47,060 nucleotides of DNA, from the NCBI GenBank assembly GCA_023664865.1, contig JAMPEU010000001.1, positions 145,121 to 192,180 on the forward strand. The letters run 5' to 3'. This DNA comes from Butyrivibrio sp. Its GTDB lineage: Bacteria > Bacillota > Clostridia > Lachnospirales > Lachnospiraceae. A model generated the notes under the pieces. The model had not been told where the DNA came from. It saw only the letters and a program-made list of their open reading frames with translations, and did not search any database. Below, piece by piece: positions 1 to 47,060 of this stretch; positions within the stretch are counted from its first letter, which is position 1, and every line of letters starts with the position of its first letter. The position numbers and the translations under genes are program-made.

Positions 1-244
1 TCACCACGATTTTTTTCTTACGATACTTCTCCGGCAAATCGGGTACTGCATGGTAGTGAGGCAGCTTTGCCTTTTCCTCCGGATTGGTAGTATTGTTCTC
101 GATAACCTTGCTGCGGACTACATTAAGTTCTTTGGGTGCGTCAATCATAATCCTCAAATGATTTTTGCTGCCGCCTAAGAAAACAATCTTTACGTCTTCC
201 CCAATCATCAAGTAGTCTTCTGCACTAACTGTAAGTCTTAACAT
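1..244 (-). CDS. csrA: CsrA-family RNA-binding regulator (3' end outside window)
   Basis: Reading leftwards from the ATG at 242-244, 81 codons are visible before the edge. The start MLRLTVSAEDYLMIGED, the middle LGGSKNHLRIMIDAPKEL and Arg44 in NVVRSK align without gaps to CsrA/RsmA, a small dimeric protein that binds GGA motifs in mRNA leaders and, in Bacillus, represses flagellin translation. A strong ribosome site (GGGAGG) lies 7 bases before the ATG. Two points are odd: the basic residue at position 6 of E. coli CsrA (Arg6, used in RNA contact) is Val here, and the protein continues past the usual 60-75 residues with a Lys-rich tail. Its start is 45 bases from the left recombination site of an apparently invertible segment, so its promoter probably lies in or beyond that segment. 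Family call is firm; retained RNA binding is inferred. Confidence 0.85.
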   Translation of the reverse strand, partial: MLRLTVSAEDYLMIGEDVKIVFLGGSKNHLRIMIDAPKELNVVRSKVIENNTTNPEEKAKLPHYHAVPDLPEKYRKKKIVV

Positions 245-289
245 TTTAAAACCTCCCTGCTTTTTCTTTTTTAAAAGTGCCGCCCTGCT

Positions 290-317
290 ATGCAACATTT
301 GTATGAAAATGTTGCAT
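290..317 (+). repeat. left 28-bp recombination site of the invertible segment
   Basis: The site has an 11-base arm ATGCAACATTT (290-300), a 6-base asymmetric spacer GTATGA (301-306) and a perfectly complementary 11-base arm AAATGTTGCAT (307-317). This 11-6-11 geometry is the classical layout of a tyrosine-recombinase crossover site (dif-like). The copy at 1035-1062 is its exact reverse complement, including the spacer. The flanks do not match, so the repeat is exactly 28 bp. Confidence 0.88.
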
Positions 318-353
318 GAAAACAAATCGTTGTATATTTATATGAGATACAAC
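312..353 (+). promoter_or_regulatory. possible recombinase promoter with operator-like inverted repeat
   Basis: A TTGCAT hexamer (312-317) lies inside the right arm of the left recombination site. It is followed after 15 bases by TATATT (333-338), a weak sigmaA-like arrangement with short spacing. Overlapping it is a 7-base inverted repeat, GTTGTAT at 329-335 and ATACAAC at 347-353, suited to be an operator or a leader hairpin. If real, recombinase occupancy of the site would cover the -35 region of its own gene. Confidence 0.35.
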
Positions 354-376
354 AAAACAAGAAAAGGAGAAATTTC

Positions 377-958
377 ATGAGTACAACTTATCCAATTAAA
401 GACGAAGAAAAACTGGAAAAATTCAAGGAATATTTTTTGACAAAGAAACCGATTTACCGAAACTATGCTCTGATTATTCTGGGATTGAACACTGCCTTTA
501 GAATCGGGGACCTTTTACATCTGAAATGGAAGGACGTATTTAATATGAAAGAAGGCTGTTTTCGGAGACATATCTATGTAATTGAACAAAAGACGGGAAA
601 AGAACGGATTGTTGCCGTCAATGCGGCGGTTGCAAACGCACTGAAAATATTGCAAAGCGATTTAGAATACGCGGGCGAAGAGCAATATCTTTTTCCTAGT
701 ACCCGCAAGGCTGATAATCCTATTTGTCGTTCGCAGGCATTCCGTATTATAAAGGAAGCAGCGGAGTATGCAGGAATTGAGGAACGTGTGAGCTGTCACT
801 CTCTGCGCAAGACTTTTGGTTACTACGCGTGGAAGCAGGGCGTTCAGCCCGCTATGCTGATGGATATATATAATCATTCTTCTTATGGCGTCACAAAACG
901 CTATCTGTGCATCGAGCAGGACGAAAGAGATAAAGTGTACATGGAGATATGTCTGTAA
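377..958 (+). CDS. small tyrosine recombinase, probable DNA invertase
   Basis: This 193-residue protein consists almost only of the tyrosine-recombinase catalytic domain. Visible active-site residues are Arg42 (TAFRIGDLL), the beta-hairpin lysine in QKTGKER (72-75), His141 and Arg144 (HSLR), His167 (NHSS) and the nucleophile Tyr176 (KRYL). It lacks the N-terminal core-binding domain of XerC/XerD-type integrases of about 300 residues. It matches the size of FimB and FimE, which flip promoter segments. A ribosome site (AAAGGAG) precedes the ATG by 9 bases. The gene sits between two exactly inverted 28-bp sites, so it probably inverts the segment it lies on, controlling csrA next door. An integrase remnant of a mobile element is the alternative, but all catalytic residues are intact and no other mobile-element gene is present. 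Confidence 0.9.
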   Translation: MSTTYPIKDEEKLEKFKEYFLTKKPIYRNYALIILGLNTAFRIGDLLHLKWKDVFNMKEGCFRRHIYVIEQKTGKERIVAVNAAVANALKILQSDLEYAGEEQYLFPSTRKADNPICRSQAFRIIKEAAEYAGIEERVSCHSLRKTFGYYAWKQGVQPAMLMDIYNHSSYGVTKRYLCIEQDERDKVYMEICL

Positions 959-989
959 AAAAGAATTTTTAATTTTTTTAAATTTGCTA

Positions 990-1016
990 TAAAGTATTTA
1001 AAATAAGCTCCGATAT
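990..1016 (+). promoter_or_regulatory. sigma28 (SigD/FliA)-type promoter inside the invertible segment
   Basis: TAAA at 990-993 is followed after exactly 15 bases by TCCGATAT at 1009-1016. The known sigma28 consensus is TAAA-N15-GCCGATAA/T, so only one base of the -10 element differs. It lies just after the recombinase gene and before the right recombination site. It now points rightwards into the terminator at 1125-1169. After inversion it would fire into csrA from a short distance. The call rests on motif match and spacing; activity is untested. Confidence 0.68.
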
Positions 1017-1034
1017 ATGTAGTGTAAGTAATCA

Positions 1035-1062
1035 ATGCAACATTTTCATACAAATGTTGCAT
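1035..1062 (-). repeat. right 28-bp recombination site of the invertible segment
   Basis: Arms ATGCAACATTT (1035-1045) and AAATGTTGCAT (1052-1062) flank the spacer TCATAC (1046-1051). The spacer is the reverse complement of GTATGA in the left site, so the two sites are in inverted orientation with no mismatch over 28 bases. Homology ends exactly at the outer edge of both arms. Confidence 0.88.
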
Positions 1063-1124
1063 TCTTTTTATTATTTTCCTTATAATATTATTTTCAATAC
1101 ATAATAAATCAAAATCCACATAAT

Positions 1125-1169
1125 AAAAAGAGATACAGTCTTTATTATTTAGAGTCTGTATCTCTTTTT
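1125..1169. terminator. strong bidirectional intrinsic terminator
   Basis: A perfect 14-bp stem (1125-1138 with 1156-1169) and a 17-base loop carry an A-run on one side and a T-run on the other, so it can act on both strands. On the plus strand it would stop transcripts leaving the invertible segment; on the minus strand it would stop read-through from the chemoreceptor gene into the switch. Confidence 0.85.
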
Positions 1170-1194
1170 ATTACATATTTGCCGATACTTGGAA

Positions 1195-1361
1195 CAGTTC
1201 AGCCCACGGACACATGGACGCATATGTTTCCCTGAGTGGTCCTTGAAAAACGCCGGTACTTAGCGAGGTATTTTCGAGCTTAGTACCGCTGCGATTTTTC
1301 ACGGAGCGAGAGCGTACCACAAAGGGCAACATATGCGTCCATGCGTCCGTGGGCTGAACTG
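1195..1361. repeat. long imperfect palindrome with inner hairpins
   Basis: Arms of 32 bases (1195-1226 and 1330-1361) pair with a single mismatch, beginning CAGTTCAG and ending CTGAACTG. Inside are further nested pairings: GTGGT with ACCAC, TGAAAAA with a TTTTTCA block, and CGGTACT with AGTACCG. With the terminator at 1125-1169 it accounts for the stretch of about 320 bases between the switch and the chemoreceptor gene; no gene is seen there. It may be a miniature inverted-repeat element or a structured RNA. It shares AGTTCAG/CTGAACT ends with the palindrome at 44609-44692. Confidence 0.75.
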
Positions 1362-1380
1362 CCACATAAATTATAATATT

Positions 1381-2880
1381 TTATTCCTCACCTTTACGGC
1401 TAAGCATAAGCAAATTCTCAGAGACTGCATTTACCTGTCTGAAAGACTCTTCCACTTCCCCGGTAACATTCTTCTGCTCCTGCGACTGCTCAACGATTTT
1501 ATTCGCCTGCGCTACTGTATTTTCCACGAGTTTCTCCATCTGGCTAATCATGTGCAGGACTTGTTCGCTCTTTTCTACTGTATCGGTACTGGAGTCTGCG
1601 GCAATACGCACTTTTTCCTCGGATTTCTCTTGGAGTGTCCCTATGCCTTCCGCCTCCTTCTCTATTTCATAGAGTTTCTCTGTCTCATTTACCACATTGG
1701 CGATATTTTCTTTATTGGACTTCTGCACTTCCGTAAGAAGCGTAAAAATTTTATGTATAATCTGCGTAATCGCATCGCTCGCCTGCTTGGAATCAGCCGC
1801 AAGCACGCCTACCTCTTCCGCAACCACTGCAAAGCCTTTTCCCATCTCTCCCGCTCTTGCCGCCTCTATGGACGCATTGAGCGCCAGCAGGTTCGTCTGG
1901 CTTGCGATGCCTGCGATTGTATTGGTGAACTCGGACACTTCCTTCATTCCGCTTTCCAGATTGCTAATCAAGGTCTCGGTCTGTCTTGCAGAACTTTCTA
2001 TAATCTGAATACTCTTCGTAGTCATGCGCATACGGTCGATATATCCCTGAACCTGACGCGTCGTATCCGCTGAGATTTCCAGTATTTCTTTCATATTGCC
2101 GACTACGCCGTCCGCATTGCCGCTCAATTCGTTCATGGAGTCGCGGACAGAATTAACAAATTGAAAACTTTCATTACATTCCTGAAGCGTGGAGTTGGCG
2201 GAATCGGTAATGCTCTCGTTGGTATTGGCAAAATCATGGATATAAACATCCAGATGCTCTACCACGTTATTTAATTTCTCGGAAGCTTTTTCACATTCTT
2301 CTATCAAAGCTGCCGTCTGCTTTGTATCCGCGAACTTACGCAGCATCTGATGGGACAATTCGGCTATTTTCACACAGATGACGCTCATAACGACTGTTTC
2401 CAAAAGAAAGCCTATTGAACGTGTAATAAACCACATCATATTTGTATCATATTCTATCTGCTGTACGCCAAGCGAGCGGAAATACAAAGATATAACCAGC
2501 AGAATATAAGAAACAACCGAAACCTGTATCGTAAACTTTTTATCATAATAAAACAGACTGAACACCATCGCAAAAGCGTAGGTCATATAGATGCCGATTG
2601 CCGCATTGGTAGCCATGATAGCTACTAAGGCGCCAAGCGCAAATGTCGTTAAATATTTAAGGATATGGATAGGCATATTCATCTTATATGCTATGCCCGG
2701 TCCCATCGTTACCACGATTCCGATAAGCGTAAGCGGAATCATTTCGCTGATTTTCATTTGAAAAATCCCTACGGCTGAAAGAATTATTAAAAGCGGAAAG
2801 ACAAGAATCAGCCATCGCAGCGCCTTTACCGCTGTCTTCGTAACCCTGGCGTCATTTTCATAAAAAATATCGTGTTCCAT
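1381..2880 (-). CDS. methyl-accepting chemotaxis protein with multi-pass membrane N-terminus
   Basis: The 499-residue protein starts with about six hydrophobic segments (roughly residues 20-175) separated by short loops, so it has no large extracellular ligand-binding domain. A long helical region follows with the conserved MCP hairpin tip ([19 protein letters not shown], then [11 protein letters not shown]), which binds CheA and CheW. The ATG at 2880 is chosen because GGGGG lies about 11 bases upstream; an in-frame TTG at 2901 lacks that support. The gene follows the LytTR regulator by 22 bases and is read with it and the AgrC-like kinase, suggesting that quorum or peptide signalling and chemotaxis are co-controlled. 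The membrane region may itself sense a signal or membrane state. Confidence 0.9.
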
Positions 2881-2902
2881 AAATAGTAATGCCCCCTTCA
2901 AC

Positions 2903-3646
2903 TTATTCTTCTCTGCAATAATAATTGAAATACTGTTCCTTTAAATCTTTATAATTGCCTCTTGGCAAATGGATTTTATTTCCGTTATCCATACATATTT
3001 CCTTTGAATTAAGGCTGTTGACGTATCCGAGATTGATGATATACGCAACTCCCACCCTTACAAACTCCTGATACGGCGAAAGCTGTTTGTAAAGTTCCGC
3101 CATTGTCATGCGCAAGGTACACTGTTTGCCATCCGCAAGATACAGGTATTGATTTTTTCCATGAGCCTCGCAGTATACAATATCGTTTAGCGATACCCGC
3201 ACAAGCCTGCCGTCAATCCGCAGCAGAATATACCGCTTGCGTTCCTCATCTATATCTTTGAGCAAATTGTCAAGCAGAGTAAACAATTTATCTTCCGATA
3301 TCGGCTTTACCATATATTGCAGGGCATCAACGCCAAATGCTTCAAGCGCATGCTCTTTTGAGGTGGTAAGAAAAACTAGCTTTCCTTTATAATTGATATT
3401 GCGAAGTTCTCTCGCCGCTTCGATTCCTAAAGGAAGGGAACCGCTTTTTTTATCCGGCATATAGATATCCATAAATATCATATCGGGTATATAGTTTTCT
3501 CTTGCCCTTCGCAGCAGCTCGTCCGAATTTTCAAATCTGCGAATCGTAAAATCCAGATTGGGATGTTGTTTCTCGTATTCACGCAGTAATTTTTCCGTCT
3601 TTTCAAGTTCTATTGGCTCATCATCACAGAGTGCAATCAAATACAT
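2903..3646 (-). CDS. LytTR-family (AgrA-like) response regulator
   Basis: The 247-residue protein has a receiver domain (about 1-125) with the acidic pair Asp8-Asp9, the phosphoacceptor Asp60 (FMDIYMPD) and a conserved lysine in MVKPI. A LytTR DNA-binding domain follows (about 140-240; [18 protein letters not shown] is typical). A ribosome site (GGGGGA) precedes the ATG. It lies 20 bases after the GHKL sensor kinase and 22 before the chemoreceptor, so the three form one operon. The partner kinase is almost certainly the upstream gene. Target genes are not visible; no AgrB/AgrD-like peptide-processing genes are present in the window. Confidence 0.9.
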
Positions 3647-3666
3647 ATTGCGTCCCCCTATCTCAT

Positions 3667-4980
3667 CTACAAATCGGCAGGAATGTTCATAATCAGCCTG
3701 AATATAAACACTCCGTTATCATTTTTAAAATCGTATTCTCCTTCATATTTTTCCGCCGTCTTAATTATGCTGGAAACGCCGATTCCACCTGTAAATTCCG
3801 TTTTAGGCTGTCCGTCTTCCAGTTCAGTCTCCAGACGGCAGGTATTGCTGCAAAAGATAATCAGTTTATTTTTCTTCTTTCTAATCATTAGATGAATCGC
3901 ACACTCCCGCGCTCCTGATTGCTTCTTTACTTCCATGCAGGCATAGATGGCATTCTCATAAGCGTTGGCAAGTATCGCTACTAAGTCGATATTCGGTATC
4001 GCCAAATCCCTGCCGATTTCGATATCAAGCTTAACTTTGATATTCTCATTCCGCGCCTTTCTTGTATACGCTGAAAGAATATTGTTAATTGCGGCATTGG
4101 CGCATATTTTCTCCACTGCGCCCTCGTCCGTCTCCTTATCATACTCCTGTAAATACTGCAGCAGCTCTTCCTTCTGCCCGCGGCGCGCATATTCCGCTAT
4201 CACGGCGTTATGATGCCGCACATCATGGCGGAGCCGCCTGCCCGACTCTACAGAATCTTCCAAAATCTCAAGCTGGCGCTCCAACAATCTATGGTTCATC
4301 TGTATCAACTGGTTTTCCCGCTCATATTCCTTCTCTTTACCAAGATGCAGATAAAAGTGAATCATAAGCAGCTGCAGGGTACCCGTCAGCACAAAATTAA
4401 CAATAATCTGATATAGACGGTATCCCGTCGCATCTTTTAAGTTCGGGTTTAAGATAAATCCAATGCCAAGCATAATGCTAATAATCATAATGGCAACGCT
4501 GAACTTATCTACTTCTTTCGTCACATAATCACTGAAATCCCTAATGCTGTCTTTCAATTTCCTATCTATAATAAATGTCATAACCAGAATAAGAATAACG
4601 CGCGTTACGATATCTGCCCATACATTTCTGTCAAAGAAGATTACTGCGACTTCCAGCCCGCCAATTAGGAATACGGCAAGCAGATAAAAAGTCAGCGCCA
4701 GTTTATAGATAGACAGATACACAGAATCCCTGCTCATAAATATAGCAAAGACCATAAAGCACATGTACATTGCAAACGCCACAATTCGCACGCAGCTCTC
4801 CCAGTCCACAACATACCAAATACATGCGCCGGCAATCAAAATAGCGCTAAATACGCTATAATAGGCAATTGTCTTATTTCTGTTAAACCGCGATTCACTT
4901 ATTCTGGAAAATAATAGAACCACGCCTGCAAGACTTATTGCAAACCGAACAAGTGCTACATACACCGAACCGCCTAACAT
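3667..4980 (-). CDS. AgrC-like GHKL sensor histidine kinase
   Basis: The 437-residue protein has six or seven hydrophobic segments (about residues 5-225), a coiled linker, an H-box in the form RRLRHDVRHHNAVI (around 250) and a GHKL ATPase domain with ENAIYACM (N-box) and GGIGVSSI (G-box). This is the AgrC/ComD type of peptide-sensing kinase. AAAGGAG lies before the ATG. Its transcript probably begins at the extended -10 element at 5031-5039. It pairs with the LytTR regulator directly downstream. Confidence 0.88.
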   Translation of the reverse strand: MLGGSVYVALVRFAISLAGVVLLFSRISESRFNRNKTIAYYSVFSAILIAGACIWYVVDWESCVRIVAFAMYMCFMVFAIFMSRDSVYLSIYKLALTFYLLAVFLIGGLEVAVIFFDRNVWADIVTRVILILVMTFIIDRKLKDSIRDFSDYVTKEVDKFSVAIMIISIMLGIGFILNPNLKDATGYRLYQIIVNFVLTGTLQLLMIHFYLHLGKEKEYERENQLIQMNHRLLERQLEILEDSVESGRRLRHDVRHHNAVIAEYARRGQKEELLQYLQEYDKETDEGAVEKICANAAINNILSAYTRKARNENIKVKLDIEIGRDLAIPNIDLVAILANAYENAIYACMEVKKQSGARECAIHLMIRKKKNKLIIFCSNTCRLETELEDGQPKTEFTGGIGVSSIIKTAEKYEGEYDFKNDNGVFIFRLIMNIPADL

Positions 4981-5030
4981 ATATTCTATTTCTCCTTTGG
5001 ATTTAGAGTCTTAAAAATCAGGTCTTAAAA

Positions 5031-5039
5031 ATTATACCA
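5031..5039 (-). promoter_or_regulatory. extended -10 promoter of the AgrC-like operon
   Basis: On the minus strand TGG is directly followed by TATAAT, an extended -10 element. It lies about 50 bases before the kinase start. No good -35 hexamer is seen, as is common for this promoter type. Confidence 0.6.
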
Positions 5040-5141
5040 CATATTAATCGACAGAAAAAGAGATAAACCGACACATAGCACAGATTGCACCTTTTGCGGC
5101 ATCGTTTGCAGGAAAAAATACTGGAAGAGCGCAGTTTGATT

Positions 5142-5150
5142 TGATATAAT
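5142..5150 (+). promoter_or_regulatory. extended -10 promoter of the PP2C phosphatase gene
   Basis: TGA followed by a perfect TATAAT forms an extended -10 element about 20-35 bases before the candidate start codons. It is divergent from the promoter at 5031-5039. Confidence 0.6.
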
Positions 5151-5169
5151 AGAAATCGATATCAGACAA

Positions 5170-6606
5170 ATGAGGTATGCAGAATTGAAACAGAAGAAAA
5201 AAAACAGAAAAGACAATGTAAATACGGATTTGGAGCTGCGGGTTCTTCTCGAAAACGAAACGGAAGCCAATATCTACGCAGCAAAATGCCTGTCGGTCTG
5301 CTCCGGCGTAGGCGCACTGGCATGGATTTTCAATCTGGTCGGCATCTTCATCGTTCCGGCTGCAATTATGAATACCGCCATGCCCGTTTTAATCGTATGC
5401 TTTCTTTTTCCGAGTTTACTTTGCAGGCTGACGGACGGTAAGCCGTCCTGGCTGAAATATGTTGTTATATTCTGCGCTACAATGGGTATTTTTATTCTGT
5501 CCAGCGCCATGCCCAAGCATGGAGTCCTTGCCTGGACGCTGCCGCTTTTTTTAAGCTGCCATTATTATTCCAAGAAACTGACAAACATTACCCTTGTAGC
5601 ATCATGGCTGCTTTTTTCCGCCTCTATTTATATAGGGCTTTATTTGGGCGAGGGAGACTTAAATATGCTTCTTGATCCGAACACATTTACCCCCAATCTC
5701 CCTACCGGAGAACTGCTGTATAATTCCACACTATTTTTCGTAGTGCCGCGCGCCCTCATTCTTCTCGGCCTCTCCTCCATATGTACTTCAATTGCCGGAC
5801 GGACGCGCCGCTTGTTGGAAAAGCAGATTAAAGACAGTGAAGAACACCAGCGCATATCCACTGAGCTTGATGTGGCGACACATATTCAAGCGGATATGCT
5901 GCCGCGTATCTTCCCTGCCTTTCCGGAACGCCCGGAGTTTGACATCTATGCCACTATGAATCCTGCCAAGGAAGTCGGCGGCGATTTCTATGATTTCTTT
6001 ATGGTGGATGAAACCCATCTTGCCATCGTAATCGCGGACGTATCGGGAAAAGGCGTTCCCGCCGCGCTCTTTATGGTAATAGGCAAGACGCTGATTAAAG
6101 ACCATACCAAACCGGGGATAGATTTAGGCGACGTATTCTCCGAGGTAAACGATTTGCTGTGTGAATCCAACAGCGAAGGATTGTTTATCACGGCTTTTGA
6201 AGGAGTTCTGGATTTAGTGAGCGGAGAATTCTGTTTCGTCAACGCAGGGCATGAAATGCCTTTTATCGCAAAATCAGGCGGTGTCTATGAAGCGCATAAG
6301 CTGCGTGCCGGATTCGTACTTGCCGGCATGGAGAATATGAAATATCAGAGCGGACGAATACAACTTTCGCCCGGAGACAAGATTTTCCAATATACCGACG
6401 GCGTGACGGAAGCCACTAATGCAGCGCATGAACTGTATGGCATGGAGCGGCTCACCGATATTCTTGTGAAAAATACTGATAAACCGCCCGCTATGCTGCT
6501 TCCCACAGTAAAAGCGGATATTGATGCCTTTACAGGCGATGCGCCGCAGTTTGACGACATCACCATGCTTTGCGTGGAATATGTAAAAGCGATGTCTGCA
6601 GATTAA
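5170..6606 (+). CDS. membrane PP2C-type (SpoIIE/RsbU-like) serine phosphatase
   Basis: The protein (478 residues from the ATG) has about six membrane segments (roughly 40-210), a short helical linker, then a SpoIIE/RsbU phosphatase domain. Metal-binding motifs are visible: VGGDFYDFF, IADVSGKGVPAALFM, NAGHEMPF, YTDGVTEA and a C-terminal DDITML. Such enzymes dephosphorylate STAS anti-anti-sigma proteins in partner-switching pathways. A STAS protein and RsbW-like kinase are encoded nearby on the other strand (9533-10261) and are the likely partners. ATGAGG at 5165-5170 would be a ribosome site for a TTG start at 5185, so the real start may be codon 6. The 3' end overlaps the convergent response regulator by four bases. 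Confidence 0.88.
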   Translation: MRYAELKQKKKNRKDNVNTDLELRVLLENETEANIYAAKCLSVCSGVGALAWIFNLVGIFIVPAAIMNTAMPVLIVCFLFPSLLCRLTDGKPSWLKYVVIFCATMGIFILSSAMPKHGVLAWTLPLFLSCHYYSKKLTNITLVASWLLFSASIYIGLYLGEGDLNMLLDPNTFTPNLPTGELLYNSTLFFVVPRALILLGLSSICTSIAGRTRRLLEKQIKDSEEHQRISTELDVATHIQADMLPRIFPAFPERPEFDIYATMNPAKEVGGDFYDFFMVDETHLAIVIADVSGKGVPAALFMVIGKTLIKDHTKPGIDLGDVFSEVNDLLCESNSEGLFITAFEGVLDLVSGEFCFVNAGHEMPFIAKSGGVYEAHKLRAGFVLAGMENMKYQSGRIQLSPGDKIFQYTDGVTEATNAAHELYGMERLTDILVKNTDKPPAMLLPTVKADIDAFTGDAPQFDDITMLCVEYVKAMSAD

Positions 6607-7019
6607 ATGTTATCCCAATTAATGGAATCATCGTCAGATTCCGTACTTAGCTGTGCTTTTACTTTATCTAGCAGGATATCTGCATCGATAGGCTTGACTA
6701 CATAATCCTTCGCGCCGCCTGAAACCGCCTTTACTACATGCTCCTTATCGTTATTCGAGGTAAGGAAGATAACGGGAATGTCTTTTAGATGTTCTTTTTC
6801 TTTAATCATTTTTAGCATCTCGTAGCCGTTGATTTCCGGCATATCAATGTCAAGAATAATTAAATCGGGAGTTCTCTCCTTCTCTTTCAGGAACTTAAGC
6901 GCGCGCGTTCCATCTGAAAACGCATGAACGTCATAGTTTTCGCCTAATACCTTCTGCAGCATTTTTAATACAATAACGCTGTCGTCTACTGCTACTATTT
7001 TCTTCTTTTCAAATACCAT
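6603..7019 (-). CDS. single-domain response regulator (CheY-like)
   Basis: From the ATG at 7019 (preceded by TGAGGG; an earlier in-frame start at 7043 is less well placed) the protein has 138 residues. It is one receiver domain with an acidic DDS pair, phosphoacceptor Asp in LIILDIDMPEINGYEM, Thr in FLTSNN and Lys in YVVKPID. There is no output domain; the short acidic tail (STESDDDS) is not recognised. It follows the hybrid kinase on the same strand and may be its phosphorelay partner. Chemotaxis CheY is possible, but the context favours the partner-switching module. Confidence 0.85.
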   Translation of the reverse strand: MVFEKKKIVAVDDSVIVLKMLQKVLGENYDVHAFSDGTRALKFLKEKERTPDLIILDIDMPEINGYEMLKMIKEKEHLKDIPVIFLTSNNDKEHVVKAVSGGAKDYVVKPIDADILLDKVKAQLSTESDDDSINWDNI

Positions 7020-7154
7020 TTTGCCCTCATTTCTGCGCCGCACCCTTTATGTAATACAGTCTTTATAGGATATGGGCATATGCCGCAGCGCTGACATAAC
7101 GCCCGTTATTTGAAACTGCTTATAATAAGCCACTGTTTGAACCTATTGAACATA

Positions 7155-9437
7155 TTATTCCCTTAGTATGCGGATTGCCTTTTCTTCGTCAAACTCATCT
7201 TCCAACGCGGCAAGCGCATCTTCCACGCGTCTGCGCACTTCCTGCGCAAGCGGGCAGCCGTCCCACTCCTTTAACTGTCCTATCGCTTTCTGCGTCTCGA
7301 AATCGTCCAACAGCGCGGCAACTCTTTCAAAATCGTCTTGTGATAACTGCAGCTGCTCTTTTCCTTCACCGCCTGCTGTTTCATTTTCGGCAACTTCAGC
7401 GTTATCGTTATCTTCTGTGTTGTCGTCATAGTATATTTGAAAGCCTTCCAGCGTCTTATCCCACACTGCAGTCAATTCGTCCCAATGCGCCGCCACGTAA
7501 TCGTTATCATCCGCCTTGCTGCGCATCTCATGCTCGTATGCAGCATCGGCAAGGGCATCTGCGCCCAGCGTCCTTGCATTTCCTTTTAAGCCGTGGACTA
7601 AAATCGCATAGTCTGCCATATTCTGCGCTGAAATATACTGACTCATAACTTCCTGTTTCTCTTTTTCTTTAAGGAACATCTTCACCAAATCCAGATACAT
7701 CAGGGCATCATCTTGCGCCAAGGAAAGTCCGCGTGCAATTGAAATACCATATGGCTTGTACTTTTCTTCGTCTATATTTATGCCGTCTTGTTCATTTTCC
7801 TGCGCATCGGCTTTCTTTTCCTTTATTAAATCCTTAGGGAGATACCGCGCCACAGTCTGCTCTAATAATTCGCCATCAATTGGCTTGGTGAGAAAATCGG
7901 CAAATCCTTCCTTCAAATAGCCTTCCTTTGCACCGGACAACGCATTTGCCGTCAATACAATAACAGGTGTATTTTCATTAGGAAAGTCGGAAAGCTTACG
8001 TATCTCATGCAGCGTCTCTATTCCGTCCATCTCCGGCATCATATGGTCCATGAAAATAATGTGGAAATGCTCTTTTTTCACAAGTTCAAGACACTGTCTG
8101 CCCGAATCCGCCGTGGTAATCTTCATCTTAGTGCGCTTAAGCAGAGCCTGAAATACCTTGCGGTTCATTTCATTATCGTCTACCACAAGCACGCTCGCAT
8201 CCGGCGCCTCATAAGCCTGCTGTTTCTTCAAATAATTCTGTTCCCGTTTTCCTCTAATCTCCTCAAAACTTCCCGTAGGCTCGCCGTACACGATTTTCTG
8301 CGGGATTGTAACCGTAAAAGTTGAGCCTTTTCCGTATTCGCTCTCAACCTTCATATCACCGTCCATCAGCTTAAGCAGCGACATGGTAATGTTCATTCCC
8401 AAACCTGTACCCTCAATGTTGCGGTTCTTTTCCTCGTCAAGCCGCTGAAAGCTTTCAAAAAGCTTGCTCATATCCTCTTTTTTAATACCCATTCCAGTAT
8501 CCTTGACGGACATAATCAGGTTAATCTGCTCATCGCCTGTCTTTTCGTATGCCGCGCACACTTCGATGCCGCCCTGCGGCGTATATTTAACCGCGTTTGT
8601 CAAAAGATTCGTCACAATCTGCTTGATACGGACATCATCGCCATACAAGGTCTTCGGCATAGTCTCATCTAAGGTGAAAGAGAGCGTCAGGCCTTTTTCC
8701 TGCGCCCGCAAAAAGATAATGTTCCACAAATCTATCAATATATCGGCAAAATCATACTCCACTTTGACGATTTCCATTTTGCCCGACTCAATCTTAGACA
8801 TATCCAGTATATCATTAATCAGAAATAAAAGCGTCTTGCCGGAGCTTTGAATATTCGCCGCATAAGAAAGTAGCTGCTCATCATTGCACTCCCTGAGTAT
8901 CATCTCATTCATGCCAAGCACGGCATTAATCGGCGTTCTGATTTCGTGGGACATATTGGAAAGGAACAGGCTTTTTGCCTCGTTTGCCCGCACTGCTTCG
9001 TCTTTTGCCTTCTCATATTCTATATTCAGCTTGCGAATCTTATCAAGCGCCGTCTGTGCGTCGCGGAGCTCGTTTAATTCCGTCACATCATCAATTACCA
9101 CAACTACCGACTTTTCACCCTCGTTATGGATATAGCTGGTAGTCAGGGAAAGGTTTCTGTTCTCCCCCTCAAGCAAATAATCCACGGGCATGTTGCTTAC
9201 CTTTTCTTTTTCATAAATGGTGTCCAAAATCACCTCAGTAAATGAATCCGTACCATCTCTTGTCAAGAACACATTGGCAAAAGAGTTGCCGATATCATTC
9301 TGTGTAAGACCGAGCATATGCTCCGCCGCCTGATTCAGCATGGTAATTTTACCGTTCATGCTGATTACCATGACGCCTTCTAGCATATTGGTGACTATTT
9401 CGCGATATAAATCTCCGTGGTCATTCTGATTTGACAT
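7155..9437 (-). CDS. hybrid sensor histidine kinase: PAS-HisKA-HATPase-REC-Hpt
   Basis: About 760 residues from the ATG at 9437, chosen because GAGGAAAA precedes it; a start 13 codons earlier has no such site. Domains in order: PAS (about 10-125), coiled coil, HisKA with MSHEIRTPINAVLG (His about 163), ATPase with the N- and G-boxes (GMGIKKEDM, GTGLGMNIT), a receiver with FMDHMMPEMDG, and an Hpt domain with HGLKGNARTLGA. There is no membrane segment, so it senses a cytoplasmic signal. It can run an internal phosphorelay ending on the Hpt, from which the response regulator at 6603-7019 could be charged. It is read with the upstream STAS and RsbW-like genes, linking a two-component relay to partner switching. 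Confidence 0.92.
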   Translation of the reverse strand: MSNQNDHGDLYREIVTNMLEGVMVISMNGKITMLNQAAEHMLGLTQNDIGNSFANVFLTRDGTDSFTEVILDTIYEKEKVSNMPVDYLLEGENRNLSLTTSYIHNEGEKSVVVVIDDVTELNELRDAQTALDKIRKLNIEYEKAKDEAVRANEAKSLFLSNMSHEIRTPINAVLGMNEMILRECNDEQLLSYAANIQSSGKTLLFLINDILDMSKIESGKMEIVKVEYDFADILIDLWNIIFLRAQEKGLTLSFTLDETMPKTLYGDDVRIKQIVTNLLTNAVKYTPQGGIEVCAAYEKTGDEQINLIMSVKDTGMGIKKEDMSKLFESFQRLDEEKNRNIEGTGLGMNITMSLLKLMDGDMKVESEYGKGSTFTVTIPQKIVYGEPTGSFEEIRGKREQNYLKKQQAYEAPDASVLVVDDNEMNRKVFQALLKRTKMKITTADSGRQCLELVKKEHFHIIFMDHMMPEMDGIETLHEIRKLSDFPNENTPVIVLTANALSGAKEGYLKEGFADFLTKPIDGELLEQTVARYLPKDLIKEKKADAQENEQDGINIDEEKYKPYGISIARGLSLAQDDALMYLDLVKMFLKEKEKQEVMSQYISAQNMADYAILVHGLKGNARTLGADALADAAYEHEMRSKADDNDYVAAHWDELTAVWDKTLEGFQIYYDDNTEDNDNAEVAENETAGGEGKEQLQLSQDDFERVAALLDDFETQKAIGQLKEWDGCPLAQEVRRRVEDALAALEDEFDEEKAIRILRE

Positions 9438-9532
9438 ATTTTTTCCTCGTGCTTTCGGAGTTCCATTTTTGTTCATTTCGGCTGAACTCGTGTCAATAAA
9501 TGGTATATCTTCGCAATCGCCTAATATAAACT

Positions 9533-9940
9533 CTATAGGTCTTTGCGGATGCGTAATATATTTTTACCGTCCTTATATTCGTAAGTAATTTCATTCATAT
9601 TTTTCTTAACAATATATATTCCTAAGCCGCCTATGCCTCTATCCTGAGCCGAAAGCGTCACGTCCGGATCTGCTTTTGCAAGCGGATCGTAGGGGATGCC
9701 CTGGTCAATAAACGTAATCGTCACGGACAACGGCTCTTCCAATACTTCCACACGCACCGTTGCCGGTCCTACTCCGGGGTGATAGGCATAGTGGACAATA
9801 TTGCTGAACAGCTCATCAATGGCAATATCAATCTGCGCCTGCGCCTTCATAGGACAGTCATATGCCTCTAACTGTTCGTCTACAAATGCAGTGATGACAG
9901 GAATACTCTCCAATGTTGCATCAACTGTTAATTCTTTCAT
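9533..9940 (-). CDS. RsbW/SpoIIAB-like serine protein kinase (anti-sigma type)
   Basis: The 135-residue HATPase protein has the N-box in AIDELFSNIVHYAY, a DQGIPYDP G1 box and GGLGIYIVKKN at the G2 box. Family members phosphorylate a STAS partner and, when free, inhibit a sigma factor or another target. A strong CGGAGGCGG ribosome site precedes the ATG. The STAS gene lies 15 bases upstream in the same transcript, so the pair is translated together. No sigma factor gene is adjacent, so the final target could be elsewhere or a non-sigma protein such as the hybrid kinase next to it. Confidence 0.88.
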   Translation of the reverse strand: MKELTVDATLESIPVITAFVDEQLEAYDCPMKAQAQIDIAIDELFSNIVHYAYHPGVGPATVRVEVLEEPLSVTITFIDQGIPYDPLAKADPDVTLSAQDRGIGGLGIYIVKKNMNEITYEYKDGKNILRIRKDL

Positions 9941-9955
9941 ATACCGCCTCCGTAT

Positions 9956-10261
9956 TTATTCTACAATATTGAGAATGTCCAAAAATCCCGTAACTTCAAA
10001 GACTTCATGAATAATCTCATTAACATGGCATATTAACAGTTCTCCGCTGCCCTTTTTCATAAATGTCTTATGAGCAGACAAAAGCACACGCAGACCTGCC
10101 GACGAGAGATATTCCAGCCTTTCAAAGTCCAGTATCAGTTTGTCGGCATCGTCAATATACGCGTTTATTTCTGCCTCAAGCTGCGATACTGTGTTAGAAT
10201 CAAGACGTCCTATCGGCAAAATCGTAATTTCTTTTCCGTTTTCTCTTTTTTCAATCTCCAT
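9956..10261 (-). CDS. STAS-domain anti-anti-sigma factor (SpoIIAA/RsbV-like)
   Basis: The 101-residue protein is one STAS domain. The core motif DFERLEYLSSAGLRVLL carries the serine that RsbW-type kinases phosphorylate (LSSAG). It is the first gene of the STAS, RsbW-like, hybrid kinase and response regulator series. GGGGGAGG precedes the ATG. Dephosphorylation by the PP2C protein at 5170-6606 is the predicted activating step. Confidence 0.88.
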   Translation of the reverse strand: MEIEKRENGKEITILPIGRLDSNTVSQLEAEINAYIDDADKLILDFERLEYLSSAGLRVLLSAHKTFMKKGSGELLICHVNEIIHEVFEVTGFLDILNIVE

Positions 10262-10452
10262 TGGAAAGTCCTCCCCCTGTACCCGTTTTCTTTGTACGCT
10301 AACTATATTTTATCACAGTGCCATTCGGAAAACCTTTGGTTTTCCTCATTCGTGGGTTTCGCCCTATGCAACCATTCAAATAAACGTTTCGGTAAGCAAG
10401 CTCCCCTCTCCATTTATTCTCTGTCTGCGCACTGCTCATTGTTATCGCGTAC
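10262..10452 (-). promoter_or_regulatory. leader upstream of the STAS operon with a small hairpin
   Basis: No gene is seen in this stretch. If transcription starts from the promoter at 10453-10481, it is a leader of nearly 190 bases. It contains an 8-bp hairpin GGAAAACC/GGTTTTCC (10327-10345), a GGG-CGAAA-CCC mini-hairpin beside it and three spaced GAATG words. I do not recognise a known riboswitch. A second -10-like TATAGT lies close to the gene. Confidence 0.35.
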
Positions 10453-10481
10453 ATTATATCATATATTTTGTTGGATTTTAA
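10453..10481 (-). promoter_or_regulatory. promoter of the STAS-RsbW-kinase operon
   Basis: On the minus strand TTAAAA (10476-10481), 17 bases and TATAAT (10453-10458), with TGA just before the -10 element (extended -10). The element overlaps the stop end of the PIN-domain gene, so the STAS operon can be expressed independently of it. Confidence 0.55.
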
Positions 10482-11178
10482 GTGTTTTGGTATTAATTGC
10501 AGATTTTTGGGAATAGATTGTGTGGGAATACAGTTCTTTACACGCCTTCATTCTGTTATAAATCGATAATCCCCTTTTCCTGCCAAAAGAATGCAGGCAA
10601 TTCAAATATATAGTCTTAGGTGTTTGCTTTTTCTCCAGTAACTCTTGAATTTGTTCTGTCATTTTCTCATACTCTGTTCCTTCAAACAACCTTTTTATAA
10701 CTGCTTTTATACGGAGCTTCTCTGTATAATCAGCATAAAATCCCCCAATCGTTAGACTTTCACGCAATTTTTTCAGTTCTCTCACTCGTTCACTGCTTTC
10801 ATTACTGCTTATAATTCCGTCTTCCACATTGGCAGACAGCAAAATTTTCCGCTTACGCAATGCCCTTTTCTCCCAGTAATCCCTCACTGACTTAAATCCA
10901 TTATCATTGCTGACAATCACTGTTATTCCTTCAAATCCGTTGCCAAATAATTCACCAAGCTTGGAAGCTATATAAAAATCCAGTGCATTCTTTCCGTTCT
11001 TACACAACTTACATATTTCAAAAACACATCCGGAATTTACAATATTCTCTAAAAATCTACGCTCCATATTCTTTTTTGCATCACTGTAAAAAATAATTAT
11101 ATAATCTGAGGCATTCAAATATGAGCAGCCTTTCATTCCCATACTTCCGACATTCTCATAATCGACTAGAAACAGCAT
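10459..11178 (-). CDS. PIN/NYN-like ribonuclease-domain protein
   Basis: The 239-residue protein begins MLFLVDYENVG, the acidic entry motif of NYN/PIN-like nucleases. It continues with GKNALDFYIASKLGEL and ITVIVSNDNGFKSV, giving the set of acidic residues expected of the metal-binding site. The C-terminal part (about 125-239) is basic and helical with no domain I recognise. Such proteins cut RNA; some are toxins or defence nucleases. It is the third gene after the HTH regulator and the 129-residue unknown protein, likely one operon from the promoter at 11956-11984. The local DNA is more AT-rich than the core genes around it. Confidence 0.7.
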   Translation of the reverse strand: MLFLVDYENVGSMGMKGCSYLNASDYIIIFYSDAKKNMERRFLENIVNSGCVFEICKLCKNGKNALDFYIASKLGELFGNGFEGITVIVSNDNGFKSVRDYWEKRALRKRKILLSANVEDGIISSNESSERVRELKKLRESLTIGGFYADYTEKLRIKAVIKRLFEGTEYEKMTEQIQELLEKKQTPKTIYLNCLHSFGRKRGLSIYNRMKACKELYSHTIYSQKSAINTKTLKIQQNI

Positions 11179-11221
11179 ATTTTGACCTCTTTTTCGTCAT
11201 AAGTTCTGCTTTTATAACTCT

Positions 11222-11611
11222 CTAATCCCCATCTTCTTCATACATCTCTTTATATAACATAACATAATCTGCTATAATTTCAGGATATTGGTTATAAAAT
11301 TTTCTGCAAACCCGTTTAAATAAATGTAGCATTTCATCACTCATACACAAGGACACCAATCCATCTAATACATTTTCAAGTTCTTTTTCTTTCACACTTC
11401 TTCCAGAACAAATATCATCCACAATGGGCTTATATGCTAAAAGTGCATGGTTATTTAAATTCTTTATATTTGACACTATTGAATTAATCTTATCACCTAT
11501 ATCTTCCTGCACAAAAAATTCTCCCATCGTCAACAGGTAATCACAAAGCCACCTGCTTATGATAAGAGGATAATCCAAGATATTTACTTTGTCATTGGAC
11601 GGATAGTCCAA
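11222..11611 (-). CDS. unknown small protein between HTH and PIN genes
   Basis: I do not recognise this 129-residue protein. It is acidic and mainly helical by composition, without signal peptide or membrane segment. It begins 5 bases after the HTH gene ends and precedes the PIN/NYN gene by 43 bases, so the three are probably co-transcribed. By position it might be a partner or antidote of the PIN protein, but nothing in the sequence shows this. Confidence 0.6.
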   Translation of the reverse strand: MDYPSNDKVNILDYPLIISRWLCDYLLTMGEFFVQEDIGDKINSIVSNIKNLNNHALLAYKPIVDDICSGRSVKEKELENVLDGLVSLCMSDEMLHLFKRVCRKFYNQYPEIIADYVMLYKEMYEEDGD

Positions 11612-11616
11612 TCTTT

Positions 11617-11931
11617 TTAAGCTACTTCCTGCAAGTATTTTATATATAATAATAATCTTCTTCTTCTTGCATCGCCCATCCCTTCAACAATATAATCTTC
11701 TACAGACTGTCCCTGCAAAACGAGCAAATCCTCCATATGAACATTCAATAATCTACTCAATGCACATAAATGTTCTACCGACGGCAAGATTTTCCCCTTA
11801 AACCATCTGTATATTGATTGTGGACATGACAGATGAAGATATTCTTGAATATCTTTTACATTATACCCTGCAGCCTTTAATATCATTTTTAATTTTATGC
11901 CTGTTTTAATTTGATCTATTGGTTGATACAT
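11617..11931 (-). CDS. XRE-family helix-turn-helix regulator
   Basis: The 104-residue protein has an HTH region at about 18-70 (LKAAGYNVKDIQEYLHL, then QSIYRWFKGKILPSVEHLCALSRLLNV), typical of the Cro/XRE type. A basic ARRRRLL tail follows. GAGGAAC lies before the ATG and a near-consensus promoter about 25 bases upstream. As first gene of a small operon with an unknown protein and a PIN nuclease it is likely an autoregulator. Confidence 0.82.
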   Translation of the reverse strand: MYQPIDQIKTGIKLKMILKAAGYNVKDIQEYLHLSCPQSIYRWFKGKILPSVEHLCALSRLLNVHMEDLLVLQGQSVEDYIVEGMGDARRRRLLLYIKYLQEVA

Positions 11932-11955
11932 TCGCTCACGTTCCTCTTATTATTT

Positions 11956-11984
11956 AGTATACATCTGTTCGTAATTTTAATCAA
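11956..11984 (-). promoter_or_regulatory. sigmaA promoter of the HTH-PIN operon
   Basis: On the minus strand TTGATT (11979-11984), exactly 17 bases, then TATACT (11956-11961). Both hexamers match the housekeeping consensus well and the spacing is ideal. Confidence 0.75.
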
Positions 11985-12042
11985 TACTTACCGATGGACA
12001 AATCCTAATCTGTATGTATAATATGATTCATGAATACTTATT

Positions 12043-12663
12043 TTATTTCTTTCTCGCCAATATATTAATCCATTGTTCGTTTTCCCTGCCTTTACGAACA
12101 TCTCCTGTTATAAAAATATCCTCTACCAAAAAACCATTACTTATCATAAGATTTTTTAATCCAATTTCTTCATAATCACAAAATAATCTACCATTATCCA
12201 TCCTCATGCCTTTTCCATATTTAAAAGAAGCATATAATATCCCTTCGTCTTTTAAAGCATCCCAAAACCGCTTTAACACCCCACTTATTTCTGTATACGA
12301 AACATGCAAGAGAGATGCACATGCCCATATTCCATCAAACTCCTGCTGAAACTGCATTTCCTCAAATCTTATACAAAGAACTTTTTTCTTTATCAGTTTC
12401 TCAGCCTCTTCACATATTCTTCTTGAAGCATCCAGTGCTGTTACCTGATAACCTGCATCTAAAAATACTCTTGCATCCCGTCCGCTTCCGCATCCAGCGT
12501 CTAAGATATGAATTTTGGTTCTCTCACTTTCGTTTATATTAATATGTTCCTTCTGATTCAAAAGACGTAAAAATTTATCCCTACAAAAAGCCATGTCAGA
12601 GTCTTTTGTTGCACGGCAAAACTCTTCTGCATTGTTATCATAATAAGATATTGTTTGATTCAT
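12043..12663 (-). CDS. class I SAM-dependent methyltransferase
   Basis: The 206-residue protein has the Rossmann methyltransferase motif I LDAGCGSGRDARVFLDAGYQVTALDAS (SAM binding), motif II acidic residue, and WACASLLHVSYTEISGVLKRFWDALKDEGILYASFKYG, typical of small-molecule or TehB/UbiE-like enzymes. No DNA-methylase catalytic motif (NPPY, PCQ) is seen, so it is not an obvious restriction partner. Its start overlaps the end of the HNH gene by 26 bases, which implies translational coupling. Confidence 0.82.
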   Translation of the reverse strand: MNQTISYYDNNAEEFCRATKDSDMAFCRDKFLRLLNQKEHININESERTKIHILDAGCGSGRDARVFLDAGYQVTALDASRRICEEAEKLIKKKVLCIRFEEMQFQQEFDGIWACASLLHVSYTEISGVLKRFWDALKDEGILYASFKYGKGMRMDNGRLFCDYEEIGLKNLMISNGFLVEDIFITGDVRKGRENEQWINILARKK

Positions 12664-13777
12664 TACTGTCTTTCACATCCTTGTAAATCCAATCTTTAAA
12701 TCCGCAATTCCTTGCAGATTGATATACCGGCTGCAAAATCTCTTCCAATGAGTGCGAAAACTTCATAAAATCCTGCCCTTTTCGATAAATTTTCTTTTTC
12801 ACTGCATTATCATTTAAATGCTCTTTTGCACATTTTTCAAATTCATCATGCAAAGCATCATATTTCCACATCATCTCATAAGAAATAAATTCCAGCTTTG
12901 CAAGTTGTGGGAAATAAATATTCCAATCCGGTAAATTATTGTTCTTGCTGCTATTAATACTTCGCGTTGTAGGATGCAAATTCCAGAATTCATCATGGGC
13001 CACATACGACCATGGTACAAAATGGTCTATTGAAATATCTTTCTCTGATAACTGCATATGTCCGTATATTTCATGAATTGGCTGAATTTCCAATAACAGT
13101 TTCCAATATTTTTTAACTTTCTCTAACTTACGCTCCTGGGGTGGATATAATTTATCTGCAATTCCCGGAACGCTTGGATTGCGTTTTTGCAAATATATAA
13201 TAATATTATATTGTAGCCAGCCTTTTATAATCTCTTGATTTTGATGTATATATGTAATCCATTCCGGATTCAAACGTATAACCGTCTGCATAACGTTTAA
13301 AGTTTCAAAATAATACATTAATCTCCGTTCCCGATTAATTTTAGCAATCAGTTCTCCTTCTGGTACATCCCATTCCTTACCTTTAACCTTATCCATAAAT
13401 GGAGCTTGAATACGGTATGGAACATTTTTTGTCAAAATTCTTTTTCGCCTTGCGACTTCTTTATCCGTACAATTCCTCAAATAATTGATGATATTTTCTT
13501 TCTTTTCTGAAGATTTCAGTTGCGATATCTGCTGCAGATAAAGTACTAAACCTTCCAAAGTATCCCTGGGTCCCAGATTCAGATGGTATTCAATTACCAT
13601 ATACCACGCATCTGCAATCATTTCATCAACCAATTCTTCATACGTTATACAGTTTTTACCAGTCAACGTCTTTGTCACAACCGCCTGAAACCAAAAAAAT
13701 TTATAACATTCGCTTGTATTGTCGAATATTCTGCTTAAATATTGGATTTCTAAAGTATCAGAATATGGAAGCTGCAT
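12638..13777 (-). CDS. HNH endonuclease-domain protein
   Basis: The 379-residue protein carries an HNH motif near residues 250-285: DISIDHFVPWSYV, then HDEFWNLHPTTRSINSSKNNNLPDW, giving the metal-binding His residues and the Asn-Lys-Asn-Asn-Leu element. The N-terminal part (about 1-240) begins with a pattern including YKFFWFQAVV that I associate with HNH proteins found in accessory and defence loci. AAAAGGA precedes the ATG. It lies first of two genes, overlapping a methyltransferase. Probable DNA-cutting protein; substrate unknown. Confidence 0.78.
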   Translation of the reverse strand: MQLPYSDTLEIQYLSRIFDNTSECYKFFWFQAVVTKTLTGKNCITYEELVDEMIADAWYMVIEYHLNLGPRDTLEGLVLYLQQISQLKSSEKKENIINYLRNCTDKEVARRKRILTKNVPYRIQAPFMDKVKGKEWDVPEGELIAKINRERRLMYYFETLNVMQTVIRLNPEWITYIHQNQEIIKGWLQYNIIIYLQKRNPSVPGIADKLYPPQERKLEKVKKYWKLLLEIQPIHEIYGHMQLSEKDISIDHFVPWSYVAHDEFWNLHPTTRSINSSKNNNLPDWNIYFPQLAKLEFISYEMMWKYDALHDEFEKCAKEHLNDNAVKKKIYRKGQDFMKFSHSLEEILQPVYQSARNCGFKDWIYKDVKDSNESNNILL

Positions 13778-13873
13778 ATGAATTATCCTTTTATCTTGTA
13801 AAGTTATTGGTATTCTTTGTCTATGTAAAAACCTGTATTATAATTTGCTGATTATGTTTGATGCTTTTTTAAC

Positions 13874-13879
13874 ATTATA
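13874..13879 (-). promoter_or_regulatory. possible -10 element upstream of the HNH gene
   Basis: A perfect TATAAT on the minus strand about 100 bases before the HNH start, in a very AT-rich stretch with further TATAAT-like words. No clear -35 hexamer. The rest of 13778-13941 shows nothing else. Confidence 0.35.
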
Positions 13880-13941
13880 CTATATTGATTTAGTATTTAA
13901 CAACAAATATGAAAAATTATATTTTCTCCGGTTAATAAACT

Positions 13942-13975
13942 CAAAAAATCTCCCGCCGATTTTTCGACGGGAGAT
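13942..13975 (-). terminator. intrinsic terminator of the str operon (after tuf)
   Basis: Read on the minus strand, ATCTCCCG pairs with CGGGAGAT with further pairing inside and is followed by six T. It lies about 25 bases after the tuf stop. Confidence 0.9.
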
Positions 13976-14001
13976 AGTAGTTTTTACTGATAAAATCAAT
14001 A

Positions 14002-15189
14002 TTACTCAATGATAGACGCAACCCTACCAGAACCTACTGTACGACCACCCTCACGGATAGCGAATGTAAGTCCCTGCTCCATAGCGATAGGGTGGATGAG
14101 TTCGATGGTCATCTCTACGTTATCACCAGGCATGCACATTTCTGTGCCGTCAGGTAAGTTACATACACCTGTTACGTCGGTTGTTCTGAAATAGAACTGA
14201 GGCCTGTAGTTGTTGAAGAAAGGAGTATGACGTCCACCTTCATCTTTTGTCAGTACGTAAACCTGAGCTGTAAATTTTCTGTGGCATGTTACAGTACCCG
14301 GTTTAGCAAGTACCTGACCTCTTTCGATGTCTGTTCTCTGGATACCACGAAGAAGTACGCCGATGTTATCACCAGCCTGTGCTTCATCAAGCAGCTTACG
14401 GAACATTTCGATACCTGTTACAACTGACTTCTGAGTTTCTTCCTTAACGCCGACGATTTCAACTTCATCAGACATATGAAGAGTACCACGCTCTACTCTA
14501 CCTGTAGCAACAGTACCACGTCCTGTGATGGTGAATACGTCTTCGACAGGCATAAGGAAAGGCTTGTCTGTATCACGCTGAGGATCAGGAATATATGAAT
14601 CAACAGTATCCATAAGTTCCATAATCTTGTCGCCCCACTCGCCACTGGGCTCTTCAAGAGCTTTAAGAGCAGAACCTTTGATAATCGGGCAGTCTGTGAA
14701 CTCATATTCTTCAAGCTGCTCTGTGATTTCCATTTCTACTAATTCAAGAAGTTCAGGATCGTCTACCATATCGCATTTGTTCATGAATACTACGATATAA
14801 GGTACGCCTACCTGACGTGACAGCAGGATGTGCTCTTTGGTCTGAGCCATAACACCATCAGTTGCAGCAACAACGAGGATAGCGCCGTCCATCTGAGCAG
14901 CTCCGGTAATCATGTTCTTAACGTAGTCAGCATGTCCCGGGCAGTCAACGTGTGCATAATGTCTCTTCTCTGTCTCATACTCAACGTGAGCTGTAGAAAT
15001 TGTAATACCTCTTTCTCTTTCTTCCGGAGCCTTATCGATATTATCGAAATCTGTAGCTACGTTACCTGCAACTCTTTCTGCAAGCACCTTTGTAATAGCA
15101 GCTGTCAAAGTTGTTTTACCATGGTCTACGTGACCAATGGTACCAATATTACAATGGGGTTTTGTTCTTTCAAATTTAGCTTTAGCCAT
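14002..15189 (-). CDS. tuf: translation elongation factor Tu
   Basis: The 395-residue GTPase delivers aminoacyl-tRNA to the ribosome. Seen: [11 protein letters not shown] (P-loop), [12 protein letters not shown] (switch I), DCPGHADYV (G3), NKCD (G4) and GSALKAL (G5), then the two beta-barrel domains ending [11 protein letters not shown]. The ATG at 15189 gives the standard [12 protein letters not shown] start behind AAGGAGGA; an in-frame upstream ATG at 15222 is not used. Last gene of the str operon, but with a strong promoter of its own at 15262-15290. Confidence 0.98.
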
Positions 15190-15261
15190 TTCTAAAGTCC
15201 TCCTTAATTGATTTTCTTTCATTAAAAATTGATAAGTTTCTTTTTTAATTAACTATCTTTG

Positions 15262-15290
15262 ATTATATTAAAGATTGCCAATATTTTCAA
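15262..15290 (-). promoter_or_regulatory. tuf promoter
   Basis: TTGAAA (15285-15290), 17 bases, TATAAT (15262-15267) on the minus strand, about 75 bases before the tuf start. It allows high tuf expression independent of fusA. Confidence 0.85.
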
Positions 15291-15304
15291 GCATTATTTG
15301 CAAC

Positions 15305-15442
15305 AACTATTTAGAACAGCAGAAATATTTAAAAATAGTCGTTAGCCGCTTGCGGATATAAGACTATTTTTGAATATTTCTATTGGATAAATCCAATACA
15401 GCGAAGAAATGCTTTGCATTTCTGAGCCTGTTCTAAATAGTT
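15305..15442. repeat. cloverleaf-like palindromic element between fusA and tuf
   Basis: A 15-base outer stem, AACTATTTAGAACAG (15305-15319) with its perfect complement (15428-15442), encloses three hairpins. One has 20-base arms (15321-15340 and 15362-15381) with one mismatch, one is TTGGAT/ATCCAA, one is AGAAATG/CATTTCT. GTTAGCCGCT occurs both in the first loop and just outside the element. No gene is seen. It could be a miniature mobile element or a processing/termination structure. Confidence 0.75.
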
Positions 15443-15466
15443 ATAAGCCGCAAATAGTTAGCCGCT

Positions 15467-17584
15467 CTACTTAGTTTTTGCCGCCAATACCTTCTCCTGC
15501 ACATTCTTCGGTACTTGCTCATATTTCTCAAAGAACATGGAGTAGTTGCCGCGTCCCTGTGTCTTGGAACGTAAGTCGGTTGAATATCCGAACATTTCAG
15601 CAAGCGGCACATAGCCTTTTACCATCTTGCCACCGCCGATGTCTTCCATACCTTCGATACGTCCACGTCTGGAGTTGATATCTCCGATTACGTCGCCCAT
15701 ATATTCTTCCGGCATAGTTACTTCTACCTTCATAATAGGCTCAAGCAATACGGGGTTCGCTTTCTTCATAGCTTCCTTGAAACACATGGAGCCTGCAATG
15801 TGGAATGCCATTTCAGAAGAATCGACTTCATGGTAGGTTCCGTCATATACGTTAGCATGAACTCCAAGCACGGGATATCCGCCAAGAATACCTGCTTTGG
15901 CAGCTTCTTCGATACCTTCGCCTACCGCCGGGATATATTCCTTCGGAATAGCGCCGCCGACTACGGTTGATTCGTACTTAAATGTCTCTTCACCATTCGG
16001 ATCCATAGGCTCGAATTTAACTTTACAGTGTCCGTACTGTCCACGTCCACCAGACTGCTTTGCATATTTGTATTCCTGATCTACAGGTTTGGTAAATGTT
16101 TCCTTGTAAGCAACCTGAGGAGCTCCTACGTTTGCCTCTACCTTAAATTCACGAAGCAGACGGTCAACGATAATCTCCAGATGCAGCTCACCCATACCCG
16201 CAATAATTGTCTGACCTGTTTCCTGATCCGTATGGGCGCGGAAAGTCGGGTCTTCTTCTGCAAGTTTTGCAAGAGCTTCACCCATCTTGCCTTGTCCTGC
16301 TTTGGTCTTGGGTTCGATGGCAAGTTCGATAACCGGCTCAGGGAACTCCATAGATTCCAAGATAACGGGATGCTGTTCATCACAGATAGTATCGCCCGTA
16401 GTAGTCAGTTTAAAACCAACCGCTGCCGCAATATCACCGGAATATACTTTATCCAGCTCCGCCCTCTTATTAGCGTGCATCTGCAAGATACGTCCTACAC
16501 GTTCTTTCTTATCTTTGGTTGCATTCAGGACATAAGAGCCTGAATTCATCGTACCTGAATAAACTCTGAAGAATGCAAGTTTTCCTACGAACGGATCCGC
16601 CATAATCTTGAATGCAAGCGCTGCAAAAGGCTCATCATCAGATGAATGTCTTTCAATTTCATTGCCTTCCAAGTCGGTTCCTTTGATGGCAGGAATGTCT
16701 GTCGGTGCCGGCATATACTCAAGGATAGCGTCAAGAAGTTTCTGAACGCCCTTGTTTCTATATGCAGAACCACAGCACACGGGAATTGCCCTGCATTCGC
16801 AGGTAGCAAGCCGTAATGCTTTCTTCATGTCTTCAACGGAAGGAACTTCTCCTTCCAGATACATCATTGTTAAATCGTCGTCTAATTCACAGACTTTTTC
16901 TATCAATTCATCATGATATAATTCAGCCTGATCCTTCATATCATCGGGAATATCAATAACATCAATGTCTTCGCCTTTATCGTCATTGTAGATATAGGCT
17001 TTCATTTCAAATAAATCAATAATTCCCTTAAAATCGTCCTCCTTACCAATCGGAATCTGGAGAATGATTGCATTTTTACCCAATCTGGTTCTAATCTGGT
17101 CTACTGCACCGTAAAAATCTGCGCCAAGGATATCCATCTTATTGATGAATGCCATCCTCGGTACGTTATAGGTGTCAGCCTGACGCCATACATTTTCAGA
17201 CTGCGGTTCAACGCCGCCTTTTGCACAAAATACGCCGACAGCGCCATCAAGTACGCGAAGAGAACGCTCAACTTCAACAGTAAAGTCAACGTGTCCGGGG
17301 GTATCAATAATATTGATACGATGCTCTAAAGCGCCCGGTTTAGGCTTGCAGTTTTCTTCCAAAGTCCAGTGGCAAGTCGTAGCGGCTGATGTGATGGTTA
17401 TACCTCTTTCCTGCTCCTGCTCCATCCAGTCCATTGTCGCAGTACCTTCATGAGTATCACCAATCTTATAGTTTACACCAGTATAATAAAGGATACGCTC
17501 TGTCAATGTGGTCTTACCCGCATCGATATGAGCCATAATGCCAATATTTCTGGTTCTCTCCAATGGATATTCTCTTCCAGCCAA
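15467..17584 (-). CDS. fusA: translation elongation factor G
   Basis: The 705-residue ribosomal translocase has [13 protein letters not shown] (P-loop), DTPGHVDF (G3) and NKMD (G4), followed by the EF-G domains II-V to the C-terminal [19 protein letters not shown]. The start codon is TTG at 17582-17584, giving the standard [21 protein letters not shown] behind AGGAGGA. It follows rpsG by 17 bases. Confidence 0.98.
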
Positions 17585-17601
17585 GGTTTTTTCCTCCTGT
17601 C

Positions 17602-18072
17602 TTAGAAACGGTAGTGTGCAAACGCCTTGTTTGCCTCTGCCATCTTGTGCATATCTTCTTTTCTCTTCACGGCTGCGCCTGTATTGTTGGCAGCGTCAAG
17701 AATCTCGTTAGCAAGTTTTTCTTCCATTGTTTTCTCGCCTCTTTTGCGTGAAAACATTGTCAGCCAGCGAAGCCCTAAAGCCTGACGTCTGTCCGGACGG
17801 ACTTCAATCGGCACCTGATAAGTAGCGCCGCCGATACGCCTTGCTTTTACTTCGAGGACGGGCATGATGTTGTTCATTGCCTCCTGAAATACTTCAAGCG
17901 CCGGTTTACCTGACTTTTCTTCTACTCTTGCAAACGCCCCATATACAATTTTCTGTGCAACGCCTTTCTTGCCGTCCAGCATTACGTTATTGATAAGCTT
18001 GGTAACAACCTTATCATTGTATAAAGGATCTGCTAATACGTCTCTTTTTGTTACATGTCCTTTACGTGGCAC
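17602..18072 (-). CDS. rpsG: 30S ribosomal protein S7
   Basis: The GTG at 18072 gives the normal 156-residue S7 ([18 protein letters not shown] to KAFAHYRF) behind AAGGAGGG. A longer reading from 18114 would add 14 residues absent from the family. S7 nucleates assembly of the 30S head. Second gene of the str operon. Confidence 0.97.
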
Positions 18073-18238
18073 GGTTCTTCCCTCCTTATTAATGTTTGCA
18101 GCAGCATATTTCACCGCTGCTTCAATAAATCATCGGTACTCACATGTGTCCTCTAATTCAATGTGTTCGTGCGGTTTTCTATCTGATAAGAATCCCAACA
18201 CTAAATTAGTTCTGTTTGTGGTCCTATTCTCCTATCCC

Positions 18239-18658
18239 CTATTTTGAAGCTTTTGGCTTCTTAGCGCCGTATTTGGAACGAGCCTGTCTTCTGTTGGCAA
18301 CGCCTGCGGTATCAAGCGTACCCCTGATGATATGGTATCTTGTACCGGGTAAGTCCTTTACCCTGCCGCCTCTGATTAAGACAACGCTATGCTCCTGAAG
18401 GTTGTGGCCTTCACCCGGAATGTAGCTTGTTACCTCGATTCCGTTTGAAAGACGAACTCTGGCAATCTTTCTAAGCGCTGAGTTAGGCTTTTTAGGAGTT
18501 GCTGTCTTAACAGCCGTGCAAACACCTCTCTTTTGAGGGGAAGCCGTATTAATCGCCGTTTTGTGGAGAGAGTTCCATCCTTTCTGCAAAGCAGGCGCTG
18601 TGGACTTCTTAGTAGATGTCTGACGTCCTTTTCTAACTAACTGGTTAAATGTTGGCAT
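18239..18658 (-). CDS. rpsL: 30S ribosomal protein S12
   Basis: The 139-residue protein has the Firmicutes-type insert before SPQKRGVC and the decoding-site segments [11 protein letters not shown] and [13 protein letters not shown]. Both lysines that mutate in streptomycin resistance are wild type. AGGAGG precedes the ATG. First gene of the str operon here, with its own promoter at 18743-18771. Confidence 0.97.
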
Positions 18659-18712
18659 TCTTTTTCACCTCCTATGAGTTTAATTTTATACGTGCCGCAT
18701 TTTTGGCGCACT

Positions 18713-18765
18713 AAAAAAACGCATTTGCGTACACACTAAAATAGTATACTTGCCCACAAATGCGT
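18713..18765 (-). terminator. terminator whose 5' arm is the spacer of the rpsL promoter
   Basis: On the minus strand ACGCATTTG (18765-18757) can pair with CAAATGCGT (18727-18719), followed by seven T (18719-18713). It would end transcripts coming from the MCP-PilZ gene. The rpsL promoter lies between and over the arms, so a transcript started there lacks the first arm and cannot form the full hairpin. Confidence 0.6.
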
Positions 18766-18771
18766 TGTCAA
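18743..18771 (-). promoter_or_regulatory. str operon (rpsL) promoter
   Basis: A perfect TTGACA (18766-18771), 17 bases, then TATACT (18743-18748) on the minus strand; start of transcription expected near 18736. Confidence 0.9.
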
Positions 18772-18804
18772 TACATTTTTTGCTAAATTTGTTAAATTAT
18801 TTTG

Positions 18805-20931
18805 TTATTTATCTGCTGTTTTAGCCATTTTATTCTTTATGTAGTTCCTAATGGCTACGTTATCCTCCAACAGTCTGCAGCCAATCTTATGAGTGCCGTT
18901 TTCATTGACTCCGGTACGGATAACTACTCCTTCCAATGTACTCTCCTCAGGAATCTCAAAATCGGAGATTGATACTTCTATTCGCTTTCCTTTTATGTCC
19001 TCAACGTCTCCCGAAAGGATATTGCAGGCAAATCCGCCGGCTCCGACATCCACCATCCTTGCATTATACTTAGCTTTAGAATCCTTTACAGTTACGGTGC
19101 AGAAATTATTTATCTGTATTCTGTCGTACTTTCTTCTGTTTTCTACGGCAGGATCGGTATCTACTGTAATTGTATAGCGGTTGGTATCATTTCTGTCGGT
19201 CTGTGCTATTTTAACATTCTTCCAACAGTACAGCATATTATCCGCTATAATGCGCAGGGCATAATTTCCGGATTTATTGCTTATGTCTATTCCTTTCTCT
19301 GCTCCTGATGTAAGCGACATTATTATGCTATTATCTTTCTGTTCCAGCACTTCGCCTTTGTACTCTTTCTCGGCATTATCGTAACTTTTGGCTATAACAG
19401 CCAGCTTCATTCCGGGTCTTACGTCTTTGATTCCCATGAAACCGCCTTCACCGAGTTTTTCCAGAAGGTCTTCAACAACTTTTCCGATGTTTTCTACGTT
19501 GCTTGATGTTTCTTCATACTTGCCCAGCATCGATTTGGCTGTGGCATCCGCATCTTCTATGCTCCGCGTCATTATTTCCATAACGTCGCATATCTGCTTC
19601 ATATTATCAACCATATTCTGATTAGACGTCTCCACATCCTTTACGGCAGAATCAACAATCTGTATGTTATCGCCAAGTTTGGTAGAATCGTCTGCAATAT
19701 CCGCAACGCTTTGGTTTACCTGTTCAATCTTTTCCCTTGTTTCATTAATCAGGTCAAGAGTTTCTGTCATGGACTGCGTCATTTTGTCAGCGGTTTCTTC
19801 CAAATGCTTAAGCGCTGACATAATGCGGTTTGAAGAGTTCTGCGTCTCCATACTCAAATTCCGTATTTCGTCCGCTACCACTGCGAAACCTCTTCCTGCC
19901 TCTCCCGCCCTTGCCGCTTCTATGGAAGCGTTCAGCGCAAGCAGATTAGTCTGTGAAGTAATTCCGGAAATTGTGCCGGTCTCCTCTTTCACCATTATAA
20001 ATTCGTTTTTAAATTCTGACAGGACTTTTTCGACTTCCGATGATAATGCCGCCATAGCGTTGGTAGTTTCCACTACCCCTGACAATTCCCGGGAACTCGT
20101 CCCCGCATGTTCGATTGACGCTCCTACTAACCGGTCTATGTTTTCAATAAGCCCCGCAACATTCTGCACCTGGGTATTGATTTCAGTCGTCATTTCCATC
20201 GAAGACATGGTTTTTTCATACAGGGTATTATTGTTGCCCGTCAATTCTTTCATATTGTTGACTACAATATTGGCTCCATGTATATTTTCATCAGCTAAAT
20301 CCCTTACAACGCTGACTCCGTCTACCACAGCGTTACTCGCCGCTTTAACCTGGTCAACCGTAGTCACGACTCTCTTAAGGTTGCCTTCGACAGAGCCCAT
20401 CAACGCTCCATCAGAATCATTCAGGTGGCTGATTGCCATTGCGTATCCTGTATAGCACATAATAATACACGCTGCCTGTATCGCATAACACGCAATATCG
20501 GAAGACGCATTCATGCCGGACATGATGTTTTTGATAATATATGCCAAAAGCACAATGCCGTTGCAGACTCCGCACCTGATAATATAATTTCGATTTTTGT
20601 ATAATACTAACATGGCTGACACCGGCAGCATATACACAAATGTAAGCTTGTTATTGGTCGTCATCATTATAAAAATATAAAATATGCCGTACCCAACAGC
20701 TACCACATGTTTATATGCGTCGGTGTCAGCCCCCATAATTTTTAAAACCAGCAGGCCTATGCCAAACGGCACCCAGCAGAAGACCATAAAGACCGCATAG
20801 TATGCAGCCGCATGTTCTCCGCCTCTGATTGCCGCAGCATAGGATAGTGATAAAAGAATACTTAAAACAAGCCATATAATCATTGTTTTGCGATTAGCAC
20901 TTCTTTTAAACAGCTCTTCTCTATATTCCAT
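18805..20931 (-). CDS. chemoreceptor with C-terminal PilZ (c-di-GMP-type) domain
   Basis: The 708-residue protein has about six membrane segments (residues 18-165) with short loops, then a cytoplasmic MCP signalling domain with the tip [19 protein letters not shown] and [13 protein letters not shown] (about 325-375). A YcgR-N-like beta domain (about 500-590) and a PilZ domain follow. PilZ shows the RxxxR motif (Arg600 and Arg604 in RRKYDR) and DVGAGG at 628-633, where the usual D/N-x-S-x-x-G has Gly for Ser. PilZ domains bind cyclic di-GMP, so the receptor may tie chemotaxis to that messenger. It sits between rpoC and rpsL, an unusual place, and runs in the same direction, 53 bases after rpoC. 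Confidence 0.88.
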
Positions 20932-20984
20932 ATAAACCCCTGTCGTTTGTATTTTATTGTATTGTAATGAAATATACCAAATGC

Positions 20985-23900
20985 TTAAACCGTAGTCTCA
21001 ACCACAGGCTCTTCTGCAACGAGTCCTGCTTCTTCTGCGACACCATCAGTATTTTCGTCAACGGAAATTTCTTCCGTAACTTCAATCAATTCTTCGGTTT
21101 CCACAGGTGCGTCCTCTTCCGAACCGTCGTCAATGTTCAGCTCGTCTCCTGCTGCAAGGCGTGCAAGCAGATTCTCGTCTGTATTCAATTTTGTATTGCT
21201 GTATCGCTTCATACCGGTGCCTGCCGGAATCAGCTTACCAATGATAACATTTTCCTTAAGGCCGATAAGCGGATCAATCTTGCCCTTAATCGCAGCTTCC
21301 GTCAACACCTTAGTCGTCTCTTGGAAGGATGCCGCTGACAGGAAGGAATTGGTTGCAAGCGCCGCTTTGGTGATTCCAAGCATAATCTGTCTGCCATCTG
21401 CAGGCTCTTTTCCTTCTTTTATCAATGTTTCATTAACATCTTCATATTCAAGTACGTCTACAAGCGTTCCGGGCAGGTATTCCGTATCACCGCTTGCCTC
21501 GATTCTAACCTTCTTTAACATCTGGCGCACAATGACTTCAATGTGTTTATCAGCAATATCAACGCCTTGCAGACGGTATACCCTTTGTACCTCGCGAAGC
21601 ATGTAATCCTGTACTGCACGTATTCCTTTAATTTTCAAAAGGTCATGCGGATTGACGCTTCCTTCGGTAAGCTCATCGCCGGCTTCCAATGTTTCTCCGT
21701 CCATAATCTTAATTCTTGAACCATAAGGAACCAGATACGTCTTGGACTCGCCTGTTTCATCATTGGTAATAACAATCTCACGTTTCTTCTTAGTATCTTT
21801 GATTGTGGCAGTTCCGCCAAACTCGGCAATAATTGCAAGTCCCTTAGGCTTACGTGCTTCAAAAAGCTCCTCGACACGGGGAAGACCTTGGGTAATATCA
21901 TCACCGGCAACGCCGCCGTTATGGAAATTACGCATGGTGAGCTGTGTACCGGGCTCGCCAATCGACTGTGCCGCAATAATGCCTACCGCTTCACCGACCT
22001 GAACGGCTTCTCCTGTAGCCATGTTCGCACCATAGCACTTAGCGCAGATGCCATTCTGGGAGCGGCATGTGAGGATTGTACGAATCTTCACGCCCTCAAC
22101 CGAATTGCCTTTCTCATCCACTCCGATGCTCAATATCTTTTCTGCACGGCTTGGCGTAATCATATGGTTGCGCTTTACAATTACTTTTCCATCTTTATCC
22201 TTAATTTCCTCGCAGGCAAACCTGCCTGTGATTCTGTCCTTTAATCCTTCGATGGTCTCTTTGCCATCCATAAATGCCTTTACATACATTCCCGGAATCT
22301 CTTCGCGGCCTTCGCTGCAATCCGTCTCACGGATAATGAGTTCTTGGGATACATCGACCATACGCCTTGTCAAATAACCGGAGTCGGCTGTACGGAGCGC
22401 GGTATCCGACAGTCCTTTACGCGCGCCATGCGCTGACATAAAGTATTCCAGAACGTCAAGCCCTTCACGGAAATTCGACTTAATCGGCAACTCGATAGTC
22501 CTTCCTGTAGTATCCGCCATCAGTCCACGCATACCGGCAAGCTGCTTAATCTGCTGATTAGAACCACGGGCGCCGGAATCTGCCATCATGTAAATATTAC
22601 TGTAATGGTCCAGGCCATTAAGCAGCACTTCTGTCAGTTCTTTATCCGTCTCATTCCATGTCTCAACGACCGCACGATACCTCTCTTCTTCCGTAATAAG
22701 CCCACGTCTGAAGTTAAGGGATATTTTATCTACGGTTTCCTGAGCTTTATCAAGCATCTTCTGTTTCTCGGCAGGCACGGTCATGTCGGAAATGGATACC
22801 GTCATTGCCGCCCTTGTTGAGTATTTATATCCTGTTGACTTAATAAGGTCAAGCACTTCCGCGGTCTTTACCGAACCGTGGATGTTGATGACTTTTTCCA
22901 AAATCTGCTTAAGCTGTTTCTTGCCTACATGGAAGTCTACTTCCAGTTTAAGCAAGTTCTCAGGCTTGCTTCTGTCTACGAAGCCTAAATCCTGAGGAAG
23001 TATTTCATTAAACAGGAACCGCCCAAGTGTAGAATCTTCCACCCCTGATATAAGTTCTCCGTTGGCATTAGTCTTCTGCACTCTTACATGAATCATGCTA
23101 TGCAGCGTACATTCGCCGTTTTCATAAGCTAAAATCGCTTCGTTAATATTCTTAAAGTATTTGCCCTCGCCGATAACGCCTTTTCTTTCCTGCGTCATAT
23201 AGTAGATTCCAAGCACCATATCCTGTGAAGGAACGGCAACCGGGCCACCATCCGAAGGTTTCAAAAGGTTATTGGGCGACAGCAGCAAGAACCTGCATTC
23301 CGCCTGTGCCTCTACTGACAGGGGAAGATGCACTGCCATCTGGTCTCCGTCAAAGTCCGCATTAAACGCCGTACATACAAGCGGATGAAGTTTGATTGCC
23401 TTACCTTCAACCAGAATAGGCTCAAACGCCTGAATTCCCAGTCTGTGCAGGGTAGGCGCACGGTTAAGCATAACCGGGTGTTCCCTGATTACCTCTTCGA
23501 GAACGTCCCAAACCTGCGTATCCAGTCTTTCAACCAGCTTCTTAGCATTTTTAATGTTCTGTGAAATGCCCTTCGCTACAAGTTCTTTCATAACAAAAGG
23601 CTTAAACAGCTCGATTGCCATTTCCTTTGGCAGACCGCACTGATAAATCTTCAACTCCGGTCCTACTACGATAACGGAACGTCCTGAATAGTCAACACGC
23701 TTTCCGAGCAGGTTCTGGCGGAAACGTCCCGACTTTCCTTTTAACATATCGGAAAGTGATTTTAATGCCCTGTTGCCGGGGCCCGTAACCGGGCGGCCTC
23801 TTCTGCCATTGTCAATCAAAGCATCTACCGCTTCCTGAAGCATCCTCTTCTCGTTGCGGACGATGATATCGGGTGCACCAAGTTCCAGAAGCCTCTTCAA

Positions 23901-24722
23901 ACGGTTATTTCTATTGATAATTCTTCTATATAAATCATTCAAGTCGGATGTTGCAAAACGTCCGCCGTCGAGCTGGACCATAGGACGCAAATCGGGCGGA
24001 ATAACCGGTATAGCGTCCATAATCATCCATTCAGGCTGATTGCCGGACTCCCTGAATGCCTCTATAACTTCAAGCCTCTTGATAATACGGGCGCTCTTTT
24101 GACCGCTTGAACCCTGCAGCTCTTCACGCAGTTCCTCTGCCTCCGTATCCAAATCAATCGCCTGAAGCAGTTCTTTGATTGCTTCTGCGCCCATTCCGAC
24201 ACGGAATTTGGAGCCCCATGTCTCCCTTGCATCCTGATATTCTTTTTCGGAAAGAACCTGCTTATATTCCAAATCGCTCTCTCCTGAATCTAATACAATA
24301 TAGGCTGCGAAATATAACACTTTTTCTAATACTCTGGGTGATAAATCCAGAATAAGCCCCATACGGCTGGGAATACCTTTAAAATACCAGATATGGGATA
24401 CCGGCGCTGCAAGCGCGATATGCCCCATACGCTCTCTGCGGACGCTTGCTTTGGTAACCTCTACGCCGCATCTGTCGCAGACAACGCCTTTATACCTGAT
24501 TTTCTTGTATTTACCGCAATGACATTCCCAGTCTTTACTGGGTCCGAAAATCTTCTCGCAATAAAGTCCATCTTTCTCCGGCTTTAATGTCCTATAATTG
24601 ATGGTCTCCGGCTTTAAAACTTCCCCCCTCGACCATTCCCTGATTCTTTCAGGTGATGCCAGACCGATTCTGATTGCATCAAATGTCATAGGTTGATATA
24701 CTTCCTGTTTATTTTCTGTCAT
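20985..24722 (-). CDS. rpoC: RNA polymerase beta' subunit
   Basis: The 1245-residue protein has the N-terminal zinc site (CHCGKYKK...CDRCGVEV), the catalytic [12 protein letters not shown] that binds Mg2+, the trigger-loop region and a second zinc cluster ([13 protein letters not shown]). The C-terminus is an acidic tail of about 45 residues rich in Glu. It follows rpoB by 26 bases in the same transcript. Confidence 0.98.
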
Positions 24723-24748
24723 ATTTCATACCACACCTTTCTCGCCGC

Positions 24749-27700
24749 CTATTTGTCGTAGGATTCCTCAAAATCAACATCTAACTCCATATCGTCTTCC
24801 TGATATTCTTCCATGAAGTCGTCCTCACTGTTTACAAGTTCTCCGCTTTCTTCGTCAAACTCCTGCTCCTGATAGCCAAGAGCCCCCAGTGATCCTTTAT
24901 CCTGTTCGTAATTTCCAGGTTCACCTTCGATTTCATATCGGTATTCGCTCTCTCCGTAATCCACGGATTCCATTATTTCTACTTCTGTATGGTCTTCACG
25001 CAGCACTCTGACATCCAAGCCTAAAGATTGAAGTTCCTTGAGCAATACCTTGAAAGATTCCGGAATGCCGGGTTCAGGTATATTGTCTCCTTTGATAATC
25101 GCTTCATAGGTCTTAACACGGCCAACAACGTCATCCGACTTAACCGTCAGGATTTCCTGCAGCGTATAAGCGGCTCCATATGCTTCCAATGCCCAAACTT
25201 CCATTTCTCCGAAACGCTGTCCTCCGAACTGCGCTTTACCGCCTAACGGCTGCTGCGTTACCAGAGCGTATGGACCTGTAGAACGCGCATGAATCTTATC
25301 GTCTACAAGGTGATGGAGCTTTAAGTAGTGCATGTGTCCGATTGTTACCGGTGCGTCAAAATACTCGCCTGTCCTTCCGTCACGGAGCCTTACCTTACCA
25401 TCCCTTGAAATCGGAACGCCCTTCCAGACTTCACGATGGTCTCTGTTCTTGGATAAATACTCCATAACTTCGGGCAGAAGTTCTTCTTTATGCTTTTTCT
25501 CAAATTCTTCCCACTCTAAGTTTACATAATCATTCGCAAGGTCGAGCGTATCCATGATATCGCCTTCCTTAGCCCCGTCAAATACCGGCGTCGCCACGTT
25601 AAATCCTAACGCTTTTGCCGCCAACGAAAGGTGGATTTCAAGCACCTGTCCGATATTCATACGGGAAGGCACGCCCAGCGGATTCAATACGATGTCAAGC
25701 GGGCGTCCGTTTGGCAGGTATGGCATGTCTTCTACGGGAAGCACGCGGGAAACAACACCCTTGTTACCGTGGCGGCCTGCCATCTTATCGCCTACGGAAA
25801 TTTTCCTCTTCTGAGCAATATAAATACGAACCGCCTGATTGACGCCGGGAGATAACTCGTCTCCATTTTCCCTTGTAAATACTTTAGCGTTTACAACAAT
25901 ACCGTATTCGCCATGAGGCACTTTGAGGGAAGTATCACGCACTTCTCTTGCCTTCTCGCCGAAAATAGCGCGAAGCAGCCTCTCTTCCGCCGTAAGCTCA
26001 GTTTCACCCTTGGGTGTTACTTTACCTACGAGAATATCTCCGGCACGCACTTCCGCACCGATTCTAATGATGCCCCTTTCGTCCAAATCTTTCAGCGCAT
26101 CATCGCCGACGCCCGGAACGTCTCTGGTTATTTCCTCCGGTCCTAACTTGGTGTCACGGGCTTCAGCCTCGTATTCTTCTATATGCACAGATGTATAAAC
26201 ATCTTCCTGAACAAGTCTTTCGCTTAACAAAACCGCGTCCTCGTAGTTATAGCCTTCCCATGTCATGAACCCGATAAGCGGGTTCTTGCCAAGCGCAAGC
26301 TCGCCGCCGTCGGTAGACGGACCATCGGCAATTACTTCACCCTGCTCTACATGGCTGCCTTTTAATACGATAGGTTTCTGATTATAGCAGTTGGACTGGT
26401 TGCTTCTGGAGAATTTGGATAAATGATATTCGTCCTTTTCCCCATCGTCATAGGTTATCTTTATAAGGTTAGATGAAACATAATCAATCGTTCCCGCTTT
26501 CTTAGCCACAACGCACACGCCTGAATCGACAGCCGCCTTAGGCTCCATTCCCGTACCTACAACAGGAGCTTCCGTAAAAAGAAGCGGGACTGCCTGACGC
26601 TGCATGTTGGAACCCATCAGCGCACGGTTGGCATCGTCGTTCTGTAAGAACGGAATCAGCGCCGTCGCCACGGAAAATACCATCTTAGGCGATACGTCCA
26701 TATAATCAAACATCGTCTTAGGATATTCCTGTGTCTCATCTTTATAACGCCCGGAAATACTGTTACGTGCAAAATGCCCTTCTGCATCAAGCGGCGCAGA
26801 AGCCTGAGCCACATGATAGTTATCCTCTTCGTCCGCGGTCATATAAACAACTTCTTCGGTTACACGCGGATTATTCGGGTCGCTCTTGTCAATTTTACGG
26901 TAAGGAGACTCTATAAATCCGTATTCATTAATCCTCGCATAAGATGCAAGCGAGTTAATCAGACCAATGTTAGGACCCTCGGGAGTCTCAATAGGACACA
27001 TTCTTCCATAGTGCGTATAGTGAACGTCTCGAACCTCGAATCCCGCCCTGTCTCTTGAAAGTCCGCCGGGACCCAATGCTGAAAGACGCCTCTTGTGTGT
27101 CAGTTCTCCAAGCGGATTGTTCTGGTCCATAAACTGTGACAACTGTGAAGAGCCAAAGAACTCCTTTACCGCAGCCTGTACAGGCTTAATGTTAATCAAT
27201 ACCTGAGGAGAAATTTCCTCCGCGTCGTGAGTCGTCATTCTTTCACGGACAACCCTCTCAAGCCTTGCCAGACCGATACGATACTGGTTCTGAAGAAGCT
27301 CTCCTACCGCACGTATACGCCTGTTGCCCAAATGGTCGATATCATCGTCATTTCCGATGCCATACTCCAAATGAATATTATAATTAATGGAAGCTATTAT
27401 ATCTTCCTTAGTAATATGCTTCGGAATCAGTTCGTGGACATTTTTCTGAATGGCTTCAGCAAGTATCTCCGGATCTTCGCTATATTCTTCAATAATCTGC
27501 TTAAGCACCGGATAATATACCAATTCAGTGATGCCAAGCTCTTTGGGGTTGCATTCCACAAAGTTCGTAATGTCTACCATCATGTTAGACAATACCTTGA
27601 CATTCTTCTCCTCTGTCTGAATCCACACGTAGGGAATAGCCGCATTCTGAATGGCGTCAGCCATTCCCGCGCTGACTGTATCTCCTGCTTTTGCAAGCAT

Positions 27701-28615
27701 TTCTCCCGTCAATGTATCTACAACGTCTTCCGCTAATATGTGATGCCTGATTCGATTCCTGAACATCAGCTTTTTATTAAATTTATATCTGCCGACTTTC
27801 GCTAAGTCATATCTTCTGGGGTCAAAGAACATAGCGTTAATAAGGCTTTCCGCACTCTCTACGCTGAGCGGCTCGCCCGGACGTATTTTCTTATACAGCT
27901 CTAAAAGACCTTCCTGATGATTTTCAGCAATGTCCTTGGCAAAGCTTGCCTCTATTTTAGGCTCATCACCAAATAATTCCCTGATTTCATCGTTTGAACC
28001 CACGCCTAAAGCCCTGATTAACACTGTAATCGGAACCTTTCTGGTTCTATCTACACGCACATAAAACACATCGTTGGAGTCCGTTTCGTATTCCAACCAT
28101 GCGCCACGATTAGGAATTACAGTGGAAGAAAACAGTCTCTTACCGATTTTGTCATGGCTAATTGCATAGTAAATGCCGGGAGAACGTACTAACTGGCTTA
28201 CAATAACACGCTCGGCCCCATTGATTACGAATGTACCCGTCTGCGTCATAAGCGGCAGGTCGCCCATGAAAATTTCATGCTCCGTAATTTCTTCTTTCTC
28301 CTTATTAATAAGGCGAACTTTTACTTTTAAGGGTGCCGCATAAGTTGCATCTCTTTCTTTACACTTCTCGATAGAGTATTTAACATCCTCTTCGCACAAT
28401 TCAAAACTTACAAATTCCAGACTTAAATGACCGCTGTAGTCCGAAATCGGCGAGATATCGTCAAAAGCCTCTTTCAAGCCTTCTTTCAGAAACCAATTAT
28501 AGGAATCCTTCTGGACTTCTATAAGGTTAGGCATCTCAAGAACCTCTTTCTGTCGTGCATAAGTCATACGCGTGTTTTTGCCCGCTGCAATCTCACGTAT
28601 TCTGTTCTTTTCCAT
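24749..28615 (-). CDS. rpoB: RNA polymerase beta subunit
   Basis: From the ATG at 28615 (GGGGTGA upstream; GTG codons at 28621 and 28627 are alternatives) the protein has 1288 residues. The rifampicin pocket [20 protein letters not shown] and [11 protein letters not shown] is wild type. Also seen: [33 protein letters not shown] and the C-terminal [17 protein letters not shown]. The C-terminus carries an unusually long acidic extension ending near [11 protein letters not shown]. Driven by its own promoter at 28710-28738. Confidence 0.98.
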
Positions 28616-28709
28616 TGACACATTCACCCCATTCTTTAATGATAAACGCCTATTTATCGGAAATCACTATCTATAAATAAGCACAGTACTGCACAATAGT
28701 GCATCATCC

Positions 28710-28738
28710 ATTGTACTACAAGCGGCTTTCAGAGTCAA
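28710..28738 (-). promoter_or_regulatory. rpoBC promoter
   Basis: TTGACT (28733-28738), 17 bases, TACAAT (28710-28715) on the minus strand. A leader of about 90 bases with GCAC/GTGC hairpin words follows before rpoB. Confidence 0.82.
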
Positions 28739-28782
28739 CGGTTAATTTATTCTAAAAGTAAAATTTTGGTAAAATTGACAAG

Positions 28783-28812
28783 AAAACCGCCTATGAAAAT
28801 TCATAAGCGGTT
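28783..28812 (-). terminator. terminator or attenuator after rplL
   Basis: AACCGC-TATGAA pairs with TTCATA-GCGGTT (28785-28812), followed on the minus strand by a short T-rich run. It lies 28 bases after rplL and before the rpoB promoter, probably reducing read-through into rpoBC. Confidence 0.75.
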
Positions 28813-28839
28813 CGCTCTTCTTAGTTATATAGAGTTGAA

Positions 28840-29217
28840 TTATTTGAGAGTAACTTTTGCGCCTTCTGCCTCAAGTTTTGCCTTGATGTCGTCAGCCTCT
28901 TCCTTAGATGCGCCTTCCTTAACCATCTTAGGAGCTGCGTCTACTAAGTCTTTTGCTTCTTTCAGTCCCAGTCCTGTAGCTTCACGAACAACTTTGATAA
29001 CCTTAACTTTGTTAGGACCAACTTCTGTCAGCTCAACATCGAACTCTGTCTTCTCTTCTGCTGCCGCTGCCTCGCCGCCTGCTGCCGCTGCAACTACCAC
29101 GCCTGCTGCTGCAGATACGCCGAATTCCTCTTCGCAAGCTTTTACTAAATCATTCAATTCCAATACTGTTAATTCTTTGATTGCATCAATTATTTCCTGA
29201 GTAGATAATTTTGCCAT
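28840..29217 (-). CDS. rplL: 50S ribosomal protein L7/L12
   Basis: The 125-residue protein has the N-terminal dimerisation helices, an Ala/Gly/Glu-rich hinge (about 37-57) and the C-terminal factor-binding domain [27 protein letters not shown]. It forms the L10-L12 stalk that recruits GTPases. GGAGGTAA precedes the ATG. Confidence 0.97.
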
Positions 29218-29275
29218 GATAATTTACCTCCGTTTTAAAATGTAATTTTCTTGTTAATAATTTCATTAATCCGCA

Positions 29276-29839
29276 CTATGCTTCAGCGGTCTCTGCCGGA
29301 GCTTCTTCTGCCGCCGGTGTTTCTTCTTTAGCCGCAGGCGCTTCGCATGCGGATGCGCCGCCTTTTTCAGCAAGCTGGTTCATAACGCGTGCAAAATTTG
29401 TAATAGGTGACTGGATGCTTCCAAGCAGCTTGGAAAGCAGTTCTTCCCTGGAAGGAATCTTGGAAATATTTACAATTCCCGCCGCGTCATATACGGTGCC
29501 TTCCACGATGCCGCCCTTAACTTCAAGTTTCTCCGCCGTCTTGGCAAACTTACACAGAATCCTTGCAGGAGCTGTCGCATCGGTTGTAGAAATAGCAACC
29601 GCGCTAGGTCCTTTCAGATACGCAGTAAGCGCTTCACATGGCGTATCCTTGAATGCGAAATTCATCAATGTGTTCTTGTAAACCTTATAGGTAATTCCCG
29701 CTTCGCGAAGCTGCTTACGAAGTTCTGTATCCTGCTCTACAGTAAGCCCGCGGTGGTCTACCAAGACAACTGACTGTGCATCTTTGATTGCAGCAGAAAT
29801 TTCTTCCACTATAGGTTTCTTCAATTCAACTTTTGCCAT
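29276..29839 (-). CDS. rplJ: 50S ribosomal protein L10
   Basis: The 187-residue protein matches L10 (VVLVDHRGLTVEQDTELRKQLREAG...VYKNTLMNFA) and ends in an Ala/Glu-rich tail that carries the L12 dimers. AAGGAGGT precedes the ATG. Preceded by a leader that resembles the known L10 autoregulatory RNA. Confidence 0.97.
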   Translation of the reverse strand: MAKVELKKPIVEEISAAIKDAQSVVLVDHRGLTVEQDTELRKQLREAGITYKVYKNTLMNFAFKDTPCEALTAYLKGPSAVAISTTDATAPARILCKFAKTAEKLEVKGGIVEGTVYDAAGIVNISKIPSREELLSKLLGSIQSPITNFARVMNQLAEKGGASACEAPAAKEETPAAEEAPAETAEA

Positions 29840-29844
29840 TACAT

Positions 29845-30007
29845 TTACCTCCTTATAGATTTTGTGCCGACAGGAGTTTAATTGTTTTATCTAAAAAACC
29901 TTCCCAAAGACAGGAAGGTTTGCTTCTAATCATAAACTCTTCTCCTCGGTAGGCGGTGTACTTACGCCATAACGGCACCTACTGTCTTCGGCATGGCCTA
30001 AACGACC
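29845..30007 (-). ncRNA. L10 (rplJL) leader RNA with attenuator
   Basis: The transcript before rplJ carries GAAGACAGTAGGTGC, GTAAGTACACCGCCTACCGAGG and, nearer the gene, a hairpin AAACCTTCC/GGAAGGTTT with a T-run (29893-29921). This layout matches the L10 leader, where the L10-L12 complex binds and decides termination. Family identity is from recalled consensus; binding is inferred. Confidence 0.82.
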
Positions 30008-30013
30008 TTGTTT

Positions 30014-30042
30014 AATATATCATAGTGGTTTGAGGTTGTCAA
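30014..30042 (-). promoter_or_regulatory. rplJL promoter
   Basis: A perfect TTGACA (30037-30042), 17 bases, TATATT (30014-30019) on the minus strand, just after the capA-like gene. Expected transcript start near 30007. Confidence 0.88.
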
Positions 30043-30050
30043 GCATATTT

Positions 30051-31280
30051 TTACCACGTTACATATCCATCCGCATCTATCTGCACATTTTCCGACATAT
30101 TGCGCATCACGTTAAGTATCCTTTCCTTCTCTTCGCCGTCCACAAGGCTTGTCCTGTAATCGCTCTGCAGGCATGGAATAAAGCGCAGGCTCTCAAGCCC
30201 GTCCCTTGAAACGGTTATCCGCACCATGCCGGTATCTATTGCCTTGGAATTGAACCAAAAATTTCCCAAACTGTATACGACCGGCACGCCGTTTATCACA
30301 TCAATTTTCTGCAGGATATGCGGATGGCTCCCTATTATTATATCCGCCCCGGCTGTGGCGAGTTCGGACGCCTGTTTCTCCTGTGCCCAATCGATTTCTT
30401 CCTGGTTTTCCGTCCCCCAGTGGACGTATACGATTACAAAATCGCTGTTTTCTTTCGCTTCCGCAACTACCTGCAGCAGCCTCTCTCCGTCCCAGCAGCG
30501 GAATACGCCGGGCGAGTCTGCCTCCGCGCCTTTCGTATCGGGATAATCCGCTTTCTCTATCTGTGTAGCGCAGATAAAGGCAATCTTCATATCGTTTATA
30601 ATATAGTACACAGGTTTCTCCGCTTCTTCTGCGTCAGCGCCTGCCCCCACATACGGAATCCCGGCGTCCTTAAGCGTATACATCGTATCCAAAAAAGCCT
30701 CTTCACCATAATCATAAGCATGGTTATTAGCAAGGGATACGATATCAACGCCCAGTTCGCTAAGATATGACACATATGTCGGATTTGCACGGAATGTAAA
30801 TTTTTTGTCCTCCGTCGGCGTCCCTCTTTTGGAATACGGAAATTCATTATTAAGCATCATTATGTCGGTATTTTTCATTTCTGCAATAACTTCGGGCATA
30901 ATGCCGTTGGTGATGTTGCCGCCATTCAACTGCAGCGCCGCCATTACGCCATAATCAGGATCGAAAAGAATATCACCCGCAAATGTGATGCTCACGCAAT
31001 CCGCAGCCGCCGCATCTTTAACATAGATATTATTCTCCACCATGTATTCTTCATCATAAAGGACATCTGCATATCTGTCATTTTGCTCAATAATATTCTG
31101 TATGTCTGTTTCGGATATTTCTTCCTTAATCAGTTGGAAATTCTGGTGTTCCTTACTCCTGTCTACATTAATCCATCCGTATGAGAATATGAAAATAAAC
31201 CCCAGCGCCAAAATGGATGCCAGCGTTATAGAAAACGGCAGTATGAAGTTGGATTTTCTTCTGTATCTTTGTTTTCTCAT
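30051..31280 (-). CDS. CapA-family membrane-anchored protein (poly-gamma-glutamate synthesis/metallophosphatase-like)
   Basis: The 409-residue protein has a basic N-terminus and one membrane segment (about 12-34), placing the rest outside the cell. The CapA metallophosphatase-like domain shows FAGDILFDPDYG, NNEFPYS, SLANNHAYDYG, VHWGTENQ, GSHPHILQ and VYSLGNFWF. Family members assist capsule polyglutamate synthesis, but no capBC genes are present, so the substrate is unknown. It interrupts the usual rplKA-rplJL order. No ribosome site is seen, and a -10 element lies so close to the ATG that the mRNA may be leaderless. Confidence 0.88.
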   Translation of the reverse strand: MRKQRYRRKSNFILPFSITLASILALGFIFIFSYGWINVDRSKEHQNFQLIKEEISETDIQNIIEQNDRYADVLYDEEYMVENNIYVKDAAAADCVSITFAGDILFDPDYGVMAALQLNGGNITNGIMPEVIAEMKNTDIMMLNNEFPYSKRGTPTEDKKFTFRANPTYVSYLSELGVDIVSLANNHAYDYGEEAFLDTMYTLKDAGIPYVGAGADAEEAEKPVYYIINDMKIAFICATQIEKADYPDTKGAEADSPGVFRCWDGERLLQVVAEAKENSDFVIVYVHWGTENQEEIDWAQEKQASELATAGADIIIGSHPHILQKIDVINGVPVVYSLGNFWFNSKAIDTGMVRITVSRDGLESLRFIPCLQSDYRTSLVDGEEKERILNVMRNMSENVQIDADGYVTW

Positions 31281-31287
31281 ATTTCTA

Positions 31288-31296
31288 AGTATACCA
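31288..31296 (-). promoter_or_regulatory. extended -10 promoter abutting the capA-like start
   Basis: TGG followed by TATACT, ending 7 bases before the ATG, with TTTACT 16 bases upstream as a -35. A start of transcription 7-8 bases downstream falls on or next to the A of the ATG. Confidence 0.55.
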
Positions 31297-31322
31297 CATA
31301 ATTTATCAAAGTAAATGAAAAA

Positions 31323-31349
31323 GCACCCCGGAATTAAATTCCGGAATGC
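31323..31349 (-). terminator. terminator of the rplKA operon
   Basis: On the minus strand GCATTCCGGAAT pairs with ATTCCGGGGTGC and is followed by TTTTT, 25 bases after the rplA stop. It separates rplKA from the capA-like gene. Confidence 0.85.
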
Positions 31350-31373
31350 CTTTCCATAAAATGAGTATACTTA

Positions 31374-32066
31374 TCAGCAATATTTTGCCGTACTTACTTT
31401 TACGCCCGGCCCCATTGTCGTTGCAATGGTAATGCTTCTTAAGAACTGTCCTTTTACTGCCGAAGGCCTTGCCTTTACGATTGCTTCCATCAAAGTATCA
31501 AAGTTTTCCTGAAGTTTTGCTTCATCAAAAGAAACTTTTCCTACAGGTACGTGGATGATATTAGCCTTGTCAAGCCTATACTCAATCTTACCTGCTTTAA
31601 TATCGCTAATCGCCTTGGTTACGTCCATCGTTACCGTACCAGCTTTCGGGTTAGGCATAAGCCCCTTAGGACCAAGGACCTTACCCAGACGTCCTACAAC
31701 GCCCATCATATCAGGCGTGGCTACAACAACGTCAAAATCAAGCCATCCATCATTCTGAATCCTAGGAATAAGTTCATCGCCGCCTACATAGTCTGCACCT
31801 GCAGCCTCTGCTTCCGCAACCTTATCTCCTTTGGCAAATACCAGAACTTTTACTGTTTTACCGGTTCCGTTCGGCAATACTACCGCTCCACGAATCTGCT
31901 GTTCTGCATGGCGTCCGTCACATCCGGTTCTGATATGGACCTCTACGGTCTCATCAAACTTTGCTACAGATGCCTTCTTTACTAATGCAACTGCCTCTGC
32001 CGGCTCATACTGCACGCTGCGGTCAACAAGCTTGGCAGCTTCCATATATTTTTTACCACGTTTCAT
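31374..32066 (-). CDS. rplA: 50S ribosomal protein L1
   Basis: The 230-residue protein carries the L1 signature [21 protein letters not shown] and ends [14 protein letters not shown]. It binds 23S rRNA at the L1 stalk and represses its own operon in many bacteria. GGAGGGA precedes the ATG; 13 bases after rplK. Confidence 0.97.
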
Positions 32067-32079
32067 ATCCGTCCCTCCA

Positions 32080-32505
32080 TTATTCTTCTACTGTGATGCC
32101 CATGCTTCTTGCAGTTCCGGCAATCATGCTCATAGCTGCTTCTACGCTTGCTGCATTCAGATCAGGCATTTTAAGCTCTGCAATTTCTTTAAGTTTAGCT
32201 TTGGAGATTTTGGCAACCTTGGTCTTGTTAGGCACTGCCGAACCAGACTTAATGTTGCATGCTTTCTTCAAAAGAACTGCAGCAGGCGGAGTTTTGGTAA
32301 CGAAACTGAAACTTCTGTCTGCATATACTGTGATAACGACAGGAATGATAACATCGCCCTTATCAGCAGTCTTGGCGTTGAACTGTTTGGTAAATTCAAC
32401 AATGTTTACGCCGTGCTGTCCAAGCGCGGGACCTACCGGCGGCGCTGGCGTAGCTTTGCCAGCAGGGATCTGTAACTTAATATATCCTTCTACTTTCTTT
32501 GCCAT
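32080..32505 (-). CDS. rplK: 50S ribosomal protein L11
   Basis: The 141-residue protein matches L11 ([27 protein letters not shown] to [12 protein letters not shown]), part of the GTPase centre. AGGAGGT precedes the ATG. Confidence 0.97.
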
Positions 32506-32535
32506 AATGGCACCTCCTAATAATGTGGTATAGGC

Positions 32536-32580
32536 GTAACTTAAATGTTACTCCCACTTATATCTACACCGCCGAAGCGG
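32536..32580 (-). promoter_or_regulatory. structured nusG-rplK spacer, possible L1 control site
   Basis: Two hairpins lie in the 103-base spacer: CCGC-TTCG-GCGG (32569-32580), a very stable tetraloop stem, and GTAAC/GTTAC (32536-32551) closed by GTGG/CCAC. L1 represses translation at the rplK leader in known operons; whether this is that site is an inference. Confidence 0.4.
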
Positions 32581-32608
32581 AATAAATAACCTTGCTATTT
32601 TCACACTT

Positions 32609-33127
32609 CTATTGCATACTTCTGACTTCCGCAAAGCTTATTTCTACCGGAGTCTCCCTTCCGAAAAGCTCTACGTTGATTGTTGCGGTCTGTTTGCTGT
32701 AATCCATCCTCTGGACTATTCCCACGGTATCTTTCCATACGCCCGCAATAACCGCGATGGTGTCGCCTTCGGCGAAATCTACCGTTATATTTTCAACCTT
32801 GATGCCGAGAGGCTTCATTTCAGCCTTGGAAAGCGGCACAGGCTTGCTGCCCGGTCCGACGAATCCGGTAACGCCTCTGGTATTTCTGACAACATACCAT
32901 GTATCGTCATTCATAACCATATTAATAAGGACATAGCCCGGAAACATCTTCTTCTGAACATTCTTTCTGGCTCCGTTCTTTACTTCCATTACGTCCTGCA
33001 TCGGAACACGGACTTCCAGAATCTCATTTTCAAGATGTCTGTTTTCTATTGTCTTCTCAATATTTGCTTTTACTTTATTTTCATACCCGGAATAAGTATG
33101 AACAACATACCAGTTTGCATCTGCCAT
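32609..33127 (-). CDS. nusG: transcription antitermination protein NusG
   Basis: The 172-residue protein has the NGN domain (WYVVHTYSGYENKVKANIE, KMFPGYVLINM, TRGVTGFVGPG) and a C-terminal KOW domain (AEGDTIAVIAGVWKDTVGIV). It binds RNA polymerase and links it to Rho or the ribosome. Follows secE by 16 bases. Confidence 0.97.
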   Translation of the reverse strand: MADANWYVVHTYSGYENKVKANIEKTIENRHLENEILEVRVPMQDVMEVKNGARKNVQKKMFPGYVLINMVMNDDTWYVVRNTRGVTGFVGPGSKPVPLSKAEMKPLGIKVENITVDFAEGDTIAVIAGVWKDTVGIVQRMDYSKQTATINVELFGRETPVEISFAEVRSMQ

Positions 33128-33143
33128 ACGATTACCCCTCGCT

Positions 33144-33362
33144 TTAAAATGTCAATGTTGTCAGGAAATCCACTCCATACTGGAGCGCAAAATCCAATAC
33201 GGCAATGATTGCTCCTACTACAATTGAAATAACTGTAACTGCAATGGATTGCTTCAACAGGTCATCTTTGCCGGGCCATGTTATTTTTTTAAATTCGGCT
33301 TTCACGCCATTAAAGAAACCGGCAACTTTTGATTTCTTTTCTGATTTTGCAGAATCCCCCAT
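33144..33362 (-). CDS. secE: preprotein translocase subunit SecE
   Basis: The 72-residue protein has the conserved amphipathic helix (FNGVKAEFKKITWPGKDDLLKQ) followed by one membrane segment (about 42-64), as in Gram-positive SecE. It stabilises SecY in the translocon. Normal place between rpmG and nusG. Confidence 0.95.
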   Translation of the reverse strand: MGDSAKSEKKSKVAGFFNGVKAEFKKITWPGKDDLLKQSIAVTVISIVVGAIIAVLDFALQYGVDFLTTLTF

Positions 33363-33392
33363 GGTCTACTCCTTTCAAATGCGGTAAAACAA

Positions 33393-33542
33393 TTATTTGG
33401 TTTCCTTATGCAGGGTATGAGTCCTACAGAATCTGCAATATTTTCTAATTTCCATTCTGTCCGGATGTGTCTTCTTATCCTTAGTTGTATTATAATTACG
33501 ACGCTTGCATTCCGTACATGCTAATGTGATTCTTGTACGCAT
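33393..33542 (-). CDS. rpmG: 50S ribosomal protein L33 (zinc-binding type)
   Basis: A short gene of 49 codons. It reads [19 protein letters not shown] to [14 protein letters not shown]. Two CxxC pairs (CTEC and CRFC) form the zinc ribbon of the C+ type of L33. GGAGG lies before the ATG. It heads the rpmG-secE-nusG-rplK-rplA transcript, in the standard order of Firmicutes. Confidence 0.95.
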
Positions 33543-33609
33543 TCTTGCCACCTCCACGTGCCAGTTTTTTGAGCATAAAAAAAAGACCTAAATCTCATCT
33601 CGTTTGACT

Positions 33610-33638
33610 ACTATAACACAACATAGAACTTTCGTCAA
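33610..33638 (-). promoter_or_regulatory. promoter of the rpmG-secE-nusG-rplKA operon
   Basis: TTGACG (33633-33638), 17 bases, TATAGT (33610-33615) on the minus strand, about 65 bases before rpmG. Confidence 0.85.
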
Positions 33639-33698
33639 CTAATTTTACAAAAATAAATAAAATAAATTCGCCCCATATATTTAAGCGAAATATTACTC

Positions 33699-34688
33699 TT
33701 AAGCCGCGCCAAACTCTATATCCATTTTTTCATAGAAAATACGCGTTTCTTTCCACAACCTGTCAAAGTAAGTCTCCATATCAAGTCGATTAGCAGCCCC
33801 AATATAACAATCCATCAATGCTTCTCTAAATAAATTAGCCAAAATCGGCAGCTCAGGATTCTCAAGGATATCATACAAATTAATAAGATATCTTTCTATC
33901 TGCCACAGCAATTCTACGGCAGCCGGATACACTTCCAGCGGACACTCCGCCGTATTTTCCAGCACAGTTGTCAACTTCTTGAGTTCTTCAAGCATACCTA
34001 ATACGATTCCAACATACTGCATCATATTCGACTCAGAATTATTTTCGCATGCAAATTCACTTATAGCGGCATCTATAGTAATTGCATAGACCGCGCTTGA
34101 ACCAAAGCCGCTTTTTTGCGCATGGTCCAGCAAACTGTCCAATCCATTCGGAATATTATCGCTTTTTGTATATATAAACACCTTTCCTCCGTATCTTACT
34201 TTAGATATAACGTCGCATATTACAGGCAGTTCTATGCAGCTATCCAAAGAAAGCACAGCCGCATGGCACGACTTATTAAGCAGTGTAGAAAATACCAGCG
34301 GATTTTCCGGCAGCAAAATAAAAGAACTGCCTTCCTGCAAAAAAGCCATAAAACCATGAATTTCTTCAGACACATGTTCTTGTCTGCTTATGCCATAGCC
34401 TATAATATTTTTAGCCTGGCTGTTTGACAAAAGCACAGGATATAACTGCTCAAAAAGCATACCGTAACAGGCAAGGTAAGGCGATTCCCCACAAGCATCC
34501 TGCAATCGCTTCATAAAGCTGCATGAACGCTCCCAAATGGTCTCCTTCACCAAATGGTAATTTACCACCAGCGGCCTTGCCGTAACATTAGAATAATCAT
34601 CGACTTCCGGTTTTTTCATAATGACATACGGTTCATTCACGTTCCCGTCATTTATGAATATCTTATTATCATCAACTTCAATTTTCAT
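33699..34688 (-). CDS. unknown protein coupled to the GT4 glycosyltransferase
   Basis: I do not recognise this protein of 329 residues. It is soluble, begins MKIEVDDNKIFINDGNVNEPYV, contains alternating hydrophobic strands that suggest a Rossmann-like region in its middle (KNIIGYGISRQ, VLSLDSCIELPVI, GKVFIYTKSDN) and a helical C-terminal half. The ATG at 34688 is chosen because GGGAG lies 10 bases upstream; it overlaps the end of the glycosyltransferase gene by 11 bases, so translation is coupled. By context it may assist glycan transfer to flagellin or another surface protein; nothing seen proves this. Confidence 0.7.
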   Translation of the reverse strand: MKIEVDDNKIFINDGNVNEPYVIMKKPEVDDYSNVTARPLVVNYHLVKETIWERSCSFMKRLQDACGESPYLACYGMLFEQLYPVLLSNSQAKNIIGYGISRQEHVSEEIHGFMAFLQEGSSFILLPENPLVFSTLLNKSCHAAVLSLDSCIELPVICDVISKVRYGGKVFIYTKSDNIPNGLDSLLDHAQKSGFGSSAVYAITIDAAISEFACENNSESNMMQYVGIVLGMLEELKKLTTVLENTAECPLEVYPAAVELLWQIERYLINLYDILENPELPILANLFREALMDCYIGAANRLDMETYFDRLWKETRIFYEKMDIEFGAA

Positions 34689-35823
34689 TTTGATTAAGCT
34701 CCCTATCCACAAGTCCGAATAATATATGCAGCCGTTCCGCTATTCTGTCATAGTCAAAATATTCTCCAACATACTTCCTTATCTCGTAGAAGTTATGTTC
34801 AAGAAATTCCTGATTAGCGCAAAGTTCCGACAAAGCCCGGGCATAAGCAGGGATGTCGCTTAAGGTATCCACCACCCTCCCTACTCGTCCGCCGTCTGTT
34901 ACATCTTGTGCAGCATCAATATTTGTAGTAATAACCGTACAGCCAAAACCCGCCGCTTCCGCGAATACATTCGGACAGCCGCCCTCCATATGCGAAGTAA
35001 GCGCAAAAATTTTCGCTTTTCTATAATAGGCGCATAGCTGCCCCCTATCATCAATCTGCCCCGTCAACCGGATATGCCGGGCGATTTCCGGAAATTCCCT
35101 GCCAAATTCATCAAAAAACTGCTGAAATTCAGGAGTGACAGAACCTACCATAATAAGTTCCCACTTTTCTTTAAAGTAAGGATACGACATGGCATAAGCA
35201 TACAAAAGTATGTGCGAATTCTTTTGTGCGCTGCCAATCCTGCCAACTGTAAGTATTATATTTTCTTTTTCATTATATTGGCATTCACTCATTGCCGGAT
35301 AAAAATCATTGTAAATTCCATTGGGAACATATTCGATGCGCCGTCTCCATTTACTATAGATAAAACTCTGCAGTTTACGCGATTCACAGCTTATTACATC
35401 TATCTTCTTCAAAAAATCCGCATATTGTTCATCATCCAGCGGAAGCGCATTTGCCCAGCCGGAATTCGCGTCCAGTTTTAAATAGATAATGCCATTTGGA
35501 TTCAGCTCTTTATATACATGTGCAAGCTCTATATATTCTAATCTTGGTCCAAAAAGAAAGAGCAAATCTATATCCATATAATTTTCCGCTACATACTGCA
35601 CTGCCGCCTGCATATGTGAAACCTCTTCTGAACATGGCAAAAACTGCAGCGTAATGCCCTCAAAATAATTTAAATAAGGATACTCTCCATTCTCCTTAGT
35701 CAAAATCACCATACTGCTGCCAAAATGCCTATAGCACACATAGGGAATAACAATACGGTCCTTCATCAGCTGCACATTTTCCAACGGATACGCAGGTACG
35801 ACGCAAATATTACATCTTTTCAT
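34678..35823 (-). CDS. GT4-family glycosyltransferase
   Basis: The 381-residue protein has a GT-B layout: an N-terminal acceptor half, then IILTVGRIGSAQKN at the start of the donor half and HMEGGCPNVFAEAAGFGCTVITT, the E-x7-E motif of GT4 enzymes that use nucleotide sugars with retention. It is cytoplasmic. GGAGCG lies before the ATG and a near-consensus promoter about 30 bases upstream. It is read with the overlapping unknown gene. Neighbouring flagellar and glycosyltransferase genes suggest flagellin or cell-surface glycan synthesis. Confidence 0.88.
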   Translation of the reverse strand: MKRCNICVVPAYPLENVQLMKDRIVIPYVCYRHFGSSMVILTKENGEYPYLNYFEGITLQFLPCSEEVSHMQAAVQYVAENYMDIDLLFLFGPRLEYIELAHVYKELNPNGIIYLKLDANSGWANALPLDDEQYADFLKKIDVISCESRKLQSFIYSKWRRRIEYVPNGIYNDFYPAMSECQYNEKENIILTVGRIGSAQKNSHILLYAYAMSYPYFKEKWELIMVGSVTPEFQQFFDEFGREFPEIARHIRLTGQIDDRGQLCAYYRKAKIFALTSHMEGGCPNVFAEAAGFGCTVITTNIDAAQDVTDGGRVGRVVDTLSDIPAYARALSELCANQEFLEHNFYEIRKYVGEYFDYDRIAERLHILFGLVDRELNQNEN

Positions 35824-35852
35824 GAAATAACGCTCCTAATTACAGTTTATTC

Positions 35853-35882
35853 ACTATAGCATAGCTTTTTTCTTTCTGTCAA
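35853..35882 (-). promoter_or_regulatory. sigmaA promoter of the GT4 operon
   Basis: A perfect TTGACA (35877-35882), 18 bases, TATAGT (35853-35858) on the minus strand. Confidence 0.78.
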
Positions 35883-35983
35883 CTTTTTTTAATTATAGCA
35901 TTTTTAGGCATAAAATTAAGAAAAATCATGAAAAAAATAGTCAAAAAAATTTACAAAAAGTGTAAAATATATTAAAATATGTA

Positions 35984-36011
35984 TAAAGAATATATATTTT
36001 TCTGCCGATAT
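35984..36011 (+). promoter_or_regulatory. sigma28-type promoter of the FlxA-like/FliD-like pair
   Basis: TAAA (35984-35987), 16 bases, then GCCGATAT (36004-36011), a perfect -10 element of the sigma28/SigD class. It is 77 bases before the FlxA-like start. The spacing is one longer than the 15 most often quoted. Confidence 0.75.
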
Positions 36012-36088
36012 AGTAAAAGATAAGAGTTATTGGATAGTTTTGTGCTTTTTAGAGGCTGTCCGTACTGTGATATGCGGGGGATATAATT

Positions 36089-36919
36089 ATGGATATAACA
36101 AGTGCAAACTATACGTCAAGCGCTATGCCAACCAGTCAGTCAACACAGTCCAGTCAGGACAGTCATGAGAAGAATATTCAAAATCAGATTGCGAGCCTTC
36201 AGGGAAAGATGCGTGACCTTGCAAATAATAACACGATGTCTGAAGACGAAAAATCAGATAAGAAAAAGAAGCTGCAAGAACAGATACAGAACCTTCACAG
36301 CGAATTAGAACATTATAAGATTAATAAACGCCGTGAAGGAAACGATAAGACTCAGGATAAAGACGTAAAAAGCGACGGCGTTTCCGATAAAGACACAGGC
36401 AGGGTTTCCACCGGCAGAGTCGAAACAACAGCTAATTCAAGCAATGCAACGGCGGACGATAAAGCTGACAAAGCTGTCAGTGTCAACGTCAACGATGACA
36501 TTAAAAATACCGCTGCTCAGACCGGACTGGATAAAGAAGAGTTTATCCTGAATGACGACGAAGCGGAAATGATGATTTCTTTTTCTAATACTATGCAGCA
36601 GTTTTCTAATATGGGAAAGATACAGACTCAGTTAAGTGGATTAATGCGCAGCGCTGAAACCGATGAGGAAAAAATTGAGATACAGGGCAAAATCAACAGC
36701 GTGTCCGATGCAATCAGCGCTAAAACCGATACAAGCGCACGCAAGTTATCTGAAATCAATGATGATGAGCGCAAGAAAAAGGAAAAACGCCGCAGAATGT
36801 TGGAAGAACAGGAATCAAGAAAAGAAAATATGAAAGCGGTGCTTCCCAAATCGGGCAAATCGCTTTTGGAAGAAATTAAAAAAGACGGTAAGGTATTATT
36901 AACACGCAATAAATCATAG
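36089..36919 (+). CDS. FlxA-like coiled-coil protein
   Basis: The 276-residue protein is hydrophilic, rich in Ser, Asp, Lys and Gln, without signal peptide or membrane segment. Residues about 27-82 (IQNQIASLQGKMRDL, then KKLQEQIQNLHSEL) resemble the FlxA-like family, a coiled coil seen in sigma28-controlled genes. A low-complexity stretch follows (85-145) and then a second helical part (about 150-276) with a basic segment KKKEKRRR. The sigma28-type promoter at 35984-36011 and the FliD-like gene 37 bases downstream place it with late flagellar genes. It could be a chaperone or filament-associated factor; exact role unknown. Confidence 0.65.
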   Translation: MDITSANYTSSAMPTSQSTQSSQDSHEKNIQNQIASLQGKMRDLANNNTMSEDEKSDKKKKLQEQIQNLHSELEHYKINKRREGNDKTQDKDVKSDGVSDKDTGRVSTGRVETTANSSNATADDKADKAVSVNVNDDIKNTAAQTGLDKEEFILNDDEAEMMISFSNTMQQFSNMGKIQTQLSGLMRSAETDEEKIEIQGKINSVSDAISAKTDTSARKLSEINDDERKKKEKRRRMLEEQESRKENMKAVLPKSGKSLLEEIKKDGKVLLTRNKS

Positions 36920-36956
36920 AAAGAAATTCAGAAAATATACGGAAAGGAGGAGCGTC

Positions 36957-38273
36957 ATGGCTTATACTAACAGCATACAGAATTATTCCAATATATATAA
37001 TTTTTATATGACTACCTATGCGCCTAAGTCTAGCACACCTTATGATACACATAAGAAAAGCGAATTACGCAGCGTGTATAATTCTATTGTTAAAATGAAT
37101 AAAGAGGCTCCTTTGTATATTTTGGATACAAGCAAGGAATCATGTTCTTTTGCAGTAGGCATGAAAGAAAATGCAAGGGAACTTCGGAATACAATCGCAT
37201 CTTTAGGCGGTGTCAACGAAGATGAGCTTTTAAATAAAAAGGCGGCTTATTCTAGCAATGATAATATTGCCTCAGCTTCTTATATAGGCACGCCGTCAGA
37301 GAGCGCTAATGCTCCTGAGCTTGAGGTTGAAGTACGCGCATTGGCTTCCCGTCAGGTGAATATGGGAAAATATCTGCCCGCTGACGAGCCTATAGATCTT
37401 CCTGCCTCTACGTATTCATTCGATTTAAATATAGATGACTTGAACTATGAATTTCAGTTCAGCATCAAACCCGAAGATACTAATAGAAGCGTACAAGAGC
37501 GTCTCACAAGGTTGATCAACAATGCCAATATAGGCATTTCAAGCCAGATTTCGACAGACGATGAGGGCAACTCCTGTCTGCGGCTGGAATCCAATACAAC
37601 CGGATTAAAAGATTCCAAGCAGCATATTTTTAACGTGACAGACCATAAAACCAGTAAAACATCCGGTTCCGTCGATTATTTCGGTTTAGATTATGTTGCG
37701 TCTCCTGCGGCTAATGCCAGATATATTTTAAATGGAACGGAACATACGTCCCCTTCTAATAAGATAACGGTAGGACGCGAATATGAGCTGACTCTTAACG
37801 GAATAAGCAGTGAAGAAGGGGAAACCGCATCAATCGGGCTTAAGACAGATGTGGAATCGCTTACCGAAAATATTAGCTCTCTAATTAACGGATATAATTC
37901 ATTCCTGCGTGCCGCTGCCGAATACAGTGACACGCATCCTAAGAGTGGCCGCATAGTCCATGAGATGGGGAGCATCACCAGATTTTATGCAGAAGGGCTG
38001 ACTTCGGCAGGATTGAATATTAACATTGACGGAACTCTGGAAATCGATAAGGACGCTGTTCAAAAGAATGCAGCATATGATAATGCCAAGGAGACATTCT
38101 CCTCCATTATGGATTTTACGCGTTCATTAGTGCGCAAGACTAACCAGATTTCGTTGAATCCGATGAATTATGTAAACAATATTATCGTGGCGTATAAGAA
38201 TCCCGGAAAGAATTTTGCGACGCCATATATAACAAGCGCTTACAGCGGTATGATGTTTAACAGTTATTGCTAA
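36957..38273 (+). CDS. FliD-like (flagellar cap-related) protein with divergent ends
   Basis: The 438-residue protein has FliD features: residues 120-210 fit the N-terminal domain (ELEVEVRALASRQVN), 255-320 fit the C-terminal domain (RYILNGTEHTSPSNKI, VGREYELTLNGISSEEGETASIGLKTDVESL, INGYNSFL), and INIDGTLEID follows. Canonical FliD caps the filament and folds exported flagellin. Here the first 100 residues lack the usual opening, and the end (about 385-438) lacks the usual C-terminal coiled coil, ending MMFNSYC. It may be a paralogue with a different place on the filament. AAAGGAGGAG precedes the ATG. Confidence 0.75.
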   Translation: MAYTNSIQNYSNIYNFYMTTYAPKSSTPYDTHKKSELRSVYNSIVKMNKEAPLYILDTSKESCSFAVGMKENARELRNTIASLGGVNEDELLNKKAAYSSNDNIASASYIGTPSESANAPELEVEVRALASRQVNMGKYLPADEPIDLPASTYSFDLNIDDLNYEFQFSIKPEDTNRSVQERLTRLINNANIGISSQISTDDEGNSCLRLESNTTGLKDSKQHIFNVTDHKTSKTSGSVDYFGLDYVASPAANARYILNGTEHTSPSNKITVGREYELTLNGISSEEGETASIGLKTDVESLTENISSLINGYNSFLRAAAEYSDTHPKSGRIVHEMGSITRFYAEGLTSAGLNINIDGTLEIDKDAVQKNAAYDNAKETFSSIMDFTRSLVRKTNQISLNPMNYVNNIIVAYKNPGKNFATPYITSAYSGMMFNSYC

Positions 38274-38278
38274 AAGCC

Positions 38279-38308
38279 AACAGCCGGAGTTAAAATTCTC
38301 CGGCTGTT
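38279..38308. terminator. bidirectional terminator between FliD-like gene and glf
   Basis: An 11-bp perfect stem, AACAGCCGGAG with CTCCGGCTGTT, followed on the plus strand by TCTTTTT. The stop codon of glf lies in the loop region, so both convergent genes share it. Confidence 0.85.
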
Positions 38309-39438
38309 TCTTTTTCTGCCATCTGAAGCGCGATGGCAATTATTTTGTCCATATCATAATACTGATACCAGCCGAGCCGTCCGCCAAATAAAACATTCGG
38401 CTCATTCTCGGCAAGCTTACGATACTCGGCATATAATGCGTTGTTTCTTTCATTATTTACCGGATAATACGGTTCTTCTCCTGCTTTCCATTCCATCGGA
38501 TATTCCTTAGTAATGACAGTGCCCTGCTGTTTTCCAAACTCAAAATGTTTGTGCTCTATAATCCTTGTATACGGAGTCTCCCTGTCTGTATAATTTACAA
38601 CGGCATTCCCTTGAAAATTGTCACATTCCGGCATTTCTTCCTGTTCAAAGCGTAATGAGCGGTACTCCAGATGCCCTAATCTGTAACCGAAATATTCATC
38701 TATCATTCCGGTATACAGAATCTTTGAGAATGTATTCCCTAAGCCGTCAGCGAAATTTGTATCATTTCCATCCGGCGCGGTCTTTATATATTCCTGATAT
38801 GAAATTCCGGTTTTTACATCAATACCCTCAAGCAGCTTTTCTACTATATAAGTATAGCCGTGAACGGGAATCCCCTGATATACATCATTGAAATAGTTAT
38901 TATCGTATGTAAATCGGAGCGGCAGCCTTTTGATAATAAAAGCCGGCAGTTCTTTGCAGTCACGTCCCCATTGTTTCTCCGTATAGCCTTTTACCAACTT
39001 CTCATAGACATCGCGCCCTACAAGCGACAATGCCTGCTCTTCAAGGTTCTTCGGTTCTCCAATGTTAAGGCTTGCTATCTGCTCTTCTATTTTTTCTTTA
39101 GCCTGCGCCGGCGTCACCAATCCCCACATTTTGCTAAAGGTATTCATATTAAAAGGCATATTATACAGCTCATCATGATACCTTGCTATGGGTGAGTTGA
39201 CAAAATGGTTGAATTTGGAAAATTGGTTTACATAATCCCACACTCTTTTATCAGACGTATGGAAAATATGCGCTCCATACTTATGTACGTTTATGCCAAG
39301 AATCGATTCGGTATAAATATTTCCGGCAATATGTTCCCTTTTATCAATTACAAGCAGCTTTTTCCCTTTTTGGTTCAACTCATGCGCAAACACTGCTCCA
39401 AACAAGCCCGCTCCAACAACCAGATAATCATATTTCAT
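38290..39438 (-). CDS. glf: UDP-galactopyranose mutase
   Basis: The FAD enzyme (about 382 residues from the ATG at 39438, which has GGAAAG just upstream) converts UDP-galactopyranose to UDP-galactofuranose. Seen: the dinucleotide motif VVGAGLFGAVFAHELNQKG, KYGAHIFHT, and the C-terminal GRLGWYQYYDMDKII. Length is normal. Earlier in-frame starts up to 39486 would run into the upstream HTH gene. UDP-Galf is a donor for galactofuranose in glycans, so it could supply the nearby glycosyltransferases. Confidence 0.93.
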   Translation of the reverse strand: MKYDYLVVGAGLFGAVFAHELNQKGKKLLVIDKREHIAGNIYTESILGINVHKYGAHIFHTSDKRVWDYVNQFSKFNHFVNSPIARYHDELYNMPFNMNTFSKMWGLVTPAQAKEKIEEQIASLNIGEPKNLEEQALSLVGRDVYEKLVKGYTEKQWGRDCKELPAFIIKRLPLRFTYDNNYFNDVYQGIPVHGYTYIVEKLLEGIDVKTGISYQEYIKTAPDGNDTNFADGLGNTFSKILYTGMIDEYFGYRLGHLEYRSLRFEQEEMPECDNFQGNAVVNYTDRETPYTRIIEHKHFEFGKQQGTVITKEYPMEWKAGEEPYYPVNNERNNALYAEYRKLAENEPNVLFGGRLGWYQYYDMDKIIAIALQMAEKETAGEF

Positions 39439-39460
39439 ATGCTTTCCATTCTCCCATATA

Positions 39461-39799
39461 TCAGTTTTCCGACTGATATTTTTCAAGCTGGGAATAATCC
39501 TCCATAAGTTCTAGCACCTTTTTACGTCCCGCTTTATTCAGCTTAATATAATACTGCATTACCCTGTTCTCGAGGATTTTTCCTCCAAGTACACTCTTCT
39601 TGTCCAACGGAGAAAAGTCCACAGGATTAAGATTTAGTCTGTCACACATTCTTATAACGGTTCCATAAGCCATACCCTCGATACCCCTATCAAGCGCCGT
39701 TACTAGTGTAGAATAAGGAATCTCCATCTCAATTGCGAACTGTCTCACGCTCCTGTACTGTGATAAAATTTCTTTTTTAAGAATTTCTGCTTTCAGCAT
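39461..39799 (-). CDS. small HTH (XRE-like) regulator
   Basis: The 112-residue protein contains an HTH-like stretch (about 17-60: SVRQFAIEMEIPYSTLVTAL, then GTVIRMCDRLNLNPVDF) as in Cro/XRE proteins that use an atypical recognition helix. The C-terminal half is helical. GGAGGG precedes the ATG. It lies 22 bases before glf and is probably co-transcribed with it. Confidence 0.7.
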   Translation of the reverse strand: MLKAEILKKEILSQYRSVRQFAIEMEIPYSTLVTALDRGIEGMAYGTVIRMCDRLNLNPVDFSPLDKKSVLGGKILENRVMQYYIKLNKAGRKKVLELMEDYSQLEKYQSEN

Positions 39800-39975
39800 G
39801 TTTAGTCCCTCCTAAAATGTAATATTCTTGTGCACAGAGAAAAGTCATTACCGCTCCGTTATTATATACTTTACCATAAAATATTAAAAAATAAAAGCAT
39901 TTTAATAAAATTTCTAACGCAATTTCGCTTTTTGTGCGTAAAAATGATAAAAGACACGTATATTCACATTTTTTA

Positions 39976-40004
39976 TTGTAAGAAAACTCATAAAATGGTA
40001 AAAT
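39976..40004 (+). promoter_or_regulatory. promoter of the GT2-TPR array
   Basis: TTGTAA (39976-39981), 17 bases, TAAAAT (39999-40004) with TGG just before the -10 (extended -10), about 58 bases before the first glycosyltransferase. The rest of 39800-40062 is AT-rich with no gene; a divergent TATAAT at 39861-39866 may serve the HTH-glf pair. Confidence 0.6.
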
Positions 40005-40062
40005 ATCTATACAATAATTTCAATAATTTATTGAAGACTTAAGAAGAAAGGCTTGATTATCC

Positions 40063-41109
40063 ATGTTACCAATTACAGTCTGCATGATTGCAAAAAACGA
40101 AGATATACATATTGAAGAATGTTTAAAGAGGCTCAGGCCATGCAAATTTGAAATCGTCGTCGTAGATACGGGTTCCGTGGACAGAACCGTTGAAACGGCA
40201 AAAAAGTATACCAATAAGGTATACCACTTCGACTGGTGCAGCGATTTCAGCGCCGCGAGAAACTTTTCCGTCTCCCAAGCGTCAAACGACTGGGTTCTGG
40301 TAATAGACTGCGACGAATATCTGGAGAATATCAATCTTGCAGATATAGAATATACGCTGAAAGACAAATGTGCCTGTGCGGGAATGATTATCCGCAATAA
40401 TCCGTATATCATCCAAGGCGTCCGCTCCATTATGACGGAACGCATTGCCAGGCTTTTCAACCGTAAGTATTGCCACTATGAAGGCAGCGTACATGAACAG
40501 GTAATGCGTCTGGACGGAACAAGGCCGGAATTATTCCAGCTTCCACTAACCTTCTACCATGAGGGCTATGTCACGGAGTCTGATAAGCGCATACGCGCTA
40601 CGCGTAATCTGGAAATGCTTCTGCATGACTTGGACGTGAAAGGCCCTGATCCATATATATACTTCCAACTCGGACAGAATTATCTTTCCCTGAACGATAT
40701 GGAGAAAGCAATATATTATTATAAAGAAGGACTTGGGCTTGACTCTAACCCGCATGCTGAATTTGTTCAAAGCATGATTGAGACTTACGGCTACTGCCTG
40801 ATTGAGCTTGCCAAATATGACAGCGCCTTAAGCCTGGCGGAAAAATATGACCTGTTTGCCAACCGTGCGGATTTCGTCTACCTGATGGGTATGATATATA
40901 TGAAAAAAGGCATGTTGGAGCAGGCTCTTGCAGAATTCAAAAAAGCTACTACTATGTCAGAGTTTTCAAGAAAAGGCGTAAACAGCTATCGCGCTTATTA
41001 CAATATTGGAAACATCTACGAAACATTAGGCGATAAGGAAAAAGCCAAAGAATATTACAGTAAATGCGGCGACTTTAACGATGCCGCCAAAAAAATGGAA
41101 GAAGTGTAA
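40063..41109 (+). CDS. GT2 glycosyltransferase with TPR tail, copy 1
   Basis: The 348-residue protein has an N-terminal GT2 domain (about 1-190): PITVCMIAKNED, VVVDTGSVDRT (Asp35 for the nucleotide), DFSAARNFS (61-69) and the metal-binding D-C-D (82-84 in VIDCDEYL). The C-terminal part is a set of TPR-like repeats (PYIYFQLGQNYLSL, ADFVYLMGMIYMKKG, YRAYYNIGNIYETLGDKEKA) that could bind a protein substrate, as in the SunS glycopeptide transferase. First of five related genes in the array beside flagellin; O-glycosylation of flagellin is the likely role. Confidence 0.85.
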   Translation: MLPITVCMIAKNEDIHIEECLKRLRPCKFEIVVVDTGSVDRTVETAKKYTNKVYHFDWCSDFSAARNFSVSQASNDWVLVIDCDEYLENINLADIEYTLKDKCACAGMIIRNNPYIIQGVRSIMTERIARLFNRKYCHYEGSVHEQVMRLDGTRPELFQLPLTFYHEGYVTESDKRIRATRNLEMLLHDLDVKGPDPYIYFQLGQNYLSLNDMEKAIYYYKEGLGLDSNPHAEFVQSMIETYGYCLIELAKYDSALSLAEKYDLFANRADFVYLMGMIYMKKGMLEQALAEFKKATTMSEFSRKGVNSYRAYYNIGNIYETLGDKEKAKEYYSKCGDFNDAAKKMEEV

Positions 41110-41111
41110 CG

Positions 41112-42230
41112 ATGCTGCCGATTTCTATATGTATGATTGCTAAAAACGAGGAACAGCATATCGAGGAATGTCTAAGCAGGCTAAAACCATACTATAATGA
41201 GATAGTTTTGGTCGATACCGGCTCTACTGACGGCACTCTTGCAATCGCAGCAAAGTATACTGATAAAATCTATCACTTTGACTGGATTAATGATTTCAGT
41301 GCAGCAAGAAATTATTCTATTGCTCAGGCAACAAATGACTGGATACTCAGTATCGACTGTGACGAATATTTAGAGTCTATTGACAGCAGTATGCTTTTAC
41401 AGTTAATAAATAACCATACTAGCGAAGTCGGGCAGGTTTTAATCCGCAACCGTTTCTCTCAGAACGGACAGGCTGCAATCGAAAATATCCGTCTCAGCCG
41501 CTTATTTAACAGGAATTATTTTCATTATGAAGGTTCTATCCATGAACAGCTTGAAAGAAAATCATCGTCGGCAGACGGCAGCCTTAAATGCAATAACGGT
41601 ATGCACTCTGATATGCGCTCTGCCTTGCCTATACCGGCTTTTATAGTGCCGCTCACTCTTCTGCATGTCGGTTATGACGGCTCTGAAGAAGAAATGCGCG
41701 CCAAGGCGTTTCGCAATATCGCATTATTAGAAAAAGAACTTGAGATAAAAGGTGAAGACGCTTATATTTATTATCAATTAGGTCAAAGCTGCGTTAGACT
41801 TAAAGATTATGGGAAGGCGTATGAATGGTTTAATCTTGGACTCTCTATGGACCTTGACATCACACAGGGATATGTTCAGAATATGGTGGAAGCCTATGGC
41901 TACTGCCTGCTGGATATGAAACGGTTTGACGAGGCTTTGCTGTTAGAAGGCATATATGATGATTTTGCCGTCAGGGCGGATTTCGTTTTTTTGATGGGCT
42001 TAATCTATATGAACAATGCACGGTTTAACGATGCGATTGAAGAATTCAAAAAAGCTGCCACAATGGAACAGTTTTCTGTAGAAGGCACTAATAGCTATCG
42101 TGCCAATTATAATATAGGCGTAATCTATGAGTGTATGGGACAGATTAACAAGGCGCGTGAATACTATATAAAATGCGGCAGCTTTGAGCCTGCAAAGCAG
42201 CGTCTTTCTTATTTGGAATTTGAAAGTTGA
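41112..42230 (+). CDS. GT2 glycosyltransferase with TPR tail, copy 2
   Basis: The 372-residue protein has the same plan as copy 1 (CMIAKNEEQHIEECL, VLVDTGSTDGT, INDFSAARN, SIDCDEYLESI) and TPR-like repeats to the end. It is the longest copy, with an insert of roughly 25 residues near 150-180 (KSSSADGSLKCNN onward) before PLTLLHVGYDG. It starts 2 bases after copy 1 ends, so the two are translationally coupled. Confidence 0.85.
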   Translation: MLPISICMIAKNEEQHIEECLSRLKPYYNEIVLVDTGSTDGTLAIAAKYTDKIYHFDWINDFSAARNYSIAQATNDWILSIDCDEYLESIDSSMLLQLINNHTSEVGQVLIRNRFSQNGQAAIENIRLSRLFNRNYFHYEGSIHEQLERKSSSADGSLKCNNGMHSDMRSALPIPAFIVPLTLLHVGYDGSEEEMRAKAFRNIALLEKELEIKGEDAYIYYQLGQSCVRLKDYGKAYEWFNLGLSMDLDITQGYVQNMVEAYGYCLLDMKRFDEALLLEGIYDDFAVRADFVFLMGLIYMNNARFNDAIEEFKKAATMEQFSVEGTNSYRANYNIGVIYECMGQINKAREYYIKCGSFEPAKQRLSYLEFES

Positions 42231-42261
42231 TTATATATCAAAAATATGTCATACTATCTAT

Positions 42262-43446
42262 ATGAAAATATTATTTATTGAGTGGGCGAGTTTCGGAAAT
42301 ACGGATATGAAAGAGGCGTTCTGTAAAGAGGGCCATACTCTTGTATGCTTTCCCTTTTCCAACAAAGATTCAAGGCGCGACGATATGATAGAGGCTGAAC
42401 TGTCCGCCGTCCTGCGACGCGAAACGCCAGATATAGTCTTTTCATTCAATTATTTTCCCGTTATTTCCAACACATGCAAAAAAAATGATATACGCTATAT
42501 ATCATGGATTTATGACAGCCCATATGTAATGCTGTATTCATATACTACCATAAATCCCTGTAATACTATTTATGTGTTTGACAAGGAGTTATATTTTGAA
42601 TTCCATAAGGCTGGCATAAAAACCGTACACTATCTGCCTATGGCGGCTAATCCGGAAAGATTGGATAGACTTAAGCCAATGACAGCTAATCCAGAAGAAC
42701 CGAACGCAAGTAAACTGACAACTAATGACTTGAAATTCCTGTATGATATTTCCTTCGTCGGTTCACTTTATACAGAGAAACATAATTTTTTTGACAGAAT
42801 GACACAACTGTCAGATTATGCAAAGGGTTATTTGGACGCGCTGATGGCTTCGCAGATGCAGGTACAGGGCTATAACTTCATTCAGGAGTCCTTAGGTCCC
42901 ATAATGAACGATTTATATAGCGCACTGCCAATGGAGCCTAATTCCGATGGAGTGGAAACAAAGGAATATCTGTATGCACAGTATGTCATTAACCGCAAGA
43001 TTACCGGATTAGAGCGTACAAGCCTGATTAAAGCAATAACGCAGAAACATAAATTTGACCTTTTTACACATGATCCTGAGTTCAAGCTGCCCAATCTGAT
43101 TAACCACGGCAGTATCGAACCGTATCGGGAGATGCCGTTAGTGTTTAAACAAAGCAGGATAAACCTTAATATTTCCCTTCGCAGCATCAAAAGCGGCATC
43201 CCACAGCGCGCTTTTGACATTATGGGGAGCGGCGGCTTTTTACTCAGCAACTATCAAAATGACTTCATGGACTCATTTATTCCGGGAGAAGATTTTGTAT
43301 TCTATGAAAGTAAAGAGGATTTATTAAATAAAATAGATTATTATCTTGCAAACGAAGACGAACGGCGCGCTATCGCGGCAAACGGACATGACAAGCTGGC
43401 AGAGGCACATACGTATCGACACAGAGTGAGGGAGATGCTGCAATAA
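42262..43446 (+). CDS. CgeB-like glycosyltransferase (DUF3880/GT-B)
   Basis: The 394-residue protein has an N-terminal Rossmann half (MKILFIEWASFGNTDMKEAF, then PDIVFSFNYFPVISNTC and YISWIYDSPYV) and a C-terminal glycosyltransferase group-1 half (INLNISLRSIKSGIPQRAFDIMGSGGFLLSNYQNDF). This plan is that of CgeB-type proteins known from spore-surface glycosylation in Bacillus and often present in flagellar glycan loci. The start at 42262 lies beyond the end of copy 2; longer readings would overlap it. MAANPE and MTANPE form a short internal duplication near residues 130-150. The ribosome site is weak. Confidence 0.82.
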   Translation: MKILFIEWASFGNTDMKEAFCKEGHTLVCFPFSNKDSRRDDMIEAELSAVLRRETPDIVFSFNYFPVISNTCKKNDIRYISWIYDSPYVMLYSYTTINPCNTIYVFDKELYFEFHKAGIKTVHYLPMAANPERLDRLKPMTANPEEPNASKLTTNDLKFLYDISFVGSLYTEKHNFFDRMTQLSDYAKGYLDALMASQMQVQGYNFIQESLGPIMNDLYSALPMEPNSDGVETKEYLYAQYVINRKITGLERTSLIKAITQKHKFDLFTHDPEFKLPNLINHGSIEPYREMPLVFKQSRINLNISLRSIKSGIPQRAFDIMGSGGFLLSNYQNDFMDSFIPGEDFVFYESKEDLLNKIDYYLANEDERRAIAANGHDKLAEAHTYRHRVREMLQ

Positions 43447-43523
43447 CCTGCAAGTTAAATTAAGGATGAACAGCTCTTGAACGTGCCAATTTTCGTAAAT
43501 TAAGCAAGTATGGAGGTTTAAAT

Positions 43524-44600
43524 ATGGTTCCTATTTCAGTATGTATTATCACAAGAGATGAAGAAAATAAAATCGGCAAATGCTTAGCGCCGCTTGTGCC
43601 ATACGGCTTTGAAATCATAGTCGTTGACACCGGCTCTGTTGACCGCACCAAGGATATTGCCCGCGAGTATACGGACAAGGTCTATGATTTTGAATGGATT
43701 AATGATTTCAGCGCGGCGAGAAACTTTTCCCTGAAAAAGGCATCCCATAACTACGTACTGGTTCTGGACAGCGACGAATATCTGGTAGACTTGGATATAG
43801 AGGCGCTGTATGAGGCTATAGAGAACCACCCCCGCGGAGTCGGCATGCTGCTTCGTAATAACTATTATGATTCAAGAGGAAAAATATATAATTCACCGGA
43901 TAGAGTAGAGCGACTGTTTCATAAGCGTTACTACTACTACAGACAGACCATACACGAGCAGGTAACGGATATCAAGACCAACGGAACTTACTATGAGCGT
44001 TACAATATTCCGCTTACGATAGACCACGACGGATATATGGGCGATGAAGAGGCTAAGCGCAAAAAAGTTGAAAGAAATAATTCGCTGCTCTTTAAGGAAA
44101 TTGAAAAAAACCCTAACGAGCCGTATTTCTATTTTCAGGTAGGACAGTCCTATAACAGTATTGACGATTATGAAAATGCCTATATCTACTATAAAAAGGC
44201 TTTTGAACATAATATCAGCCCGGACCAGCCCTGGCTATTGACGATAGCGACTGCCTTTATGGTCTCCATGACCTCGACGGGGCGGCACAAAGAAGCTCTT
44301 GATTTCTTTGAACCGATTTATAATAACTTCGCTAATGACGCAAGCTTTCTCTGCAACATGGGGCTTGTTTACCTCAATAACAATATGCCGCTTAAGGCGA
44401 TGATGGAATTTGTCAAGGCAACGCAGTGTCCAAACAGCGAAGTTGAGGGTTCTAATACTTTTATCGCCTACTACAACATAGGATTAATCAATGAAACCCT
44501 AGGCAAGCTTCCTGAAGGGATTGCATTTTATAAAAAGTCCGCCTCTTACGGGTATCCGCTGGCGATAAAGAGGCTGCAGGATCTGGGCATATTATCATAA
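43524..44600 (+). CDS. GT2 glycosyltransferase with TPR tail, copy 3
   Basis: The 358-residue protein matches copies 1 and 2 in its GT2 domain (CIITRDEENKIGKCL, VVDTGSVDRT, INDFSAARNFS, VLDSDEYLVDL with D-S-D as metal site) and has TPR-like repeats (PYFYFQVGQSYNSIDDYENA and onward). GGAGG lies 8 bases before the ATG. It is separated from the CgeB-like gene by 77 bases with nothing else seen. Confidence 0.85.
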   Translation: MVPISVCIITRDEENKIGKCLAPLVPYGFEIIVVDTGSVDRTKDIAREYTDKVYDFEWINDFSAARNFSLKKASHNYVLVLDSDEYLVDLDIEALYEAIENHPRGVGMLLRNNYYDSRGKIYNSPDRVERLFHKRYYYYRQTIHEQVTDIKTNGTYYERYNIPLTIDHDGYMGDEEAKRKKVERNNSLLFKEIEKNPNEPYFYFQVGQSYNSIDDYENAYIYYKKAFEHNISPDQPWLLTIATAFMVSMTSTGRHKEALDFFEPIYNNFANDASFLCNMGLVYLNNNMPLKAMMEFVKATQCPNSEVEGSNTFIAYYNIGLINETLGKLPEGIAFYKKSASYGYPLAIKRLQDLGILS

Positions 44601-44608
44601 TAATGCAG

Positions 44609-44692
44609 AGTTCAGTCAAAATGAACAAAAACAGGGCTCCAATGCCTGAAAAGCGGTAAGTCGCCCCTTATTTTGTTCATTTTGACTGAACT
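44609..44692. repeat. perfect 22-bp inverted repeat element between GT copies 3 and 4
   Basis: Arms of 22 bases (44609-44630 and 44671-44692) are perfectly complementary, start AGTTCAG and end CTGAACT, and enclose about 40 bases with no strong further pairing. There is no classical T-run, so it is not a simple terminator. It shares its terminal 7 bases with the palindrome at 1195-1361. Confidence 0.75.
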
Positions 44693-44723
44693 ATAAATAT
44701 TGAAATCTGAAAGGAAAATCATT

Positions 44724-45785
44724 ATGCTTCCAATATCCGTATGTATTATAGCTAAGAATGAAGAGAATAGAATTGAAAAATGCCTGTCTTCGCTCAAGCC
44801 TTATGGTTTTGAGATTATAGTGGTCGATACCGGTTCTACAGACCGCACCAAAGAAATCGCCGGAAAATACGCTGACAAGGTGCTTGACTTCGAGTGGTGC
44901 GATGATTTCAGCGTCGCCAGAAATTATTCTCTTCGTGCGGCTTCCAATAACTGGATATTTATGATTGACTGCGACGAATACATTAAAACAATAGATATAG
45001 AGGAGCTTAACTGGTTTCGCAAGCACTTGGCCAACAGCGTGGGTTCAGTATCCCGTGAAAATATAGTCACAGAAAACGGCATTCCTGTCATTAATAACAC
45101 CGACAATACCGAGCGTTTTTTTGACAGACGGCTATACCGCTATACCGGAATGATACATGAACAGCTTACTCCAATCCGCAGCAAGGATTTTACGGCATAT
45201 CTGTTAAAAACCACGATATTGCATACCGGATATGATATGGGCAATGAAGAGTGCATTGCCAAATATGAGCGCAACCTTACCCTCCTTAAGAAACAGCTTG
45301 CCACGGATTCCGATAACCCCTATCTGTATTACCAGTTAGGCAAGACCTGTGAAATAGTCGGCGACTATTCCCGCGCTTGCGATTATTACAGCAAAGGGCT
45401 TTCATATGATTTAGACCCTGAACTCGCCTATGTTCAGGCTATGGTGGTTTCTTACGGAAACGCACTCCTGCTGACCGGACAGCATGAAACCGCACTGGGC
45501 TTTGAAAGCATCTATGACGCATTCTCCCCTTCGGCGGATTTTGTATATCTGATGGGGAATATCTATAAGCAGAATCAGATGTATGAGCAGGCACTTGAAC
45601 AGTATCAAAAGGCAATCGGCATACCTTTGTGCAAACAAAACGGGGCGAACAGCTTTCTTCCTATATTCCGCACAGGTGAAATCTGTGAGATTCTGGGCGA
45701 TGTTTCTACCGCTATTGCATGCTATAGCCAATGCGGAGATTTTACACCTGCAAAAGAAAGACTTAAAGCATTAAGCGGACAGTAA
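44724..45785 (+). CDS. GT2 glycosyltransferase with TPR tail, copy 4
   Basis: The 353-residue protein begins at the ATG at 44724, behind AAAGGAAA. It has the GT2 motifs CIIAKNEENRIEKCL, VVDTGSTDRT, DDFSVARNYS (Val where other copies have Ala) and MIDCDEYI, followed by TPR-like repeats (PYLYYQLGKTCEIVGDYSRA, ADFVYLMGNIYKQNQMYEQA). Confidence 0.85.
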   Translation: MLPISVCIIAKNEENRIEKCLSSLKPYGFEIIVVDTGSTDRTKEIAGKYADKVLDFEWCDDFSVARNYSLRAASNNWIFMIDCDEYIKTIDIEELNWFRKHLANSVGSVSRENIVTENGIPVINNTDNTERFFDRRLYRYTGMIHEQLTPIRSKDFTAYLLKTTILHTGYDMGNEECIAKYERNLTLLKKQLATDSDNPYLYYQLGKTCEIVGDYSRACDYYSKGLSYDLDPELAYVQAMVVSYGNALLLTGQHETALGFESIYDAFSPSADFVYLMGNIYKQNQMYEQALEQYQKAIGIPLCKQNGANSFLPIFRTGEICEILGDVSTAIACYSQCGDFTPAKERLKALSGQ

Positions 45786-45833
45786 ATTCCTGTCAGGGCC
45801 TTAATGCTGTGATATATAAGGAGTGAATAAATC

Positions 45834-46889
45834 ATGATTCCTATTTCTGTATGTATAATTACCAAAAATGAGGCGGAACATCTTGAAGAATGCTTAGCGG
45901 CATTACAGACATATAATTTTGAAATCGTCGTTGTTGATACCGGTTCAACTGACAACTCCAAAGAGGTTGCCTTAAAATATACCAACCGGGTATATGACTT
46001 TGAATGGATCAATGACTTTAGCGCTGCCCGCAACTTTGCGATAAGCCGCGCTTCTCATAATGTTATTTTATCGCTGGACACAGACGAATTTGTTAAAGAA
46101 CTGGATTTAGAGGCTCTCGATAAATTAATCCAGGAAAATCCCAAAAGCGTGGGTTCGGTCGAAATGCTCAATTATTTTGAAGATAAAGGCTCTATTCGAT
46201 ATCAAACCGCTATGCTGGACAGGCTGTTTAACCGTAAATACTATCGTTTCGAAAATCCTATCCACGAAGTGCTTACGCCTATCGCCAATATCCCTTATAC
46301 TTCCTATAAAACCCCTATTGTAGTTAAGCATGTGGGTTATCTTGGCAGCAAAGAATTTCTGGATGAGAAGTCTCTGCGCAATATGGAGCTTCTTAGGGAA
46401 GAACTTAAAAGCGAACCTGAGAATCCATACCTTTATTTCCAGATTGCCCAATGCTATATGATGATGCGGGATCCGGAACATGCCGCAGAATATTTTAAAA
46501 CCGCGCTTGACCACAATCCAAATCCAAACGACGAATATACACGCATACTTGTTGATAATTATGGCAGCATTTTATTGGATAATATGAAAGTTGAAGAGGC
46601 GATGCAATTTTTGTCTTATTATGACTATTTCAACGATAATGCAGATTATCTGTGTATGATTGGACGCGCCTATATCCTAGCCAATCAGCCGCTTAAAGCG
46701 CTGCCTGAATTTGTCAAATCACTTACAGCATCCTCGCGGGATTCGATAGAGCCAAGATATGCCTCATACCATATAGGCTTCATATATGAGCTGTTCGGAA
46801 AAAAAGATATTGCCGCAGAACATTACCACAGATGTGGTGATTATGCTCCGGCGTTGGGAGCGTTGGAACGCATTGAAAAACTCAAATAA
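45834..46889 (+). CDS. GT2 glycosyltransferase with TPR tail, copy 5
   Basis: The 351-residue protein has CIITKNEAEHLEECL, VVDTGSTDNS, INDFSAARNFA and SLDTDEFVKEL (D-T-D at the metal site), then TPR-like repeats (PYLYFQIAQCYMMMRDPEHA, ADYLCMIGRAYILANQPLKA). AAGGAG lies 10 bases before the ATG. It converges on flagellin, with the shared terminator hairpin between them. Confidence 0.85.
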   Translation: MIPISVCIITKNEAEHLEECLAALQTYNFEIVVVDTGSTDNSKEVALKYTNRVYDFEWINDFSAARNFAISRASHNVILSLDTDEFVKELDLEALDKLIQENPKSVGSVEMLNYFEDKGSIRYQTAMLDRLFNRKYYRFENPIHEVLTPIANIPYTSYKTPIVVKHVGYLGSKEFLDEKSLRNMELLREELKSEPENPYLYFQIAQCYMMMRDPEHAAEYFKTALDHNPNPNDEYTRILVDNYGSILLDNMKVEEAMQFLSYYDYFNDNADYLCMIGRAYILANQPLKALPEFVKSLTASSRDSIEPRYASYHIGFIYELFGKKDIAAEHYHRCGDYAPALGALERIEKLK

Positions 46890-46933
46890 GAAAGTGTAGA
46901 GCCTTTATTCATTTACAAATAAATTTGTATAAA

Positions 46934-46959
46934 AAGAGCCGCTCATATGAGCGGCTCTT
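46934..46959 (-). terminator. flagellin terminator
   Basis: A perfect 13-bp palindromic stem, AAGAGCCGCTCAT with ATGAGCGGCTCTT, followed on the minus strand by TTT and an AT-rich run. It lies 40 bases after the flagellin stop. On the plus strand the T-run is weak, so stopping of the glycosyltransferase transcript there is uncertain. Confidence 0.88.
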
Positions 46960-46998
46960 CTGGTAGTTTCTTTACAATGTTCCTTAACCGTTATGCAA

Positions 46999-47060
46999 TT
47001 AGCCAAGTAAGGACAGTGCCAACTGGTTGCTCTGATTTGCCTGTGACAACATTGATGTAC
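46999..47060 (-). CDS. flagellin, C-terminal end only
   Basis: Reading leftwards from the edge the frame gives TSMLSQANQSNQLALSLLG then TAA at 46999-47001. This is the hallmark end of bacterial flagellin (the helix ending in ANQxxQxALxLLG, which packs in the D0 layer of the filament and carries the export/chaperone contact). The rest lies outside the window. It is convergent with the glycosyltransferase array, which may modify it, and is a classical CsrA target in Firmicutes. Confidence 0.92.
   Translation of the reverse strand, partial: TSMLSQANQSNQLALSLLG

Follow-up and report, generated by a model that had tools for sequence, protein, structure and literature searches.

A recombinase cassette upstream of a csrA-like gene very probably makes a second flagellin phase-variable in Lachnospiraceae

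We analysed a stretch of DNA 47,060 nucleotides long (the window; G000:C92:145121-192180, G000 being the source genome), at whose left end a tyrosine recombinase gene lies between two inverted sites, next to a csrA-like gene. The features of this region are as follows.

1..244, minus strand: switch-type csrA (CsrA2), its 3' part absent at the window edge; PF02599, E 1.7e-16
245..289, minus strand: csrA leader with a Shine-Dalgarno-like GGGAGG, read from the sequence
290..317, no strand: csrA-side recombination site, putative; exact 28-nt inverted partner of 1035-1062, with 1 T in the 8 bases beyond it towards csrA
377..958, plus strand: tyrosine recombinase of 193 aa inside the putative invertible segment; PF00589, E 4.4e-27; key residues invariant
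990..1015, plus strand: sigma-28 (SigD/FliA) promoter motif TAAA-N16-CCGATA, a consensus match, outward and away from csrA
1034..1073, plus strand: predicted intrinsic-terminator-like structure, made up of the distal site and a T-run; shuffled versions of this region average 1.0 terminator-like hits too
1035..1062, no strand: distal recombination site, putative; exact inverted partner of 290-317, placed by the genome core scan

The two sites (290-317 and 1035-1062) are 28 nt each, 100% complementary, inverted and 717 nt apart, an exact match that far exceeds chance. Read directly, each has 11-nt arms flanking an asymmetric 6-nt spacer, ATGCAACATTT-GTATGA-AAATGTTGCAT. In a scan of the 3.82-Mb genome that allowed 3 mismatches at most to the 24-nt core, only these two places were free of mismatches; four further places had 2-3, and a reversed control pattern gave five places. 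The sequence-only reading had described two exact inverted 28-bp sites around an intact tyrosine recombinase beside a csrA-family gene, a description borne out by the complementarity and by the PF00589 and PF02599 matches. The interval between the cassette and a chemotaxis-like gene holds a second hairpin at 1121..1173 (24-nt arms, 92% complementary), a possible terminator, and a long inverted repeat at 1195-1361 (46-nt arms, 91% complementary, 75 nt apart), perhaps a small mobile element or an RNA element.

PF00589 was the sole Pfam family above its cut-off in the recombinase protein, and no serine recombinase domain of the Hin family was found there. Residues R42, K72, H141, R144, H167 and Y176 are invariant across 28 aligned sequences, that of the window included; we take them to be the catalytic R-K-H-R-H-Y set of tyrosine recombinases. 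The domain and the conserved set together place the protein in the tyrosine recombinase superfamily. It scored 37.1 bits against a cut-off of 221 with NF007370 and 43.2 against 222 with NF007371, presumably the FimE- and FimB-like NCBIfam models, and hence does not qualify as a FimB/FimE-type invertase. No sigma-70-like match that could serve as the recombinase's own promoter was present within 290-376. Within the genus, 21 of 37 genomes (own genome counted) carry homologues with E < 1e-50. Beyond the genus they are scattered: of 397 genomes drawn evenly from the family, 30 have them (E up to 1e-45), as do 71 of 392 genomes of the order (E up to 1e-20); the genome collections hold one genome per species. 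Among the carriers are the cultured Eubacterium sp. 14-2 (L129) and Petralouisia muris NM01_1-7b (L118), presumably gut isolates; bacterium 0.1xD8-71 (L092) and bacterium 1xD42-87 (L093) are further cultured carriers. In three genomes (L121, L122 and L124, near position 5001) a recombinase homologue adjoins genes that read as ATP-synthase-like, with no visible sites.

Our first survey covered the window and 107 other loci, with csrA within 4 kb in 76 and none in 32; two duplicates were dropped from the 76, leaving 74. A second survey added 25 loci, 13 with csrA (12 after removal of one duplicate) and 12 without. The csrA-linked set is thus 86 loci, window included (74 + 12); these are related by descent and their counts are not independent, with near-identical loci (L071/L072, L099/L106) counted separately. 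In 83 of the 86 the order is recombinase cassette, csrA, flagellin, the last on the same strand and downstream of csrA. At the three exceptions (the window, L146 and L147) a gap or the sequence end is reached before any flagellin. There is no csrA nearby at 44 of 133 recombinase loci (32/108 and 12/25), 19 of which we looked at. One cassette lies beside tandem csrA-flagellin-csrA-flagellin arrays at L130, L111 and L113.

The first base of the window is the edge of a 100-N assembly gap inside csrA, and at another gap in the same G000 contig the csrA 3' end occurs again, with flagellin after it. Given these two breaks, at least two csrA-flagellin copies in G000 very probably broke the assembly, and a flagellin would be expected behind the window's csrA, beyond the gap. 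Towards the other end of the window (40063-46889) an array of similar glycosyltransferase-like genes lies beside flagellar-looking genes, both by reading; the array possibly serves flagellin glycosylation.

The csrA-like frame starts at 244 on the minus strand; 45 bases separate this start from the left site. Its product belongs to the CsrA family (PF02599, 60.3 bits against a cut-off of 27); with a query that lacks its 3' end, it fell short of the NCBIfam equivalogs for canonical CsrA (38.1 bits against 73 and 31.5 against 70.1). Identity between CsrA2 and canonical CsrA is just 21-24%. L4 and R44, which we take to be RNA-binding residues, are kept in CsrA2 and are invariant across nine aligned CsrA proteins. 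All ten genomes checked have a canonical csrA (a 72-aa frame; two matches in G000) and one to three switch-type csrA genes each. They also have 6-11 Flagellin_N matches each; the weakest of these, found next to canonical csrA, probably represent hook-associated proteins. Since each checked genome also has the canonical gene, it is improbable that the switch controls the CsrA programme as a whole, as the earlier reading had suggested for motility.

Recombination sites that pair with each other should share a spacer. Agreement is inflated in pairs optimised on their partner (65 of 66 central 7-mers), so we re-called the sites independently and recounted. With 9-nt spacers called in this way, the central 7 nt are the same in left and right sites at 51 of 52 loci (shuffled partners: mean 3.16, max 10), and there are 29 distinct cores among those 52. 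Both sides could be called at 67 loci, and at 47 of these the whole spacers agree (shuffled: mean 1.83, max 8). Spacers thus differ from one locus to another, yet the two of any one locus tend to match, which is what sites obliged to recombine with each other should show. Genome G020 has three cassettes with three different spacers. The outer arm is more variable on the csrA side than at the distal site. At nine of the 86 loci our script found no site pair, although two of these, L130 and L254, show shorter repeats.

The sigma-28-like motif was first noticed in the window and afterwards tested at the other loci. With our first pattern, it was found outward beyond the recombinase stop in 61 of 74 loci, against 1, 2 and 1 for the other three position and strand classes; 100 rounds of dinucleotide shuffles gave a mean of 3.15 and a maximum of 9. 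A relaxed pattern, applied to the cassette ends only, detected an outward motif in 72 of 86 loci and an inward one in none. TAAA-N16 is present in 49 of 74 motif hits, and the full TAAA is missing in 23. The Butyrivibrio sigma-28 consensus given in PMC3720852 is TAAA-N16-17-MCGATAa, which the TAAA-N16 motif of the cassette fits. The arrangement is that of an inverton, with inverted sites around an outward promoter, the promoter being a consensus match; 990-1015 is accordingly a candidate promoter.

Relative to csrA, the motif points away (OFF) at 68 loci and into csrA-flagellin (ON) at four (L084, L088, L130 and L156); 14 of the 86 are unclassified. It lies at the 3' end of the recombinase gene in 70 loci (66 OFF, 4 ON) and at the 5' end in two (L256 and L257, both OFF). 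L254, one of the 14 without a scripted motif, has a 5'-end motif when a wider stretch is read by hand, again facing away from csrA and hence OFF. In the window the motif sits at the csrA-far end and points away, so the window shows the OFF state. The direction of the recombinase alone was rejected as an indicator of state: at L254, L256 and L257 the recombinase faces csrA and the motif faces away, which makes them OFF.

For the main flagellins we fetched 12 regions, eight of which yielded nine such genes near canonical csrA; eight of the nine have a sigma-28 motif at about -160. Three of the 12 regions (L228, L235 and L237) gave no flagellin match, and that of L238 holds three other flagellins, one with a sigma-28 motif at -88. 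Among switch flagellins, a sigma-28 motif between csrA and flagellin was found in 1 of 71 (L088, an ON locus). At L136:4906-5690 a cassette lies between two divergent flagellins with similar leaders, its single sigma-28 motif aimed at one of them; this looks like an either/or flagellin switch. At L096:2360-6697 a recombinase and a sigma-28 motif occur near two divergent flagellins, with no csrA and no clear sites.

The single terminator-like match at 1034..1073 is weak when taken alone. Across loci, at least 5 T in the 8 bases outward were counted beyond 71 of 77 distal sites and beyond 6 of 77 csrA-side sites; the site pairs used here were partner-optimised, and the T-run itself was no part of that choice. 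The distal hairpin has the higher predicted stability in 52 of these 77 loci, equal stability in 10 and lower in 15. The uneven distribution of T-runs suggests that the distal site probably ends OFF transcripts.

Comparison of related genomes for the two orientations, proposed earlier as a check, found both: four ON and 68 OFF among the 86 loci, and an inverted pair of sister cassettes at L140 and L141. When L130 is set against L113, L111 and L128, the cassettes share a strand, whereas the csrA-flagellin flank is reversed. The change-over falls at the sites; identity is 73-79% in the cassette and near flank. Beyond about 15 nt past the site the distal flank of L130 cannot be aligned to its relatives, so that only the csrA side speaks for an inversion there. 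The strongest case of flipping is the sister cassette, which has a recombinase of the same family. The flanks of L140 and L141 are 99.94% identical over 4814 bp per side, and the 910-bp cassette between them is 99.8% identical but inverted, with the outer half-sites remaining with their own flanks. Its recombinase is 53% identical to that of the window, and it lies between other genes, not at csrA-flagellin. The two assemblies (Candidatus Blautia intestinavium CHK186-553 and Candidatus Eisenbergiella intestinipullorum CHK177-9469) are, to judge by their names, of chicken origin; they may be one lineage binned under two names, which would leave the point about inversion unchanged. At about 4884-5793 of these loci the cassette sits between divergent operons with genes that read as glycosyltransferase- and ABC-transporter-like, an arrangement suggestive of either/or control over surface glycan genes. 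The rarity of ON (4 of 72 classified) could mean slow or strongly biased switching.

We consider it very likely that 290-1062 is an invertible cassette, carrying its own recombinase and a sigma-28 promoter, that makes a second flagellin phase-variable via csrA2. At the level of sequence, what supports this is the anatomy of the cassette, its conservation, the direction of the motif, the occurrence of both directions in relatives and the natural inversion of the sister cassette. With the same segment standing ahead of csrA-flagellin in relatives, flipping very probably switches the second flagellin on and off, and 290-1062 would be expected to invert in this strain too. The recombinase would recombine the two sites, with crossover within the matched spacer, and so flip the cassette. 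In the OFF state, the orientation of the window, the promoter would face away from csrA, and its transcript would meet the distal hairpin and T's and probably stop. In the ON state it would face csrA and drive csrA2 together with the flagellin behind, which mostly has no sigma-28 motif of its own. A second flagellin would thereby become phase-variable, with its production linked to the flagellar sigma factor.

The sequence-only reading held that the segment inverts and sets csrA alone, from a csrA promoter at the 5' end of the recombinase gene, so that the window would be csrA ON. Its first half stands, since matched spacers, both directions in relatives and the inverted sister point to an invertible segment that carries its own recombinase; csrA as the sole target does not, because flagellin lies behind csrA in 83 of 86 loci and the target would thus be the csrA-flagellin pair. 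Control by promoter inversion is a known mode, and the left site is just 45 bases from csrA, both of which suit the csrA-alone version. Against it, the window has neither a sigma-70-like site on the minus strand nor an outward sigma-28 motif between the recombinase and csrA, and where a motif does occur at the recombinase 5' end (L254, L256 and L257) the cassette is turned so that the motif faces away from csrA. A promoter of an unlisted type at the left end is possible; even so, we regard control of csrA alone as very improbable.

Two further explanations were weighed. The cassette might be a frozen, vertically inherited module whose recombinase no longer flips it and whose palindromes are merely terminators, as the single promoter direction common to 68 of 72 classified loci would allow; an intact recombinase with invariant key residues, spacers that match within and not between loci, the existence of ON loci and a sister cassette inverted between near-identical loci speak against this, and we give it slightly less credence still. 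Alternatively, a mobile or plasmid-type resolvase unit might have landed beside csrA by accident. Relatives of < 60% identity in 1859 plasmid and 160 phage records, distal neighbours that vary between the genomes compared and the 44 of 133 recombinase loci without nearby csrA are in keeping with such a unit. However, the same layout recurs in the 86 csrA-linked loci (flagellin in 83, outward motif in 72, distal T-run in 71/77), an order that random insertion would not yield; an accidental landing is thus rejected as the least credible of the explanations, with next to no probability.

Returning to the flagellin switch, we looked for a role of CsrA2 in the flagellin leaders, using loci of the first survey only. 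Of 70 switch-flagellin leaders, 62 have a GGA-loop hairpin ahead of the Shine-Dalgarno sequence, and these hairpins have 47 different stems between them (shuffled: mean 3.3, max 8). Hairpins of this kind were recognised by eye in all nine leaders of main flagellins as well, five of them bearing CAAGGATG. The same motif is marked for CsrA on an alternative fliC leader in PMC13418256 (CAAGGAUG), which makes cross-repression by CsrA2 plausible, and CsrA of Bacillus represses translation of Hag (PMC6529632). CsrA2 most likely binds the GGA hairpins of flagellin leaders and probably tunes flagellin translation; it may limit its own flagellin. Judging from the leader hairpins, it may perhaps also silence the main flagellin of the chromosome, in the way that FliC of Salmonella is repressed by FljA. 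That Lachnospiraceae independently evolved a Salmonella-like flagellin exclusion, with a self-flipping tyrosine-recombinase cassette to turn on a csrA2-flagellin operon, CsrA2 silencing the main flagellin through the hairpin in its leader and the distal site as OFF terminator, is a tentative proposal to which we give somewhat less than an even chance.

Closest in logic are the published hin-csrA-tldR-fliC loci (PMC13418256), and the working mode is like that of Hin-fljBA. According to PMC13418256, Flavonifractor plautii has an inverting segment with a FliA-dependent promoter upstream of csrA-flagellin loci, and an Oscillibacter CsrA tested in E. coli was enriched on the alternative fliC leader, its motif lying in a predicted stem-loop. 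The likeness is an inverting promoter segment upstream of linked csrA and flagellin genes; those loci have hin, a serine invertase, beside an inversion of ~120 bp and an RNA-guided repressor, TldR (PMC13418256), whereas the present cassette is ~770 bp and has a tyrosine recombinase inside the segment. No TnpB-derived TldR was identified beside a switch csrA in the ten genomes scanned, with profiles that could miss a strongly diverged one. PF07282 gave 9 hits in five of the ten genomes, none in G000 or G020, and PF01385 a single sub-cut-off hit, all of them off the switch-csrA contigs. In Salmonella Hin-fljBA (PMC9368917) the promoter is likewise on the invertible segment, which contains hin, and the operon encodes the flagellin FljB and the repressor FljA; the recombinase there is a serine recombinase and the regulator FljA, as against a tyrosine recombinase and a CsrA-family protein here. 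The RecV switches of Clostridioides difficile (cwpV and flg; PMC2784873, PMC10889297) share the tyrosine recombinase and inverted repeats, and cwpV also the intrinsic terminator in the OFF transcript, proposed there (PMC2784873) and inferred here. They differ in that a single RecV serves cwpV and flg alike, in that the promoter of cwpV lies beyond the invertible segment, and in the length of the flg segment, 154 bp.

Unlike E. coli FimB and FimE, the window protein scores far below the NCBIfam tyrosine-invertase cut-offs given above. FimB and FimE are tyrosine recombinases, and the fim recombinase genes lie outside the invertible segment. As in the present cassette, the fim switch has a promoter segment flipped by recombinases between inverted repeats (PMC2784873). 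An inverton group of Clostridia has been tied to a tyrosine-recombinase family in PMC11892184, the main text of which has no word starting with flagell or csrA; that group could include the present recombinase family. Among the matches listed in our literature search, which had subscription papers and preprints mostly outside its scope, no paper was on the Lachnospiraceae cassette, and the nearest was PMC13418256. We conclude that the cassette is most likely a flagellin switch that resembles Hin in its working but relies on a tyrosine recombinase.

If this is true, the logic of Hin-fljBA has been rebuilt from unrelated parts, and a recombination site may double as a terminator. Should the exclusion proposal also hold, multiple cassettes that occur together in a genome and differ in their spacers would be independent switches. 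Antibodies to gut flagellins are under study in both Crohn's disease and chronic fatigue syndrome. Were inversion to switch a second flagellin, findings from serology, TLR5 and motility work would depend on the orientation present in culture or in the gut, and the state of the switch would be directly readable from metagenomes.
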